From: Sulfurimonas paralvinellae | GTDB lineage: Bacteria; Campylobacterota; Campylobacteria; Campylobacterales; Sulfurimonadaceae | Assembly (NCBI RefSeq): GCF_014905135.1 | Contig: NZ_CP041406.1 | Location: 682,001-746,000 of the forward strand | Direction of reading: 5' to 3' | Length of the DNA stretch: 64,000 nt | Shown: positions 1-64,000 of the stretch, one piece after another | How positions within the stretch are numbered: position 1 is the first letter of the stretch | Layout: every line of letters starts with the position of its first letter | Position numbers and translations under genes: made by a program | Notes under the pieces: model-generated | Database searches by the model: none | What the model was told of the DNA's origin: nothing | What the model saw: the letters and a program-made list of their open reading frames with translations, nothing else

Positions 1-421
1 GTATGGCTTCCTGGGCATCGATATCTAGCGGGTCATTAAAAGCAACAGTGACACTCATATCATCCTGAGAGATTGGAATGGCATTATGTTTTTGAAACTG
101 TGCAAAAGGAACATTTGCTGTAAGGTTGTAGTCCATGTCAATCGAATCAAGGTCGACGAACATTAGATCAAGTTCTTCTGCCAATTTTTGCAGTACTGCA
201 CTCTCTGGTATATAGTCATAATCATCAATAATAGAAAGATTATATACACCTTCACGTATCTGTTTGACAATATAGCGTATAAGCCTGTCCATTGTCATAA
301 ATCCAGAGAGTGTAATATCTCGCAAAATAAGATTCTCACTGATGCCTTTTGCAAGGAGCCTGTCTACTTGGCCTTTCATGATTGAACCGTTGGCAAGTAA
401 GTCTGTTGTTATTCTATCCAC
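1..421 (-). CDS. GspE/PulE-type secretion or pilus assembly ATPase (N-terminal part, cut by window edge)
   Basis: The first 140 codons read through an MshEN/GspE N-terminal domain, with segments such as LQKLAEELDLMFVDLD and a following PISQDDMSVTVAFNDP that match the usual 'PL....g..l.vA..DP' turn of this family. The Walker motifs lie beyond the window edge. I chose a GTG start at 421, preceded by AAGGAAAAG, which overlaps the end of the upstream gene by position. The gene lies 9 nt after the small exported-protein gene and closes a run of secretin, PilMNO and AAA-ATPase genes, so it is likely the motor for that system (CtsE-like in the C. jejuni transformation locus, as I recall its order). 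The family is sure, but the exact role (pseudopilus versus pilus) is not. Confidence 0.8.
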   Translation of the reverse strand, partial: MDRITTDLLANGSIMKGQVDRLLAKGISENLILRDITLSGFMTMDRLIRYIVKQIREGVYNLSIIDDYDYIPESAVLQKLAEELDLMFVDLDSIDMDYNLTANVPFAQFQKHNAIPISQDDMSVTVAFNDPLDIDAQEAI

Positions 422-430
422 GTCTTTTCC

Positions 431-973
431 TTACCAATAGATGTGTCGTTTTATAAGCATTGTATCATAAAACTCCTCAATCACCATTTTAGTGATCTTA
501 TAATCTTTTGCAAGATAGAGTTTATATGTCAATTTTTTATCTTTTGGATCTTCAAAAAGGTAAAATGTCCGCTTTTCATGCTTGCCCAGTTTTGTATAAA
601 GATCAAAAACTTTTGAAAGGATATAGCTGGTTGTCGGCAGTTTGAGTTCTGAAAGTTCATAGCCATCAAGTAAAGAGTGATATAAAAGTTTCTTTTGCAT
701 TAAAATTACAGAAAAATATGCAGAATTTGCACGTGCTTCTTGAGAAAATTTCAACATTGCTGTTGGAATGGCAAGTCTGTCAATATAGTCTGAATTAAGA
801 CAAGCAAAAGCATAGAGTGAAACAAACTCTTCATCACTTTTATATCTGTTAAAATTATCAAATCCCAAACTGCAGACTTTATCATATTTTTTATTTTGAT
901 AAAGACCGAACATCTCTTGTTTGACATCGGCATACAAGTTTACAATTAAAAATATTAGTATTAAAAATCTCAT
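431..973 (-). CDS. Small exported protein of the secretin operon, unknown function
   Basis: A protein of 180 aa with a short hydrophobic leader (residues 1-15, ending LYA) that looks like a signal peptide. The rest is a helical, Tyr/Lys-rich domain without a motif I recognise; it could form TPR-like helix pairs. The start overlaps the end of the TPR membrane protein gene by 4 nt (ATGA arrangement), so the two are probably translationally coupled. The gene sits between that gene and the GspE ATPase. Its position suggests an accessory periplasmic part of the pilus/secretion machine. I do not recognise a named family. Confidence 0.7.
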   Translation of the reverse strand: MRFLILIFLIVNLYADVKQEMFGLYQNKKYDKVCSLGFDNFNRYKSDEEFVSLYAFACLNSDYIDRLAIPTAMLKFSQEARANSAYFSVILMQKKLLYHSLLDGYELSELKLPTTSYILSKVFDLYTKLGKHEKRTFYLFEDPKDKKLTYKLYLAKDYKITKMVIEEFYDTMLIKRHIYW

Positions 974-1848
974 CTGAATTTCCCGGATTCTATGTCGTTA
1001 AGTAATATTTTTGCATTACCTGAATGCGAATAATTTATATACTCACGCAATGTTTTTACAGCCATGTCTCTTTTTCCTAATTTTGCAAGTGATTTTGCAA
1101 AAATAAGCCAGCTCTCCTCAATGTCATTATTGATACCATTGGTAATAAGTGCATAATTATATGCTTGTTCATAGTTACCTATTTCATAATATTTTTTTGC
1201 TACAAAAAGACTTAACGCCGGATTGTTATTCTTTTTGAATCGTGTTATTATCTCTTTAATGTCATTTTGTGATTCACGTCTTTTTATAGTAAGAAGCTGT
1301 TTTTTTGCAGGTTCTTGTTGAACGGGCTGTTGTATGTTTCTTGTTTTTTTATTGCCTTCAAGATTCATATACTCTTCTTCAACAGTACTTTGTTGTTTCG
1401 CAATTTTATTTCTTTTTATTTTTTCTTTTTTGACAGTTTTTGTTTCATTGAGAGTCTTGTAATAAGGTTGTTGCTCTTCACTCTGAATGTGTTTCATAAA
1501 ATGCATTGAAGGTTCAAGGATAAGCTTCTGTTCTTTATCTGTGTTAATTGTTTTAGCTTTGGCAATTGTCTCAAGTTTTATATTGGTTTGGTTTGTATTT
1601 TGCTGAGTGATATTAGTCTCTTGTATAGAATTTTTGCTGTCTATAGTAGGTGTCGCCAGTGTTACAGGCTTTTTAAGAGTTTTGTCCAAAGTAACTTGTT
1701 TATGTTCTTTTTTTTGTGGTGTAGAAGTTGTTATTATAGCTGTAACAAGAATAATCACTATAAGACTTACAGCAATAACTGTATGTGGAATATAGGATTT
1801 AATCTTATAATGCAGCCAACGTTTTTCCAACTCTCGTATATTAAGCAT
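970..1848 (-). CDS. Inner-membrane TPR protein of the secretin operon
   Basis: A protein of 292 aa with a short cytoplasmic N-terminus, one membrane segment at about residues 21-42 (VIAVSLIVIILVTAIITTS) and a long Lys/Gln/Thr-rich linker to about residue 200. The C-terminal region (about 205-285) has TPR-like helices (ALSLFVAKKYYEIGNYEQAY and a second repeat). The topology fits GspB/GspC-like or MSHA MshM/MshN-type partners of an ExeA-type ATPase. The start overlaps the upstream ATPase gene by 8 nt. In C. jejuni the ATPase CtsP works with a membrane protein, CtsX, and this could be the counterpart by position. That is inference from order, not from sequence identity. One TGCGTGAG word lies in the coding region at 1042-1049. 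Confidence 0.75.
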   Translation of the reverse strand: MLNIRELEKRWLHYKIKSYIPHTVIAVSLIVIILVTAIITTSTPQKKEHKQVTLDKTLKKPVTLATPTIDSKNSIQETNITQQNTNQTNIKLETIAKAKTINTDKEQKLILEPSMHFMKHIQSEEQQPYYKTLNETKTVKKEKIKRNKIAKQQSTVEEEYMNLEGNKKTRNIQQPVQQEPAKKQLLTIKRRESQNDIKEIITRFKKNNNPALSLFVAKKYYEIGNYEQAYNYALITNGINNDIEESWLIFAKSLAKLGKRDMAVKTLREYINYSHSGNAKILLNDIESGKFR

Positions 1849-2650
1849 CTATTAATCCCGTATGTATAGCTGCCATCTCTATAAGCTTAGCTGATATTTG
1901 ATTTGTATTGATAGCATATATCTGATTGTTTTTTTCATAAGCTGTATAAATTTCAAAAAGTCCATAGAGTAATTTATTTGTATCTCTATAATTACCGTGG
2001 GTAAATTTATATATTTTATTAACTACCTTTGAATTAAACATACTTGCAGTATCAAAACAGTTTGCTTTCATCAGTTTTTTTTGAATATAAATTTTCAGTT
2101 CTGCATTTGAAGAGTTCTCAAGTTCAATCGTCTCCCAAATTCTTGTCTGAAAGTGCTCTTTTGCTATAAGGTCTTCTTTTTCTGTTTTATGCAGTGCTAT
2201 AACGAACTTGATAGTTCTAGTATCAGAAAGGAGTCTAATCTTCTCCATCAGCTCTTCGGAGTAGAGTTGCGCTTCATCGAGTAAAACTACAGGCACCTGA
2301 TCAAAGTTTTTTTCTTTCACGATTTTCATAAACTGGGTAAAGTTTAATTCACCGCCAAATTTTGTTTCAAAAATATCTTGGGCAAGTCGTTTATAAAATT
2401 CACTCTCGTCCAAAATAGGCGTTTCATAAAGAAAGACATTTTGCGTGGATTCGAGATCCAAAGAGAGCTTTGTAAGGAACATACTTTTCCCAGTCCCCGG
2501 TTTTCCATAAAGAAGTATCATTTTTAAAGGCTTCTTTATAGAATCTTTCAATGATTGATAAATGGTAGAAACACGGTCTAGTTGAACATAATCTTTAGGA
2601 TTGACAGTATCTAAGAAAACATTTTTAGAATTTACAAAGATACTGTCCAT
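1841..2650 (-). CDS. GspA/ExeA/MshM-like AAA ATPase (CtsP-like)
   Basis: A protein of 269 aa of the AAA_22/ExeA family. The Walker A motif GKPGTGKS is at residues 49-56 and the Walker B motif VVLLDEAQ at 121-128. The arginine-rich sensor region (RLLSDTRTIKFVIALHK) follows at about 138-155. There is no membrane segment, so it is a peripheral cytoplasmic ATPase. It lies 11 nt downstream of the secretin gene and overlaps the TPR membrane protein gene. ExeA-type ATPases help secretins assemble or pass the peptidoglycan, and the order secretin-ATPase-membrane protein-GspE matches the C. jejuni ctsD-ctsP-ctsX-ctsE order that I recall. The family is clear and the competence role is inferred. Confidence 0.85.
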   Translation of the reverse strand: MDSIFVNSKNVFLDTVNPKDYVQLDRVSTIYQSLKDSIKKPLKMILLYGKPGTGKSMFLTKLSLDLESTQNVFLYETPILDESEFYKRLAQDIFETKFGGELNFTQFMKIVKEKNFDQVPVVLLDEAQLYSEELMEKIRLLSDTRTIKFVIALHKTEKEDLIAKEHFQTRIWETIELENSSNAELKIYIQKKLMKANCFDTASMFNSKVVNKIYKFTHGNYRDTNKLLYGLFEIYTAYEKNNQIYAINTNQISAKLIEMAAIHTGLIDA

Positions 2651-2661
2651 ATACTATTTCC

Positions 2662-4296
2662 CTATTTGTCATCAGCTGATGTGTTTTCATCTGCATTTTG
2701 TGTTTTTTTTACACCTTTGGAAGCAGATTCGAGTTCAAGCAGATCATTACTTAAGCCTTCATATCCTAAGTCAGATAGAGAAACACTGTTCTTAGACTTG
2801 TGAATGATATGTGGTTCTATGATGATGACTAACTCTTGTGTTGATTTTACTTTTTCTTCATATTTGAAGAGATAGCTAAGAATCGGAATATCACCTAAAA
2901 TAGGAACTTTATTGGATTTATTTGTATTTTTTGTATTGATGAGCCCACCGAGAATAATTCTGTTTCCATCTTTAACTGTTACAACAGATGAAAGCTGACG
3001 ACGTGTAAGGTCAGGCGGCATATCTCGACCTGAGTTATCTGTCCCTGCCAAGTTTGTCGTAGTCTCTGAGAGAGATGGATTGATTTTAAGTGTAATCGTT
3101 TTATCATCAGAAATTTCCGGTGTGATTGTTAGCAGAACACCTGCAAAAACTGATTGTACTGCTTCATCTTGGGTTGTCGCAGCAACACCACCGCCAGTTC
3201 CCTGCTGATTTGTTGATGATTTTATCTTATAAAAATACTCAGTACCGGCTGTGATAAGTGCCGGTTGGTTGTTCAGTGTCAGTACTTTCGGATTTGAGAG
3301 TGCATTGACATCTCCCTGTGTTTTTAAAAACTTGATAACTTCATTGAGTGAACCACCACCCTGAATGGTTGCAATTTTTGCTATACCTGCTGCACCGGGT
3401 ATAGTGGCCTTTGTTATTTGTGGATTGAGTGGATCTGTTGTATCAAATTCACTGACATTTCTTAGTTTTAAAGTGTTAATACCGAATTTGACATTTTGAA
3501 GTGCATAAAGCTGTTTCCAGTCAATACCGGTAGTTTTTCCTTCATTCATCGTGACCGCTAAAAGCTGTACATCTATGAGAACTTGAAGTTGCACTTTATC
3601 CTGTAGTTTTTTAAGATATTTGTCAAATCTTTTTAGCTGTTGCTCTGTTGCTGTTACAGTAATGAGTCCCGCATTTTTATTTATTAAAGGTTCAGGAGCT
3701 ACATATTTGTCTGTCGGACGGTTAAGAACGCTTTGAAATTCTGATTCAAGCTGTTCCCAGAATTTTACTTCATCAGTGCTTTCTATTTTTATTCCTGTAT
3801 CTGCAGTAGCATTAGTACCATTGCCGGCAGCACCACCTGTTGTGCCACCTGCTGTAGCACCTGCTGCTGCGCCATTTTGCTGACCGCCATTATTAGATGA
3901 ACTGAGTGTTACATCGGTGCTGCCTGTACTTTTTCTTTGTGAAAGTATATAGTCAATATTAAATACTTTTGTTTCCAAATAAGAGATTTTAAGTAGGTTG
4001 TTCTCCAATGTATAGGAGAGGTTGTTCTCCGTTAAAATAATATTGAGAACTTCATCAATCGTCAAGTTCTTCAAGTTTGTTTTGTTGAGTTTTGTCTGCA
4101 GAAATTTTTCTGCATAGGGATCTGTAATGATGATGCTGAATCCACACTCATCACTCAATTGATCGATAAAGTCAAGAATTTTTGTATTCTTTGCCGATGA
4201 GATACTGAAAAGCTCATAGGTACAGTCTGCAAAACTGCTTGTCGATACCATGGTTGTTAAGATAGCTGCACATAGCGATGTTTTAATAAATTTCAT
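2662..4296 (-). CDS. MshL/PilQ/GspD-family secretin (CtsD-like)
   Basis: A protein of 544 aa with a signal peptide (residues 1-23, ending SSFA). An STN-like domain follows (about 25-125). A low-complexity linker rich in Gly, Ala, Thr and Asn lies at about 138-168. After an N-domain, the C-terminal secretin domain carries the hallmark 'LSNPKVLTLNNQPALITAG' and 'GGLINTKNT...VPILGDIPILSYLF' regions (about 325-505). It should form the outer-membrane ring for a type IV pilus or type II secretion-like machine. MshL is the closest family by architecture. No lipobox is seen, so it is probably not a lipoprotein and may rely on a partner for targeting. It belongs to one operon with PilMNO/P-like genes. 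Confidence 0.92.
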   Translation of the reverse strand: MKFIKTSLCAAILTTMVSTSSFADCTYELFSISSAKNTKILDFIDQLSDECGFSIIITDPYAEKFLQTKLNKTNLKNLTIDEVLNIILTENNLSYTLENNLLKISYLETKVFNIDYILSQRKSTGSTDVTLSSSNNGGQQNGAAAGATAGGTTGGAAGNGTNATADTGIKIESTDEVKFWEQLESEFQSVLNRPTDKYVAPEPLINKNAGLITVTATEQQLKRFDKYLKKLQDKVQLQVLIDVQLLAVTMNEGKTTGIDWKQLYALQNVKFGINTLKLRNVSEFDTTDPLNPQITKATIPGAAGIAKIATIQGGGSLNEVIKFLKTQGDVNALSNPKVLTLNNQPALITAGTEYFYKIKSSTNQQGTGGGVAATTQDEAVQSVFAGVLLTITPEISDDKTITLKINPSLSETTTNLAGTDNSGRDMPPDLTRRQLSSVVTVKDGNRIILGGLINTKNTNKSNKVPILGDIPILSYLFKYEEKVKSTQELVIIIEPHIIHKSKNSVSLSDLGYEGLSNDLLELESASKGVKKTQNADENTSADDK

Positions 4297-4305
4297 TTTT
4301 CATTC

Positions 4306-4749
4306 CTACTTATTATTGAATTTAAGATTTTTACTTTTACTCACAGTGGAGAGAAGTATCTGTTTTTTACCTTGAGTCAATAGTACAGACTGAAGATTGA
4401 CTTTTTCAAGTTTATATCCATAAACTTTTTCACCCTCTTTGTACCATCTTCCATTGATAAGCGCAGTTTTATTTAAAATGGCTTCGAGTTGAAGTTTGGA
4501 AGAGTATGTTTGAACTTTCCTTTTTCCAGAAGACGATTTTGAATATCTTCTGTATGGAGATCGAACTCTTTTTTTTGCTTTTTTAGCATGTAAAAAAATA
4601 AAAGGGTCTTTCAGTTTCGAAATATCTTTTATTGATATTCCTTTCCTTGGCGGTTTAATTGCTTCTATCTGTTCATCTACCCATGCGAGCTCACCGGCAA
4701 CTAAATGTGTAGATACGAGCAGTAGTAAGGCTATAGTTAACTTTTTCAT
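4306..4749 (-). CDS. PilP/GspC-like periplasmic protein
   Basis: A protein of 147 aa with a signal peptide (residues 1-19, ending HLVAG). A very basic segment rich in Lys, Arg and Ser follows (about 55-80). The C-terminal domain (about 85-140) contains LEAILNKTALINGRWYKEGE, then 'VYGYKLEKVNLQSVLL', the pattern of the PilP/GspC homology region that touches the secretin. It overlaps the PilO gene by 1 nt and lies 9 nt before the secretin, exactly where pilP sits in pilMNOPQ operons. The assignment rests on order and this short pattern, and the protein is shorter than typical PilP. Confidence 0.7.
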   Translation of the reverse strand: MKKLTIALLLLVSTHLVAGELAWVDEQIEAIKPPRKGISIKDISKLKDPFIFLHAKKAKKRVRSPYRRYSKSSSGKRKVQTYSSKLQLEAILNKTALINGRWYKEGEKVYGYKLEKVNLQSVLLTQGKKQILLSTVSKSKNLKFNNK

Positions 4750-5381
4750 TAGTATTTAATCCCCCATACTGAGATTTTAAACTTTGATGTTAAATCATCT
4801 TCTGCCTTGATATCAAAGTCGTGGATATCCACAACCAGATCACTTTGTTCAAGTGAGTTGATGAATTTTATAGTATTTTTGAAATTACCTTCAGCATCGA
4901 CGGTAATATCGAGAATATGTCCAAATGAACTGCCGACTTTTGAATACTTATTCGTTAAGTTGTTGATTTTAACATGATATTTTTGAGCATTCGTCGTAAT
5001 AGAATCAAGGTATTCACCCCATGCTCTTTCATCATAAATAAGAGAAGAGATAGTTTCAATTCTGCTTTTAATATACGCATTATTCTTCTTGTGCATAGCT
5101 ATTTCATTGTTGATTTTCTTAATTTCTCTTTCAAGCTGTGTGATCTTTGCCTCCGGATTTCTCTGTAGATATTGCTTATCACTGGCAATCTGCTTTTCAA
5201 GACGCATAACATTTGCACGAGTACGCTCAAAACTTTCAAAAGAGCTGTCCCAGAAAAAGAGATATGCAAAAGCGAAGATACCGGCAACTATCATGCCGTA
5301 TGTCATATAAATCTCTTTTTGTTCTTTGCCCTTAAAAAAGTTGTCTATCTTATGTAAGTAATCTTCTATATTTATTTTCAT
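4749..5381 (-). CDS. PilO/MshJ-like inner-membrane protein
   Basis: A protein of 210 aa with a short cytoplasmic N-terminus, one membrane helix at about residues 26-44 (TYGMIVAGIFAFAYLFFW), a long coiled coil (about 52-115) and a C-terminal alpha/beta domain. This is the PilO layout. It would pair with the PilN part of the upstream fusion protein to form the inner-membrane alignment complex that links the cytoplasmic ATPases to the secretin. It overlaps the upstream gene by 4 nt and the downstream gene by 1 nt, indicating coupled translation. The family call rests on topology and operon position. Confidence 0.78.
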   Translation of the reverse strand: MKINIEDYLHKIDNFFKGKEQKEIYMTYGMIVAGIFAFAYLFFWDSSFESFERTRANVMRLEKQIASDKQYLQRNPEAKITQLEREIKKINNEIAMHKKNNAYIKSRIETISSLIYDERAWGEYLDSITTNAQKYHVKINNLTNKYSKVGSSFGHILDITVDAEGNFKNTIKFINSLEQSDLVVDIHDFDIKAEDDLTSKFKISVWGIKY

Positions 5382-6919
5382 AATAATTTCACCTTCAACT
5401 CACTCTGGTAAATTTTTAATTTATCATTGAATTTAATCTCTTCTAAATCAAAATCATATTTACCTTCATTTGTCTTTGTAAGATACTCTACGAGTTTTGT
5501 AATCTCTCTGTCTTTTGGTGAAACAAGATTGAGTGTCAATACTTTTCCACTTTTTTTATCTTCTGCATAGAGAATTGATTCGACATTGACTTTAAACTTA
5601 TTGATATCTTTTGTAAAAGCAGCGACTAATTTTGCTTTCATTGGATAATCTACTTTTACTTCATGAATCTTGATAAGCGTGTTTTTCTTTTCATTATACT
5701 CTTTTTTCTCTTGAGCGAGCAGTGTCAAAGCTTTTTCTTTGTCTGCCAATCTGTTTTTTATAGTAGCTTCTCTTGTTATTTTTATGTTGTGAACTTCTTT
5801 GTAGTTTTGTTTTAACAGATCTTCTTGAAGTTCTTGAGCATAAGTTAAAATCCAATATGTGATTGGATAGGCAAAAGCAAGGGCAAATGCTGCCGCTGTT
5901 AAAATAATGAGCTTACCGCTCTCTCTGCGAATAAATCTTGGAGGACGTCTGTATGCTGTAAAGTTACATTCATATCTCTCTACAGGCGGTACGAGTGTGT
6001 AGAGCTGCATAAGTGCATGCATCTGATCAAGATAGACATCTTCACTTGTCTCAAAACCGTAGTCAAAATCAAATTCACTGGCATGAATATTGAGTTCGAC
6101 TTCAAGCATTTCATGAAGTTTTGTCTCTGTTTGAACCTGTGTACCTATATATACATGTTCAAATTTGTCGATTTCAAAAGCTCTTTTTGCATACGTTAAA
6201 ATATCATTGATATTTGCAATGAGCTCTTTATAGAGTCTGATAAGGTACTCTTTGTATTCACTGTCACTCTCTTTGAGGTTAACTGTCGTAAAGAAATCCA
6301 TAAAATCATCATAGGTGATGCGTTCACCATAGAGTTCACAAAATCGTTCATGTATATCAACAAATGAATACTTGATTGATTTTGTATAGATGAACTCTTT
6401 ATTACCATAGATTGTCAAAGATGCATCGTTTTCCTGAAAATATATAAAACAGTGTACACCGCTACTATCGAGTATCTCTTTGGAGTAAAGAGATTTTACA
6501 AGAAGCGGAGCAGGAACGATGACATCGATATACTTTACTTTCTCAACAACTTTTTCAAATGTTGTCGTTAGATCAAGCGGATCAACGATAAATACATGGA
6601 AGTGTCTGTTGTCTTCGTCTAAACTATTGAAAGTTTCTATATACTGAATTTGGTATTCGACCGCTTGATCGAGTGCCAGTTCATCATAGGCTTTGTTATT
6701 AATAGCATCAAAAAGGTCTTCATCCGGAATGTTTTTACTAATTTCAATCTGTGCAGTAATGAACTCTTTCGTATTTAAATACGAAATAACAAATTGATCT
6801 TTTGAAAATTCTGGAGTTTTTGATTCAGTAATAAAACTAGATACACTGTTGAAGTAAGTATCTTTGTATGGATTAACAGATAGTACACTTGAAAAAGAGT
6901 GTTGTGCTGACGTACTCAT
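5378..6919 (-). CDS. PilM-PilN fusion (MshI-like)
   Basis: A protein of 513 aa that joins two usually separate pilus parts. Residues 1 to about 330 form a cytoplasmic, acidic, PilM/actin-like domain without a clear nucleotide motif. A membrane helix lies at about 337-358 (LIILTAAAFALAFAYPI). A coiled coil at about 362-425 and a periplasmic domain to the end follow the PilN pattern. Together with PilO, PilP-like and the secretin it would form the alignment complex. The gene starts 11 nt after the Csd4-like peptidase gene, so the pilus genes appear to be read from a transcript shared with cell-shape and housekeeping genes upstream. Confidence 0.75.
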   Translation of the reverse strand: MSTSAQHSFSSVLSVNPYKDTYFNSVSSFITESKTPEFSKDQFVISYLNTKEFITAQIEISKNIPDEDLFDAINNKAYDELALDQAVEYQIQYIETFNSLDEDNRHFHVFIVDPLDLTTTFEKVVEKVKYIDVIVPAPLLVKSLYSKEILDSSGVHCFIYFQENDASLTIYGNKEFIYTKSIKYSFVDIHERFCELYGERITYDDFMDFFTTVNLKESDSEYKEYLIRLYKELIANINDILTYAKRAFEIDKFEHVYIGTQVQTETKLHEMLEVELNIHASEFDFDYGFETSEDVYLDQMHALMQLYTLVPPVERYECNFTAYRRPPRFIRRESGKLIILTAAAFALAFAYPITYWILTYAQELQEDLLKQNYKEVHNIKITREATIKNRLADKEKALTLLAQEKKEYNEKKNTLIKIHEVKVDYPMKAKLVAAFTKDINKFKVNVESILYAEDKKSGKVLTLNLVSPKDREITKLVEYLTKTNEGKYDFDLEEIKFNDKLKIYQSELKVKLL

Positions 6920-6930
6920 TAATTATAATC

Positions 6931-8223
6931 CTATTTAAATTTAACCATTAACATGGAACAAAATCCATTGTTATCGTAAAACTCGATTCTGTATGTGGTA
7001 TTAGCTCTATCAACAGCATATCTTGTTCCAAGATCTTTTCTTGAGATGGATATACCACTCTCATCTTTTGCGTTTTTTGAGTAATAACCAATAACATTTA
7101 CTCGAATATTTTTACCTTTAACAACCTTAAAATCGTCACTTATCTGAAATTTTGAAGCTTTTGGCAAAGAAACTGACTTTCCATCTGCTTCAACCCTGTA
7201 TAAATCAGGACAGTTATGTGACATTTTAAAATATTGCGGACTCAGCGACGTAATCTTTTTATTGCCTATATAGATGTCGTATGTACCGAGCCTATTCTTT
7301 TTAACAAACCCCAAAGGATGGGAAAAGTTAAATTCGTTACTTTTTGATTTTAGCGGAATGAAGCTTAAAGATTTTTTTATATTGTTCAAATTTAACAAAA
7401 TATTGTGATTTATTTCCAAAGTTCCATAATTTTTAATTATTTTTTCAATATTATCTTGTGTAAGGTTAAAGTCGCGTGAGTACTTGATATGCATAACTTT
7501 CATGAATCCCTCAATAGCACGCAGCTGATAAAAAACTTTTTGAGAGAGTGTCGGAAGACTTTTACTTGTCTCAATTGCAAAAGCAGGTTTATTATGTTTT
7601 ACTGCAAAATATGTAAGTGATAGCTGCATCTCTTTGTCTTTGTATTGTGTCTGTGTATTTTTTACATTAAAGATATGATGTTGATGGAGAAGTTCTTTGT
7701 TCACACTCTCTTTGACCTGCAGCGCAATATCATTGAGTTCGCCAAATTGGTTGTTTTTGTAGAGTTTACATTGATCGATGACACATGTTTGTCCCCATGC
7801 TTTCGGATTGTAGATCCTATTTTCCTCTTTTTCCCTGTAAAAACCATGTCCGTCGTGAAGATTAAGTATGAGAGAAACTTTTTTAGATAAGATGATCTTT
7901 TTTATTTCATCTACAATTTCTTTATCTTTATCATTCTTGTCGATAGCTGCAAATTTACGATTCATATCTCCATGAATACCTCGTTTGTTTGCAATGATAC
8001 TCGCTTCATTGAGATTTGGAATGATCCATACATTCTTAGAAAGAATCTTGTAGTGCTCGGCTAGAATTGCTGGAGCGAAGTAGCCTCCAGGCTCATTACC
8101 ATGAATACCGCCGATAACTAAAAGAGTAGTGTTTGAATCGGAATTCTCTTTTTTTATAAGTTTGATTTGGGCAAAGAGTGCAGTATTCAAGAGAAAAAAG
8201 AAAACAATTATGAGTTGTTTCAT
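6931..8223 (-). CDS. Peptidoglycan DL-carboxypeptidase, M14/M99 family (Csd4/Pgp1-like)
   Basis: A protein of 430 aa with a signal peptide (residues 1-18, ending ALFA). The metallo-carboxypeptidase zinc motif is GGIHGNEPGG (His41 and Glu44), the third ligand is His123 in NLHDGHGF, and a candidate catalytic Glu218 lies in FAIETS. These line up with Q46, E49, H128 and E222 of H. pylori Csd4, but the first ligand here is the ordinary His rather than the atypical Gln. The enzyme should trim muramyl tripeptides to dipeptides in the periplasm and shape the cell. The next gene upstream is a Csd6/Pgp2-like enzyme whose product is the usual substrate supplier, 1 nt away. C-terminal beta domains (about 240-430) fit the Csd4 three-domain fold. 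Confidence 0.88.
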   Translation of the reverse strand: MKQLIIVFFFLLNTALFAQIKLIKKENSDSNTTLLVIGGIHGNEPGGYFAPAILAEHYKILSKNVWIIPNLNEASIIANKRGIHGDMNRKFAAIDKNDKDKEIVDEIKKIILSKKVSLILNLHDGHGFYREKEENRIYNPKAWGQTCVIDQCKLYKNNQFGELNDIALQVKESVNKELLHQHHIFNVKNTQTQYKDKEMQLSLTYFAVKHNKPAFAIETSKSLPTLSQKVFYQLRAIEGFMKVMHIKYSRDFNLTQDNIEKIIKNYGTLEINHNILLNLNNIKKSLSFIPLKSKSNEFNFSHPLGFVKKNRLGTYDIYIGNKKITSLSPQYFKMSHNCPDLYRVEADGKSVSLPKASKFQISDDFKVVKGKNIRVNVIGYYSKNAKDESGISISRKDLGTRYAVDRANTTYRIEFYDNNGFCSMLMVKFK

Positions 8224-8224
8224 G

Positions 8225-9223
8225 CTATTTCTCTGTGATTATATAAAGGTGTTTCTTTTCCAGTTTTACGATGAGTACTTTGTCTCCCGTGAAAGAAAAA
8301 CTTGGTGATCGGTACTTCTCTTTAAACTTGATTTTAAAGACATTGTCTGTTTCAGGGTAGGGGATAATGTTGATGTCATTAAATATAATTGTTTTTTTCT
8401 CTTGTTTGTTAAAGATTCTTTTTTTGTATTTTGTAAACTTTTCGATATCCATGCCGTCAAATCTTTTAAATTCAGGTGCATAAAAACCAAGATAACTCTC
8501 TATGTCATTATATATCCATGCATAACGCCATGCAAAAAGATTGGAAAGAATTGTAGAAAATTCTTTTTTCGAATGCTGTTTTTCGGGAAGTTCTTTGTCG
8601 ATAATAAGTACAGTTTTATTGATGTCAATATTCTTATCCAGACATTTAATGCTTGTGTTATCAATAGCGATACACCCTTTTGTAAAGGAGTCTCTCTCTT
8701 GATGCATTGGCAGACCGTGTATCCAAATACCTTGTCCTGTTTTTCCTTTGTATTTGTCAAAAACATTTGGATAGGAAGTGACAAAAGCCATAGGTCCGTA
8801 AAATGAGTCTACTTTTGTTATCTTTTTGACGATATCATAGATGCCTATCGGAGTACGAAGGTCTCCCTCTCTCTCTTTATCACCCTGAAGCTTTCCTGTA
8901 AAAGCACTGTACTCTCTTTTGAGTTGATAACTGTTATTGTCATCTTTTTTGTAAATGCAAAGTTTTGAATTTGTTTTATCACATGCCAGTACATTATCAT
9001 AGGATTCAAAATAACCAAAAGTAGTATCTACATTTTTAAGGTAATTTTCCCAGTATATTTCCTGTGTAAGCTCTTTGTCAAGCATTTTTTCAATGTTTTT
9101 AATGCCGTTTTTTCTGTATTGTGTTAAAAGGTCTGTATCTGCAGCAAATAATGAAGTACTTAAAAATGTTAGCAATAGTACAAAAGTAAATTTATGCAAA
9201 GTATTACTGTACATTGTTGTCAT
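8225..9223 (-). CDS. LD-carboxypeptidase with YkuD fold and NTF2-like tail (Csd6/Pgp2-like)
   Basis: A protein of 332 aa with a signal peptide (residues about 1-27, ending SLFA). The YkuD/L,D-transpeptidase-type active site has His169 in GIWIHGLP and Cys184 in SFTKGCIAI. A C-terminal domain (about 220-332, starting around ILSNLFAWRYAWIYNDIESY) looks NTF2-like, as in Csd6 and Pgp2, which cut tetrapeptide stems to tripeptides. It feeds the Csd4-like enzyme encoded 1 nt downstream. The first ATG at 9223 overlaps the end of era by 20 nt. A second in-frame ATG at 9214 is also possible. The pair probably controls cell curvature. Confidence 0.88.
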   Translation of the reverse strand: MTTMYSNTLHKFTFVLLLTFLSTSLFAADTDLLTQYRKNGIKNIEKMLDKELTQEIYWENYLKNVDTTFGYFESYDNVLACDKTNSKLCIYKKDDNNSYQLKREYSAFTGKLQGDKEREGDLRTPIGIYDIVKKITKVDSFYGPMAFVTSYPNVFDKYKGKTGQGIWIHGLPMHQERDSFTKGCIAIDNTSIKCLDKNIDINKTVLIIDKELPEKQHSKKEFSTILSNLFAWRYAWIYNDIESYLGFYAPEFKRFDGMDIEKFTKYKKRIFNKQEKKTIIFNDINIIPYPETDNVFKIKFKEKYRSPSFSFTGDKVLIVKLEKKHLYIITEK

Positions 9224-10091
9224 ACCCTATCTCTTTTAAAAAATGTTTGTCTTTGGTCCAGCCTTTTTTGACGACAACCTGAAGGTTGAGATAGGCTTTT
9301 TTTCCGCTGAGTGCTTCTATCTTTTCTCTGGCGGCTTTGCCGATTCTTTTTATGGCTTCGCCTTTTTTACCAATGATGATGCCTTTTTGGGACTCTTTTT
9401 CAATGATGATAGTCGCATAGATCCTGTCAATACCGTGATCCTCTTCTATGGAGTCTATGATGACATCAGATTCGTACGGCACTTCATCGGATATATTTTC
9501 AAAAATTGCCTCGCGGATAAAACCTGCATAGATGTCACGAACAAGTTCACTTGTAAGGTCTTCAGGATCATATAGAAAAGGTGACTCAGGGAGAAGTTTT
9601 GCAATTGTGTCTAGTAGATCTTTATGTCCAACCTTTCTTGGGATGGCAACAGGAATGAGGGCTTCGAACTTATCGGCATATTTATTATAAGCTGCTATTT
9701 TTTTAAAGAGTTTTTCCTGAGAGACCTGATCGATCTTTGAGAGAACAATAATATGAGGAATAGCTTTTTTGTTAAGTGTTAAAAACTTTTCATAATGTTC
9801 TGTTGAGTCAGTCACAGGTGCGAGATAGACGATGAGATCACAATCACCCATTGCTTTGAGCGCTTCATCGAGCATAAACTTATTGAGTACTTTCTCTTTT
9901 TCATGCAGACCCGGAGTATCGACAAAAATGATCTGCGCATTTTCGTGCATGACAATTGCGTTGGAGCGTTTTCTTGTTGCATTGGCCTTTTGGCTGACCA
10001 TTGCAATCTTTTCACCTAATAGTGAGTTCATCAGTGTACTTTTTCCAGCGTTTGGACGCCCAATAAGTGAAACAAAACCGGCTTTTGTCAT
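9204..10091 (-). CDS. era: GTPase Era, 16S rRNA processing and 30S assembly
   Basis: A TrmE-Era-EngA family GTPase. The P-loop GRPNAGKS is at residues 11-18, the G3 motif DTPG and the G4 motif SKID follow, and a C-terminal KH domain carries IIIGKKGEAIKRIGKAAREK-type sequence. I chose the ATG at 10091 (295 aa) because it follows GAAGG with good spacing and begins just after the hslU stop. A longer reading from 10175 would run back into hslU and add 28 unlikely residues. Era binds the 3' end of 16S rRNA. The gene sits in the hslV-hslU-era run common in Campylobacterota and overlaps the csd6-like gene by 20 nt. Confidence 0.95.
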   Translation of the reverse strand: MTKAGFVSLIGRPNAGKSTLMNSLLGEKIAMVSQKANATRKRSNAIVMHENAQIIFVDTPGLHEKEKVLNKFMLDEALKAMGDCDLIVYLAPVTDSTEHYEKFLTLNKKAIPHIIVLSKIDQVSQEKLFKKIAAYNKYADKFEALIPVAIPRKVGHKDLLDTIAKLLPESPFLYDPEDLTSELVRDIYAGFIREAIFENISDEVPYESDVIIDSIEEDHGIDRIYATIIIEKESQKGIIIGKKGEAIKRIGKAAREKIEALSGKKAYLNLQVVVKKGWTKDKHFLKEIGYDNNVQ

Positions 10092-10107
10092 CTTGGTAAC
10101 CTTCAAT

Positions 10108-11439
10108 TTATAATATATAGCGTGAGAGGTCGTCATCTTCAACGACTTCATCGAGTTTTTCATGCACAAGCGCACTTGTTACAACGAACTCTTTATCTTT
10201 GTATTCATCGGCATGGAAGCTGATATCTTCTAAGATACGTTCAAGTACCGTATGCAAGCGGCGTGCCCCAATATCTTCTGCCATCTCATTGGCACGATGG
10301 GCAAGTTTTGCGATGGTTTTGATGGCTTCATCTTCAAAGACAAGCTGCATCCCTTCGACACTTAGCAGCGCTTCATACTGCTTAAGCAGTGAGTTCTCTG
10401 TCTGCGTGAGGATCTGATAGAGCGTTTCTTCTGTAAGAGCCTCAAGCTCTACTCGCAGCGGAAAACGTCCTTGAAGTTCAGGAATCAGATCACTTGGTTT
10501 GCTTACATGAAACGCACCGGCTGCTATGAAGAGTATATGGTCGGTATTGATCGTTCCATATTTTGTAGCCACACTTGATCCTTCAACTATTGGAAGCAGG
10601 TCGCGCTGAACACCCTCTTTGGAAGGATCATTTCTTCCCTGACTCTTTTCAGAAAGAGCGATCTTATCAATTTCATCAAGAAAGATAATGCCGCCGTTCT
10701 CAGCACGGCGAAGAGCTTCAGCCGTAACGGAGTTCATATCTAAAAGTTTTGCACTCGCTTCCTGACGGAGCAGTATCTTTGCATCTTTTACCGAAATTTC
10801 GCGTTTGCTGTTTTCTTTGCTGAGTGATGAGAAGACCTTTGAGAAGCTCTCTTGAACCTTCGCCATTTCAGGCGGCAAGTTCGTGTCATTGAACTCGACA
10901 TTCATATTTTGTTCTATGTCGAGTTCTATGATCTTTTCATCCATTTCACCTGTTTCGACACGTTTCTCGGTTGCTTCAAGCAGGCGTTGATAATCATCTT
11001 TTTTACTTTCACTTGCTCCTGCAGGAAGTGGAGGGACGAGTTTTTCCGTAATACGGTTGATGATGTAGTTCTCTATTTTTACTTTGTTGGCTTCTTCCTG
11101 TTCCGCTTTGACGATGGAGATGGAATTGACGACAAGATCACGTATCATGGACTCAACATCACGCCCGACGAAACCAACCTCTGTATATTTACTTGCCTCG
11201 ACTTTGATAAAAGGCACCTTCATCATTTTTGCAAGTCTGCGTGAGATCTCCGTTTTACCGACACCGGTGGAACCGATCATCAAAATATTTTTCGGTTTGA
11301 TCTCCTGCTGCATATCTTCTGATAGCTGCATACGTCTGTAACGGGTTCGCAGGGCAAGGGCAATCGTTTTTTTCGCGTTTTTTTGACTGATGACATATTT
11401 GTCAAGATATTCAACGATCTCTTTTGGTGTCATATTCAT
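10108..11439 (-). CDS. hslU: HslU, ATPase and unfoldase subunit of the HslUV protease
   Basis: A protein of 443 aa, full family length. An N-terminal AAA module holds Walker A GSTGVGKT (about residues 53-60). The inserted I-domain (about 110-215) follows, then Walker B IIFLDEIDKI and the C-terminal sensor domain ending DLSRYIL, the tail that docks into HslV. HslU feeds unfolded proteins into the HslV peptidase in the cytoplasm. It overlaps hslV by 1 nt, so the two are coupled. The start ATG at 11439 directly follows the hslV end. A GCGTGAG word lies over the last codons at 10120-10126, and an exact TGCGTGAG is at 11238-11245. Confidence 0.97.
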   Translation of the reverse strand: MNMTPKEIVEYLDKYVISQKNAKKTIALALRTRYRRMQLSEDMQQEIKPKNILMIGSTGVGKTEISRRLAKMMKVPFIKVEASKYTEVGFVGRDVESMIRDLVVNSISIVKAEQEEANKVKIENYIINRITEKLVPPLPAGASESKKDDYQRLLEATEKRVETGEMDEKIIELDIEQNMNVEFNDTNLPPEMAKVQESFSKVFSSLSKENSKREISVKDAKILLRQEASAKLLDMNSVTAEALRRAENGGIIFLDEIDKIALSEKSQGRNDPSKEGVQRDLLPIVEGSSVATKYGTINTDHILFIAAGAFHVSKPSDLIPELQGRFPLRVELEALTEETLYQILTQTENSLLKQYEALLSVEGMQLVFEDEAIKTIAKLAHRANEMAEDIGARRLHTVLERILEDISFHADEYKDKEFVVTSALVHEKLDEVVEDDDLSRYIL

Positions 11440-11981
11440 TATTCTGAATCCTCTAATGAGAGTGTTTTAATGTTATGATTGGTATAGATGCACAGATCGG
11501 CAGCGATATGCAAGGACTCTTTTACCAGTTCTTCTTCGTCAAGGTCTGCATGTTTTTTAAGTGCACGTGCGGCAGATATGGCAAAATTACCGCCGCTTCC
11601 GATGGATGCTATCTCTCCATCTTCAGGCTCCACCACATCACCGTTTCCTGTTAATATGAAGATGTGTTCATTGTTTAGAACGATCATCATCGCTTCCAAT
11701 CGACGTAGAACTTTGTCTTTTCGCCAGGCTTTAGAGAACTCGATAACGGACTTGAGTAAGTCCCCTTTTTTATTCTCTAAGAACTCTTCGAACATATCAA
11801 AAAGATTAAATGCATCGGCAGTGCTGCCGGCAAAACCTGCAAGGATTTTACCATGGTAGAGTGTACGAATCTTTGTTGCATTGCTTTTGAGGACAGAATC
11901 CCCAAAAGTTACCTGACCATCACCGCCGATAACGGCTCTATTTTTACCCTTATATGCCAGTATGGTAGTTGCATCAAACAT
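11439..11981 (-). CDS. hslV: HslV, peptidase subunit of the HslUV protease
   Basis: A protein of 180 aa, an N-terminal-nucleophile threonine peptidase. The segment TTILAYKG places the catalytic Thr after a short MFDA lead, the form I recall for H. pylori HslV, so the four leading residues are presumably removed. The strand [10 protein letters not shown] and the glycine-rich [16 protein letters not shown] segment (around residue 120-140) are typical. Active with HslU as a two-part ATP-dependent protease. A GGAGAG ribosome site precedes the ATG. The gene is 6 nt after rplI. Confidence 0.97.
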
Positions 11982-11987
11982 TCTTAA

Positions 11988-12434
11988 CTACTCTCCTTGA
12001 ATATCAACATGAAGTTTCGCATGAATACCGTGGCCGAGTTTAAGGTCTACATCATGTTCACCGACTGTTTTGATGGCAGTTTTGTCTGTAATGTGTTTTT
12101 TATCTATCTCGATGCCGTGTTGTTCTTGAAGCGCTTGTGCGATTTCCTCTTTTGTCACAGCACCGAAAAGGTGACCGTTTTGACCGATTTTCTTTGTGAT
12201 GATAATTTCGATCTTATCAAGTTTTTCAGCTAATTCTTTAAGACGAGCTATTTCAGCTGCTTCTTCTTCAGCTTTTCTTTTGATTTCTGCTTCATGCTCA
12301 GCGATAATCTCTGGAGTTGCTGGTTTTGCAAAACCTTTTTTGATTAAAAAGTTTTGACCGTAACCAGGTTTCACCTCTTTGACTTCACCTGCGCTGCCTA
12401 AACTTTTTACATCTTTTATTAAAAGTACTTTCAT
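11988..12434 (-). CDS. rplI: 50S ribosomal protein L9
   Basis: A protein of 148 aa with the standard L9 layout: an N-terminal rRNA-binding domain (KVLLIKDVKSLGSAGEVKEV, and PGYGQNFLIKKGFA), a long central helix rich in Glu and Ala (about 42-75), and a C-terminal domain ending HAKLHVDIQGE. It binds 23S rRNA and helps keep reading frame. AAAGGA precedes the ATG. It lies in the same direction and close to hslV downstream and to the FTR-rhodanese gene upstream, so it is probably cotranscribed with them. Confidence 0.97.
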   Translation of the reverse strand: MKVLLIKDVKSLGSAGEVKEVKPGYGQNFLIKKGFAKPATPEIIAEHEAEIKRKAEEEAAEIARLKELAEKLDKIEIIITKKIGQNGHLFGAVTKEEIAQALQEQHGIEIDKKHITDKTAIKTVGEHDVDLKLGHGIHAKLHVDIQGE

Positions 12435-12456
12435 GAAAATATATCCTTTGCTTTTT

Positions 12457-13194
12457 CTATCTTTCTATTTCACCAGGGTAGGCTACGATACCGTTTGTAA
12501 GGTTGCCGATTTTAGTGTATCCGTTATCAGTCAAGATGCGTGCTACGTGAGCAGAACGGCTTCCTACATGACAATAAACGATGATATTTTCATCTTTACC
12601 AAGATTTGCCTCTTCCCATGTCTGGAAGAATGAACTTGTCGGAACAAGTTTATCCGCTCCTTTGATGTGACCCATCTGCCACTCCATATACTCACGTACA
12701 TCAACGAGTGTGAATTTTACCATACCAAGCTCACGTGCTTCAAGGAGTGCAACAAGTTCGTCACCATCAAGTTCATCTTTGTTGACAAGCATTTCACACT
12801 CTTCTTTTGAAAGACCGCGAGAGTGAGTGTGAGCCACTTCTTCCATACCGAGTTCAACTCTTTTTTTCTCAGCAAATTCCGGAGTACAAAAGATTCCACA
12901 GTGACAAACACCATTTTCAGGTATCTCTCTTTCAATAGCCGGTTTACAAGGACAGATTCTGTCATCTGCAGATTTTGGTTTTCCATCTTCTTCAATGACC
13001 ATAAAACAAGGGCAGAAACGTTTTTTGTACATCATTTTATTACGGGCAAGACCCATTTGAACGCCTTCGTTCACATCTTCTTGCGGATTGTATACCCAGC
13101 CGAATTGTGCATTAACCTTATCTGTAAATTTTATTGTTTTTTCTAACTCTGCCTGAAACTCCGGAGAGTTCATATCAATTTTAATCATACTCAT
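12457..13194 (-). CDS. Fusion of ferredoxin:thioredoxin reductase catalytic-type domain and rhodanese domain
   Basis: A protein of 245 aa, soluble. The N-terminal half holds seven cysteines in the FTR beta-chain pattern: C61-P-C63, C81-P-C83, C97-H-C99, plus C103. This pattern builds a 4Fe-4S cluster next to a redox disulfide. The CPC to CPC gap is 17 residues and the CPC to CHC gap 13, a little different from plant FTR as I remember it. The C-terminal half (about 145-245) is a rhodanese domain with active-site Cys208 in YCHVGSRSAHV and VDVREYMEWQMGHI upstream. It may pass electrons or sulfane sulfur, but the substrate is unknown. The start is fixed by AAGGA 7 nt before ATG at 13194. Confidence 0.85.
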   Translation of the reverse strand: MSMIKIDMNSPEFQAELEKTIKFTDKVNAQFGWVYNPQEDVNEGVQMGLARNKMMYKKRFCPCFMVIEEDGKPKSADDRICPCKPAIEREIPENGVCHCGIFCTPEFAEKKRVELGMEEVAHTHSRGLSKEECEMLVNKDELDGDELVALLEARELGMVKFTLVDVREYMEWQMGHIKGADKLVPTSSFFQTWEEANLGKDENIIVYCHVGSRSAHVARILTDNGYTKIGNLTNGIVAYPGEIER

Positions 13195-13210
13195 ATTTTT
13201 TCCTTATTAT

Positions 13211-14440
13211 TTAGCTTCTGTTATGTTTGTTTTTTCTTGCTTTACCTTCAATGATAAAACGAAGTGCATTGAGCTTGATGAAACCTTCTGCATCTTTTTG
13301 GTTGTAGACTTCATCTTCTTCGAAAGTTGAGTATTCAGGATTGAAGAGTGATACATCAGAACTTCTTCCGACAACAGTTACATTGCCTTTGTAAAGTTTG
13401 AGGCGGACTGTTCCTTCTACCCACTCCTGTGTCTTGTCAATGGCAGCCTGAAGCATTTCACGCTCAGGTGACCACCAGAATCCGTTGTAGATAAGTTTCG
13501 CATAACGAGGCATCATCTCATCTTTGAGGTGTGCAGCTTCACGGTCAAGTGTGATCGATTCGATGGCACGGTGTGCTTTGAGCATGATAGTTCCACCCGG
13601 AGTTTCATAGCAGCCACGTGCTTTCATTCCGACAAAACGATTTTCAACGATATCTACGCGCCCGATACCGTGTTTCCCACCGAGCTCATTGAGCGTTTTC
13701 AGCATAGTTGCCGGGCTTAATGCTTCACCGTTAAGTGTTATTGGATCGCCGTTTTTGTAGCCGAGTTCTATATATTCAGCCTCATCCGGTGCACTCTCCG
13801 GTGAGTTTGTCCAGAGCCACATAGACTCTTCTGGCTCTGCGGCAGGGTCTTCTAAAATACCGCCTTCATAAGAGATATGAAGCAGGTTTGCATCCATCGA
13901 GTAAGGAGATTTTTTGCCTTTTTTCTCGATCTGAATATCGTGTTTTGCAGCATATGCTAAAAGTTTTTCACGAGAATTAAGATCCCACTCACGCCATGGA
14001 GCGATGATAGTAAGTGTTGCATCTTGACCGAGGTAACCCATCTCAAAACGCACCTGATCGTTTCCTTTTCCCGTTGCACCGTGGCTGACACCATCGGCAC
14101 CGGTTATCTTGGCAATCTCCGCCTGACGTTTTGCAATAAGCGGACGAGCTATTGAAGTCCCAAGCAGGTATTCACCTTCATAGATCGCATTGGCGCGAAA
14201 CATTGGGAAAACAAAATCTTTTACAAACTCTTCACGTAAGTCGTCGATGAAAATATTTTCAGGTTTGATGCCAAGTTCAAGGGCTTTTTTGCGAGCAGGT
14301 TCAAGCTCTTCACCTTGTCCGAGGTCAGCCGTAAAAGTTACAACTTCACATTGGTACTCATCTTGGAGCCATTTTAAAATAACACTCGTATCAAGACCTC
14401 CAGAGTAGGCTAATACTACTTTTTTAACACTTTTTTTCAT
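13211..14440 (-). CDS. argG: Argininosuccinate synthase
   Basis: About 409 aa. The N-type ATP pyrophosphatase P-loop is at the start ([18 protein letters not shown]), followed by [15 protein letters not shown] and the citrulline/aspartate binding segments. It joins citrulline and aspartate using ATP in arginine synthesis. I prefer the ATG at 14440, because AAGG lies 7 nt before it. An in-frame TTG two codons earlier (14446) is possible. A clear -10 box (TATAAT) lies about 35 nt upstream, so this gene probably opens the long minus-strand series that runs to the left edge. argB and argH are elsewhere in the window. Confidence 0.96.
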
Positions 14441-14474
14441 CTGCAAACCTTCTAATTCTAAAATAATTGACGCG

Positions 14475-14480
14475 ATTATA
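14475..14480 (-). promoter_or_regulatory. Promoter -10 box of argG
   Basis: TATAAT on the minus strand, preceded by CGA, about 30-35 nt before the argG start. No convincing -35 hexamer is present, which is normal for sigma70 promoters in Campylobacterota. Confidence 0.65.
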
Positions 14481-14569
14481 TCGAAAAAGAGGTGATATTT
14501 TGCTTATAAGAAAGTATATAAGAAGAGTAAATAAGAAAAAATGAAGTAAATTTTAAAAAAGGGAGTAGG

Positions 14570-14591
14570 TTTATGCTCATAAGAGCATAAA
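14570..14591 (-). terminator. Hairpin terminator after flaG
   Basis: A perfect 9-bp inverted repeat (TTTATGCTC / GAGCATAAA) with a 4-nt loop, starting 5 nt after the flaG stop on the minus strand. A run of T follows about 9 nt later. It separates flaG from the argG promoter. Confidence 0.7.
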
Positions 14592-14595
14592 ATCA

Positions 14596-14997
14596 TTACC
14601 CCTTGGAATCAAATAAGATGCCGGTGACTTCCTGCATTTTCGGTAAGAAATCCTGTGCCTGTTCAGCCGGAAATCTTCGAATCATTTTATGGGTTTTTGC
14701 ATCAATTGCCGCTACATAAAATATATCATGCTGATCAACCCCAAATTTTATGTCAGTACTCAACGGTGCCATTGTATCATTGAGCTTTTTTACAAGATCT
14801 TCAACATCTTTTTGAGAGTTTATTTTTTCTTTGGAAGTAGATGAAGCGTCCTGCATTTGTTTGACAACATTGTCCTGCCTCGTTCTTGTTTGTGAAACCT
14901 GCTGTGTCGTTTGTATCTGTTGTTCTACTCTTCCTTGAGTATCTTGTGTGTTTACTTGAGATTGTTGCTGTCTTGCAACATTAGCTATGCCATCCAT
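14596..14997 (-). CDS. flaG: FlaG family flagellar protein
   Basis: A protein of 133 aa. The N-terminal half is disordered and rich in Gln, Thr and Asn. The C-terminal half (about 65-130) is the FlaG domain: LNDTMAPLSTDIKFGVDQHD, then DAKTHKMIRRFPAEQAQDFL. FlaG is exported or associated with the filament and limits flagellar length in C. jejuni. AGGAG precedes the ATG. It stands alone, with no other flagellar gene in the window, but has a FliA-type promoter of its own just upstream and a terminator right after it, so it is a single-gene unit tied to the late flagellar regulon. Confidence 0.88.
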   Translation of the reverse strand: MDGIANVARQQQSQVNTQDTQGRVEQQIQTTQQVSQTRTRQDNVVKQMQDASSTSKEKINSQKDVEDLVKKLNDTMAPLSTDIKFGVDQHDIFYVAAIDAKTHKMIRRFPAEQAQDFLPKMQEVTGILFDSKG

Positions 14998-15036
14998 GAC
15001 CTACTCCTGTACTACATAATATAATTATTAATGACA

Positions 15037-15063
15037 ATATCGACACAAAAACTGATAACTTTA
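15037..15063 (-). promoter_or_regulatory. Sigma28 (FliA) promoter of flaG
   Basis: On the minus strand TAAAGTT (15063-15057) matches the FliA -35 TAAAGTTT, and CGATAT (15042-15037) matches the Campylobacter -10 CGATWT. TAAA and CGAT are 17 nt apart, the same as in TAAA-N15-GCCGATAA. It lies 40 nt before the flaG ATG. It overlaps the long reading of the MFS gene on the other strand, which supports the shorter start of that gene. Confidence 0.7.
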
Positions 15064-15126
15064 GAAAAAAATAGAAAAAAATTCAAATTTCTTTTTTATG
15101 CTCGTTTTTATGCTACCCTTTCACCT

Positions 15127-16329
15127 ATGAAACTCTATATGGATTTATTGCGAGAAGAGGTCGTTTTAAGGCGGCTTTCGATTATTCAGCTTATTAGTTA
15201 TTTCGGTGCATGGTTCTCAAATGTGGCTATCTATACACTCCTTATTCATCTTGATGCATCTGCAGAAGTGGTCGCCTTTGTAGCCATGCTGCATTTTCTC
15301 GCAGGAGTGGTGCAGGCACCTTTTTCAGGTCCGATTATTGACCGTTTTAAGGCAAAAGAGTTGATGCTTTTTCTGATAGCTGTCGAAATTGTTTCAACGG
15401 CTGCATTGGTCTTTATATCTCAGCTATCTGATTTGCATCTGCTCTATATTCTTATCTTTATAAAAATGGCGGCGGCATCATTTTACTTTACGACAGAGAT
15501 GTCACTTTTGCCGAAGATTTTGCATGGCGACAAACTGCAAAAAGCCAATGAACTGCACTCGATTATCTGGTCACTGTCTTATACTTTGGGTATGGCAATA
15601 AGCGGCTTCGTTGTCTACTGGCTTGGCATAAAAACGGCTTTTTTACTTGATGCAGTGATGTTCATCATCGCTTTTTTTCTGTTGTACGACCTTCATTTCA
15701 AAGATGAAGTGCTACAGATAGAAGAAAACATTTTAAAAATGATGGTTGATACATTTTTATATCTGCGTGAGAATCCAAAAGCGATTCATCTGATGATTAT
15801 TCACTCTTTTGTGGGATTGACAGCTTTTGATGCTTTGGTGGCTTTAATGGTAGACAGATGTTATGCCTCGCTCATTGCTGCTTCTTTGGCTTTGGGACTT
15901 TTACACTCGGCTCGTGCCATCGGGCTTGTTATAGGTCCTGTCATACTTGGAAAGTGGATAAACAACAAACGGCTTGTTTACGTTTTTATAGCGCAGGGGT
16001 TGGCAGTCTGGCTCTGGGCATACTGGATGCATAATTTTTACCTTTCGATTTTAGCCAGTATCACTGTCGGTTTTTTCACAACGACACTCTGGTCGTACAG
16101 CTATACGCTGCTGCAAAAGAACATAGACAAAAAATATTATGGACGTATAGTAGCTTACAATGATATGCTTTTTTTAGGCTCGGCAGCTTTTACCTCTTAT
16201 ATGATAGGATATCTGGCAACTATTGAATACTCTTTGGAAAATATCACTTTTTTGATGGGACTTGGCTTTATCATAGGTGCGGTGTATTATAATTATGTGC
16301 TTAAAAAAGAGAAAATAGATGATATTTAG
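15127..16329 (+). CDS. MFS transporter
   Basis: About 400 aa with roughly 11-12 hydrophobic helices across the whole length, an integral inner-membrane protein of the major facilitator family (MFS_1/MFS_3 type, similar to enterobactin exporter-like or unknown drug efflux proteins). I chose the ATG at 15127 (MKLYMDLLREEVV) because the longer reading from 15031 adds a basic 32-residue leader that overlaps the flaG promoter; neither start has a strong ribosome site. The motif between helices 2 and 3 reads FSGPIIDRFKAKELM, close to the MFS loop motif. Substrate unknown. One TGCGTGAG at 15764-15771. Confidence 0.85.
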   Translation: MKLYMDLLREEVVLRRLSIIQLISYFGAWFSNVAIYTLLIHLDASAEVVAFVAMLHFLAGVVQAPFSGPIIDRFKAKELMLFLIAVEIVSTAALVFISQLSDLHLLYILIFIKMAAASFYFTTEMSLLPKILHGDKLQKANELHSIIWSLSYTLGMAISGFVVYWLGIKTAFLLDAVMFIIAFFLLYDLHFKDEVLQIEENILKMMVDTFLYLRENPKAIHLMIIHSFVGLTAFDALVALMVDRCYASLIAASLALGLLHSARAIGLVIGPVILGKWINNKRLVYVFIAQGLAVWLWAYWMHNFYLSILASITVGFFTTTLWSYSYTLLQKNIDKKYYGRIVAYNDMLFLGSAAFTSYMIGYLATIEYSLENITFLMGLGFIIGAVYYNYVLKKEKIDDI

Positions 16330-16570
16330 TTTTGCGATACTTGGCGGGATCCTTTTGAATGTTGGTGCATATCTGACTTATAAAGGCAAAATCTATCAGG
16401 CAGTCATAGTTTATATGTTTGCCGATCTGTGTTGGATAATCATGGCATTTGAAAAAGAGGACCTTATTGGTGCGGGGTTTATCATTGTAGGGACACTGTT
16501 TGGCCTTTTGGCCTTTTTGAAGATGAAAGAGGGTGCAATGAGAAAAAGTTTAAATGAGGATGAAAAGTAG
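16319..16570 (+). CDS. Small membrane protein, unknown function
   Basis: A protein of 83 aa with three hydrophobic helices (about 3-20, 26-44, 50-66) and a charged tail. The ATG overlaps the end of the MFS gene by 11 nt, and its stop overlaps the next gene start by 1 nt (TAGTG). It is part of a four-gene run MFS-orf-orf-MATE. I do not recognise a family. The overlaps on both sides argue that it is a real gene. Confidence 0.65.
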   Translation: MIFSFAILGGILLNVGAYLTYKGKIYQAVIVYMFADLCWIIMAFEKEDLIGAGFIIVGTLFGLLAFLKMKEGAMRKSLNEDEK

Positions 16571-16842
16571 TGGTATACAAGTACAAAGATGAAGAGATAC
16601 GTTTAGATAATTTGGTTCGGCTTTATGGTGCAGTTGTCATTGATATGCAGGGGGAAATTGCGGAGATGAGCTTGGAGTGGTTCGACCTCTACGGCGATAA
16701 AGTAAAACTGCTGCACTATGCACTGGTCTTTGACTATACGCCTCCGGGAGAAAATGTCAGAGATAAAAAAGTGTTGGAGTTTGCCACAAAAGATGAACTT
16801 ATAGAGAGAATGCAAGAGGTAGCACAATTTTTTCAAAAATAA
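16570..16842 (+). CDS. Small soluble protein, unknown function
   Basis: A protein of 90 aa, acidic, no membrane segment, GTG start within TAGTG at the end of the previous gene. It has LYGAVVIDMQGEIAEMSLEW followed by a Pro-Gly turn and a helical end (ELIERMQEVAQFF). No known motif. Its stop TAA is followed directly by TT, so the next gene (MATE) may start within TAATT. A hypothetical gene supported by position in the tight run. Confidence 0.65.
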   Translation: MVYKYKDEEIRLDNLVRLYGAVVIDMQGEIAEMSLEWFDLYGDKVKLLHYALVFDYTPPGENVRDKKVLEFATKDELIERMQEVAQFFQK

Positions 16843-18155
16843 TTTCAAAAGACACTAAGAAAGTACTCTCTTTAGCATTTCCGGCAGCTCTGAAACATCT
16901 TGTAGATATACTGCAAGTTCTCATAGATATGCTGATGGTGGGGACAGTGAGCGTTGCGGCACTTGCGGCTGTCGGTATGAGTATGCAGTTCATGATGATT
17001 GTCAATGTCTTGATGACGCTTTTTGTTGTCGGCGGTAATGCGCTCATATCACGTTTTATAGGACAAGGTAGAAAAAAAAGAGCTTCTGCACTACTTTTTT
17101 CACTTGTTCTTTTGGCTTTGGCTCTCTCAGTCGTCATTAGCATTGCCGGATATTTCGGAGCCTATAATTTTTACAGCTGGATGGGTGCTACAGCTGCGGT
17201 TGTCCAAGAAGGCGGCACTTACTTTCGGGTCATCTCGCTTGGCATCAGTGTGATATTTCTCGATACACTGCTTTATAATGCGCTCTCAGCCGCCGGTGAT
17301 ACGAAAAGTTCACTCTATATCAAGCTCGCTTCATCAGCGCTCAATGCAGGGCTGAACTATCTTTTGATTTTTGGACATTTCGGATTTCCTGAGCTTGGCA
17401 TAGAAGGAGCGGCGATTGCAACGGTCATCGCTTATAGTTTTAACAATGTCGCTTATTATGTTCTTATAAAAAAGATGAATGCGAAGCTGGACTTTTTACC
17501 GATAATTCGTTGGAAAGATATTAAACGGGTGCTCAAAGTCGGTTATGCGGGGGCAATAGACAGAGGTGTGTCAAGTCTGAGTTTTCTTTTCTTCGTCTCT
17601 ATCATTACAGCCTACGGAACGGCTGAACTCGCCGGTTACCAGGTTGGACTTCGGGTGGAAGGCATCGCTTTTATGCCGGGGTTTGGTTTTGCTATTGCTG
17701 CGATGGCATTGGTCGGGCAGAATATCGGTAAAAAAGACTTTGACAAAGCCTACAATATGGGAATAATCAGCGGACGCATCGCCTATGTCTTTATGGGCAG
17801 TGTCGGGCTTGTGATGATACTCTTTCCTGAGTATCTGGTGCATTTCTTTACAAAAGATGCCCTCACGATCGCTGTGGCATCAAAGTATCTCATTCTTGTC
17901 GGGCTCGCTCAGATTCCGCTTGCCATAATGTTTGTCTATTCTGCTTCACTGCGTGGGGCAGGGGCTACAAAAACTACGCTTAAGGTCAATCTTCTCTCAC
18001 TTTGGGTATTTCGTCTTATACCTTCGTACATAGCTTATAAAATGGGTTTTGGAATTGTTGTTATTTTTGCGATCATGAATCTGGAGACTTTGATAAAAGG
18101 CATTATATATTGGAGAATCTACTCTACGAGAACATGGTTGCATACAAAGGTTTAG
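16842..18155 (+). CDS. MATE family multidrug/sodium antiporter with a non-standard start
   Basis: About 437 aa if read from 16842, with twelve hydrophobic helices in two MATE halves. The first ATG in frame (16929) would cut off the first helix, because the conserved N-terminal sequence (VLSLAFPAALKHLVDILQV) lies upstream and is open back to a stop at 16794. No ATG, GTG or TTG exists between that stop and 16929. The best candidates are ATT at 16842, overlapping the previous stop as TAATT where TAATG would be usual, or ATT at 16827, 7 nt after GAGG. The MATE fold is sure and the start is not. Likely exports drugs or organic cations using Na+ or H+. Confidence 0.82.
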   Translation: MSKDTKKVLSLAFPAALKHLVDILQVLIDMLMVGTVSVAALAAVGMSMQFMMIVNVLMTLFVVGGNALISRFIGQGRKKRASALLFSLVLLALALSVVISIAGYFGAYNFYSWMGATAAVVQEGGTYFRVISLGISVIFLDTLLYNALSAAGDTKSSLYIKLASSALNAGLNYLLIFGHFGFPELGIEGAAIATVIAYSFNNVAYYVLIKKMNAKLDFLPIIRWKDIKRVLKVGYAGAIDRGVSSLSFLFFVSIITAYGTAELAGYQVGLRVEGIAFMPGFGFAIAAMALVGQNIGKKDFDKAYNMGIISGRIAYVFMGSVGLVMILFPEYLVHFFTKDALTIAVASKYLILVGLAQIPLAIMFVYSASLRGAGATKTTLKVNLLSLWVFRLIPSYIAYKMGFGIVVIFAIMNLETLIKGIIYWRIYSTRTWLHTKV

Positions 18156-18174
18156 AAAAAGTCTAAACTTTTGT
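18144..18174. terminator. Hairpin shared by convergent MATE and hemF-like genes
   Basis: An inverted repeat of 13 nt arms (ACAAAGGTTTAGA / TCTAAACTTTTGT, one G.T pair) with a 5-nt loop. Both convergent stop codons (TAG at 18153-18155 and TAG on the other strand at 18165-18163) lie inside the arms. It could end transcription in both directions, although T-runs are short. Confidence 0.5.
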
Positions 18175-19200
18175 GTGGTTGGCGACCGTTGTCGGCAGAG
18201 TGTCGCCGCTTGCCTGCATTTTGAGTGCTTCGGGATGTTTTGTATAGTGCTCTCTCACTACAGCTGCGAGCTTTTCTTTTGTATTGATGTCAATTGCACC
18301 GTCATCATCTATAGCATCTAAAAGAGATCTGACTAGAGCATCCTGCGGTTGTGGTACTTTTGCTATCCATGAAGCTAGAAGTTCTTTGTTTATATGGCTT
18401 GGCAGCGAGCCCATGATGCCGACATCATTTTGGTTATGCACAAGAAGCCCTGCAGTCGTTCCACGGTCGAGTGTGAGTACCTGAAAGAGGTAGAGTGTGT
18501 GGTAGGCAAGCTGTTTGGCTCTGTCCGCTTCGGAAATCTCTTTGCGTGAGGCAAGCGCATCATCTATGATCTCAATATAGGCATCGATGATGCCCTCTCC
18601 AAATGTTTGTGCAAAGAGCATATCTGCCGCAGCATCTTCGGTTTTGAAGTTTTCCAGGTAGAAGTGTGAAACGCCGCGTGTCTGTTTGAGTGCGGGAATC
18701 GCAAAATATTTATCACCCTGTTCAACGCCTTCTTCATAGTACATGCCGCTGAGATTTTGTAGTGCTTCATAAAAACGTTCTCGGTCATCCATATTGACAA
18801 TGCTCGGGTTGAGATCTGTCATAATACGCCAGTAAGATCTTCCCTCACGCAGCTCTGTTAATGAGATATGAATGTGTATGGAAGGGACATGCGAGTTGTT
18901 CGGATGGATGATGGTTGAGATGGCTGTGGCACTTTGCAGTTGTTTGTCAGGGAGTTCATCATAATGAACTTGTGAGACATTGACGCTTGCCGTGTTGAAA
19001 AGCTTTTCATCGCGTGCTTCAAATCTGCTGCCGCCGCCATGCAATCCCTCATCACGCAGCCATGTGACTTCTTCAAAGTGATCACAATTACCGTACTTGT
19101 CCGTCAAAGTATCAAGTTTGTCGACAAATCTTTTTTGTAAATCGCGTACAAGCGCATACGCTTTTTTTGCCTCTTGTGAGCCTGCCATTATTATCTGCAT
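18163..19200 (-). CDS. Coproporphyrinogen III oxidase, oxygen-dependent type (HemF family)
   Basis: About 345 aa. HemF hallmarks are visible: GLHGGGSRFEARDEKLFNTA near residue 55-75, then HPNNSHVPSIHIHIS with the conserved His-rich strand, and LYLFQVLTLDRGTTAGLL near the end. The family converts coproporphyrinogen III to protoporphyrinogen IX with O2. I chose the ATG at 19200, since AAAGAG precedes it and the longer reading from 19254 would run through the divergent ligA promoter. The sequence is somewhat diverged from enterobacterial HemF, so activity is likely but not certain. Two TGCGTGAG words (18543-18550, 18844-18851) lie within. Confidence 0.82.
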   Translation of the reverse strand: MQIIMAGSQEAKKAYALVRDLQKRFVDKLDTLTDKYGNCDHFEEVTWLRDEGLHGGGSRFEARDEKLFNTASVNVSQVHYDELPDKQLQSATAISTIIHPNNSHVPSIHIHISLTELREGRSYWRIMTDLNPSIVNMDDRERFYEALQNLSGMYYEEGVEQGDKYFAIPALKQTRGVSHFYLENFKTEDAAADMLFAQTFGEGIIDAYIEIIDDALASRKEISEADRAKQLAYHTLYLFQVLTLDRGTTAGLLVHNQNDVGIMGSLPSHINKELLASWIAKVPQPQDALVRSLLDAIDDDGAIDINTKEKLAAVVREHYTKHPEALKMQASGDTLPTTVANHTKV

Positions 19201-19225
19201 TAATAATCTCTTTTGTTTTTTTAGA

Positions 19226-19231
19226 ATTTTA
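19226..19231 (-). promoter_or_regulatory. Promoter -10 box of the hemF-like gene
   Basis: TAAAAT on the minus strand after GC, 26 nt before the proposed ATG at 19200. Divergent from the ligA -10 box 13 nt away. Confidence 0.45.
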
Positions 19232-19243
19232 GCAAGATTAAGA

Positions 19244-21912
<2,669 letters not shown>

Positions 21913-21930
21913 AAAAGCATCAGAAACTGA

Positions 21931-21936
21931 TATAAT
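21931..21936 (+). promoter_or_regulatory. Promoter -10 box of ribF
   Basis: TATAAT preceded by CTGA, 28 nt before the ribF ATG. A small perfect inverted repeat (ATCAG-AAA-CTGAT, 21919-21931) abuts the box and could be an operator or chance. Confidence 0.6.
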
Positions 21937-21963
21937 TACGTTAAGACTTTAAGTAGGATAGGT

Positions 21964-22785
21964 ATGAAAGAGATAACTTCCATCGCTATAGGCGGGTTTG
22001 ACGGCATGCACATAGGACATCAAGCACTTTTTAATGAACTTGGTTGTGATGGCGCGGTTGTCGTTATAGATACAGGCTATGCGAATCTTACGCCGCACGA
22101 GTATAGGAAAAGATATACCGATCATAAAATCTTCTTTTTTAATCTTGAGGATATTCGGCATTTAGATGGAGAAGGGTTTGTAAAACTTTTATGTAAAGAG
22201 TTTCCAAAACTGCAAAAAATAGTGGTCGGGTATGATTTTCACTTTGGTAAAGACAGAAAATACTCTTATGATGATCTCAAAGAGCTTTTTGATGGAGAAG
22301 TAGTCGTGGTAGAAGAGGTAAAACATAATAATGATTCGGTGCATTCGCATAAGATTCGGGCAAAACTGCAGCTAGGTGATGTAAAAGGTGCCAATGAATT
22401 TCTCGGGCATAACTACACGATAGTTGGAGAGAAGATTCAAGGGCAGGGGCTTGGTTCAAGTGAGCTGTTTGCTACGATAAATCTCAAAGTAAAAGATTTT
22501 CTGCTGCCAAAAGAGGGTGTTTATGTGACGACAACCCGCATTGATGATGAAGAGCATTATCATCCATCGGTGAGTTTCATCGGGCATCGTGTGAGCACAG
22601 ATGGAAGTTTTGCCGTAGAGACGCACATTTTGGATGGTGAAGTTATTTGTAAAGAGAAAGCGGAGATCAGTTTTGTGGATTTCATACGTGATAATGAAAA
22701 ATTTGAGAGCATGGAAGCATTAAAAGAAGCGATACAAAAAGATATTGCAAAAGCGGCTAAAGAACTGAAGTTTTTGGCGCTGTAG
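21964..22785 (+). CDS. ribF: Bifunctional riboflavin kinase / FAD synthetase
   Basis: A protein of 273 aa, a little shorter than usual RibF. The N-terminal nucleotidyltransferase domain has GGFDGMHIGHQALF (residues about 9-22) and GYDFHFGKDRKYSYDDL. The C-terminal kinase domain begins about residue 148. The usual PTAN phosphate-binding motif reads GLGSSELFATINL here: Thr and Asn are kept, but the Pro is Phe or Ala. The Campylobacterota form I recall is GLG..L.PT.NL, so this is a visible deviation. GVYVTTTRIDDEEHYHPSV follows. Makes FMN and FAD. Has its own promoter and is followed 10 nt later by truD. Confidence 0.88.
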   Translation: MKEITSIAIGGFDGMHIGHQALFNELGCDGAVVVIDTGYANLTPHEYRKRYTDHKIFFFNLEDIRHLDGEGFVKLLCKEFPKLQKIVVGYDFHFGKDRKYSYDDLKELFDGEVVVVEEVKHNNDSVHSHKIRAKLQLGDVKGANEFLGHNYTIVGEKIQGQGLGSSELFATINLKVKDFLLPKEGVYVTTTRIDDEEHYHPSVSFIGHRVSTDGSFAVETHILDGEVICKEKAEISFVDFIRDNEKFESMEALKEAIQKDIAKAAKELKFLAL

Positions 22786-22795
22786 AAGGAAAAAA

Positions 22796-23827
22796 TTGTA
22801 TAGAGAATATTTAGAAGACAAAGAGAAGATAAACTTCAAGTTTGAACAGACAAAAGAGGATTTCATTGTTGATGAAAATCCCAGAAAATTCAGTGAAAAA
22901 GGGAACTATCTCATTTTTCGTGTTCAAAAGATAGAGATGACGACATGGGATATGATTGCGGCTTTTGCACAGTTTTTGAACATTCCTGCAGAGAAGATCG
23001 GTTATGCAGGACTCAAAGACAAACATGCGACGACGACACAGTACATAAGCATCGAAGCGAAGTATGAAAAAGCACTCAAAAAGTTCAAACATCCCGGTAT
23101 TAAGATACTAAAAACGACGAGGGATAAATACTCCATACGCATGGGAGATCTTGTCGGAAATAGATTTAGCATTAACCTTTTTGGGGTGAGTCCCATTGAA
23201 GCGGGGCAGATAGAAAAAAGAGCGATGAAGATCGCTAAGAATGGACTGCCGAACTATTTTGGTTATCAGCGTTTCGGTCGTGATGAAGACTCCATCACGC
23301 AGGCACGTGAGATGATAGCAGGTGAACTGCACATAGAAGATGCAAAACTCAAAAAGTTTCTTATCTCCGTGTATCAGTCCTACTACTTCAATGAGTGGCT
23401 GCGTGAGCGTGTACTGCTCTCACGTGAGCAAGAGGGTGGAAAGTTTTTACTCTTAGAGGGTGATGTCTATCTCTCTGATGAAGGTAAACTCTTTACTCCG
23501 AAAAATATCCCGCAAAAGGATTTTGAAGCACATAAAGTCGTACCGACAGGGCTTCTATGCGGACGTGATGTTTTTCATGCGCGCTCTGCAGCGGGAGAGA
23601 TCGAAGCAAAATATGATGATCCATTTTTATATGACAAAGGCTCACGCAGAGAGGCGCTTATCTTTCCTACAGACATTAAACTAGACTATAAAAACAACTT
23701 TGACATCCTAAACATCAGTTTTACCCTGCCAAAAGGCTCATACGCTACGGTATTTTTAGAAGCCATTGCGAACAAGAACTTTAAAGCATCACAGATAAAA
23801 AGAAAGCATACTGATAAAAAGAAGTAG
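22796..23827 (+). CDS. truD: tRNA pseudouridine(13) synthase TruD
   Basis: A protein of 343 aa starting at TTG (22796) after AGAAGGAAAAA. The TruD signature GYAGLKDKHATTTQYI holds the catalytic Asp (about residue 74-75). The NYFGYQRFGRDEDSI segment and the TRUD insertion domain (about 150-300) follow. Converts U13 of some tRNAs to pseudouridine. Cotranscribed with ribF. Contains two TGCGTGAG words (23400, 23641) and one palindromic CTCACGTGAG (23419-23428). Confidence 0.95.
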   Translation: MYREYLEDKEKINFKFEQTKEDFIVDENPRKFSEKGNYLIFRVQKIEMTTWDMIAAFAQFLNIPAEKIGYAGLKDKHATTTQYISIEAKYEKALKKFKHPGIKILKTTRDKYSIRMGDLVGNRFSINLFGVSPIEAGQIEKRAMKIAKNGLPNYFGYQRFGRDEDSITQAREMIAGELHIEDAKLKKFLISVYQSYYFNEWLRERVLLSREQEGGKFLLLEGDVYLSDEGKLFTPKNIPQKDFEAHKVVPTGLLCGRDVFHARSAAGEIEAKYDDPFLYDKGSRREALIFPTDIKLDYKNNFDILNISFTLPKGSYATVFLEAIANKNFKASQIKRKHTDKKK

Positions 23828-23832
23828 ATTTT

Positions 23833-24729
23833 TTACCACTCTTCCTCTTCCTCATTCATCTCCGCATCATCGTATGGATCCATATGTATGAGGATATGGA
23901 GTTTTTTATCTTCAGGAAACAGTTTTTTTATCTTCAACTCGACTTTATCGGCGATGAGGTGGGCGTCATAGAGTGAGATGGAGACATTGAAGACGGCATG
24001 AAAAGAGATGAAGATGTGCGAGCCCGAAACTCTTGTTTGTAGATAGTGGAAGTTTGTGATCTCCGGCTCTTCTTTTATGATCTGTATAATTTTGTCAATG
24101 TCCTCTTTTGGAAGAGCGACATCAAGCAGCATCAAAACACCCTCTTTGACGATCGGGATAGCCGAGTAGATCATATAAACGGCAATGGCAATACCTAAAA
24201 CAGGGTCAATAAGCTGCTCACCGGTGTAGTGAATGGCAACGAGTGCAAAGAGAACGGCACCGTTTGAGAAGAGGTCTGTTTTGTAGTGCAGGGCATCGGC
24301 TTTTATGACCATGTTCTTTGTTTTATTTGCCACATAATTTAAAAAAGCTACCAAAAATCCCGTGATAATGAAAGATGCGATCATGACATAGATGCCTTCT
24401 GACATATGGCGCATATCTTCAGGATGGATTATCTTGGCAATCGCTTCGTAGAGGATGAACAGTGCGGAGAGAGAGATGATGGTTCCTTCGATAACTGCTG
24501 CCAGAGGCTCTAGTTTACTGCGGCCGAAATGAAACTGTTCATCGGGATGTTTTTCTGCGTTGTGCAGAGCAAAGTAGTTAAAAAGGGAGACAGTCAGATC
24601 AAGCAGACTATCGATGGCAGAAGCTAAAATGGCGATAGAGCCGCTTAAAATACCCACTGCCAATTTTAAAAATACCAGCAGTGCTGCGACACTACTCGAT
24701 GCTACCGTTGCTTTTTTCTCCAAGCGCAT
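23833..24729 (-). CDS. Cation diffusion facilitator, FieF/YiiP type
   Basis: A protein of 298 aa with six membrane helices in residues 1-205 and a cytoplasmic ferredoxin-like domain (about 210-290). Metal site residues are visible in ASAIDSLLDL (helix 2) and DALHYKTDLFSN (helix 5), the DxxxD and HxxxD pairs of CDF exporters. The C-terminus ends in an acidic stretch (about 286-298). Exports Zn2+, Fe2+ or similar ions by proton exchange; the exact metal is not certain. It converges with truD and is divergent from cmoB with overlapping -10 boxes. Confidence 0.9.
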   Translation of the reverse strand: MRLEKKATVASSSVAALLVFLKLAVGILSGSIAILASAIDSLLDLTVSLFNYFALHNAEKHPDEQFHFGRSKLEPLAAVIEGTIISLSALFILYEAIAKIIHPEDMRHMSEGIYVMIASFIITGFLVAFLNYVANKTKNMVIKADALHYKTDLFSNGAVLFALVAIHYTGEQLIDPVLGIAIAVYMIYSAIPIVKEGVLMLLDVALPKEDIDKIIQIIKEEPEITNFHYLQTRVSGSHIFISFHAVFNVSISLYDAHLIADKVELKIKKLFPEDKKLHILIHMDPYDDAEMNEEEEEW

Positions 24730-24752
24730 TTAAAACCTTTGATTAATTTAGA

Positions 24753-24762
24753 TACAATTATA
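24753..24762. promoter_or_regulatory. Overlapping divergent -10 boxes of fieF-like and cmoB genes
   Basis: TACAATTATA contains TACAAT on the plus strand (24753-24758, for cmoB) and TATAAT on the minus strand (24762-24757, for the CDF gene). The two boxes share two base pairs, so the two promoters cannot be occupied at once. Confidence 0.5.
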
Positions 24763-24781
24763 GTAAAAATTAGATACGACA

Positions 24782-25684
24782 GTGATTAAAATGGACATTC
24801 AAAAGATAAAAGAAGAGAGAAAAAAGTGGCTTACATGGAAAAATATCGCCCCTTTGCGTGAGGCCTTGTGTGAGCTCGAAGATGGTGAATATACTGTAAC
24901 ACTTGGAGATACCGTAGAGATTCAGGGTGAGATGGATGATGCAAAGATCTATGAAGTCGCCAAAAAACTGATGCCGTGGCGAAAAGGGCCTTTTAAGATT
25001 GGAGAGACTTTTATAGATAGCGAATGGCGCAGTTATGTGAAATACAACCTTTTACGACCCCATTTTGATTTAAAAGATAAGCGAGTTGCCGATATAGGGT
25101 GTAACAATGGTTACTATATGTTTCGTATGCAGGAGGACAATCCAAAACTGCTTGTCGGTTTTGACCCTTCGCCGCTCTATATGACACAGTTTGATTTTGT
25201 CAACCATTTTATAAAGAGTGAGATTGTGTATGAGCTGCTGGGTGTGGAACATCTGGAGTTTTATGAAGAGAAGTTCGATATTATCTTCTGTTTGGGTGTG
25301 CTTTATCACAGAAGTGACCCTGTTGCGATGCTTAAGTCACTTTACAAAGGACTGGATAAAAAGGGCGAAGTGATACTCGACACCTTTTACATTGAAGGTG
25401 AAGATGAAATGGCTCTATGTCCGGAGTCGAGTTACTCGAAGATACCAAACATCTACTTTGTACCGACTATAAAAGCGCTTGAAAACTGGTGCAGACGGGC
25501 AGGTTTTTGTGAATTTGAAGTGCTTGAGACCTCTGTAACGGATGCAAGCGAGCAGAGAAAGACGGAGTGGATAGAGGGACAGTCACTCGAAGACTTTTTG
25601 GACCCGGATGACAGCTCAAAAACTGTCGAAGGCTACCCGGCACCAAGACGCGTGTATGTACGACTGATTAAGGATAAGAAATAA
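24782..25684 (+). CDS. cmoB: tRNA U34 carboxymethyltransferase CmoB
   Basis: A protein of 300 aa (GTG at 24782; ATG at 24791 also possible). The N-terminal helical domain is followed by a Rossmann methyltransferase with [15 protein letters not shown] (about residues 100-114), then [11 protein letters not shown] and [14 protein letters not shown], all typical for CmoB. It uses carboxy-SAM to make cmo5U at the wobble position of tRNAs. CmoA, which makes carboxy-SAM, is not in this window. The stop overlaps the next ATG by 1 nt (TAATG). A TGCGTGAG word is at 24855-24862. Confidence 0.94.
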
Positions 25685-26190
25685 TGGCAGAAAATGAAGT
25701 AAACGAAGAAGATTTAGAACTTGAAGATTATCGGGACGATGAAGAGCAGGTTTTCATTAAGACACATGAAAAAATCAATCAAGATCTTTGCGGAGAGGTC
25801 ATAAAACTCGAGCAGGGTTATGTTGAACTGCGGCTGACGACAACGCCTGAGATGGTGGCAGATGAAGTAGGGCTCATTCACGGTGGTTTTATCTTCTCAT
25901 CTGCAGATTATGCGGCTATGCTCGCTGTCAATGAAAGAAATGTCGTACTCGTTGCAAGTGATTGTCAATTTCTCTCACCCGTCAAATTTCATGATGAGGT
26001 AAATTTTGTAGCTCGCGTGAGACATAAAGAGGGACGCAAGCGCAATGTTCATGTTGAAGCGTTCGTTCTTGACATCAAAGTCTTTGAAGGAGAGTTCAAA
26101 ACGGTTGTAACGGAGCGGCATGTGCTAAAACTCAAACTACTCGATGACGAGGACAAAGCAAGCGGTACACGGCCGGAAGAGAAAGAATAA
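25684..26190 (+). CDS. Hotdog-fold thioesterase-like protein
   Basis: A protein of 168 aa. An acidic N-terminal 25 residues precede a hotdog domain (about 28-150) with VGLIHGGFIFSSADYAAMLA, the HGG turn of PaaI/YbgC-like thioesterases, and CQFLSPVKFHDEVNFVARV. Substrate unknown; probably hydrolyses an acyl-CoA in the cytoplasm. Coupled to cmoB by a 1-nt overlap. Contains a CGCGTGAG variant at 26024-26031. Confidence 0.8.
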   Translation: MAENEVNEEDLELEDYRDDEEQVFIKTHEKINQDLCGEVIKLEQGYVELRLTTTPEMVADEVGLIHGGFIFSSADYAAMLAVNERNVVLVASDCQFLSPVKFHDEVNFVARVRHKEGRKRNVHVEAFVLDIKVFEGEFKTVVTERHVLKLKLLDDEDKASGTRPEEKE

Positions 26191-26220
26191 GCTTTATTAT
26201 ACTTAGGCTATTCTCTAAAT

Positions 26221-26237
26221 TCTAAATTTTATTTAGA
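26221..26237. repeat. Small hairpin at the end of the 59-aa gene
   Basis: TCTAAAT and ATTTAGA arms of 7 nt with a 3-nt loop. The TAA stop of the 59-aa gene (26231-26229) lies in the loop and arm. It lies 31 nt after the convergent hotdog gene stop and may act as a weak terminator. Confidence 0.4.
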
Positions 26238-26408
26238 TATTTCTTTAAGCTTTAAAATCGAGTCTTGTCTAATTAGAAACGTTGAACCATCTATTCTCTC
26301 AATACGATATGATTTTGGTGTGATTTTTATGCATTTCACATTATTTTCATACTCAATCTCATATTTACCACGCGTATAAACAACGTTATAAAATTTTCCA
26401 ACATCCAT
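26229..26408 (-). CDS. Small protein of 59 aa, unknown function
   Basis: A short open frame not longer than 60 codons: it begins MDVGKFYNVVYTRGKYEIEY and ends ILKLKEISK. It is soluble, rich in Lys, Ile and Tyr, and looks like a small beta-rich fold. AAAAGG lies about 10 nt before the ATG. It starts 18 nt after the stop of the small membrane protein gene, in the same direction, so the two likely form one transcript. No family recognised. Coding is supported by ribosome site, spacing and even codon use, not by homology. Confidence 0.6.
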   Translation of the reverse strand: MDVGKFYNVVYTRGKYEIEYENNVKCIKITPKSYRIERIDGSTFLIRQDSILKLKEISK

Positions 26409-26426
26409 GTATTTATACCTTTTAGT

Positions 26427-26615
26427 TTAATGTGTAGCTAAACCACTGAGGATACCCATAGTAAAAGCACCTAAAAGTGTAAGAATAATAAATGCGGGAA
26501 TTGCTGCAATAGCCCATTTAACCATAAACCAAACCATGGAAAAGAAAGGCATTTTTATATCTGTTATAACTACCTCATTTTTAGTAAATACAACTTGATT
26601 CTCTGAGTTGCTCAT
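26427..26615 (-). CDS. Small membrane protein, paralogue of the protein encoded at 33584-33754
   Basis: A protein of 62 aa with a short soluble N-terminus containing NEVVITDIKMPFFSMVWFMV, followed by one long hydrophobic region (about 24-58) that could be one or two helices. The core EVVI...PF..MV.F.VK.A.A.IPAFI aligns directly with the second copy near 33.7 kb. AGGAG precedes the ATG and a TATACT -10 box lies upstream. Function unknown; the same type of small protein sits before an HdeD-like gene at the other site, hinting at membrane or acid stress. Confidence 0.7.
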   Translation of the reverse strand: MSNSENQVVFTKNEVVITDIKMPFFSMVWFMVKWAIAAIPAFIILTLLGAFTMGILSGLATH

Positions 26616-26633
26616 AAAAACTCCTGATTCTTA

Positions 26634-26639
26634 TAGTAT
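26634..26639 (-). promoter_or_regulatory. Promoter -10 box of the small membrane protein gene
   Basis: TATACT on the minus strand, about 20 nt before the ATG at 26615. The interval between this and the methyltransferase gene end at 26778 is AT-rich; I see nothing else in it. Confidence 0.4.
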
Positions 26640-26777
26640 AAATAATTAGATGCTCTAAATGAAAGGGATTAACTATTTATGTAATAAATATTCTATCAAA
26701 AAGAACTTTGTAAATCAAATAAAAATAAAAAATAAGTGGTCAGGTGACAACTACAACTTTAACGTATCCCTTGTTCA

Positions 26778-27371
26778 TTATTTTCCCGCTGTAAGCAAAA
26801 ACACCCCAAAATCTCTATGCGGTTTTTGGATAGTGTTGATATTTTCGATCTTTACATCTTTAAAACCACTCTTTTGTACTATCTCACGCAATTCATTTTC
26901 ATGAAATCCAAAATGGTGTACGCCTGTGTTGTCTGAATGGAATGAGCCGTCTTCACTCTCCAAGTCGGCTATGGCTATGAATCCGCCGTTTTTTATGTTG
27001 TTATGGATTGTTTTGAAAAACGCTTCTAAATCTTCTACGTGATGCAGGGTCATTGAGCTGACAATTCCGTCAAACTGCTGTGTGAGCGGCTCTTTTATGA
27101 TGTCTTGATGTATGGAAATGATGTTGCATTCAGGAGTGTTTTTCTCTTGAAGTTTTGCCAGCATGCCTGCGGAAGTATCGACGCCGCTTACTTGTTTGAC
27201 ATGCTTTGCTATCTCAAAGCCAAGCAGTCCCGTACCTACACCAAAATCTAGTATCTCCATCTCTTTGTTGAGTGGAAATCTTTTTATGATAGCATCGGCA
27301 ATTACCTTTGCACCATTTACACGGATGTCACCACTGTCCCAGTTCTCTGCTCTTGTGTCAAATGTACTCAT
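26778..27371 (-). CDS. Class I SAM-dependent methyltransferase
   Basis: A protein of 197 aa. Rossmann motif I is EILDFGVGTGLLGFEIA (about residues 38-54), with an acidic SGVDTSAGML after it, SSMTLHHVEDLEAFFKTI around the post-I region, and NGGFIAIADLE. It resembles ubiquinone/menaquinone or small-molecule methyltransferases of the Methyltransf_11/25 group. Substrate unknown. The ATG overlaps the stop of the metallo-hydrolase gene (TAATG). One TGCGTGAG at 26883-26890. Confidence 0.82.
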   Translation of the reverse strand: MSTFDTRAENWDSGDIRVNGAKVIADAIIKRFPLNKEMEILDFGVGTGLLGFEIAKHVKQVSGVDTSAGMLAKLQEKNTPECNIISIHQDIIKEPLTQQFDGIVSSMTLHHVEDLEAFFKTIHNNIKNGGFIAIADLESEDGSFHSDNTGVHHFGFHENELREIVQKSGFKDVKIENINTIQKPHRDFGVFLLTAGK

Positions 27372-27964
27372 TAAAGTTGCTTTATCCAGTAGGGTGCGTA
27401 CTGCTGTTCCTGTTTTATGGTCGTTGTGCCGCCGTGACCGGGGTAGATAGTTTTGTCGAAGTCCAGTTTTTGAAATTTCTCGAGAGACTTTTTCATATCT
27501 TCAGGATTGGAGTATGGAAAGTCTGTGCGACCGATGCTTTTTTCAAATATAAAATCACCGCTGAACATTGCATCGCCTATCTCTATGGTAGAACATCCCG
27601 GTGTGTGCCCCGGAAAGTGGCGAAATTTTACTTTGATGCCGTCTATGTCGAACTCTTCGTCATCTTCTACCAAGACATCAGGCGTTGATGGCGGGAGATC
27701 CGGCATCCATGAAGATGAGCTTAAAAGCATGGCATCTTCTTTTGGTGTGTAGAGTTTTACGCCAAGATCCTTTTGTAGCTCTGCATTACTCCAAACATGG
27801 TCAAAATGACCGTGTGTGTTTAAAATGGCTATGGGGTTTGTGATGTTTTGTTTTACCCACTCGGTTGCATTTACACCGGGGTCTATGATGATATCTTTGC
27901 CGTCTTTTGTGACAATGTAGCAGTTCGTTTGATAGACACCCATTGGTTGCACTTTTATTTGCAT
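27371..27964 (-). CDS. Metallo-beta-lactamase fold hydrolase, glyoxalase II-like
   Basis: About 197 aa. The metal motif HGHFDHV is present in AILNTHGHFDHVWSN (about 55-69), with later His in FPGHTPGCS, FSGDFIFEKSIGRTDFP and a final His in YPGHGGTT. This is the GloB/YcbL-like family, often thioester or persulfide hydrolases. I prefer the ATG at 27964 because AAAGAG is 6 nt upstream of it; an ATG two codons earlier (27970) touches the ribosome site. It leads a two-gene unit with the methyltransferase. Confidence 0.87.
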   Translation of the reverse strand: MQIKVQPMGVYQTNCYIVTKDGKDIIIDPGVNATEWVKQNITNPIAILNTHGHFDHVWSNAELQKDLGVKLYTPKEDAMLLSSSSWMPDLPPSTPDVLVEDDEEFDIDGIKVKFRHFPGHTPGCSTIEIGDAMFSGDFIFEKSIGRTDFPYSNPEDMKKSLEKFQKLDFDKTIYPGHGGTTTIKQEQQYAPYWIKQL

Positions 27965-27985
27965 TTTCATCTCTTTTTTAGTGCA

Positions 27986-27991
27986 ATTATA
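27986..27991 (-). promoter_or_regulatory. Promoter -10 box of the metallo-hydrolase/methyltransferase unit
   Basis: TATAAT on the minus strand preceded by TGC (extended -10), about 16-22 nt before the possible ATGs. Confidence 0.6.
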
Positions 27992-27998
27992 GCATTAT

Positions 27999-28820
27999 GT
28001 GATTATGAAATTTTATAAAGAATTAGAATTAATTTTAGAAGAGAAATCTCCTGCAAAGAAAATAGAGAGATTTCAAAGATTTTATCAATCGTTTCAAGCA
28101 GACAGTCTGACCTTTGAAGAAGATTTTACACCAAAAGAGTTTGAAGAGCCTTCGTACAGCGAAGTATGTAAAACAGTGCCGCCGCAAAATGTTCCAAAAC
28201 GCTCGAATCTCACAAGCAAAGAGGGGCAGATAAACCTGCTGCATGCCGTAGCACATATTGAGTACTCCGCTATCGATCTCGCCCTTGATGCGGCTTACAG
28301 ATTTCACGGTTTACCGCGTGAATATTATGCTGATTGGCTTGAAGTGGTAGGTGATGAGATTCGCCATTTTTTGATGCTTGAAAAACTCCTGTGTGAGCTT
28401 GATGCGGAGTATGGCGATGTGGAGGTGCATGACGCACTATTTGAAGCGAGCCAAAAGACACAGACCTTTTTGGAACGCATGGCGGTTGTACCGCGTTATC
28501 TTGAAGCAAACGGCCTTGATGCCACACCGATGATATTAAAGAAGCTCAAAAAACTGCCAAAGAGTGAGATGATAGAGAAGATCATAGAAAATCTGGAGAT
28601 CATCTTGCGTGAGGAAGTGGAGCATGTCAAAAAAGGGGATGTCTGGTTCAAGTATGCCTGCGTGAGAGAAAATGTAGATGCGAGTATCTATTTTGATATC
28701 ATCAAAAAATACTATCCACGGGGTTTTTTACGTCCGAATGACTTAAATATAGACGCACGGCGTGAGGCAGGTTTTTCTTGTGCGGAACTTAAAAATATGG
28801 CGAAAAGAGAAGTCTGCTGA
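27999..28820 (+). CDS. DUF455 ferritin-like protein
   Basis: A protein of 273 aa (GTG at 27999 or ATG at 28005). All-helical with metal-ligand-type pairs: LHAVAHIEYSAIDLALDA, VGDEIRHFLML and LREEVEHVKKGD, the E/ExxH pattern of ferritin-like di-iron proteins of family DUF455 (related to MiaE-like hydroxylases). Likely a cytoplasmic oxidoreductase or oxygenase of unknown substrate. Divergent from the metallo-hydrolase. Two TGCGTGAG words 63 nt apart (28606, 28669), in different frames. Confidence 0.8.
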   Translation: MIMKFYKELELILEEKSPAKKIERFQRFYQSFQADSLTFEEDFTPKEFEEPSYSEVCKTVPPQNVPKRSNLTSKEGQINLLHAVAHIEYSAIDLALDAAYRFHGLPREYYADWLEVVGDEIRHFLMLEKLLCELDAEYGDVEVHDALFEASQKTQTFLERMAVVPRYLEANGLDATPMILKKLKKLPKSEMIEKIIENLEIILREEVEHVKKGDVWFKYACVRENVDASIYFDIIKKYYPRGFLRPNDLNIDARREAGFSCAELKNMAKREVC

Positions 28821-28854
28821 ATTTCTTAAAGAATTATTTGTTACAAAACTTAGA

Positions 28855-28860
28855 TATAAT
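28855..28860 (+). promoter_or_regulatory. Promoter -10 box of nadE
   Basis: TATAAT after TTAGA, 38 nt before the nadE ATG. Confidence 0.6.
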
Positions 28861-28898
28861 AAACATTGTTAATAATTTTTAAAGGTTTAGTGTAAAAG

Positions 28899-29705
28899 AT
28901 GAGTAAATATTCTCAAATAACCGACTATCTTGTCCGCTTTTTAGAAAATGAAGTGACAAAGACGGGACTCAAAAAAGTAGTTGTCGGTTTAAGCGGCGGG
29001 CTGGATTCTGCTGTGGTGGCAGTATTGGCACAAAAGGCCTTTAAAGATGATCTGGTATGTGTGAAGATGCCTTCGCAATACTCTTCGCAAAGTTCTCTCG
29101 ATGATGCGGATGAATTATGTCGTGACTTTGGTTTGCGAAACATCACCTGCTCGATCGAGCCGATGTTGTCGGCTTATGAAGCGATGCATGATGATCTGAA
29201 CAACCTTCGTAAAGGAAATGTCTCTGCCCGTCTTCGTATGACGACGCTCTTTGATATTTCGGCTTGTGAGAGTGCTTTGGTCTTGGGAACGAGCAATAAA
29301 AGTGAACTGATGCTAGGCTATGGAACACTTTATGGCGACCTTGCATCGGCGATCAATCCCATCGGCGATCTTTACAAGAGTGAGGTCTTTGAACTTGCGG
29401 AGTATCTCGACGTGAGTGAGTGCATCATTAAAAAGCCGCCTTCTGCTGACCTGTGGGATGGACAGAGTGACGAAGCTGATCTGGGTTACACCTATGCGCA
29501 GCTCGATGCGGCAATGAAACTCTATGTCGATGAGAGATGCTCACGTGAGGAGGTCATTGCAAAGGGCATCGATGAAAAGATGCTCGATATGATCATAAAA
29601 AGAATTTTTGGGAATCATTTTAAACGTAAAATGCCCGTGATAGCAAAATTGACCTCACGTACACTGGGACATGATTTTAATTATCCAAGAGATATAACCC
29701 TATAA
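28899..29705 (+). CDS. nadE: NH3-dependent NAD+ synthetase
   Basis: A protein of 268 aa without a glutaminase domain. P-loop VGLSGGLDSAVVAVLA (about residues 29-44) and the GTSNKSELMLGYGTLYGDLA segment (about 130-149) bind ATP and deamido-NAD. Last step of NAD synthesis. It has its own promoter and is followed 4-10 nt later by the aminotransferase gene and then lpxK. In C. jejuni nadE is next to lpxK, as I recall, so the aminotransferase looks inserted. Carries a palindromic CTCACGTGAG at 29541-29550. Confidence 0.95.
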   Translation: MSKYSQITDYLVRFLENEVTKTGLKKVVVGLSGGLDSAVVAVLAQKAFKDDLVCVKMPSQYSSQSSLDDADELCRDFGLRNITCSIEPMLSAYEAMHDDLNNLRKGNVSARLRMTTLFDISACESALVLGTSNKSELMLGYGTLYGDLASAINPIGDLYKSEVFELAEYLDVSECIIKKPPSADLWDGQSDEADLGYTYAQLDAAMKLYVDERCSREEVIAKGIDEKMLDMIIKRIFGNHFKRKMPVIAKLTSRTLGHDFNYPRDITL

Positions 29706-29715
29706 AGGAATGAAG

Positions 29716-30849
29716 ATGAAAAAAGAGTTGAAGATACCGTTTAGTAAATATGAAAGTTCACGTGCAGCACACTCCTATGTAAGTGATGCTCTTGACGGTG
29801 AAGATGTCAATCAGGTTGCCGAACTAGAAGAAGAGTTTAGTAATTATGTAGGTGCTTCCTATGCTCTTGCTACATCACATGGCACATCGGCTCTGCATTT
29901 GGCGATGCTTGCACTTGACTTGAAACGCGGTGATAAGATCGTCTGTTGTGTCAATGCCCATCCAAGTATTCCTGAGGTTGTTCGTCATTTCGATGCTGAA
30001 CCTGTTTTTATAGACATCGAAGATGTGACTTATAATATGAATCTTGACAAACTTGAAGAGTATCTTGAAGCCAACAGTTCAAAAAAACTTAAAGCTGTCA
30101 TTATCTCACACCTTGGCGGTGTTACGGTCGATCTCGAACGTCTCTATGCGATGGGCAGACGTTTTGGTGTAAAAATTGTGGAAGATGCTTCTGACGCACT
30201 TGGGGCTACATACAAAGGTGAGAAGATAGGATCGACAGGCGGCGACATTGTATGTTTTAACTTCTCTCCGCACTTGAAAAAGAACATCTGTAATGGCGGT
30301 ATGCTGGTAACGGATGATGATGAGATAATGGAGCGTGCACGTCTGCTTGCCAATCATGCAATGGTACGTGACGAAGATGCACTGGAGTATATCTATGATG
30401 TTGTTGATATTGGGAACGATTACTCTTTAAGTCAGCTCAATGCCGCTTATATTCGTGCACAGGTCATGGAGCAGGACAGTAACATCCAAAGACAAAAAGA
30501 GATAGCGCAAATGTACTCTGCCGAACTTGATGGCGTGGACCATGTAACCATTCCTGACATGAGTAATGAAGAGAATCCTTTCTCGTTGTATATCATCAAG
30601 ATAGATAAGAACCGTGACTCTTTTGCTGTTGCTCTGCGTGAGGAGGGCATTGGTACAGGATTGCACTATATTCCGCTTCATCTGTTGAGCTACTACAAAG
30701 CGAAATATGCTTTGAGAGTTAATGACTTTCCGGTAGCACTGCGCTCATTTCAACAGGTGCTTTCTCTGCCTATCTATGCAAGTATGAGTGATGATGATGT
30801 GAAAACTGTTATCGCTGCGATTAAAAAAATAGCAAAAACAAGAGTATAA
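29716..30849 (+). CDS. DegT/DnrJ/EryC1/StrS-family PLP aminotransferase
   Basis: About 377 aa. I prefer the ATG at 29716, 7 nt after AAAGGA; an ATG at 29710 touches that site. SHGTSALHLAMLAL binds PLP phosphate, VEDASDALGA holds the ring Asp, and the PLP Lys is in FNFSPHLKKN, followed by ICNGGMLV. The C-terminal domain ends with a substrate loop around GLHYIPLHLLSYY. This family transaminates nucleotide-linked ketosugars for surface glycans. No sugar epimerase or dehydratase lies nearby, so the sugar is not known. Sits between nadE and lpxK, in the envelope context. TGCGTGAG at 30633-30640. Confidence 0.88.
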   Translation: MKKELKIPFSKYESSRAAHSYVSDALDGEDVNQVAELEEEFSNYVGASYALATSHGTSALHLAMLALDLKRGDKIVCCVNAHPSIPEVVRHFDAEPVFIDIEDVTYNMNLDKLEEYLEANSSKKLKAVIISHLGGVTVDLERLYAMGRRFGVKIVEDASDALGATYKGEKIGSTGGDIVCFNFSPHLKKNICNGGMLVTDDDEIMERARLLANHAMVRDEDALEYIYDVVDIGNDYSLSQLNAAYIRAQVMEQDSNIQRQKEIAQMYSAELDGVDHVTIPDMSNEENPFSLYIIKIDKNRDSFAVALREEGIGTGLHYIPLHLLSYYKAKYALRVNDFPVALRSFQQVLSLPIYASMSDDDVKTVIAAIKKIAKTRV

Positions 30850-30855
30850 ACTCCT

Positions 30856-31752
30856 TTGAAATCTGCAGTCGTCTTTTGGGTTGAAAACTATTTTTACAAC
30901 CCAAATCTGCTACAAAAACTTCTCTCATTCTTTCTTTTACCCCTTTCCTGGCTCTACTGTTTTGTGATGTATCTGCGATTTAAAACTGCAAAAGCAGAGG
31001 ATTTTGGCATTCGCATAGTCAGCATAGGTAATCTCACAGTCGGCGGCAGCGGTAAGACACCGCTTGTAACGGCGCTTGCACAAAAGCAGAAAAATCCTGC
31101 AATCATTTTGCGTGGATACGGACGGGCGTCTAGCGGCATGATAGTTGTAAAAGATGAAAATGGTATTTTGTGTGATGTCGCAACAAGTGGTGATGAAGCG
31201 ATGATCTATGCGAAAAAACTTCCTCACGCAACGGTCATTGTAAGCGAAGATAGAAAGCCAGCCATAGTAAAAGCAAAAGAGATGGGCTGTGAGATGGTCT
31301 TTCTCGATGATGCTTACTCAAAGCATGACATCAAAAAAGAGGATATCATTATAGATGTCAAAACGACCAACAATTTCTGTCTGCCAAGCGGGCCTTACAG
31401 AGAAAGATTATGGAGTAATAAGGAGGCAAAGATAGTCCATGAAGGTGAAGATTTCGTGCGTGAGGTTAAGCTGGTTGGCGGCAGTGATAGAATGTCTCTG
31501 GTAACTGCCATAGCCAGACCGCAAAGGCTCGATGCCTATCTGCCTGAAAATCTTGTCGGCAGGCATTACTTTGAAGATCATCACAGTTTTACAAAAGAGG
31601 AACTTGAGAAGATCTTAGAAGATGATGGCGCGACATCGCTTCTTGTGACATTTAAAGATTATGTGAAGATAGAAGAGTTTGGAGTGCCGCTTTCACTTCT
31701 GGATCTGGAAGTGAAAGTGAATGAAAAAACTTTTAGAGAGTTTGTTTTTTAA
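30856..31752 (+). CDS. lpxK: Tetraacyldisaccharide 4'-kinase (lipid A synthesis)
   Basis: A protein of 298 aa, TTG start after ACTCC. One N-terminal membrane-associated helix (about 14-38) and P-loop GNLTVGGSGKTPLVTALA (about residues 58-75), then LRGYGR and FLDDAYSKH, the LpxK pattern. Phosphorylates the 4' position of lipid A disaccharide at the inner membrane. The last 20 nt overlap the convergent permease gene. Two TGCGTGAG words (31223, 31457). Confidence 0.94.
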   Translation: MKSAVVFWVENYFYNPNLLQKLLSFFLLPLSWLYCFVMYLRFKTAKAEDFGIRIVSIGNLTVGGSGKTPLVTALAQKQKNPAIILRGYGRASSGMIVVKDENGILCDVATSGDEAMIYAKKLPHATVIVSEDRKPAIVKAKEMGCEMVFLDDAYSKHDIKKEDIIIDVKTTNNFCLPSGPYRERLWSNKEAKIVHEGEDFVREVKLVGGSDRMSLVTAIARPQRLDAYLPENLVGRHYFEDHHSFTKEELEKILEDDGATSLLVTFKDYVKIEEFGVPLSLLDLEVKVNEKTFREFVF

Positions 31753-33019
31753 TAGTTCTGTGAGTAAAGAGTCTCAATCCTATCTCAATAAGAAATGCGA
31801 GGAAGAAACCGGCAGCTATAAAATAACCGACATTTGGAATATGTTTGGATGTGTATTGCAGTGCTAACACAATAGCAGTTAACATCGTTAGAATTGCCAA
31901 AATAAGTAAAGTAGCCGATGCCCCTGTATGTTTTCTTTTCAAGAGATGTCCGATGTGAACAAGTGCATGTATGAAGAGCATAGAAATAGATCCGATTGCT
32001 GCAATCTCTTTGAGATCAAAAAAGAGCATTAAGAGTGCTATGAATATGGCACTAATGATAAGTCCCTCTGTAGAGTGATATACATATCTTTTATATACAT
32101 CAGGCAGTTCGCCGTTCTTTGCCATGTCATAGGTGACATTTGTTACGGCATAAAGGTTTGCATTGATGGATGAAGCTGTAGAAATCAGTGCAGCAATAGC
32201 CATAATTGTAAAACCGAGTTGACCAAATACGGGTTTTGCGGCTTCAGCCAAAGCATAATCCTGCGCTTTGATAATTTCAGGAAGGGTAAGGTTTCCAAAG
32301 ACGGCAAAAGTTACAGCGACATATAAAATCATTACCAAACTTATAGCAACTATCATAGCTTTCATCATAAGTTTGGAAGGATCTTTCATATCTTCTGCCG
32401 TGTTTGTAATAACACGAAAACCTTCATATGCAAAAAAAGTGAGTGCAATCGCTGAAAAGAGATTTAAAACAGGCGGAGCATCTTTTAATGCAAGGTAATC
32501 GGGATGTACATAGAAAGAGACGACAACTGTAAAAATGATGATAATTGAGAGTTTTATAATGACAATCGTATTTTCACTTCTTGCTATGAGTGTGCTTCCT
32601 GCCAAGTTGATGGCGACAAAACTAAAAAGAATGATAAGTGCAAATATATTCGCATAATGCTCATTATGAGAAGAGAGCATCATGGAAGCATAAGTACCGA
32701 ATGTTTTGGTTACCATCGCAAGTGCGACAATAGCTGAGAGATAAAATAAAACAGCAATGGAGCCGGAAAAAACTCCTTCTCCGTAACACTGCACAAGATA
32801 CTCAACAATACCGCCGCGGCTTGGATATGCAGAGGCAAGTTTTGCGAGAGAATACCCACTCAGCAGTGCAATGATTCCACCGAGTATAAAAGAGATCCAA
32901 ACAAGGTTTCCGGCAATGGCACCGGCTTCACCAAGCAGTACAAAAATACCTGCACCGACCATGGAGCCGATTCCTAAAAATACAGCGCTCCAGAGTCCGA
33001 AAGCTTTTGTCTCTTTCAT
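31733..33019 (-). CDS. APC-family amino acid permease
   Basis: A protein of 428 aa with 11-12 hydrophobic helices. The start GIGSMVGAGIFVLLGEAGAI is the unwound helix-1 substrate site of the APC superfamily, and FFAYEGFRVITNTAEDMKDP is the helix-6 site. Inner-membrane transporter for an amino acid or cationic compound; substrate not known. It begins 2 nt after the HdeD-like gene stop and its 3' end overlaps lpxK by 20 nt on the other strand. Likely the last gene of a unit with the small membrane protein and the HdeD-like protein. Confidence 0.9.
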   Translation of the reverse strand: MKETKAFGLWSAVFLGIGSMVGAGIFVLLGEAGAIAGNLVWISFILGGIIALLSGYSLAKLASAYPSRGGIVEYLVQCYGEGVFSGSIAVLFYLSAIVALAMVTKTFGTYASMMLSSHNEHYANIFALIILFSFVAINLAGSTLIARSENTIVIIKLSIIIIFTVVVSFYVHPDYLALKDAPPVLNLFSAIALTFFAYEGFRVITNTAEDMKDPSKLMMKAMIVAISLVMILYVAVTFAVFGNLTLPEIIKAQDYALAEAAKPVFGQLGFTIMAIAALISTASSINANLYAVTNVTYDMAKNGELPDVYKRYVYHSTEGLIISAIFIALLMLFFDLKEIAAIGSISMLFIHALVHIGHLLKRKHTGASATLLILAILTMLTAIVLALQYTSKHIPNVGYFIAAGFFLAFLIEIGLRLFTHRTIKKQTL

Positions 33020-33021
33020 GG

Positions 33022-33567
33022 CTATTGATTCATTTTTTTAAAGATCGAACCTGTTACAAGCAGTGCAATGCCATCGAAGAAAAGGCTGAAACCTACAAGT
33101 AGACCGATGAGGTAAAGTGATGTGAACGGCCAGCCTATTACAAATAAGATTCCTATTAACATTGAGAAAATTGCATTTATCAGCCACCATATCCATCCGC
33201 TTGCCGGGCGCATAGAGAGTGACAGTGAAAAACTCGCAAAAGAGTCCATAAAGAAATAGATTGCAAGCAACAGTCCGACCGTTCCTACACCGCTCATCGG
33301 ATAAAAGATCATAAAGAGAGAGATTGCAATGAGAATGAAGCTTTTAAGCCAGCCAATAACATCGCTTTTATCACTGATATAGGTAAAGTAACCTGCCATA
33401 AATCCTGCGAACATCATTATCCATGCCACAAAAGTGACTGTTGCCATTGTCATGAAGACCGGATAAATGATACCGACTAGTCCTAAGATGATAAAAACTA
33501 CACCTGCTATTTTTGAGTATTTTGAAAATTTGTCAAATAAATTTTCGTCTATGGGATATTTCCACAT
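33022..33567 (-). CDS. HdeD-like DUF308 membrane protein
   Basis: A protein of 181 aa with six hydrophobic helices in three pairs, the DUF308/HdeD layout (VFIILGLVGIIYPVFMTMAT, then further paired helices, then a Gly-rich SMLIGILFVIGWPF). HdeD of E. coli is linked to acid resistance at high cell density; the biochemical role is not known. AAAGGA precedes the ATG. In one run with a small membrane protein upstream and a permease downstream. Confidence 0.82.
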   Translation of the reverse strand: MWKYPIDENLFDKFSKYSKIAGVVFIILGLVGIIYPVFMTMATVTFVAWIMMFAGFMAGYFTYISDKSDVIGWLKSFILIAISLFMIFYPMSGVGTVGLLLAIYFFMDSFASFSLSLSMRPASGWIWWLINAIFSMLIGILFVIGWPFTSLYLIGLLVGFSLFFDGIALLVTGSIFKKMNQ

Positions 33568-33583
33568 TTTTAATTTCCTTTAA

Positions 33584-33754
33584 TTATAATATTGGTTGGA
33601 ACATAGCAGCTCCAAATAGTGCACCGATAGCCCAAAAGACTACAGAAAGTATGAAAATGGCAGGAATAGATGCCAATGCCAATTTCACCAAAAATACTAC
33701 TAAATCTAAAAAAGGTATATCTAAACCTTTAATAACGACTTCCTTATCTTCCAT
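33584..33754 (-). CDS. Small membrane protein, paralogue of the protein encoded at 26427-26615
   Basis: A protein of 56 aa when started at the ATG at 33754, which is 7 nt after AAAGGA (an upstream ATG at 33796 adds 14 basic residues and has no such site). MEDKEVVIKGLDIPFLDLVV is followed by a hydrophobic region with ASIPAIFIL, clearly matching EVVITDIKMPFF and AAIPAFIIL of the copy at 26.5 kb. It probably has one long or two short membrane helices. Directly precedes the HdeD-like gene. Confidence 0.7.
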   Translation of the reverse strand: MEDKEVVIKGLDIPFLDLVVFLVKLALASIPAIFILSVVFWAIGALFGAAMFQPIL

Positions 33755-33794
33755 AAGAAATTCCTTTAAACTGTTTTTTCGCCTTGATTGTAAC

Positions 33795-33800
33795 ATTATA
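33795..33800 (-). promoter_or_regulatory. Promoter -10 box of the small membrane protein-HdeD-permease unit
   Basis: TATAAT on the minus strand, about 41 nt before the ATG at 33754. A second possible box (TACAAT) follows at 33790-33785. Confidence 0.5.
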
Positions 33801-33830
33801 TTATTACAATGAATGCAATAAAAGTTGCAA

Positions 33831-34373
33831 TCAATCTTTTTTATACTGATAAATAATAAAAAAGAAGAAAAACAAAAAAATGACTACAGAAAGGTGGTGC
33901 TGTATAAAGACCAAAACATCAATGGCGTTCTGTCCAAAATAAAATCCAAGCGTGGTAAATGTCATTGCCCATAAAACAACACCTAAGATATCTAAGAGTA
34001 GAAATTTTATAAAGCTGTACCCTGAACTACCAAGAACAAGGAGTGCAGGAATATGTGTACCGTAGATAAAACGCTCAAATATTATAATCCAACTGCCATA
34101 GTGTTGAAACCATCGCTCTATACTTTGTACTTTTTTTTCGTATTGCTGCAGTATTTTTTCTGCATTGTGCTTTGAAAAATAGCCTATGGCAAACAGAGTG
34201 ATATCTCCGATGAGTGCACCGATGACAGCGATACCAAGTACATACTGAAAAGTCAAACTTCCTTTGTTTGAAAGCATGCCTGCAATGGTTAAACCGATCT
34301 CACCTTCAAAGATACTCCATATAAAAAGAATAGTATAAGAAAAATGTTCGTATAGGAAGTTGTAGATATCCAT
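33831..34373 (-). CDS. DedA family membrane protein
   Basis: A protein of 180 aa with four to five hydrophobic segments. EGEIGLTIAGMLSNKG and the G-x-x-x-R-type FERFIYGTHIPALLVLGSSG are DedA (SNARE-associated/VTT) hallmarks. Inner-membrane protein, family members flip lipids or keep membrane charge balance. No ribosome site is present and a TATAAT box ends 7 nt before the ATG, so it may be leaderless. Divergent from argB. Confidence 0.88.
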   Translation of the reverse strand: MDIYNFLYEHFSYTILFIWSIFEGEIGLTIAGMLSNKGSLTFQYVLGIAVIGALIGDITLFAIGYFSKHNAEKILQQYEKKVQSIERWFQHYGSWIIIFERFIYGTHIPALLVLGSSGYSFIKFLLLDILGVVLWAMTFTTLGFYFGQNAIDVLVFIQHHLSVVIFLFFFFFIIYQYKKD

Positions 34374-34380
34374 AAAATCG

Positions 34381-34386
34381 ATTATA
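34381..34386 (-). promoter_or_regulatory. Promoter -10 box of dedA-like gene, probably leaderless
   Basis: TATAAT on the minus strand with 7 nt (CGATTTT) before the ATG at 34373. Start of transcription is expected at or next to the ATG. No Shine-Dalgarno sequence could fit. Confidence 0.5.
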
Positions 34387-34409
34387 TCTTTAAATAATCA
34401 ATTTTTGGA

Positions 34410-34415
34410 TAAAAT
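34410..34415 (+). promoter_or_regulatory. Promoter -10 box of argB
   Basis: GGATAAAAT on the plus strand, 36 nt before the TTG start of argB and divergent from the dedA-like promoter. Confidence 0.45.
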
Positions 34416-34451
34416 AGCAAAATTATTAATAGAATATGCAAGGAAAAAATA

Positions 34452-35303
34452 TTGCAAGCGAAAATTGAAACAGTAAAGACACTGCTTGAAGCACTGCCGT
34501 TCATACGTGAGTTTAGAAAAGAGATAGTGGTCATTAAATATGGCGGTTCTGCTCAAACATCACCACAACTCAAAGAGAAATTTGCTGAAGATATACTGTT
34601 GATGCATCTTGTGGGTATCAAGCCCGTCATTGTGCATGGCGGCGGGAAAAAGATAACCGACATGCTTGAGGCTCTTAAAATTGATACGAAGTTCATTGAC
34701 GGACAGCGTGTTACTACAGAAGATACGATGCGTATCGTGGAGATGATCCTCAGCGGTGAGATCAACAAAGAGATCGTTTCACTGCTGAACTCTTATGATG
34801 CAAAAGCGATAGGTATCAGTGGCAAAGATGCACACTTCATTACAGCTCACGCAAAAGACTTTGAGAAGTGGGGACTTACCGGTAATATCAACAACGTAAA
34901 AGCTGATGTCGTTTTAAATCTTGTCAAAGACGGTTTTGTTCCTGTCATCGCACCAATCGCGGCAGGTGAAGAGATGGGACATCCAGGCTTCAACATCAAC
35001 GCAGACCTCTGTGCTTCGTATGTGGCAAAGGCCATAGGGGCAAACAAGATAATTTTCCTGACAGACACGGCAGGTGTTTTAGATAATGATAAAAATCTGC
35101 TTTCATCTTTGACACAGGATGAGGTTGAGCATTTAAAAGATGACGGCACGATACACGGGGGCATGGTTCCTAAAGTAGATGCCTGTTTGGAAGCGATTGA
35201 GGGCGGTGTCGCAAAAGCGCACATCATTGACGGACGAGTAGAACACTCAATGTTACTTGAACTTTTTACATCAGAGGGTATAGGTACCCAAATAGTTAAG
35301 TAA
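34452..35303 (+). CDS. argB: Acetylglutamate kinase
   Basis: A protein of 283 aa, TTG start 8 nt after AAGGA. The amino acid kinase fold is shown by VVIKYGGSAQTSPQL at the N-terminus, KPVIVHGGGKKITDML, the glutamate-site segment NADLCASYVAKAIGANKIIFLTD region, and GGMVPKVDACLEAIEGG. Second step of arginine synthesis. A member of an argG, argB, argH set scattered in the window. TGCGTGAG at 34846-34853. Confidence 0.96.
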   Translation: MQAKIETVKTLLEALPFIREFRKEIVVIKYGGSAQTSPQLKEKFAEDILLMHLVGIKPVIVHGGGKKITDMLEALKIDTKFIDGQRVTTEDTMRIVEMILSGEINKEIVSLLNSYDAKAIGISGKDAHFITAHAKDFEKWGLTGNINNVKADVVLNLVKDGFVPVIAPIAAGEEMGHPGFNINADLCASYVAKAIGANKIIFLTDTAGVLDNDKNLLSSLTQDEVEHLKDDGTIHGGMVPKVDACLEAIEGGVAKAHIIDGRVEHSMLLELFTSEGIGTQIVK

Positions 35304-35310
35304 CAGTTGC

Positions 35311-35316
35311 TATAAT
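35311..35316 (+). promoter_or_regulatory. Promoter -10 box for the 35348 gene run
   Basis: Extended -10 TTGCTATAAT, 31 nt before the ATG at 35348. It may drive the whole run to ubiD, since the genes after it are nearly gapless. Confidence 0.6.
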
Positions 35317-35347
35317 CGCAGAACAATTTAAAAATAAAGGATAGATA

Positions 35348-35638
35348 ATGAGTAATTATGCTGCATTATTTGAAGATGAAGAAGATATCTTTGGGGGTTC
35401 TCCAAAGTCGAAGTTTATGGACGTCGTTTTTAATGCTAACAATGACATAGTAAGACAGGAGCTTGCGGCTTTTATTGAAAAAGCGGCAACAATGGAGCTG
35501 ATGCTTGAAAAGTATGTCGGTGAAGATATAGACGGTGCCGTGAAACAGTACTATTTTGAGCATCAGGATGCTTGTGACACAAAGGCAAAAAGTCTTTATG
35601 TTGAAATAATGGGTGCAATCCTCTCTCAAAGCGAATAG
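35348..35638 (+). CDS. Conserved-looking small acidic protein, unknown function
   Basis: A protein of 96 aa, acidic, mostly helical (FIEKAATMELMLEKYVGE and a C-terminal helix). AAAGGA precedes the ATG. It opens the run that continues with the exported protein, prenyl synthase and hemA. In C. jejuni small genes of unknown role sit in the same place before the prenyl transferase, as I recall. No motif recognised. Confidence 0.7.
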   Translation: MSNYAALFEDEEDIFGGSPKSKFMDVVFNANNDIVRQELAAFIEKAATMELMLEKYVGEDIDGAVKQYYFEHQDACDTKAKSLYVEIMGAILSQSE

Positions 35639-35642
35639 CTGC

Positions 35643-36056
35643 GTGAGGATATTTTTACAGATTTTACTGCCATTGGTGTTACTTGGCAGTGCATCTTTTG
35701 CCAATGATTTTAAAGAAGTTTTTAAAATTTCGTTAAAAAAGGATGAGCAAAAGAAAATTCTTGTAAAATATGCCGACAAAGAGAAACTTTTTGTCTTTAG
35801 ATGGACGCTTTATGTCAATGATGGTCTTGTAACACTTTACAGTTACGACAAATTCGTTGCACAGAATATGCTCTATCTAAACCATAAAAACCAATCATTG
35901 CGTATTAAACTTAGAGACGATGGGCAGAATTATTATAATCCTCCTTACTTCTTACTCAAGTTTAAAGCCTTTGAGAACAATGAAGCGAAGTTTGAACTCT
36001 ATTTGTATGATCCACAGATGCAAATAGCGTTGAAATTTTTAAAAAATAAAAATTAG
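35643..36056 (+). CDS. Exported protein of unknown function
   Basis: About 137 aa if read from the GTG at 35643 (an in-frame ATG at 35613 would add ten residues and overlap the previous gene). A signal peptide VRIFLQILLPLVLLGSASFA is followed by a beta-rich domain (FVFRWTLYVNDGLVTLYSYD, then LRIKLRDDGQNYYNPPYFL). Probably periplasmic. The GTG start lies within a TGCGTGAG word (35640-35647). Position matches a putative exported protein before the prenyl transferase in C. jejuni. Confidence 0.7.
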   Translation: MRIFLQILLPLVLLGSASFANDFKEVFKISLKKDEQKKILVKYADKEKLFVFRWTLYVNDGLVTLYSYDKFVAQNMLYLNHKNQSLRIKLRDDGQNYYNPPYFLLKFKAFENNEAKFELYLYDPQMQIALKFLKNKN

Positions 36057-36065
36057 AAGAGATAT

Positions 36066-36953
36066 ATGCAAAGAGTCGAAGCAGAATTAGAGAGATTGAT
36101 AAACGAGATTGATTATGATGAGGTGACGCGTCTGTTTAAAAGCCTGAGCGGTGGAAAACGTCTGCGTGCGAAGCTTATTTTGAAAATTGCAAAAGATGCA
36201 AAGGATGCTCCTTTGTTGGCTGCGATAGTTGAGCTCATACATGCCGCTTCACTTCTGCATGATGATGTCATCGATGAAGCAGATACACGCCGTGGAGCTG
36301 CCTCTGTCAATGCAACAGATGGCTCAAAAACCGCTGTAATGCTTGGAGATATCCTCTACTCAAAGGCTTTTACCGAACTTGTTAATTTTGACAAAGAGAT
36401 AGCACAGACCATAGCTGCATCGGTTACGGCACTCTCAAAAGGCGAGATGATGGATGTGAAGATGGCCGAAGCATTTAACAGTGACGAAGAGCTTTATCTT
36501 AATATGCTTTACTTGAAAACGGCAACACTCATAGAAGCAGCGGCAAAAGCAGCGGCGCTTTTAGCCGGAAAAGATCCTCACTCTCACGCACTCTATGGAA
36601 GAAACCTTGGACTCTCCTTCCAGATCATCGATGATATCTTGGATATTACAGCTGATGAAGCTACTCTTGGAAAGCCTGCAATGAACGACTTTGTAGAGGG
36701 AAAATGTACACTGCCGTACATTTATCTTTTTGAAGCTTTGGAAAGTGATGAAAAAGAGCGGCTTGTCAATGCTCACGCAAAAGCGATCGATACAGAGGAA
36801 AATACCTGGATACGTTCAAAAATGGATGAACATCAAACTGTCAACCGCTCTTTTGCACTTGCACAAAAGCTCTCAAATGAAGCGCAGGCAGTCATGAAAG
36901 ATGATGCCGAACTTGTCGGCATTTTAGAAACTATGATACAAAGAAGTTATTAA
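36066..36953 (+). CDS. Polyprenyl diphosphate synthase (octaprenyl-type)
   Basis: A protein of 295 aa. First Asp-rich motif LLHDDVIDEADTRRG (about residues 60-74) and second QIIDDILDITADE (about 184-196) chelate Mg2+ for chain elongation; GGKRLRAKLILKI is the N-terminal substrate segment. Probably makes the menaquinone side chain, which fits the mqn-type UbiD gene later in the run. Overlaps hemA by 1 nt. Two TGCGTGAG words (36583, 36772) in the same orientation. Confidence 0.92.
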   Translation: MQRVEAELERLINEIDYDEVTRLFKSLSGGKRLRAKLILKIAKDAKDAPLLAAIVELIHAASLLHDDVIDEADTRRGAASVNATDGSKTAVMLGDILYSKAFTELVNFDKEIAQTIAASVTALSKGEMMDVKMAEAFNSDEELYLNMLYLKTATLIEAAAKAAALLAGKDPHSHALYGRNLGLSFQIIDDILDITADEATLGKPAMNDFVEGKCTLPYIYLFEALESDEKERLVNAHAKAIDTEENTWIRSKMDEHQTVNRSFALAQKLSNEAQAVMKDDAELVGILETMIQRSY

Positions 36954-38233
36954 TGCACTATTTAACAATCAGTCTATCACATAAAAACAGCGATATCGAG
37001 CTTAGAGAAAAATTCACTTATACAGATGATGAAAAAGAGGCCTGCCTCAAGCGTCTCGTACAATCTCCTTCCATCAGTGAAGCGATGATGCTTGCAACCT
37101 GTAACAGAATGGAAATATATGTCTGCTGCAGCGATATAGAAGACGCTGTCAATCACATTATGACACTCTTGACATTTAAAGGCGGACTTTCCGCAGAATT
37201 TTTAAAGCAGACAGCTGAGATAGTCGATGACAGTAGTGCCATTCATCATCTTTTTGCAGTGGCGAGTTCCATTGACTCCATGGTTGTCGGTGAGACGCAG
37301 ATAGCCGGTCAACTCAAAGATGCTTACCGTTTTGCCCATGAGAAAGGCTTTGCTCAGAAAAAAATGTCCCGAGCCGTCTCACATGCGTTTAAATGTGCCG
37401 CAAAAGTGAGAAATCATACTGATATCTCATCAAAGCCTGTTTCCGTCGCATCCGTTGCGATAGGACAGATAAAAGAGCAAGTGGATGACCTTCATACGAA
37501 AAAAGCACTTGTTATCGGTGTGGGTGAGATGAGTGAGATCTGTGCAAAACATCTTGTCTCAGACGGCGTTGAGACATACATTACAAACAGAACGAAGCAA
37601 AAAGCTGAAACTTTGGCGGCAGACTGTAATGCCAAAGTGTATGAGTTTGGAAGTTTGGATAAAGCTGTCAACGAGTTCGATATTATTTTTACAGCGACAA
37701 GCGCACAGTATCCTATTATTACCAACGAACTTATAGAGAGAGTGGATTTTAAAAGATTTTGGTTTGACTTGGCAATTCCGCGAGATATTGACCTTACGCC
37801 AAGAGATGATATCTATCTTTTTGTAGTTGATGATATTAAAGAGATTGTCAATGCCAATCGAGCCGATAGAGAGCAGTATGTACGTCAGGCTCACGGCATT
37901 GTAGGGCGAAGCGTAGTTGAGTTCTTTGAGTGGCTTGATGCACTTAATGTAGAGCCAATCATCAAAGAGATATATAAAAAAGCAGATACCGCAGTGGAGA
38001 TTGAAACGCAGCGCGCTTTGAAAAAAGGTTTCATTCCAAAAGAGTATGAGTTTGAAGCAAATAAAATGGCAAAACAGGCAATAAAACGATTTTTGCATGA
38101 TATGACGAAAAAGATGCGTGAGGCATCACATGAAGCAAAAAGTGATACGGTGACAGGTGCTATGCAGTACATCTTAAATGATGAGCATGATAATATCCCA
38201 GACCAATACAAACACCATTTAAAAAAGGATTAG
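36953..38233 (+). CDS. hemA: Glutamyl-tRNA reductase
   Basis: A protein of 426 aa. Catalytic Cys50 in MLATCNRMEIYV; the substrate loop DSMVVGETQIAGQLKDAYRFA follows, then an NADPH domain (KALVIGVGEMSEICAKHL) and a C-terminal dimerisation helix region. First committed step of haem synthesis from glutamyl-tRNA. Coupled to the prenyl synthase and followed 3 nt later by proS. hemC is four genes downstream. TGCGTGAG at 38115-38122. Confidence 0.96.
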   Translation: MHYLTISLSHKNSDIELREKFTYTDDEKEACLKRLVQSPSISEAMMLATCNRMEIYVCCSDIEDAVNHIMTLLTFKGGLSAEFLKQTAEIVDDSSAIHHLFAVASSIDSMVVGETQIAGQLKDAYRFAHEKGFAQKKMSRAVSHAFKCAAKVRNHTDISSKPVSVASVAIGQIKEQVDDLHTKKALVIGVGEMSEICAKHLVSDGVETYITNRTKQKAETLAADCNAKVYEFGSLDKAVNEFDIIFTATSAQYPIITNELIERVDFKRFWFDLAIPRDIDLTPRDDIYLFVVDDIKEIVNANRADREQYVRQAHGIVGRSVVEFFEWLDALNVEPIIKEIYKKADTAVEIETQRALKKGFIPKEYEFEANKMAKQAIKRFLHDMTKKMREASHEAKSDTVTGAMQYILNDEHDNIPDQYKHHLKKD

Positions 38234-38236
38234 AAT

Positions 38237-39940
38237 TTGAGAAGAAGCAGAGCATTTATACCTACATCAAAAGAGGCGCCTTCAGATGCCTCACTGCCTA
38301 GTCACATCTTCTTGTCGCGTGCCGGCTTTATTACACAGGTTGCAGCGGGGCTTTACAACTATCTGCCGCTTGCAAAACGTGTTATCAAAAAAATCGAAGC
38401 AATCATAAACGAAGAGATGACAAAAGTAGGAGCGCAGGAAGTTGAACTCTCTTTTGTTACACCGGCTGACCTGTGGGCTGAAAGTGGAAGAATCGAGAAG
38501 TTCGGTAAAGAGCTGTTACGTTTTAAAGATAGAAAGAACAATCTTTTTGTACTGGGTCCGACACATGAAGAGATGATGGTCGATCTTGTACGTAACCGTG
38601 TGACATCATACAAAAATCTGCCGCTTAATCTCTACCAGATAAAGACCAAGTTTCGCGATGAGGCACGTCCTCGTTTTGGATTGATGCGTGGACGTGAGTT
38701 CATTATGAAAGATGGTTACTCTTTTCATGCAGATACTGAGGATCTTGACCGTGAATTTGATGCTATGGAAGTAGCTTACAAAAAGATACTAACACGTCTC
38801 GGGCTTGACTTTAGAGTGGTAGAGGCGGACAGTGGTGCCATAGGCGGCAGCGGTTCAAAGGAGTTGATGGTACTCGCTGACAGTGGTGAAGATACTATAG
38901 CAGTCTGTTCAAAATGTGAATACGGTGCCAATATCGAAGCGGCAAAAAGAAGTAGACGCAGTAATATTCCTGAAGCCCCCGAAGCTGAGTTTAACAAGTT
39001 CTTGACACCGAATGTCAAGAGTATCGATGAACTTGCTGAATTTTTTAAAGTTGATCCGTACTATACAGTCAAGTGTGTTGCAAAAAGAGTTATCTATGAA
39101 GATGAGAGCGAAATTGTCCTTTTCTTTGTACGTGGTTGTGATAATCTCCAAGAAGTCAAGGCAGTCAACGCAACCGATGCACTTGATATTGTCGATGTGA
39201 GTGAAGAAGAGCTGCGTGAGATAGGTTTGGAGCCAGGATTTATAGGACCACTCGATCAGGATAAGGCAAAACATGTCATTGACAGTGATCTCAAAAGTGC
39301 GAAAAATCTCATCTGCGGTGCAAATGAAGCTGATAATCACTTCATAGGTGTTGATCTTGGCATCTTGGATGATGTGGCATATTTTGCTGAAATAGCAGAG
39401 GTTAACGAAGGTGATATCTGTCCAAATTGTGACGGTGAACTCTCTTTTACCAAGGGAATCGAAGTCGGACATATCTTCAAGCTTGGTACAACATACTCAA
39501 GTGCGCTCAAAGCGGAGTTTTTAGATGAAAACGGTAAAAGTCAGCCATTTATCATGGGAACATACGGTATGGGTGTGAGTCGTCTGGTAGCGGCAGTCAT
39601 AGAACAACATCATGATGATAACGGCTGTAAATGGACAAAAGCAACTGCTCCATATATGGTAAACATTATGGTGAGCAACATTAAAGATGAGGCTCAGGTA
39701 GAGCTTGGTGAAAAACTTTACGGACAGCTGCAAGAGAGCGGTGTGGAAGTGATGATCGATGATAGAAAAGAGCGTTTTGGATTTAAGATGAAAGATGCAG
39801 AGCTTATCGGTTTTCCATATACGGTTATTATCGGTAAAGAGCTGGCAAACGGACAAGTTCAGATCTACAATCGCCAAACGACTGAAAAAACAGCCGTAGC
39901 GGCAGATGATATCTATGCAAAAATCATGGAAATACTTTAG
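38237..39940 (+). CDS. proS: Prolyl-tRNA synthetase (bacterial type)
   Basis: A protein of 567 aa, TTG start. Class II motifs are visible: motif 1 around [17 protein letters not shown], motif 2 [19 protein letters not shown], motif 3 [14 protein letters not shown]. The editing (YbaK-like) insertion lies between motifs 2 and 3 (about 215-390). The anticodon-binding domain ends the protein. The TTG start is chosen because the protein's conserved N-terminus ([17 protein letters not shown]) begins there. TGCGTGAG at 39213-39220. Confidence 0.96.
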
Positions 39941-40375
39941 ATGATCTATTTTTTACTCTATCTCTTTCTTGAAGTACTTGTCTCTGTGCAGATATCTTCT
40001 GCCATTGGAGGACTCGCTACTTTTTTTGAGATACTCTTAACGGCATTTGTGGGTATCTCCATTCTTGTGAATTTTCGAAAAACCCTTGTGGAAAATATGA
40101 CAGCAGTATCTTACAACTGCATCGATCTTGAACAGTTTCAAAGGCTCAATCTTTTTACGCTCATTGGTGCTATTTTGCTAATAATTCCGGGATTTTTGAC
40201 TGATATTATCGGTATATTATTACAGTTCAGTGCTTTTACGAGTATGATTGTTAACCGATATAATGTAAAATCAGGTAATTGTAATGCCTCATTTGAGGAT
40301 GAAAATATTAATATGAAAAAGGATTCAGATGTCATTGATGTTGAAATTATTGAGCATAACACTCCTCTTAAATAG
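39941..40375 (+). CDS. FxsA family membrane protein
   Basis: A protein of 144 aa with three to four hydrophobic helices in residues 1-105 and a charged tail. LFLEVLVSVQISSAIGG and LFTLIGAILLIIPGFLTDIIG are typical for FxsA. The ATG follows the proS stop with no gap. The last 47 nt (or 38, depending on start) overlap the dsb gene in another frame, an unusually long overlap. Role in Gram-negatives other than phage exclusion is not known. Confidence 0.85.
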   Translation: MIYFLLYLFLEVLVSVQISSAIGGLATFFEILLTAFVGISILVNFRKTLVENMTAVSYNCIDLEQFQRLNLFTLIGAILLIIPGFLTDIIGILLQFSAFTSMIVNRYNVKSGNCNASFEDENINMKKDSDVIDVEIIEHNTPLK

Positions 40376-41162
40376 TTTTGTCTATGCGGCAAATATAAGT
40401 GATAAAGTTGAAGATTTTTTAGATGATAAATTTATGGAAAATCCACGGCTGAAATCTGTCGATGTGAAAGTTTCCGATGTTGTTCCTCTTTCTCAGTTAA
40501 AAGGCTGGAATGCTTATATTGTCGATGTAAAAGCGTATCTGAAATCAAAGCCTAAAAGGCTCATTAAACAGAGAATGATATGGTTTTCAAATGGTCGCAT
40601 CATTACAAAAGAGCTGACAGATATGCAAGACGGCGAAAGTTTGACAGACCTTGTAAAACCACCTTTTAAAGATGAATACTATACAAAAGAGAATCTTATT
40701 TTCGGTAACGCTGATGCGAAGCATAAAGTGGCAATCTTTTCAGATCCGCTCTGTCCATTTTGTAAAGGCTTTGTTCCCGGTGCGCTTGATTATATGAAAA
40801 AACAGCCTGAAAAATTTGCAGTCTATTACTATCATTTTCCACTTGAACGTCTGCATCCTGCTTCAGTACATCTTGTAAAGGCAGCTGCAGCAGCAGAACT
40901 GCAGGGACATAAAAATGTTGTCGAAAAACTCTATAAAGTTCATGTCAATTCAAATGAGAGAGATGTTAAAAAAATTCTTGGAGCATTCAATAAAGTTGAA
41001 GGAACAAATCTAACACCAAAAGATCTCAATACTCCAGCAGTCATTAAACAGGTAAATCACGATTATGATACTGCAAATGCCGTAATGGTAAGTGGGACAC
41101 CCACAATTTATCTTGATGGAAAAGTAGACAATACAAAGCAAAAATATTTGAAAGTTAAATAG
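40329..41162 (+). CDS. Periplasmic thiol:disulfide isomerase/oxidoreductase, DsbC/DsbG type
   Basis: A protein of 277 aa with a signal peptide (residues 1-20, ending FVYA), a small N-terminal domain (about 22-110) and a thioredoxin-fold domain with active site CPFC at 142-145 in FSDPLCPFCKGFVPGALDY and the cis-Pro loop in SGTPTIYLDG. Probably isomerises or reduces disulfides of exported proteins. The start may also be at 40338. It sits between an fxsA-like gene and hemC, where C. jejuni has no such gene as I remember. A haem or cytochrome c maturation link is possible but unproven. Confidence 0.87.
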   Translation: MSLMLKLLSITLLLNSFVYAANISDKVEDFLDDKFMENPRLKSVDVKVSDVVPLSQLKGWNAYIVDVKAYLKSKPKRLIKQRMIWFSNGRIITKELTDMQDGESLTDLVKPPFKDEYYTKENLIFGNADAKHKVAIFSDPLCPFCKGFVPGALDYMKKQPEKFAVYYYHFPLERLHPASVHLVKAAAAAELQGHKNVVEKLYKVHVNSNERDVKKILGAFNKVEGTNLTPKDLNTPAVIKQVNHDYDTANAVMVSGTPTIYLDGKVDNTKQKYLKVK

Positions 41163-42122
41163 ATGAAAAAATTAAGAATTGCAACACGCGTATCTGATCT
41201 TGCACTGTGGCAGGCATATTATATTAAAGAGAGAGTTGAAAAAGCATATCCTGAGATAGAAGTAGAACTCAATAAGATCGTCAGTAACGGCGATAAGGTA
41301 TTGGATAAGCCGCTTGCGCTCATTGGGGGTAAAGGACACTTTACAAAAGAGCTTGAAGATGCAATGCTCGCAGGCGAAGCGGATATGGCGGTACACTCTT
41401 TAAAAGATGTACCGACTTATATTCCGCAAGGACTTGAACTCGCAGCCGTTACACAACGGCAGGATCAAAGTGATGTCTTTTTATCACATAAGTACAAAAG
41501 TTTGGAAGATCTGCCGCAGGGTGCAGTCGTTGGGACTACAAGTCTGCGAAGACGCATGCAGTTACTGGTACAAAGACCGGATTTGAAACTGAAAGATCTT
41601 CGAGGCAATGTCAACACACGTTTGAGAAAATTGGCAGAAGGGCAGTATGATGCGATTATTTTGGCATATATCGGACTGCATAGACTTGATCTTTTAAAAG
41701 ATATACCGCATGTTGAAAAACTCTCACTTGACATGATGATACCACCGATGGGACAAGCTGCTCTTGGCATTGAGATTGTGCAGGGTAATGAAAAACTTTA
41801 CGAGATAGCACAAAGCCTTAATGATATAGACACCTATCTTTGTACACAGATCGAACGTGACTTTATCTCTAAAATCGGCGCAGGATGTTCTGCTCCGGTT
41901 GCCTGTAATGCTGTGCGTGAGGGAGATGAGATCGTTTTTAGAGTGATGCTCGGTTTTCCTAACGGTACAAAAATTATGCGTGAACGCGCTGTTGTGAGTA
42001 TAGAAGAGAGTGAAAATCTTGGTGTAGAGATAGCTGAGCTTATGATAGCTGAGGGTGCTTTGGAACTTTTGGCTGAAGCGGAAAAAACAGCATTCAAAGA
42101 TGAAATGCCACAAAGGTTATAA
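41163..42122 (+). CDS. hemC: Porphobilinogen deaminase (hydroxymethylbilane synthase)
   Basis: A protein of 319 aa. RIATRVSDLALWQAYYIKE at the N-terminus, catalytic Asp region EADMAVHSLKDVPT, GTTSLRRRMQLL and DLRGNVNTRLRKL for cofactor/substrate contacts, and the dipyrromethane-binding Cys in KIGAGCSAPVA. Haem synthesis, four PBG to hydroxymethylbilane. It directly abuts dsb upstream and ubiD downstream with no gap. TGCGTGAG at 41924-41931. Confidence 0.97.
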   Translation: MKKLRIATRVSDLALWQAYYIKERVEKAYPEIEVELNKIVSNGDKVLDKPLALIGGKGHFTKELEDAMLAGEADMAVHSLKDVPTYIPQGLELAAVTQRQDQSDVFLSHKYKSLEDLPQGAVVGTTSLRRRMQLLVQRPDLKLKDLRGNVNTRLRKLAEGQYDAIILAYIGLHRLDLLKDIPHVEKLSLDMMIPPMGQAALGIEIVQGNEKLYEIAQSLNDIDTYLCTQIERDFISKIGAGCSAPVACNAVREGDEIVFRVMLGFPNGTKIMRERAVVSIEESENLGVEIAELMIAEGALELLAEAEKTAFKDEMPQRL

Positions 42123-43937
42123 ATGAAAAAAACGATTAATCTTTTAAAGAAACATGATGAACTCAAAGTTATAGACGCTGAGCTTGATATTTACCTTGAA
42201 ATTCCGCATATAGCATATGCAGAGGTTAAAAAAGAAGATGGAGGCAAAGCACTTCTTTTTACAAATGTCGTCGATAAAAAAAGAGATGTAAAGTTTGACG
42301 AGCCGGTAATGATGAATGTTTTTGGCTCATATAAGAGATGTGAGCTTCTTTTTGGCCGAACCATCGAATCAGTAGCTGATGAGATTACAAAACTTTTGCA
42401 TATGAAACCGCCTGCCGGATTTATGCAAAAGATAGATATGGCAAAAGAGCTTTTTTCACTGAAAAATATCTTTCCAAAACGCCTCAAAGGCGAGGGCGAG
42501 TGTCAGCAGATAAAATATCTTGAAGATGAGATAGACCTTTACAAACTGCCTGTTCTTACAACCTGGGAACAAGACGGCGGCCCGTTCATTACGATGGGGC
42601 AGGTCTATACACAGTCTCTTGACGGGGAAATGGTCAATCTCGGAATGTATAGACTGCAGGTCTATGATAAAAATCATCTCGGTATGCACTGGCAGATTCA
42701 TAAAGACAGTTCTCACTTTTTCGATCAGTATCAAAAAGCAGGGAAAAAGATGCCTGTCTCCATCGGAATCGGAGGCAATCCTCTTTATACCTGGTGTGCA
42801 ACGGCACCACTTCCTTATGGCGTGAATGAACTGCTTATGTATGGTCTTATCACAAAAGAGCCTGCACAGCTTGTAAAATCACTCACAACACCGCTTTACA
42901 TTCCAAAAGATGTCGATTATGTCATTGAGGGCTGGGTAGATCCTAGTGAGCTTAAGATTGAAGGTCCGTTTGGTGACCATACAGGGTATTATACACTTGA
43001 AGAGCCGTATCCGGTACTTGAAGTAAGTGCCATTAGCATGAAAAACGAGAGAACATATCTGGCAACGGTAGTAGGAAAACCTCCTTTGGAAGACAAATAT
43101 ATGGGTTGGGCTACAGGAAAAATATTCTTTCCTCTTCTCAAGACAACCGCACCGGATCTTATTGATTATCATATGCCGGAAAATGCAGGTTTTCATAATC
43201 TTATTTTAGCAAAGATGCAGCCGCTTTATAAAGGGCATGCAAAACAGTTCATGCACGCTTTTTGGGGTGCAGGACAGATGAGTTTTGTAAAACATACTGT
43301 TTTTGTAGATGAAAATGCACCGAAGCTTGAGAATTATGAAGCCTTTGCTACGTATGTGCTGAATCGTTTTACGCCAAAGTCTATGTTCATTACAGAGGGA
43401 ATTTTGGATGCGCTTGATCACTCTTCTCCGGAAACGCTTGTAGGCGGTAAGCTTGGTATTGATGCAACAGCGGCAAATCAGGTAGAAGCACCGCAGCTGT
43501 TAGGAGATTCGGAGTTATTCAAAAGAGTTCAGGAGTTTATCCCTGATGTAGTTGATCTGCACCAGTTTATGAGAAGAACGAAAAATCCGATTACGGTCAT
43601 CAGCGTTAACAAAACGAAAAATGTAAAAGAGTATTTTGATGCACTTGTAACGCTGAGTCCGCATCTTCGTATTGTGGTATTTGTCGATGCTGCAAGAAAT
43701 GATGTTCATAACTCTTATATGCTTGTTTGGCGTGTAACGAACAATATAGATGCACAGCGTGATGTTTTTGTCTCCGGCTTGATGGTCGGTGTCGATGGAA
43801 CAAATAAAAATCAGCTTGACGGCTTTACAAGAGAGTGGCCGGATGATGTCGATTGTACTCAAAGTGTTGTTGAGAGTCTGAAAGCAAGGGGTGTCTGGGA
43901 TTTTGATGATGCACTTTACAATAAGTTTCAATTATAG
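42123..43937 (+). CDS. UbiD-family decarboxylase, menaquinone (futalosine) pathway type
   Basis: A protein of 604 aa, the long UbiD form found in Campylobacterota. Visible blocks include WEQDGGPFITMGQVYTQSLD, GEMVNLGMYRLQVYDKNH-like substrate/prenyl-FMN segment, IGIGGNPLYTWCATAPLPYG and GPFGDHTGYYTLEEPYPVL. The family needs prenylated FMN, made by a UbiX homologue not in the window. In bacteria using the futalosine route it is the likely decarboxylase late in menaquinone synthesis (MqnL-type). End of the run that starts at 35348. Confidence 0.9.
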   Translation: MKKTINLLKKHDELKVIDAELDIYLEIPHIAYAEVKKEDGGKALLFTNVVDKKRDVKFDEPVMMNVFGSYKRCELLFGRTIESVADEITKLLHMKPPAGFMQKIDMAKELFSLKNIFPKRLKGEGECQQIKYLEDEIDLYKLPVLTTWEQDGGPFITMGQVYTQSLDGEMVNLGMYRLQVYDKNHLGMHWQIHKDSSHFFDQYQKAGKKMPVSIGIGGNPLYTWCATAPLPYGVNELLMYGLITKEPAQLVKSLTTPLYIPKDVDYVIEGWVDPSELKIEGPFGDHTGYYTLEEPYPVLEVSAISMKNERTYLATVVGKPPLEDKYMGWATGKIFFPLLKTTAPDLIDYHMPENAGFHNLILAKMQPLYKGHAKQFMHAFWGAGQMSFVKHTVFVDENAPKLENYEAFATYVLNRFTPKSMFITEGILDALDHSSPETLVGGKLGIDATAANQVEAPQLLGDSELFKRVQEFIPDVVDLHQFMRRTKNPITVISVNKTKNVKEYFDALVTLSPHLRIVVFVDAARNDVHNSYMLVWRVTNNIDAQRDVFVSGLMVGVDGTNKNQLDGFTREWPDDVDCTQSVVESLKARGVWDFDDALYNKFQL

Positions 43938-43982
43938 TTTTTTTTGTAATTTTAAAATCAAATTTCAGTGATATAAGGTAAA

Positions 43983-43988
43983 TATAAT
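43983..43988 (+). promoter_or_regulatory. Promoter -10 box of the small cytochrome gene
   Basis: TATAAT, 46 nt before the ATG at 44034. A very strong ribosome site (AGGGGGAT) lies 8 nt before the ATG. Confidence 0.55.
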
Positions 43989-44033
43989 AATTTCTAATGT
44001 AATATGGAGTTAAATTTTTAGGGGGATGCCTTA

Positions 44034-44369
44034 ATGGTCAAAATTCTTTTTATATTTCTTGCAGTGACTATTTTTTCGTTAACGACAGCTGACGCGGCTA
44101 TCTATAAAGGGCAGAGAGTTTTTATTAAGAAATGTCTGAAATGCCATAAAGACGGTCAAAATTTTATATCGAAATATAAACGAAAACATTGGAAAAAGCT
44201 GATGAAACATAAAGGGAAACCTCTAGCAGAACTTCACCTTAAGAGTCAAAAAGCAAAAAAATCCTGGAAATATTTTAAAAGTAAAAGATACGCTAAAAAA
44301 TCAAAACACTTGAAACAGTTTCTTATGGAATATGCAAAAGACAGTGGAAATGTTCCTGCCTGTAACTAA
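44034..44369 (+). CDS. Small, highly basic periplasmic c-type cytochrome
   Basis: A protein of 111 aa with a signal peptide (residues 1-22, ending TADAA). A single haem motif CLKCH occurs about 34 residues in. The mature part is remarkable for lysine: 26 Lys in the whole protein and few acidic residues, so the net charge is strongly positive. A Met near the end (FLMEYAK) could be the distal ligand. It might dock on an acidic partner or on anionic surfaces; the electron partner is not known. It has its own promoter, a strong ribosome site and a terminator, so it is a single-gene unit. Confidence 0.78.
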   Translation: MVKILFIFLAVTIFSLTTADAAIYKGQRVFIKKCLKCHKDGQNFISKYKRKHWKKLMKHKGKPLAELHLKSQKAKKSWKYFKSKRYAKKSKHLKQFLMEYAKDSGNVPACN

Positions 44370-44377
44370 TTCACTTT

Positions 44378-44406
44378 AAGGGAAGTTTTGCACTTCTCTT
44401 TCATTT
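44378..44406 (+). terminator. Terminator of the small cytochrome gene
   Basis: Arms AAGGGAAGT (44378-44386) and ACTTCTCTT (44392-44400) with one G.T pair and a 5-nt loop, followed by the pyrimidine-rich TCATTTCCTCTTT. Confidence 0.6.
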
Positions 44407-44433
44407 CCTCTTTGTAAAATCTCTCTTTTTAGA

Positions 44434-44439
44434 TAAAAT
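44434..44439 (+). promoter_or_regulatory. Promoter -10 box of argH
   Basis: TTAGATAAAAT, 45 nt before the ATG of argH; AAGGGA serves as ribosome site. Confidence 0.4.
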
Positions 44440-44484
44440 ATCAAACTTTTTAATAACTATGAAATAACGCTTAAGGGACAAATA

Positions 44485-45876
44485 ATGGATAAAATGTGGT
44501 CAGGCCGCTTTAGTGCAGGCGCTTCAAACTTACTCGATCAATTCAATGCTTCAATTATGTATGACAGAAAACTCTATCGTGAGGATATCGAAGGTTCTCT
44601 TGCGCATGCGGCAATGCTTGCTAAACAGGGTATTCTGACTCATGAAGAGCTTAAACAGATCAAAGAGGGACTCTCTCAGGTGCAAAAAGAGATAGAATCA
44701 GGTGAATTTGAGTGGAAAATATCTGATGAAGATCTGCATATGGGGATTGAAAAACGTCTCACGCAGCTCATTGGCGATACAGGGAAGAAGCTCCATACTG
44801 CACGAAGTAGAAATGATCAGGTGGCTGTTGATTTTCGTCGCTATGTATTGCGTAAAAATTTGGAAATTGCAGAGGCGATTAAACTTCTTATGGAAGCGAT
44901 ACTTGAAGTTGCCAATAAGCATACGGAGACATTGATTCCCGGTATGACACACTTGCAACATGCACAGCCGATAAATTTCGGTTTTCATCTGGGTGCTTAT
45001 CTCTCCATGTTCAAACGGGATGTTGAGCGTTTTGAGATATCCTTTGCAAGAAACAATATCTCTCCTCTTGGATGCGCAGCACTTGCAGGGACACCGCACA
45101 ATGTAGATAGAGAGTATACGGCCGAGCTGCTTGGTTTTGACAGCGTGAGCGTGAACTGTCTTGATACGGTCAGTGACAGAGATTTTGCATTGGAGATTTT
45201 GTTTAACATCTCTACAATGATGATGCACATCTCACGTCTTTCAGAAGAACTGGTTATGTGGTCGAGCTATGAATTTGGTTTCATTGAACTCTCAGATGAA
45301 TACTCAACGGGAAGCTCCATTATGCCGCAGAAGAAAAATCCAGATGTTCCTGAACTGTTACGCGGAAAAACAGGTCGTGTCTATGGCGCTTTAGTCGGAC
45401 TTCTTACTGTTATGAAGGGTCTGCCTCTTGCATACAATAAAGATACGCAGGAAGATAAAGAGGGTGTTTTTGATGCTGTTGAAACAGCTGAGATCTCACT
45501 TGAGATCTTAAAAGAGGCCATAAAAACGATGCAGGTAAAACCACAAAATATGGAAAAAGCCTGTGCTATCGGACATCTTTCTGCAACGGATTTGGCAGAT
45601 TATCTGGTAGAAAAATGCGGCATTCCATTCCGTGAAGCGCATTTCATTACAGGACGTGCTGTTGCAAAAGGAGAAGAACTTGGTGTCGATCTTTCAAAAA
45701 TGGAGTTTAAAGACCTAAAAGAGATCGATGATCGTATACAAGAAGATGTGATGGAGTATTTAGGCCTTCGTCACTCTATGAACGCAAGAACTTCTCAAGG
45801 CGGAACATCAAGTGAGCGAACGAAAGAACAGCTTGAGTATTTTAAAGATTATCTCAATACAGACAAGGAGTCATAA
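44485..45876 (+). CDS. argH: Argininosuccinate lyase
   Basis: A protein of 463 aa with the fumarase/aspartase superfamily signature [20 protein letters not shown] (flexible catalytic loop) and [12 protein letters not shown] and [11 protein letters not shown] motifs. Splits argininosuccinate to arginine and fumarate. The stop overlaps the osmC-like start by 1 nt (TAATG). TGCGTGAG at 44758-44765. Confidence 0.97.
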
Positions 45877-46340
45877 TGAAAGTAACGATTACACATAAGG
45901 ATGCAATGAAGTTTGAGGCTAAGACTGAAAAAAGCAGTTTTATAATTGATTGTCCGACTATCTCTCCTGTAGAGTATTTTTTATCTGGGATTATTACCTG
46001 CAGCGCGACAGATATCGTACTGCTTCCAAAAAACCAGGGATTCACTGTGACGGATTTGGTAGTTGAAGGTGATGCAACACGTGCAGAGGATCATCCGAGA
46101 AAATTCACAAAACTCTTTTTAGATTACAAATTTAACTCTGATGGTGATGATGTTCAGGCTGCCCGCTGGGTTGCAGCTTCCATCGAGACATACTGTTCAA
46201 CTATCAACACAATCCGTGATACAACAGAGATCAGTTACTCTGTGACACATAACGGTAAAGTCATCCGTGAAAATGAAAAAGTCATCAGCGGTGGCGGCAG
46301 TAACATCGACCTTGGCGAGATAGATGCCTGCTGTAGTTAG
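45876..46340 (+). CDS. OsmC/Ohr family protein
   Basis: A protein of 154 aa. Cysteines in GIITCSATDIVLLPKNQGF and in AASIETYCSTINTIRDT are the two redox Cys of OsmC-like peroxidases. VEGDATRAEDHPRKFTKLFL fills the middle. Likely reduces organic hydroperoxides or persulfides in the cytoplasm. Coupled to argH. The end forms a hairpin with the convergent mltC-like gene. Confidence 0.85.
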   Translation: MKVTITHKDAMKFEAKTEKSSFIIDCPTISPVEYFLSGIITCSATDIVLLPKNQGFTVTDLVVEGDATRAEDHPRKFTKLFLDYKFNSDGDDVQAARWVAASIETYCSTINTIRDTTEISYSVTHNGKVIRENEKVISGGGSNIDLGEIDACCS

Positions 46341-46358
46341 AGATTTTTTTCTCTAACT
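46335..46358. terminator. Hairpin shared by convergent osmC-like and mltC-like genes
   Basis: Arms AGTTAGAGA and TCTCTAACT, perfect over 9 bp, loop of six T. Both stop codons (TAG at 46338-46340, and TAG on the other strand at 46355-46353) lie inside the arms. Bidirectional termination is plausible. Confidence 0.5.
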
Positions 46359-47504
46359 CTCCCTCTTATAAAGCTTTTTATAAATTTCCATTCTTCTTTT
46401 TACTTTTACCAAATATCTTTTTGACTCTTTATAACGTAGATCACTCAGTAGTTGATTGTAAACCTCTTTTGGTGTGAGGCGGTTGATCTGTTGAGCAGCC
46501 TTGTATCGATTATTTGTGCCGACAAATGCCCTGGCAACATTACCTGCACCTGTATTATAGGCTGCGATGGTGCAGTAGAGTCTGCTTTGAGGATTTTTGA
46601 TATCTTTGAGATAGCTGTAGTAGAGAATATGCAGGTAGGCACTGCCCATTTTGATGTTGTTCTTTGCATTGTAAAGGTAAGAACTGCCGAGCAGTCTTTT
46701 TTGTTTATAGAGATAGTAATAGGCATCTATGCCGGCTGTTTTTGGAACGATCTGCATCAAACCGTAAGCTGGAATATAAGATCGCGCCATCGGATTGAAA
46801 CTGCTTTCTGAGTGGATAATGGCAAAGATAAGAGAGAGTGGGATTTTTTGGCTTTGTGCTTCTCTTTTTACATCCTCGTAGTAGATGCGTGAGCGTTTGA
46901 GTGTTGCATCGTTTGGCAGTTGTATATTGAGCGTATAAATATTTTCTTCTCGTCCTTTTGTCTTACTTATTGTATTGTTGTGAAGTGTTTTTTTGACATA
47001 CTTGAAAAGTTTTTCTTTTGTTGGTTTTTGATTGAAAATTACGGGAGCCAAAACAGGTGTGTTGTCTATGTTGTCACTGACAAGACCATTTTCTTGTTCA
47101 ATTTTTTTCAGTCGTTGCTGCAGTTCATCGTCAGTATAAAAATCTTTTGCATTAAAAGTAACGGCTTTGGCAAGTGCAACTGCCAGTTTCTGCTCTGCAT
47201 TTTTTTTATGATTTGCTATTGTCTGGATTTTAAGAGTGTTGTTCTTAAAGTCTATGAGTGTGCGGCTTTTTTTGTCTTTTGTGTAGGTGACAAAGACTTT
47301 TTGAGTGCTGAGAATCGGTTTTTTCCAATGTTTTTGCAACTCTTTTAGATAGTTATAAAAAGCTCTCTGTTGTGCTGATTTATATGTTTGAAATTTTGAT
47401 TTTTCCTGTTGGAATTTTTTCTGTGTTTGCAGTTTGTATTGGGTAAAACTTGCAGCATGTGCAGCATAGGCTAAAAGCGTGCACAGTGCAATGTATTTAA
47501 TCAT
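46353..47504 (-). CDS. Membrane-bound lytic murein transglycosylase, MltC type
   Basis: A protein of 383 aa with a signal peptide (residues 1-17, ending AYAAHAA). An N-terminal DUF3393-like domain (about 20-190) is followed by a SLT domain with catalytic Glu in FAIIHSESSFNPMARS and YGLMQIVPKTAG, and a C-terminal AAYNTGAGNVARAF. Cuts peptidoglycan glycan strands with formation of 1,6-anhydro-MurNAc. No lipobox Cys is seen near the N-terminus, unlike E. coli MltC. It follows hinT by 2 nt and shares its promoter. TGCGTGAG at 46886-46893. Confidence 0.88.
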   Translation of the reverse strand: MIKYIALCTLLAYAAHAASFTQYKLQTQKKFQQEKSKFQTYKSAQQRAFYNYLKELQKHWKKPILSTQKVFVTYTKDKKSRTLIDFKNNTLKIQTIANHKKNAEQKLAVALAKAVTFNAKDFYTDDELQQRLKKIEQENGLVSDNIDNTPVLAPVIFNQKPTKEKLFKYVKKTLHNNTISKTKGREENIYTLNIQLPNDATLKRSRIYYEDVKREAQSQKIPLSLIFAIIHSESSFNPMARSYIPAYGLMQIVPKTAGIDAYYYLYKQKRLLGSSYLYNAKNNIKMGSAYLHILYYSYLKDIKNPQSRLYCTIAAYNTGAGNVARAFVGTNNRYKAAQQINRLTPKEVYNQLLSDLRYKESKRYLVKVKRRMEIYKKLYKRES

Positions 47505-47506
47505 TG

Positions 47507-47863
47507 TTAGATGAAATCTTTTGGATCGGCATCACTAAAATGATCCCATTTAAGTTTTGCTCCGCCGAGAACATGAAAATGCAGATGTTTTACTTCCTGT
47601 CCGCCGTTTTCACCGATATTTGTGATGACTCTGTATCCGTTTTTATCGAGTTTCGTCTCTTTTGCAAGTTGTTGAATAAAGCTTGTCATGCCTGCCATGG
47701 TTTCAGGAGAGACTTCATTGAAACTATCCACGTGGATCTTTGGGATGGCTAAAATATGAACAGGTGCTTTTGGATTGATATCATGAAAGGCCAAAAAATT
47801 CTCATCTTCTAAAACTATATTTGATGGTATCTCTTTGTTGACAATTTTACAGAATAGACACAT
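47507..47863 (-). CDS. HIT family purine nucleoside phosphoramidase (HinT-like)
   Basis: A protein of 118 aa. The HIT triad His-x-His-x-His is in VKHLHFHVLGG; N-terminal CLFCKIVNKEIPSNIV is typical HinT. It hydrolyses AMP-lysine and similar phosphoramidates. Divergent from pheS, as in C. jejuni where the hit gene is next to pheS, by memory. First gene of a two-gene unit with mltC. Confidence 0.92.
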   Translation of the reverse strand: MCLFCKIVNKEIPSNIVLEDENFLAFHDINPKAPVHILAIPKIHVDSFNEVSPETMAGMTSFIQQLAKETKLDKNGYRVITNIGENGGQEVKHLHFHVLGGAKLKWDHFSDADPKDFI

Positions 47864-47886
47864 AGCTATTTCCTTGTTTTTGGGTT

Positions 47887-47892
47887 ATTGTA
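47887..47892 (-). promoter_or_regulatory. Promoter -10 box of hinT-mltC
   Basis: TGCTACAAT on the minus strand, 24 nt before the hinT ATG. Confidence 0.5.
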
Positions 47893-47935
47893 GCATATAA
47901 ATAAGAAAATGAAGCTATATATAAATTACTTTTGC

Positions 47936-47941
47936 TATAAT
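47936..47941 (+). promoter_or_regulatory. Promoter -10 box of the pheS run
   Basis: Extended -10 TTGCTATAAT, 36 nt before the TTG start of pheS; GGAG lies 9 nt before the start. It probably reads pheS, pheT, aroA and ispH. Confidence 0.6.
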
Positions 47942-47976
47942 CTCTCTAAAATTTCAGAAATTATGGAGACTCTCAA

Positions 47977-48969
47977 TTGAAAGAGTGGTACGATAAAATA
48001 AATAATGCAGAATCTGTTGCTTCGTTAGAAGAGATTCGTATTGCATTGTTTGGAAAAAAAGGCATTCTTGCCGCAGAATTTGCAAAGATGAAAGATGTTC
48101 CCAATGAACAAAAAGCACAGTTTGCAAAAGATCTGAATGCACATAAACAAAACCTAATGAATGAGTTCACTGCCAAAAAGATAGTGCTCGAAACTGAGGC
48201 TCTCAAAGAGGCTATGAAAGCAGAAGCCATTGATGTCTCTATGTTCTCTACATCAAGCTCAGCAGGTGCACTGCATCCTGTTATGGAGACGATGGACAGA
48301 ATCGTAGAGTATTTCTCTTCTATGAATTTTGCAGTCAAAACTGGACAAATAGTCGAAGATGATTTTCATAACTTTGAAGCGTTGAATCTGCCGAAGTATC
48401 ACCCTGCACGTGATATGCAGGATACTTTCTATTTTAAAGATGAGATGCTTCTGCGTACACACACTTCACCTGTGCAGATACGTACGATGCTCGAGAGTAA
48501 ACCGCCGATCCGTATGATCGCTCCGGGTGCAGTTTTTCGCCGTGATTACGACCTCACACACACACCTATGTTCCATCAGATAGAAGGGCTTTTGGTTGAT
48601 GAAGAAGGTAAGGTCTCTTTTGCAAACCTCAAATTCATCTTAGAAGACTTTTTAAAGTATATGTTTGGTGATGTAGATGTGCGTTTCCGCCCCTCTTTCT
48701 TCCCATTTACAGAACCTTCTGCGGAAGTTGATATCTCTTGTGTATTTTGTAAAGGAGAAGGATGCCGCGTCTGTTCACATACCGGATGGCTTGAAGTATT
48801 AGGGTGCGGTATCGTTGATCCTAATGTCTTTGAGGCTGTGAAATATGAAAATGTAAGCGGATACGCTTTTGGACTTGGCGTCGAGCGTTTTGCAATGCTG
48901 ATCCATCACATAGGAGACCTTCGCTCACTTTTCGAAGGAGATATAAAGTTACTGGAGCAATTTCAATGA
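47977..48969 (+). CDS. pheS: Phenylalanyl-tRNA synthetase alpha subunit
   Basis: A protein of 330 aa starting at TTG (no ATG fits the conserved N-terminus). A short coiled coil (about 1-85) is followed by the class II core: motif 1 [19 protein letters not shown], motif 2 [20 protein letters not shown], motif 3 [19 protein letters not shown]. Four Cys in [18 protein letters not shown] form a CxxC pair set, probably a metal site. Works as alpha2beta2 with PheT. Overlaps pheT by 4 nt. Confidence 0.97.
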
Positions 48970-51302
48970 TAGTTACAAGATCTTGGTTACAAGAGTGGAT
49001 AGACCTTGAAGGTATCTCAACTGAGGACGTTGCCAAAACATTTAATGCTATCGGTCTTGAAGTTGACAGAGTGCATGAGTATAGAATTCCTCCAAAGATA
49101 GTTTTTGGAAAAGTTCTGGAGTGTGAGAAACATCCTGATGCTGATAAGCTCAATATCTGTAAAGTTGATATAGGCTCTGCAACACGCCAGATTGTCTGTG
49201 GCGCTGCAAATGTACGTGCAGGACTGTTTGTAGCTGTTGCTACAATCGGGGCTGTTATGCCTGACGGTATGGCGATAAAACCGGTAAAACTTCGTGGTAT
49301 TGACTCTGAGGGGATGATCTGTTCATCAAGTGAACTTGGACTTCCGGATACCGGAAAAGGAATCATGGAACTTGACAGCAGTATAGGCAGTTTTAAACTC
49401 GGTGAAGAGTTGTCTGCAAATCCAGTGTTCAATGATGACCTGATTGAGATCGAGCTGACTGCAAATCGCGGAGACTGTTTAAGTATCCGTGGTGTTGCAC
49501 GAGATCTCTCAGCTGCTTTTGACAGACCGATAAAAGAGTATGCAGTTACAGACAATGATGAAAAACGCGGTATTGGGCGTATACTTTCTCTTGTTCATGA
49601 GAAAGATCTGGATGTGAACTTACGTTACAAGGCACTTGACCTCAAAGATCTTTCACTGCCGTTTATCGTAAAACTCAGACTGGCACAGATCGATGAAAGC
49701 AGAGTATGTGATGTAGAGTCTATAATGCTTTATGTCACACATGCGACAGGAGTGATTTTACGAGCTTATAAACATGATTTCTTTACAAAAGAAGGAGAGA
49801 AGTTAGGAAAAGTAATGCTTGATGAAGATGAACATGGTTTTGCTTGTATTGAAAATCAAGACAAAGAGATAGCTTCCATTGTAGGCATCATCCAAAATGA
49901 TGAGTCAAAAATGAAAGAACCGACAGGTACGGTTGTTCTTGAAGCCTCTTATATTCCGCCGGATATTATTTCGAAAAAAATGGCTGAAGTCAAGATAGAA
50001 GCAGGACCGATGTTCTATAAAACTTCACGTGGAAGTGAACCGGAACTAGAAGGCGGACTCTCTTACTGTATCGATCTTATTGAGAAGTTTTCCAATTCGA
50101 CGACATTCAGCGGAAGCATAGAACTCTCAAAAAACTTCAAAGAGAAGATAGTTATCATTTCAAAACAGGAGATCGATGCGATTATCGGTGCAGAGATTGA
50201 CAAAGTCGTCATTACAAAGATCTTGAAAAATCTTGGTTTTGATACTTCAAAATCATCAACAGATAAATTTGTCATCACTGTCCCGCAATTCCGTCATGAC
50301 ATTGTAAACAAGCAGGATATTGTTGAAGAAATCGTGAGAATGGTGGGTATTGACAATATCCCATCCAAGCCGTTCTTACTCAAAGAGGCAAATAGACTTG
50401 AAGATAACTATTTTGCATATAAAAAACGTTCAGTATATAGACATAAATGTGCGCAAAGTGGTTTTTATGAGTCTATTCACTTCGTTTTTGATGAGAAAAA
50501 AGTGCTTCAATCATATGGGTTTGAGACGACAAAAGAGGAGCTTGAACTTTTAAATCCAATCGTTCAAACGCTTGATACGCTGCGTCCTACTCTTTTGACA
50601 GGGCTTTTAAAAGCGGCATCACAAAATGTCAAGAATGGCTATGCATCGGTGAGACTTTTTGAAATAGGTTCTGTCTTTACACCATTGCGTGAGGAGTCTT
50701 TAAAAATGGGATTGCTTTTTAGCGGTGAAAAAGAGAAAGAATCCCTTGCAAACAGCGGAAAACCTGCAAAAGTCGATTTTGGATATTTTGTGCAGAAGAT
50801 CGCTGATATCATCGGTGATGTAGAGTTGCGTGAGTATGAGACTACGCATACACTTTCTCATATCTATCAATCTGCGGCCGTCGTGCAAAACGGTGAAGTG
50901 ATTGGTGAACTCTTCAGAGTCCATCCTGAAGTTGAAAAAGCGTATGATCTTGATGTAACTTACCTTTGTGAACTTGATTTTGAAAAACTTTCGTATGAGC
51001 TTAAAATTGCAGAGAAAAAGTCAAAATATCAAGCTTCGTTCAGAGACCTCTCACTCGTTATGCCAAAAGATATGTCTTATGAGAAGGTAAAATCCGTCAT
51101 TAATGCTAATGCGACAGAAGAGTTGATTCGTTTTTACCCTGTTGATAGATATACAGACGAAGTACTTGGAGATAATATGAGTCTCTCTATTAGATTTGTA
51201 CTACAGTCCGATGAAAAAACACTTGAAGAAGAGGATATTACATCAGCGATGGATAAGATTCTTGAAGCACTCAACAGAGAACTTGGCATAGGACTGAGAT
51301 AA
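48966..51302 (+). CDS. pheT: Phenylalanyl-tRNA synthetase beta subunit
   Basis: A protein of 778 aa. Order: N-terminal B1, tRNA-binding EMAP-like domain ([20 protein letters not shown]), B3/B4 editing region ([19 protein letters not shown]), B5 DNA-binding fold, class II-like core, and a C-terminal FDX-ACB domain ([19 protein letters not shown]). Overlaps pheS and aroA. TGCGTGAG at 50686 and 50827, 141 nt apart. Confidence 0.97.
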
Positions 51303-52585
51303 TGCAAAAAGTACGTGTATCGCCTGCAAAAGATTTTTCGCTTGCTATCTCTGAAATAGCACCGGACAAGTCGATTTCACACCGCTCTGTTATGTTTGCG
51401 ATGCTGGCGGATGGAGAGAGTGTTATTGAAAACTTTTTACGTGCAGAAGATACGCTTAACTCTTTGGAGATCGTTAAAAATCTCGGTGCAAAAGTTGAAG
51501 ATGACGGGAAAGTCATTACTATATCTTCCGATGGCATTAAAGAGCCGTTTGAAATTCTTGACTGTGGTAATTCGGGAACGGGAATGCGACTCTTTTGCGG
51601 GCTTTTAAGTTCAGCTGAGGGACATTTTGTACTGACAGGCGACAAATATCTTCGCCGTCGTCCCATGAAGCGTGTTACACAGCCGCTTATAAGCATAGGT
51701 GCAAAGATAGATGGTCGGGAAAATGGTGATTTAGCACCGATCTCTATTCGCGGAGCTTCTTTGAAAGCTTTTGATTATAAGAGTAAGATCGCTTCTGCAC
51801 AGGTAAAATCATGTATGATATTAGCGGCACTCAGAGCAGATGGCAAGTGTACATACACGGAGCCGGAACTCTCACGCGACCATACAGAACGAATGCTTAA
51901 AGGCATGGGTGCGGATGTGAGCGTAGATGGACTTAAAACTACTATCAAACCGATGCAAAATCTTCTTTTGCCTTTAAAAATACGTGTACCTGCCGATCCG
52001 TCATCGGCTTTTTTCTTTGCAGTGGCAGCTGCCATTACTCCCGGAAGTGAAATAGTTTTAGAAGGTGTTACACTCAATCCTACACGTATTGAAGCATTTA
52101 AAATGCTTGAACATATGGGTGCGGACATAGCGTATGAACTAACTGACAATAAATATGAACCCATCGGAAATATCCGAGTAAAATATGCACCGCTTCATGG
52201 TATAACAGTTGAGCATAATATTTCGTGGCTTATTGATGAACTACCGGCACTTTCCATTGCTATGGCGTGTGCAAAGGGTGAGAGTCTGGTCAAAAATGCC
52301 GAGGAGCTTCGCGTCAAAGAGTCTGACAGAATTGCAACTGTTGTTGAGGGACTGCGTGCGTGCGGCATTGAAGTGCATGAGTATAAAGACGGTTATAAAA
52401 TCGTTGGCGGCGAGTTGAAAAGCGCTGTAGTTGACAGTGACGGTGACCATAGAATTGCGATGAGCTTTATCATCGCAGGACTAAAATGCGGTATGGAAGT
52501 AACGGATCTTGAGTGTATAAATACCTCTTTTCCGAACTTTTTTGAACTGCTGCAAAAGATTACCGCTGTGGAGTTTGTTTCATGA
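51302..52585 (+). CDS. aroA: 3-phosphoshikimate 1-carboxyvinyltransferase (EPSP synthase)
   Basis: A protein of 427 aa. PDKSISHRSVMFAMLADGES binds shikimate 3-phosphate and LDCGNSGTGMRLFCGLL the phosphoenolpyruvate; KESDRI and DHRIAMSF close the active site. Sixth step of chorismate synthesis. Overlaps pheT by 1 nt and ispH by 4 nt. Contains CTCACGCG at 51871-51878. Confidence 0.97.
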   Translation: MQKVRVSPAKDFSLAISEIAPDKSISHRSVMFAMLADGESVIENFLRAEDTLNSLEIVKNLGAKVEDDGKVITISSDGIKEPFEILDCGNSGTGMRLFCGLLSSAEGHFVLTGDKYLRRRPMKRVTQPLISIGAKIDGRENGDLAPISIRGASLKAFDYKSKIASAQVKSCMILAALRADGKCTYTEPELSRDHTERMLKGMGADVSVDGLKTTIKPMQNLLLPLKIRVPADPSSAFFFAVAAAITPGSEIVLEGVTLNPTRIEAFKMLEHMGADIAYELTDNKYEPIGNIRVKYAPLHGITVEHNISWLIDELPALSIAMACAKGESLVKNAEELRVKESDRIATVVEGLRACGIEVHEYKDGYKIVGGELKSAVVDSDGDHRIAMSFIIAGLKCGMEVTDLECINTSFPNFFELLQKITAVEFVS

Positions 52586-53415
52586 AGATAGAACTGGCTG
52601 AAAATTACGGTTTTTGTTTTGGTGTAAAACGTGCGATCAAGATAGCTGAAGAAAATACCAATGCTGCGACATACGGTCCATTGATCCACAACTCAAAAGA
52701 GATTGCCAGACTTGATAAAGACTTCAAAGTCGGTCTTGTTGAGGATTTTCAGACATTTCAACCGGGTGACAAAGCGATTGTCCGAACACACGGTATTGTC
52801 AAAGATGAACTCCAAGCACTCAAAGAGAGCGGTGTGGATGTTGTTGATGCAACTTGTCCGTTTGTGACAAAACCGCAGGAAATCGCTCAGGAGATGAGTG
52901 AAAAAGGTTATAGTGTCGTTATCTTTGGTGATGAAAAGCATCCGGAGATAAAGGGAGTGAAATCCTATGCAACACATGGGGCATTGGTTGTAACTGAGCC
53001 AAAAGATCTTGAAGATGTGAAACTCCATGAGAGAGTCGCTCTCATTGCGCAGACAACAAGAAAAGTGGAAGATTATATGGAGATAGCGAACTATCTCATT
53101 CCTCGTCATAAAGAGGTGCGTGTGTTCAATACTATCTGCAATGCTACATTTGAAAATCAAGATGCCGTTCGCAAACTTTCAAAACGTGCCGATGTGATGA
53201 TAATCATCGGCGGAAAAAATTCCTCAAACACAAAGCAGCTCTTTAATATTGCTCATGAAAACTGCTCTGATTCTTACCATATAGAAGATGAAAAAGAGTT
53301 GGATTTTTCATGGTTTGATAATAAGGAACTCTGCGGTATATCAGCAGGCGCATCAACTCCGGACTGGATCATTCAAAATGTCGTCGATGCAATTCAGGCA
53401 GGTGTCAATTCGTAA
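52582..53415 (+). CDS. ispH: 4-hydroxy-3-methylbut-2-enyl diphosphate reductase
   Basis: A protein of 277 aa. The three iron-sulfur Cys are visible: NYGFCFGVKRA near residue 12, VVDATCPFVTK near 96, and FNTICNATFENQD near 190. TTRKVEDYMEIA and SAGASTPDWII are typical. Last step of the MEP isoprenoid route, feeding the polyprenyl synthase earlier in the window. ATGA overlap with aroA. ispH next to rpsA is a conserved order in Campylobacterota. Confidence 0.97.
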   Translation: MKIELAENYGFCFGVKRAIKIAEENTNAATYGPLIHNSKEIARLDKDFKVGLVEDFQTFQPGDKAIVRTHGIVKDELQALKESGVDVVDATCPFVTKPQEIAQEMSEKGYSVVIFGDEKHPEIKGVKSYATHGALVVTEPKDLEDVKLHERVALIAQTTRKVEDYMEIANYLIPRHKEVRVFNTICNATFENQDAVRKLSKRADVMIIIGGKNSSNTKQLFNIAHENCSDSYHIEDEKELDFSWFDNKELCGISAGASTPDWIIQNVVDAIQAGVNS

Positions 53416-53427
53416 AAGAGTTGACAC
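53402..53427 (+). terminator. Hairpin at the end of ispH
   Basis: Arms GTGTCAATTC and GAGTTGACAC (one T.G pair) with a 6-nt loop holding the ispH stop codon. No T-run follows, so it may only be a partial terminator or processing site before the rpsA promoter. Confidence 0.4.
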
Positions 53428-53475
53428 AAACCTCCATTTCTTCAAAGTTTAATACCAATATAATCATAATTTAGG

Positions 53476-53481
53476 TATAAT
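53476..53481 (+). promoter_or_regulatory. Promoter -10 box of rpsA
   Basis: TATAAT after TTTAGG, 32 nt before the ATG. A second TATAAT lies at 53459-53464, 17 nt upstream. Two promoters would suit a ribosomal protein gene. Confidence 0.55.
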
Positions 53482-53512
53482 CACGCAATTTTTATGTAAC
53501 AGAGGATAGGTA

Positions 53513-55171
53513 ATGGCGTTCGATAACGAATCATTTGAAGAAGAAGAAAATTTTGCAGAAATGTTTGCTGCAAGTGAAAAACAACAAGAAACAAGTCGCA
53601 TCGTAGAAGGTGAGATCGTAGAAGTACAGGCTGATGACAACAGAGCATTGGTCGGTGTAGGTGACAAACTCGAAGGTATCATCAATTTAGATGAGATTCG
53701 TGATGAAAATGGTGAACTGAAGTTCGGTACTGGTGATAAAATCAAAGTAATGATTATGGGATACTACAATGAGCGTCCTAAAATCTCTTACAAAAAAGTT
53801 TTAGAGCAGGAAAAAACTATTGAGTTCATCGATGCACACAAAGATGATTTTGAAGATCTTGTCATTGAAGGTGTAATCACGAAGAAAAACCGTGGTGGCT
53901 ATGTAGTAGAAGCTGATGCAGTCTCTTTCTTTATGCCGCGTTCACTTGCTGCTTTTAAAGATAGTGATGATGTAGTAGGTCGTAAGATCAAAGCACAGGT
54001 TGTTAAAATTGATCCGGCTGAAAACTCAATCATCGTTTCTCGTCGTAAACTTTTCAATGAAGAGCGTAAAAAGAAAAAAGAGATCATCGATCAACTGATG
54101 GCAGAAGATGTTGTTGTTGAAGGTGTTATCAAAAAGATCACTTCTTATGGAATGTTCGTAGATGTTGGTGGTGTTGACGGTCTTGTTCACTATAATGAGA
54201 TCTCTTATAAAGGGCCGGTTAATCCGTCAAAACTTTACAAAGAGGGTGAGACAGTAACTGTTAAAGCTATCTCTTATGACAAAGACAAAAGACACCTTTC
54301 TCTTTCTATCAAAGCGGTTCAACCGGATCCTTGGGCTGAAGTAGAGTCTGAACTTGATGAAGGTGATACTATCACTGTAACTGTTTCAAACATTGAAAAC
54401 TATGGTGTTTTCGTTGATCTTGGAAATGACATTGAAGGTTTCTTACATATTTCAGAGATCACTTGGAACAAAAATGTTAAAAATCCTGGAGATTATTTAG
54501 AAGTAGGTCAAGAGATCGATGTTGAAGTTATCGAGATCAACCCGAAAACACACAAACTTCGTGTTTCACTCAAAAGACTGCTTCCAAAACCTTTTGATGA
54601 GTTCTTGAAAAAATACAATGAAGGTGACATTGTAACTGGTACAGTTACATCACTTACTGATTTTGGTGCATTTGTTCGCATTGATGGTGTTGAAGGTCTT
54701 TTACATAACCAAGATATCTCATGGGATAAAAACACAAAAGCAAGAGACGTTTTAAAATCTGGTGATGAAGTAGAAGTTAAAATTGCTAAGATCAATGAAG
54801 AAGATCAAAAAATCTCTCTTAACAGAAAAACTCTTTTAGAGTCTCCTGTTGATCAATTTGCAAAAACACACAAAGTAAACTCAATCGTTACAGGTACTAT
54901 CCGTGATATTAAAGATTTCGGTGTATTTGTATCTCTTGAAGATGGTGTTGATGCGCTTATCCGTGATGAAGATTTAGCACCGCTTAACAAAGAAGAGTTA
55001 GAGCCTGGTCAAGAGATCGAAGCAGCAGTAGCAAACATCGATACTCGTCGTGACCGTATCCGTCTTTCTGTTAAAAAATTAGATTACATTAAAAATCAGG
55101 CAATGCTTGAAGAGATTAACGACAACGAGTCACACTCTTTAGGTGATTTGCTTAAAGATAAGTTGAAATAA
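53513..55171 (+). CDS. rpsA: 30S ribosomal protein S1
   Basis: A protein of 552 aa with six S1 domains in a row (for example GVITKKNRGGYVVEADAVSF, GVIKKITSYGMFVDVGGVDG, and GTIRDIKDFGVFVSLEDGVD). It binds mRNA and helps start translation, notably for AT-rich or weak ribosome sites, and so matters in a genome with many weak or absent Shine-Dalgarno sites. Own promoter; the small 160-aa gene follows by 10 nt. Confidence 0.97.
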   Translation: MAFDNESFEEEENFAEMFAASEKQQETSRIVEGEIVEVQADDNRALVGVGDKLEGIINLDEIRDENGELKFGTGDKIKVMIMGYYNERPKISYKKVLEQEKTIEFIDAHKDDFEDLVIEGVITKKNRGGYVVEADAVSFFMPRSLAAFKDSDDVVGRKIKAQVVKIDPAENSIIVSRRKLFNEERKKKKEIIDQLMAEDVVVEGVIKKITSYGMFVDVGGVDGLVHYNEISYKGPVNPSKLYKEGETVTVKAISYDKDKRHLSLSIKAVQPDPWAEVESELDEGDTITVTVSNIENYGVFVDLGNDIEGFLHISEITWNKNVKNPGDYLEVGQEIDVEVIEINPKTHKLRVSLKRLLPKPFDEFLKKYNEGDIVTGTVTSLTDFGAFVRIDGVEGLLHNQDISWDKNTKARDVLKSGDEVEVKIAKINEEDQKISLNRKTLLESPVDQFAKTHKVNSIVTGTIRDIKDFGVFVSLEDGVDALIRDEDLAPLNKEELEPGQEIEAAVANIDTRRDRIRLSVKKLDYIKNQAMLEEINDNESHSLGDLLKDKLK

Positions 55172-55181
55172 GAACTTTTCT

Positions 55182-55664
55182 ATGCAGAAGATTATGAAAT
55201 GGTTCGCTCCGCTCTTAGCAGTCGGAGTGGCTGTTTTCATAGCATTTTTTCTGATCTCTATTAACTCTCCTGAAATTGTCCAAGAGAGTGAGCCGCTTAC
55301 GTTAAAAAGCGAGAATGTCGCACCAAAACAAAACGAAAAGATATGGCTCAACCATTTGTCACAAACACGGCAAAAAGGGTATTTTTATCCTGTCAATGAA
55401 GTGTATGTCCAAGTCAATCTGAATGAAAAAATAACTAAAACTATAACCTATAAATTATCGGCATTTTTAAAAGACCCTTATCAGCTTTTCTGTTTGAAAG
55501 AAGAACTGAAAAACTATGGTCTTAAATATTTTTTAAAAAAAGATAAACAGGGTATAGATTTACTTATTTATTCACAAAATGTTGATAAATTACAATCTTT
55601 GGTTCAGGTACTGAAGAATTATAAAATTTCGGCTCAAATCAAGCCATATAAAGAGGAATATTAA
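55182..55664 (+). CDS. Single-pass membrane protein between rpsA and serA, unknown function
   Basis: A protein of 160 aa: short cytoplasmic N-terminus, one membrane helix (about 8-27, WFAPLLAVGVAVFIAFFLIS), linker, and a C-terminal domain (about 85-160) with LSAFLKDPYQLFCLKEELKN and 'KLQSLVQVLKNYKISAQIK', which has a SPOR-like alternation but is not clearly a SPOR domain. C. jejuni has an equivalent small exported gene between rpsA and serA, by memory, so the gene looks conserved in place. Function not known. Confidence 0.7.
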   Translation: MQKIMKWFAPLLAVGVAVFIAFFLISINSPEIVQESEPLTLKSENVAPKQNEKIWLNHLSQTRQKGYFYPVNEVYVQVNLNEKITKTITYKLSAFLKDPYQLFCLKEELKNYGLKYFLKKDKQGIDLLIYSQNVDKLQSLVQVLKNYKISAQIKPYKEEY

Positions 55665-57251
55665 ATGCAGAAATATACAGTAGTAGTATGTGACCATATT
55701 CATGAAGCGGGTCTAAAAATGCTTCAAGATGACGAAGCTATCAATTTTGTTATGGCAGCTGACGTTGATAAAAAAGAGCTTGTTGAGAAGATTATTCCAA
55801 CTGCGGATGTTGCCATTACAAGAAGTTCGACTGATGTTGACTCATTCTTTTTGGAACACGCAGATAATATGAAAGCGATCGTTCGTGCCGGTGTCGGTGT
55901 TGACAATGTTGATATCCCGGGATGTTCTAAAAAAGGTATCATTGTTATGAACGTACCGACTGCAAATACTATTGCAGCAGTTGAACTGACTATGACACAT
56001 ATGCTTAGCTGTATGAGAATGTTTCCATACTCTCATGACCATTTGAAAAATCAAAGAATCTGGAAACGTGAAAAATGGTACGGTTATGAGCTTAAAGGCA
56101 AGAAGCTCGGTGTTATCGGTTTTGGTAACATCGGTAGTCGTGTCGCTAAACGTGCAAAAGCTTTTGAGATGGACATTGTCGCTTACGATCCATACATTGA
56201 TCCTGCAAAAGTAACTGACTTAGATATGACATACACGAAAAACTTCGATGATATCTTAGCTTGTGATGTGATCACTATCCATACACCGAAAAATAAAGAG
56301 ACTATCGGTATTATTGGTGAAGAAGAGATCGCTAAAATGAAAGACGGTGTTGTTCTTGTAAACTGTGCGAGGGGTGACCTTTACAATGAAGATGCGCTTT
56401 ATAACGGTTTGAAAAGCGGTAAGATCCGTTTTGCAGGTATTGATGTATTTGGTAAAGAGCCGGCGATTAACAATAAACTGCTTGACCTTGACAATATAGT
56501 TGTCTCTCCACACTTAGGTGCAAATACTTACGAGTCTCAGTACAACATCGGTACGCAGGCAGCAGGGAATGCTATTGAAGCTGCTAAGGGTATTTCATAT
56601 CCAAATGCACTTAACTTGCCTATTGATGAGAGCAAAATACCTGAATTTGTTAAGCCGTTCTTAGAGATGGGACAAAAGATCGGATTTATGGCTTCACAGA
56701 TCAACAAGTCTAAAATCGTTTCAATCAGAGTAAAAGGTCAGGGTGAAATAGGAAACTATGTCGATTCTCTTGCTACTTTTGTAACTGTTGGAGCAATGAG
56801 CCACTCTTCTGAGACTATTAACTATGTAAATGCTGATTTCGTAGCAAAAGAGAAAGGGGTGGACGTTGAGCCTGTCAATCTTGGAGACTCTGCTGTTTAT
56901 AAGAACCTTATCACTGTAAAACTTACAACAAATGAGGGAACAACAACTATCTCTGCTACGATTTTTGATGATGGTGTACAGCGTATCGTCTCTATTGACG
57001 GTTTTGACAATGAAGTGGCGATTAAAGGTGATATGATCCTCTTTAAAAATTCTGATGTTCCTGGTGTTATCGGGAGTGTAGGAACTATTCTTTCTAATAA
57101 TAGTGTAAATATTTCAGACTTTTCATTAGCGCGTAATGAGAACAAAGAAGCACTCGCTGTTATCTTGGTTGACAATGTAGTAAGTGATAAAACACTTGAA
57201 GAACTCGCTTCACTTGAAGCATGTAAAAGTGTAAGTTACGCACGTCTGTAA
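55665..57251 (+). CDS. serA: D-3-phosphoglycerate dehydrogenase (long form)
   Basis: A protein of 528 aa. NAD-binding GVIGFGNIGSRVAKRAKAFEM, catalytic Arg/Glu/His in VLVNCARGDLYNE, FGKEPAINNKLL and NIVVSPHLGANTYESQ. An intervening domain (about 320-450) and a C-terminal ACT domain (PGVIGSVGTILSNNSVNIS) follow, the arrangement of long SerA proteins with serine feedback. First step of serine synthesis. ATG follows the previous stop with no gap. Confidence 0.96.
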   Translation: MQKYTVVVCDHIHEAGLKMLQDDEAINFVMAADVDKKELVEKIIPTADVAITRSSTDVDSFFLEHADNMKAIVRAGVGVDNVDIPGCSKKGIIVMNVPTANTIAAVELTMTHMLSCMRMFPYSHDHLKNQRIWKREKWYGYELKGKKLGVIGFGNIGSRVAKRAKAFEMDIVAYDPYIDPAKVTDLDMTYTKNFDDILACDVITIHTPKNKETIGIIGEEEIAKMKDGVVLVNCARGDLYNEDALYNGLKSGKIRFAGIDVFGKEPAINNKLLDLDNIVVSPHLGANTYESQYNIGTQAAGNAIEAAKGISYPNALNLPIDESKIPEFVKPFLEMGQKIGFMASQINKSKIVSIRVKGQGEIGNYVDSLATFVTVGAMSHSSETINYVNADFVAKEKGVDVEPVNLGDSAVYKNLITVKLTTNEGTTTISATIFDDGVQRIVSIDGFDNEVAIKGDMILFKNSDVPGVIGSVGTILSNNSVNISDFSLARNENKEALAVILVDNVVSDKTLEELASLEACKSVSYARL

Positions 57252-57268
57252 CTTCTCATCTTTTAAAC

Positions 57269-57297
57269 AAGACTCTGTTTTTAAAAAATAGAGTCTT
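57269..57297 (+). terminator. Terminator of the rpsA-serA unit
   Basis: AAGACTCTGTTTTT and AAAAATAGAGTCTT pair over 14 nt with one mismatch, followed by TCTTTATCCCTCTTTTT. The T/A-rich inner part makes it work best on the plus strand after serA. Confidence 0.7.
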
Positions 57298-57401
57298 TCT
57301 TTATCCCTCTTTTTCTAAACTTACTCACTAAATTATTTATATACACTCTTATAATACTATAGCTATATATTATTTTTAAATGAAGATATAAAAGAAGTAT
57401 A

Positions 57402-57421
57402 CCCATCAGAGAGATGATGGG
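57402..57421 (-). terminator. Terminator of the RND efflux operon
   Basis: CCCATCA / TGATGGG, a perfect 7-bp stem with a 6-nt loop, 18 nt after the last stop of the operon on the minus strand, followed by TATACTTCTTTTAT. Confidence 0.55.
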
Positions 57422-57438
57422 CATATAAAAGAGAGTTA

Positions 57439-59154
57439 TTAAACCGGATCTTCTACAGAAACGGCTTTTTTCTCATGAAAGTGAAAATGTTTTTCCAAAT
57501 CTACTGTATACAGAAGTACAGGAACAACGATAAGTGAAGCGATGACCGCTGCTACTGTACCAAATATAAGTGCGACACCAAGACCGCCAAAGACAGGATC
57601 GGCCGCAAGAAGTGTTGAAGCCAAAATAATAGCAACAGCAGTTAAGAAGATAGGTTTTGCACGTGTTGCTGATGCATAGGCAATAGCTTCTGCTTTATGC
57701 ATCCCTTTTTCATCCATCAATGATTTCGTAAAATCAATAAGCAGCAGAGAGTTCCGTGAACTAATTCCTATAAGGGCGATAAAACCGATCAGCGATGTTG
57801 CTGTGAGGAAGAAAGTATCCGGTGTAAAGAGATCCATGATCCAGTGCCCGACAATGACGCCGATGATAGAGAGAAATGAACCAAGCAGGATGATACCGCT
57901 GAGTGTATAACTTTTATAGTAGATAACCATTAACAAGAAGATAAGGATAAGGGCAGCAATGAAAGCGCCTCCCAAGTCTCTAAAAGTATCCATGGTAACT
58001 TTCATCTCACCATCCCAGATAAGATCATAGATTTCACCTGTCTTTTTATCTGTAAGTCGTAGATTGAAAAGACCTGTTTTTTCAACATTGTAATCATCTG
58101 TAAATGTATCTATGATCGTTTTTCTTGCATCAAGAAGAGGATAGACTTGAGAGACCATATCTGTCTCTGCAAGTACATTTGTCATCTGATGGAGATCTTT
58201 GGACATAATTAACGGGTTTGATTTTTTTGGAGTGACTTTTACAAGTTCCGTAACTGGTACCATCATGCCCATTTTATTCATCAGTTTCAAAGAAGCAAGT
58301 TTAGCCTTTACAGATGCAAGATCTTTTTTTGTAAATCTTTTTGAATCCTGTGAAAGTGAAAGAAAAATAGGAATCTGGTCATTGTATTTGTCTGAGTTTT
58401 TAACGGCAATATTCATCCCTTCAAAAGCAAGATAGAGGATGTCGTTGAGTTGTTTGACACTTAAACCTGATCTTGCGATCTTGGTGCTGTCTACAGTGAC
58501 TTCAAAAGTGTCATAGATATCATCTTCCATTGTATCTATATCTACAAGTCCTTTGGTATGTTTGAAAACATCTTCAACGCGATTTGCCACTTTTCTAATG
58601 CCTTTGGCGTGTTTTCCATATACTTCCATAACGATTGCTGAAAGTGTCGGTGGTCCTGCCGGTGGTTCGACAAAAGAGATATCTGTACCAGGGTAAAGCT
58701 TCTCACACGATCCTTGAATAACAGGACGCATGCGTTGTACCATCATGTATGAAGGTTCTTCTCTCTCATGCTTTTTTGTAATATTGACAACGATCTCTGC
58801 AACATTTTCAGCATTTTTAAACTGGCTTCCTTTGATGAGACCTGCAAAATCAAGTGGAGAACCCATTCCCAAAAATACTTCGGTATCGAGTGCCTCTTTT
58901 TCTTTTACAACATAAGAGCTCACGCAGTCCGTTACTCTTTTTGTCTCCTCTATAGAGCTTCCTGTAGGCAGATTGACATAGATATTGAATGTATCATTGT
59001 TCTTTCCCGGAAGCATTTTTACTTTAACGATCTCTGTAGGTGCAATCATCAATACAGAAAGGATAAAAGCGGCTAGTGTTCCCAAGAGAATAAATCGTCT
59101 TTGAGCAGCGCTTTGAATACCTGCGAATACAAGCTTTTCAAATTTTTTAAACAT
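57439..59154 (-). CDS. RND efflux pump, C-terminal half (TM7-TM12) as a separate protein
   Basis: A protein of 571 aa matching the second half of an AcrB-type pump: TM7 at about residues 22-42, porter domain with PPAGPPTLSAIVMEVYGKHA, then five helices (about 410-560). In TM10 the AcrB Lys940 position reads GISSRNSLLLIDF, Arg in place of Lys. The ATG overlaps the stop of the N-terminal half (TAATG) and has its own strong AAAGGAG seven nt upstream, within the last codons of that gene. Together the two halves give 1099 aa, normal for a full pump. Substrate unknown. Confidence 0.88.
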   Translation of the reverse strand: MFKKFEKLVFAGIQSAAQRRFILLGTLAAFILSVLMIAPTEIVKVKMLPGKNNDTFNIYVNLPTGSSIEETKRVTDCVSSYVVKEKEALDTEVFLGMGSPLDFAGLIKGSQFKNAENVAEIVVNITKKHEREEPSYMMVQRMRPVIQGSCEKLYPGTDISFVEPPAGPPTLSAIVMEVYGKHAKGIRKVANRVEDVFKHTKGLVDIDTMEDDIYDTFEVTVDSTKIARSGLSVKQLNDILYLAFEGMNIAVKNSDKYNDQIPIFLSLSQDSKRFTKKDLASVKAKLASLKLMNKMGMMVPVTELVKVTPKKSNPLIMSKDLHQMTNVLAETDMVSQVYPLLDARKTIIDTFTDDYNVEKTGLFNLRLTDKKTGEIYDLIWDGEMKVTMDTFRDLGGAFIAALILIFLLMVIYYKSYTLSGIILLGSFLSIIGVIVGHWIMDLFTPDTFFLTATSLIGFIALIGISSRNSLLLIDFTKSLMDEKGMHKAEAIAYASATRAKPIFLTAVAIILASTLLAADPVFGGLGVALIFGTVAAVIASLIVVPVLLYTVDLEKHFHFHEKKAVSVEDPV

Positions 59155-60740
59155 TAATGTTCTCCTTTGCTGTGGTCAGGGCGTTTTAGAATTCTAACGG
59201 CCAGATACGGTGTAAAGATGTAGGCAACAAACAGTGACGCAATAAGTGCGACAGGTACATTGGCAGGAATGGGTTTCATAAACTGTCCCATCATGCCGCC
59301 GACAAATGCCATAGGTACCATAGTCATAATGATGGCAAGTGTCGCAATATTTGTCGGTGCGCCAATTTCATCGGTAGCTTTTATCATGATCTCATCATCA
59401 CTTTCATGTGCAGACTCGATTGAGTGGTAGTGTCTGTGGATATTTTCTATAACGATAATAGCCGCATCGACGAGAAGTCCCAGTGAGAGTAAGAATGCAA
59501 AAAGAGTGATACGGTTAATTGTCTGTCCTGTCAAATAGGCAATAAAAAGTGTAATGGCAAGAATGGCAGGAACCGTAAAGGTTACTATGAGCGATTCTCT
59601 CCATCCAAGTACGAAGATAAGAAGTATAGCGATAATAATGATAGATAAAATCAGGTGAAATACAAGCTCGTTAACGGCTTCATTGGCACGTTCACCGTCA
59701 TTTCTTGTGATGACATAACTAATACCGTTTTTAGAGAGATCTTCTTTATACTTTTCTAACTCTTTCTTTACTTCTTCGGCGATAATAACCGCATTTGTTC
59801 CCTGGAGTTTTGAAACAGTAAGTGTTACCTGGTCTTTAAACGGAGAAAATTTCCCGTCCTCTTTTACACTGACAAGTGCCGATTTAAAGTTTTGAATATC
59901 ATAAGAGTTTTCGACTTTTGCAACCTGGTGCAGATAGATAGGAGAACCCATGTACTGAGCTACAATGATATTACCGACATCTTTTGCATCTTCGATGGCA
60001 TTTTTTACACCTACCATAACGATTTTATTGTCTTTTGTTCTGTTTTTCACTGCAGGGACATTATATGCCAGAGATTGAACAGCCTGCATTATTTGACCCA
60101 TAGAGAGGTTATAACCGGAGAGCTTGTTGATGTCCACTTCGACATTGAACTGGTGTTTATGCCCGCCTTTTATCTCTGTGACGGCGACATTGTTCAATCC
60201 GTTGATATGGTGTTGAATGCTCTTGACCTTGTCATAAAGTTCCGTTTTACTCATACGTGGATTGTTGGAATAGAATGCAACGGAGACAATAGGAATGTCA
60301 ACGTCAATATCGAGCGGTTTGATGATCGGATTCATCGCACCTTTTGGAAACATATCGGAGTTTTGCATGATCTTGTCATAGACCTTGAGGTTGGAATCCT
60401 CTTTCTTCTCACCGATATAAAATGCTACATTGACAATACCGACATTGTCCATTGCCATGCCGTAGATATGCTCAACACCTTTTACCTCTTTGAGTTTTCT
60501 CTCGAGTGGTTTTACAATAATCTTTTCAACCTCTTTTGCACTCGAACCAGGGAGTGCAACGATAACGGTTGATCCTGAGACTACCATTTGCGGGTTCTCC
60601 TCACGCGGCATAACCATAAGAGCTATATAGCCGATAACAAGTAAAAAGATACCGAGAACTGATGTCAAAGGATTACGTAAAAATCCTTTGGCAAGTTTTC
60701 CTGCTGCATCTTTTGGTTCATAGGGTTTATGATGATTCAT
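59154..60740 (-). CDS. RND efflux pump, N-terminal half (TM1-TM6) as a separate protein
   Basis: A protein of 528 aa: cytoplasmic start, TM1 (about 28-47), porter and docking region with PREENPQMVVSGSTVIVALP, then TM2-TM6 (about 350-520). TM4 has LGLLVDAAIIVIENIHRHYH: the first Asp of the AcrB DD pair is kept, the second is Ala, as in CusA-type pumps. It ends in the cytoplasmic linker (RPDHSKGEH) just before where TM7 would begin. So the break lies at a domain border, not at random. Part of the order tolC-like, MFP, RND-N, RND-C. Confidence 0.88.
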   Translation of the reverse strand: MNHHKPYEPKDAAGKLAKGFLRNPLTSVLGIFLLVIGYIALMVMPREENPQMVVSGSTVIVALPGSSAKEVEKIIVKPLERKLKEVKGVEHIYGMAMDNVGIVNVAFYIGEKKEDSNLKVYDKIMQNSDMFPKGAMNPIIKPLDIDVDIPIVSVAFYSNNPRMSKTELYDKVKSIQHHINGLNNVAVTEIKGGHKHQFNVEVDINKLSGYNLSMGQIMQAVQSLAYNVPAVKNRTKDNKIVMVGVKNAIEDAKDVGNIIVAQYMGSPIYLHQVAKVENSYDIQNFKSALVSVKEDGKFSPFKDQVTLTVSKLQGTNAVIIAEEVKKELEKYKEDLSKNGISYVITRNDGERANEAVNELVFHLILSIIIIAILLIFVLGWRESLIVTFTVPAILAITLFIAYLTGQTINRITLFAFLLSLGLLVDAAIIVIENIHRHYHSIESAHESDDEIMIKATDEIGAPTNIATLAIIMTMVPMAFVGGMMGQFMKPIPANVPVALIASLFVAYIFTPYLAVRILKRPDHSKGEH

Positions 60741-60749
60741 AGCAGTTCC

Positions 60750-61496
60750 TTAGTTGATAGTGATGGTAGCATACATACCAGGATAGATTGATTTACTATG
60801 TGTTTTAAAAGAGACCTTTATCTTAAATGTATGTGTCATCGGGTTTGAGTTTGGAATGATCGCCGTGATTTTTCCTATCTCTTTAATGCCAAGTGACGGA
60901 ATCTCTACAATGACTTTTTTGCCATGATGAATACGCGGCATATTGCTTTCTGCAATTTCAGCAGATATTTTAAGATTGCTCAGATCTGAGAGTATGATAG
61001 CAGGCATACCAGGCATTGCCATCTCGCCGACTTTAATATTTTTAGCGACGACGACACCGTCATTCGGCGCTTTGATATTGAGGTATTTGTATTGGTTCTC
61101 TACTTCTTGAAGTCTCGCTTTTGCAATACTTATCATATCCTGCAGGTTCTTTGCCGCAAGTTCTAGATTTTCAACTTCATATTTTGATACCATATCTTTT
61201 TCAAGAAGTCTTTTGTATCTCTCAAGATTAAGTTTTACATTTGTATATTGATTTTCATACATTTGGAGTGAAAGTTCCGCTTGGCGTTTTGCCGAGTCGA
61301 TCTCACGCGAATCGATCGTATATAAGATTTGTCCGCGTTTTACTTTTTCACCTTCGCTGACATTTACATTTGTTACAAAGCCCATAAAACGGCTTGTGAT
61401 CATTTTTTGGTTATCTGAGATAACACTTCCTGAAAGTGTCAGTGCCTCCGCCATCAGTGAAGCACCAAGTGCCAGTATCAGTAGTAGTTTCTTCAT
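60750..61496 (-). CDS. RND periplasmic adaptor (membrane fusion protein)
   Basis: A protein of 248 aa with a signal peptide (residues 1-16, ending SLMAEA). Short for the family: barrel-sandwich (SRFMGFVTNVNVSEGEKVKRG), helical hairpin (about 62-120), return strand NIKAPNDGVVVAKNIKVGEMA, and a beta-barrel end (YPGMYATITIN). Bridges the RND pump and the TolC-like duct. It lies 9 nt before the RND-N gene and abuts the tolC-like gene with no gap. Confidence 0.9.
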   Translation of the reverse strand: MKKLLLILALGASLMAEALTLSGSVISDNQKMITSRFMGFVTNVNVSEGEKVKRGQILYTIDSREIDSAKRQAELSLQMYENQYTNVKLNLERYKRLLEKDMVSKYEVENLELAAKNLQDMISIAKARLQEVENQYKYLNIKAPNDGVVVAKNIKVGEMAMPGMPAIILSDLSNLKISAEIAESNMPRIHHGKKVIVEIPSLGIKEIGKITAIIPNSNPMTHTFKIKVSFKTHSKSIYPGMYATITIN

Positions 61497-62864
61497 TTAG
61501 TATTTCTCCCCGTTTGCTAGTTTTTCAAATTCAAATATTTTTTCTATACGTTTGTTCTTTGCAATTTGCAGTTGCAAGATCTTTTGGATCTGTGCTGATT
61601 GTTTGATGATAACATCGCTCATAGAGACAAGTTTCTCTTTGTATCTGCCTTCATAATTGTCATAGATGGCATTGGCAAGATCGAGTTCACGTTTAAGTGA
61701 GGCTATCTCTGCATCAGTACTTTCTATTTGCGTGCGTATTTTAGCAACTTTTAGCGCGATTCCTTCTTTAGCGAGTTCAAGTTGTGACTGCATTTTCATT
61801 TTTTCTATTTTTGATTTTTCAATTTTAGCGCTGTCGATACCGCCGTTAAAGAGGTTCCACGAGAGTCTCGCTCCGACTGTATAGGCTTTGTGGTCATTTG
61901 CATCACCCAAGAATGTATCGTCTGCCGTAGCTACTTCACCAAAAGCACCAACTGTCGGATAGTATCCTGCTTCACTTGCATCGAGCATGCTTTTGCGGAT
62001 AGCTAAGCCCTCGTTTGCTTTTTTGATGTCAATATTTCTTGAAAGTACTTCTTTGTCAGAAAATTTTGGCATCGGTACTTCTGATTTTGGCGGTATGATC
62101 GCATCGACTTTTTGGTTTAAAAGAAAGCTGATGTAGTGATAGAGCAGTTTTTTGTTTGCATACATCTGAATAAGAAGTCTTTCGACATTTCCTTTTTTCG
62201 CTTTAACTTCCAAAAGATCGACTTTTTTTGCATAACCGACATCTATCATAGTTTTTGTTGTGTTTTCAAGTATATTAATATTATGTAAAATTTTATTGAG
62301 ATTTTTAATGGATGAATCAAGCAGAGCCATATCGTAGTAGCTTTTTTTAAGCTCATACATCTTTTCAGTAGCTATTTTTTCTTTATCGAGTGACTTTATC
62401 TTTGTCATCTCATCCATGATGTTTTCATAACTGCTGATAGCAAAACCGGTAAAAAGCGGCACTTCGTACTTGAGTTTGCTTTGGAAGAAATTTCTGTATC
62501 CTGGATAATTTAAATCATTTGGTTGAACTTTAAGGACATCTGTTGTTCCTGGAGGTGGTGAAAGAAAGTCAGCAAATCCAAAGTCTCCAAATGTAGCCTC
62601 ACGCGAGGTTAGTTTAAATCCAAAAACATTTCCGGCATCATTGGAACGTGCCATATCCTGCTCGAAGGTTAGTTTACCCCAATTCATCCCCGAAACTGTA
62701 TCTTTTTTTGCCTTTGCGCTCTGCACATCATATGTAGCTGCTTTGATCTCAAGGTTTTGAGATTGTAAAAGCTCCAATGCTTGCGAGAGAGTAAGGGCAT
62801 TAGTCGTTGTGTCATTTGCAGAGAGTACAAGTGCAAATGAAAGCATACTAATGAGTTTTTTCAT
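61497..62864 (-). CDS. TolC-family outer-membrane efflux protein
   Basis: A protein of 455 aa with a signal peptide (about 1-17, ending LSANDT). Two TolC repeats of long helices and short strands (LSQALELLQSQNLEIKAATY at the first, AYTVGARLSWNLFNGGIDSA in the second). Forms the outer-membrane duct for the RND pump. First gene of the operon; AAAGGA before ATG and a TATAAT box upstream. Contains CTCACGCG at 62598-62605. Confidence 0.92.
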   Translation of the reverse strand: MKKLISMLSFALVLSANDTTTNALTLSQALELLQSQNLEIKAATYDVQSAKAKKDTVSGMNWGKLTFEQDMARSNDAGNVFGFKLTSREATFGDFGFADFLSPPPGTTDVLKVQPNDLNYPGYRNFFQSKLKYEVPLFTGFAISSYENIMDEMTKIKSLDKEKIATEKMYELKKSYYDMALLDSSIKNLNKILHNINILENTTKTMIDVGYAKKVDLLEVKAKKGNVERLLIQMYANKKLLYHYISFLLNQKVDAIIPPKSEVPMPKFSDKEVLSRNIDIKKANEGLAIRKSMLDASEAGYYPTVGAFGEVATADDTFLGDANDHKAYTVGARLSWNLFNGGIDSAKIEKSKIEKMKMQSQLELAKEGIALKVAKIRTQIESTDAEIASLKRELDLANAIYDNYEGRYKEKLVSMSDVIIKQSAQIQKILQLQIAKNKRIEKIFEFEKLANGEKY

Positions 62865-62907
62865 AATGTAATTTTCCTTTGAGTTGTCATCATAATTTTA
62901 AGTAGAG

Positions 62908-62913
62908 ATTATA
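62908..62913 (-). promoter_or_regulatory. Promoter -10 box of the efflux operon
   Basis: TGTTATAAT on the minus strand, 43 nt before the tolC-like ATG. Confidence 0.55.
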
Positions 62914-62967
62914 ACATATATTTTATTTTCCTATATCACAATTGCATCACATTTAATCATTTTAGAG

Positions 62968-62973
62968 TATAAT
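62968..62973 (+). promoter_or_regulatory. Promoter -10 box of the DUF255 gene, probably leaderless
   Basis: TTAGAGTATAAT ends 6 nt (CGGGTT) before the ATG at 62980; the run before the start is too short for a leader. Confidence 0.5.
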
Positions 62974-62979
62974 CGGGTT

Positions 62980-64000
62980 ATGAAGATACTATTTGTAATG
63001 CTTTTTCTCGTTGTTTCTTTGTTACAGGCGAAGGTCTTTACAAATGCTCTTGCAAAAGAGACATCACCTTATCTGCTGCAGCATGCAGACAATCCTGTTG
63101 TATGGATGCCATTAGGAAAAGAAGCTTTTCTTAAAGCAAACAAAGAGAATAAACCTCTCTATATTTCCATAGGTTACTCGACCTGTCACTGGTGCCATGT
63201 CATGGAAGAAGAGTCATTTACAAACATTCAAATAGCAGCTTTGTTAAATAAATACTTCATCTGTATCAAAGTGGATCGTGAAGAGCTGCCGCAGACCGAT
63301 GCCCTCTATCAAAATATATATAAGAAATATTCTGGACATGCAGGCGGCTGGCCTTTAAATGTTTTTATGACACCTCAAAAAGATGTTTTTTATATTACGA
63401 CCTATATCCCTCCAAAACAGAGACCTTATGCGGAAGGCTTTGATACTCTGTTGCCAAAACTGCATCGACTCTATCTGAACAAAAAACATTTACAAAAAGC
63501 CGTTGAAAATATTGCTCACGCAACACAAAAAAGAGAGAAAAGTATAATGAAAAAAGATATCACACTCAATGCTTTTGTAAACTCTTTTAAAAAAATGTAT
63601 GATAGTGATTATCCCGGATTTGGACATTCAAAACAATTTCCGCAAGCTTCCAAAATTGCTTTGACGCTTGATCTGGCAGAACTCACGCAGGATGCTAAAC
63701 TCAAAGAAGCCTATCTTACCCTGCTTGACACAATGGCAATGCGAGGGCTTTATGATCATATAGAAGGCGGTTTCTTTCGTTACAGTGTCGATGTCGAATG
63801 GGAAATTCCCCATTTTGAAAAGATGCTCTATACACAGGCAGAACTCCTGCCTCTTTATGTAAGAGGTTATGAGATCTCACATAAACCACTCTATAAAGAT
63901 ATTGTCACAGAGAGTATAGCAATGCTTGATAAAAGATTTGTTTGGAACAATCTTTACTTCAGTGCGAGTGATGCGGACAGTGATGCAGAAGAGGGTGGTT
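62980..64000 (+). CDS. DUF255 thioredoxin-domain protein (YyaL/SSP411-like), cut by window edge
   Basis: The first 340 codons are present. A signal peptide (about 1-18, ending SLLQA) leads into the DUF255 thioredoxin-like domain: [33 protein letters not shown] with the CHWC motif, and [15 protein letters not shown]. An (alpha/alpha)6-barrel glycosidase-like part starts about residue 190 ([18 protein letters not shown], and [20 protein letters not shown]). The exported location is a notable point, as many homologues are cytoplasmic. Function not settled. TGCGTGAG at 63515 and 63682. Confidence 0.87.

Follow-up and report, generated by a model that had tools for sequence, protein, structure and literature searches.

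The permease of an AcrB-type RND pump is usually taken to be one chain of roughly 1000 residues. SecD and SecF, which are accessory to protein translocation, likewise belong to the RND superfamily and are two neighbouring chains, also in the genome studied here, but they are neither a tripartite efflux pump nor an AcrB-type permease cut in its linker. The RND pumps MdtBC and MuxBC likewise have two permease genes; according to PMC7015380, these are two homologous permeases that arose by duplication, in contrast to the two halves of one permease described below. For a split AcrB-type permease, no description was found in the open-licence literature searched. One RND survey (PMC10872679) dropped matches shorter than 852 aa and required more than 80% alignment, so that split permeases could hardly have entered it.

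The window, that is, the whole stretch of DNA analysed here, comprises 64,000 nucleotides of the Sulfurimonas paralvinellae genome (contig NZ_CP041406.1). It contains the genes of a channel, an adaptor and two permease chains (denoted N-chain and C-chain), which are co-directional on the minus strand. Very probably, they encode a tripartite RND system whose permease was split once, anciently, in the TM6-TM7 linker and whose two chains pair as N3C3. The permease ORFs share one base, located in the TAATG, and their frames are one base apart; the AAAGGAG ends seven nucleotides before the second ATG. The earlier note had described a pump of two ORFs, separated at the TM6-TM7 linker and provided with its own AAAGGAG and TAATG, and this arrangement is seen in the ORFs, the Pfam matches and the predicted folds. 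The pump operon is adjoined by serA (phosphoglycerate dehydrogenase; window 55665-57251), a homologue of which also occurs at 35 of the loci L041-L208, representing an old gene neighbourhood.

Features of the split-pump locus, in window coordinates
Feature	Coordinates	Strand	Basis or remark
TolC-type outer-membrane channel, 455 aa	61497..62864	-	OEP match; first gene of putative operon
Periplasmic adaptor, 248 aa, without membrane-proximal domain	60750..61496	-	RND_mfp profile match, alignment
Permease N-chain, 528 aa: TM1, periplasmic porter/docking half, TM2-6, short basic C-terminal tail	59154..60740	-	ACR_tran 7-497, AlphaFold
Permease C-chain, 571 aa: amphipathic helix, TM7, periplasmic half, TM8-12	57439..59154	-	ACR_tran 528-1020, AlphaFold
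Junction: AAAGGAG motif, 7-nt spacer, TAATG stop/start overlap	59152..59171	-	arrangement kept in 75 split loci and 50 named loci

Both chains score above the curated cut-off (28 bits) of the Pfam profile ACR_tran (PF00873): the N-chain matches positions 7-497 of 1021 with 267.5 bits and the C-chain positions 528-1020 with 135.6 bits. The two chains were folded separately by AlphaFold, using 40-row alignments. The N-chain model (mean pLDDT of 76.3) aligns to residues 1 to about 500-510 of AcrB-fold chains (Z about 22); the C-chain model (mean pLDDT of 75.5), which begins with the helix preceding TM7, aligns to residues about 520-1036 (Z about 24). These alignments put the cut in the cytoplasmic TM6-TM7 linker, where the N-chain stops at about residue 510 of AcrB and the C-chain takes over at about 520. 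Summed over both models, the chains comprise 12 TM helices and two large periplasmic loops. One polypeptide per protomer, as in AcrB-type permeases, is not what the window and 74 other loci encode, each of them containing two ORFs.

From the same phylum, 80 loci were fetched; 75 of the resulting 81 loci, the window included, are split at the same place and six are fused. Matches to the N-chain at E ≤ 1e-60 were obtained in 48 of 60 relatives. When 397 genomes of the phylum were searched, the N-chain matched in 163, with ORFs of 509-565 aa in all rows among the matches listed; the C part, for which a fused relative served as query, matched in 162. Among the C-part matches listed, 11 rows are 1077-1181 aa long (nine in family f16, one in G040 and one in G417) and the remainder 546-676 aa. 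A named set, consisting of the best 80 matches of one named-genome scan and four plasmid regions, yielded 84 loci, namely 50 split, 32 fused and two cut by contig ends; it partly overlaps with the phylum set (L076 and L201 are identical). All but one of the named split loci bear Campylobacterota names (49 of 50; Sulfurimonas, Sulfurovum, Sulfuricurvum, Nitratifractor, Nitratiruptor, Hydrogenimonas, Sulfurospirillum, Arcobacter and less precisely named members), the remaining one, L179, being titled only 'bacterium'. The 32 named fused loci are assigned to Pseudomonadota (or Proteobacteria, including Mariprofundus) or Nitrospirota, none to Campylobacterota. A search of 398 genomes from the phylum of Thiomonas (L145) gave 108 with a match at E ≤ 1e-140. 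The ORFs among the matches listed measure at least 713 aa except for three of 481-531 aa; since all three sit at contig ends, no split was seen in that phylum among these matches.

Within the Sulfurimonas genome itself, PF00873 detects six fused permeases, the window pair, a second split pair (L007) and SecD. L007 (G000:C1:1028041-1031232, minus strand) encodes chains of 524 and 594 aa, with the ATG directly following the TAA, and its TM4 reads VDDA. As judged from the coordinates of its two match pieces, L109 is a single open frame of 604 aa that contains an insert. In the public annotation of Sulfurovum mangrovi and Sulfuricurvum kujiense, each half is named an efflux RND transporter permease subunit; annotators should avoid marking such gene pairs as frameshifted.

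The score of the split permease stays below the HAE-1 cut-off (TIGR00915, 940.35 bits) for both the N-chain (187.4 bits) and the C-chain (92.6 bits), as do the scores of the four fused relatives analysed (293.8-313.3 bits). The CusA/CzcA cut-off (TIGR00914, 701.45 bits) is likewise missed by the N-chain (136.1 bits), the C-chain (63.7 bits) and the four fused relatives (270.4-287.7 bits). Adaptor and TolC-type channel genes stand beside the permease in the window, and both accompany it at 53 of the 74 split loci fetched and at 42 of 50 named ones. For 20 of the 124 split rows, including the own-genome paralogue L007, the search directly upstream gave no adaptor; some split permeases therefore lie outside a full operon. 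The split pump probably works in the manner of an AcrB-type tripartite pump and is not classed as HAE-1. Organic compounds might tentatively be regarded as the likeliest substrate class.

The proton-relay residues at positions 407, 408, 940 and 971 (AcrB numbering) were compared across an alignment of 124 split rows and 35 fused ones, of which six belong to the phylum and 29 to other phyla. The equivalent of Asp407 is present in all aligned rows. Position 408 is occupied by Ala in 101, Asp in 22 and Ser in one of the split rows and is mixed in the fused rows. At position 940, Arg is found in each of the 155 rows in which a residue is present (120 split, six fused of the phylum and 29 fused of other phyla). 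Position 971, an Arg in AcrB, is Lys in 113 of 120 split rows; the fused rows all have Arg or Thr, and none has Lys. Arg940 thus appears as a family-wide mark, with Lys971 accompanying the split clade. An unusual relay had been proposed on the basis of the window, where TM4 reads VDAA and TM10 has Arg in place of Lys940. Both features are present, but the Arg is not unusual because it is family-wide, fused genes included, and the single TM4 Asp, although common, is not universal.

In the split pump, the relay would span the two chains, with the Asp407 equivalent in the N-chain and the Arg940, Lys971 and Thr978 equivalents in the C-chain. As predicted from the topology, each chain has six TM helices and both ends in the cytoplasm and should therefore be insertable into the membrane by itself. 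By analogy with the AcrB fold, one N-chain and one C-chain would form a 12-TM protomer and three protomers an N3C3 trimer, which would contain two chains per protomer and six in total, with N-chains presumably pairing only with C-chains. That the chains instead represent separate half-size pumps, or assemble with another stoichiometry, in the manner of the separate SecD and SecF chains, is decidedly improbable. The neighbouring secD and secF genes of the same genome demonstrate that two-chain members of the superfamily exist, but the relay residues are divided between the chains, each chain corresponds to one half of the AcrB fold, and the N and C genes are adjacent in 75 of 75 split loci and co-evolve (r = 0.92 for N-half versus C-half identities between split pairs; 3000 of the possible pairs). 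Fission of an N3C3 pump would also create exchangeable modules: genomes with two pairs, such as the window and L007, could mix N- and C-chains into hybrid pumps, with the shortened adaptor docking differently on account of the two-chain permease, an outcome that we consider unlikely.

Across the 75 split loci, the distance between N stop and C start never leaves the range of -17 to +9 nt (-1 in 26, -4 in 23, 0 in five, others scattered). Among the 50 named split loci, the distance is -1 in 22, -4 in 17 and 0 in five, with one locus each at -38, -14, -11, -8, 1 and 2. A Shine-Dalgarno-like motif of at least 4 nt precedes 73 of 75 C starts versus 510 of 5842 internal ATGs, and one of at least 6 nt precedes 21 of 75 versus 14 of 5842. 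As the score used to pick the C starts gives credit for an ATG and for a motif of this kind, the motif count is somewhat inflated. The N-chains often end in a His- and Lys-rich tail (for example L065, L063 and L104), with up to nine His in the last 20 residues, the codons of which also hold the Shine-Dalgarno motif of the next gene.

Motif and spacing are consistent with translational coupling, by which one mRNA would yield both chains: a ribosome stopping on the N-chain would meet the Shine-Dalgarno motif in the last codons of its gene and begin the C-chain at most a few bases away. Programmed ribosomal frameshifting or stop readthrough, giving one fused product or both forms, is a very improbable explanation. 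The frames do differ by one step in most loci (TAATG or ATGA overlap), and a few loci are in frame across one stop codon. However, the frame relation varies (the 50 named split loci fall into three phases of 40, 5 and 5), the distance extends up to +9 nt, and a constant slippery site was not seen among the junctions inspected, the constant feature being a start codon with a Shine-Dalgarno-like motif. Because the phase varies, programmed frameshifting was rejected as a general explanation; a minor fused product may exist beside the two coupled chains.

The origin of the split was analysed by two quick tree searches without bootstrap, from both of which L109 was omitted. In the first, the 74 split rows included group together as a single clade (SH-aLRT 99), to which the six fused phylum rows are sister; its outgroup consisted of six own-genome RNDs, whose branches are very long and elicited a warning from the tool. 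In the second, rooted with 29 fused rows of other phyla, 45 split rows form one clade (SH-aLRT 100) with a long stem (1.37), the fused phylum rows are again sister, and one change suffices in all. The fused genes of other phyla fall outside the split clade and its fused Campylobacterota sister, and no refusion was seen in either tree. Since the split genes form one clade, with the fused genes of the phylum as sister and those of other phyla outside, the trees point to a single ancient gene fission, maintained under purifying selection: the comparison of window and L041 gives, for either chain, a pN of about 0.09 and a pS of about 0.7, pS being near saturation. The permease gene would have been cut in the cytoplasmic TM6-TM7 linker in the ancestor of a large Campylobacterota clade and have remained split since.

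The recurrence of the split across the phylum speaks for an ancient design that has been retained and against an error in the sequence; the earlier note had argued against a random frameshift. The cut is at the same place in 75 of 81 phylum loci and in 50 of 84 named loci, and comparison with orthologues excluded that the sister genomes are all fused. An error in sequencing or assembly, or a frameshift of recent date turning an ordinary fused pump into a pseudogene, would fit the one-base shift between the window frames and the fused sister group in the same phylum, but it can be discounted almost completely given that these split loci show all three reading-frame relations and differing junction sequences, that both chains are under purifying selection and that the same genome contains the split paralogue L007.

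The adaptor of the ancient split pump is short. In the window, its RND_mfp match covers profile positions 6-245 of 322. Adaptors upstream of split permeases measure 232-273 aa at 102 of 103 loci, the remaining one (91 aa) being probably cut by the contig end; those of the six fused phylum loci measure 327-349 aa, and those of the named fused loci 319-486 aa in 27 of 28 cases and 161 aa in one (contig cuts possible). In the alignment of chosen adaptors, the split-clade members end after the beta-barrel and are also devoid of the segment preceding the first lipoyl half. The membrane-proximal domain is thus missing from the split-clade adaptors aligned and kept in those of the fused relatives; Pfam gave no separate match marking this domain, so the library does not discriminate. 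Membrane-proximal domains are said to accompany RND transporters without exception (PMC4446572) and are listed for all RND adaptors (PMC8277102); the window adaptor departs from both descriptions.

Upstream of a fused RND permease in the same genome (L002:791-5679) lies a 235-aa adaptor without a membrane-proximal domain, and a second adaptor-like protein of 371 aa is located downstream. A short adaptor unique to split pumps was accordingly rejected. The adaptor rule therefore breaks more widely, and the relation to the fission is maybe only that of a shared stem. A link between the fission and the loss of the adaptor domain, which occupy one stem in the tree, is conceivable. An inserted permease domain replacing the lost adaptor domain was also rejected, with just three short gains of 5-8 columns being found.

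Taken together, these data suggest that two-chain RND pumps are in use in a large clade within a single phylum. A natural split at a defined site raises the question of how two pseudo-symmetric halves find each other, and a relay across a subunit border could be mixed and titrated. Permeases of the AcrB/CmeB/MdtB type (ACR_tran; PDB 9lyq, 5lq3 and 8ffk) share with the split pump the fold of each half and the order of the domains, but they are single chains of about 1030-1060 aa instead of two chains, and R and K are swapped at the Lys940 and Arg971 positions. The nearest relatives are fused RND permeases of 1080-1180 aa from Pseudomonadota, Nitrospirota and a minor Campylobacterota clade (for example L145 of Thiomonas bhubaneswarensis, L193 of Thiomicrorhabdus marina, and L105), with mean identities of 40-45% for the N half and 32-38% for the C half. 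They share the Arg at position 940 and the adaptor/TolC neighbourhood with the split pumps, and differ from them by their one chain, by an adaptor that has the membrane-proximal domain, and by Arg or Thr at position 971.
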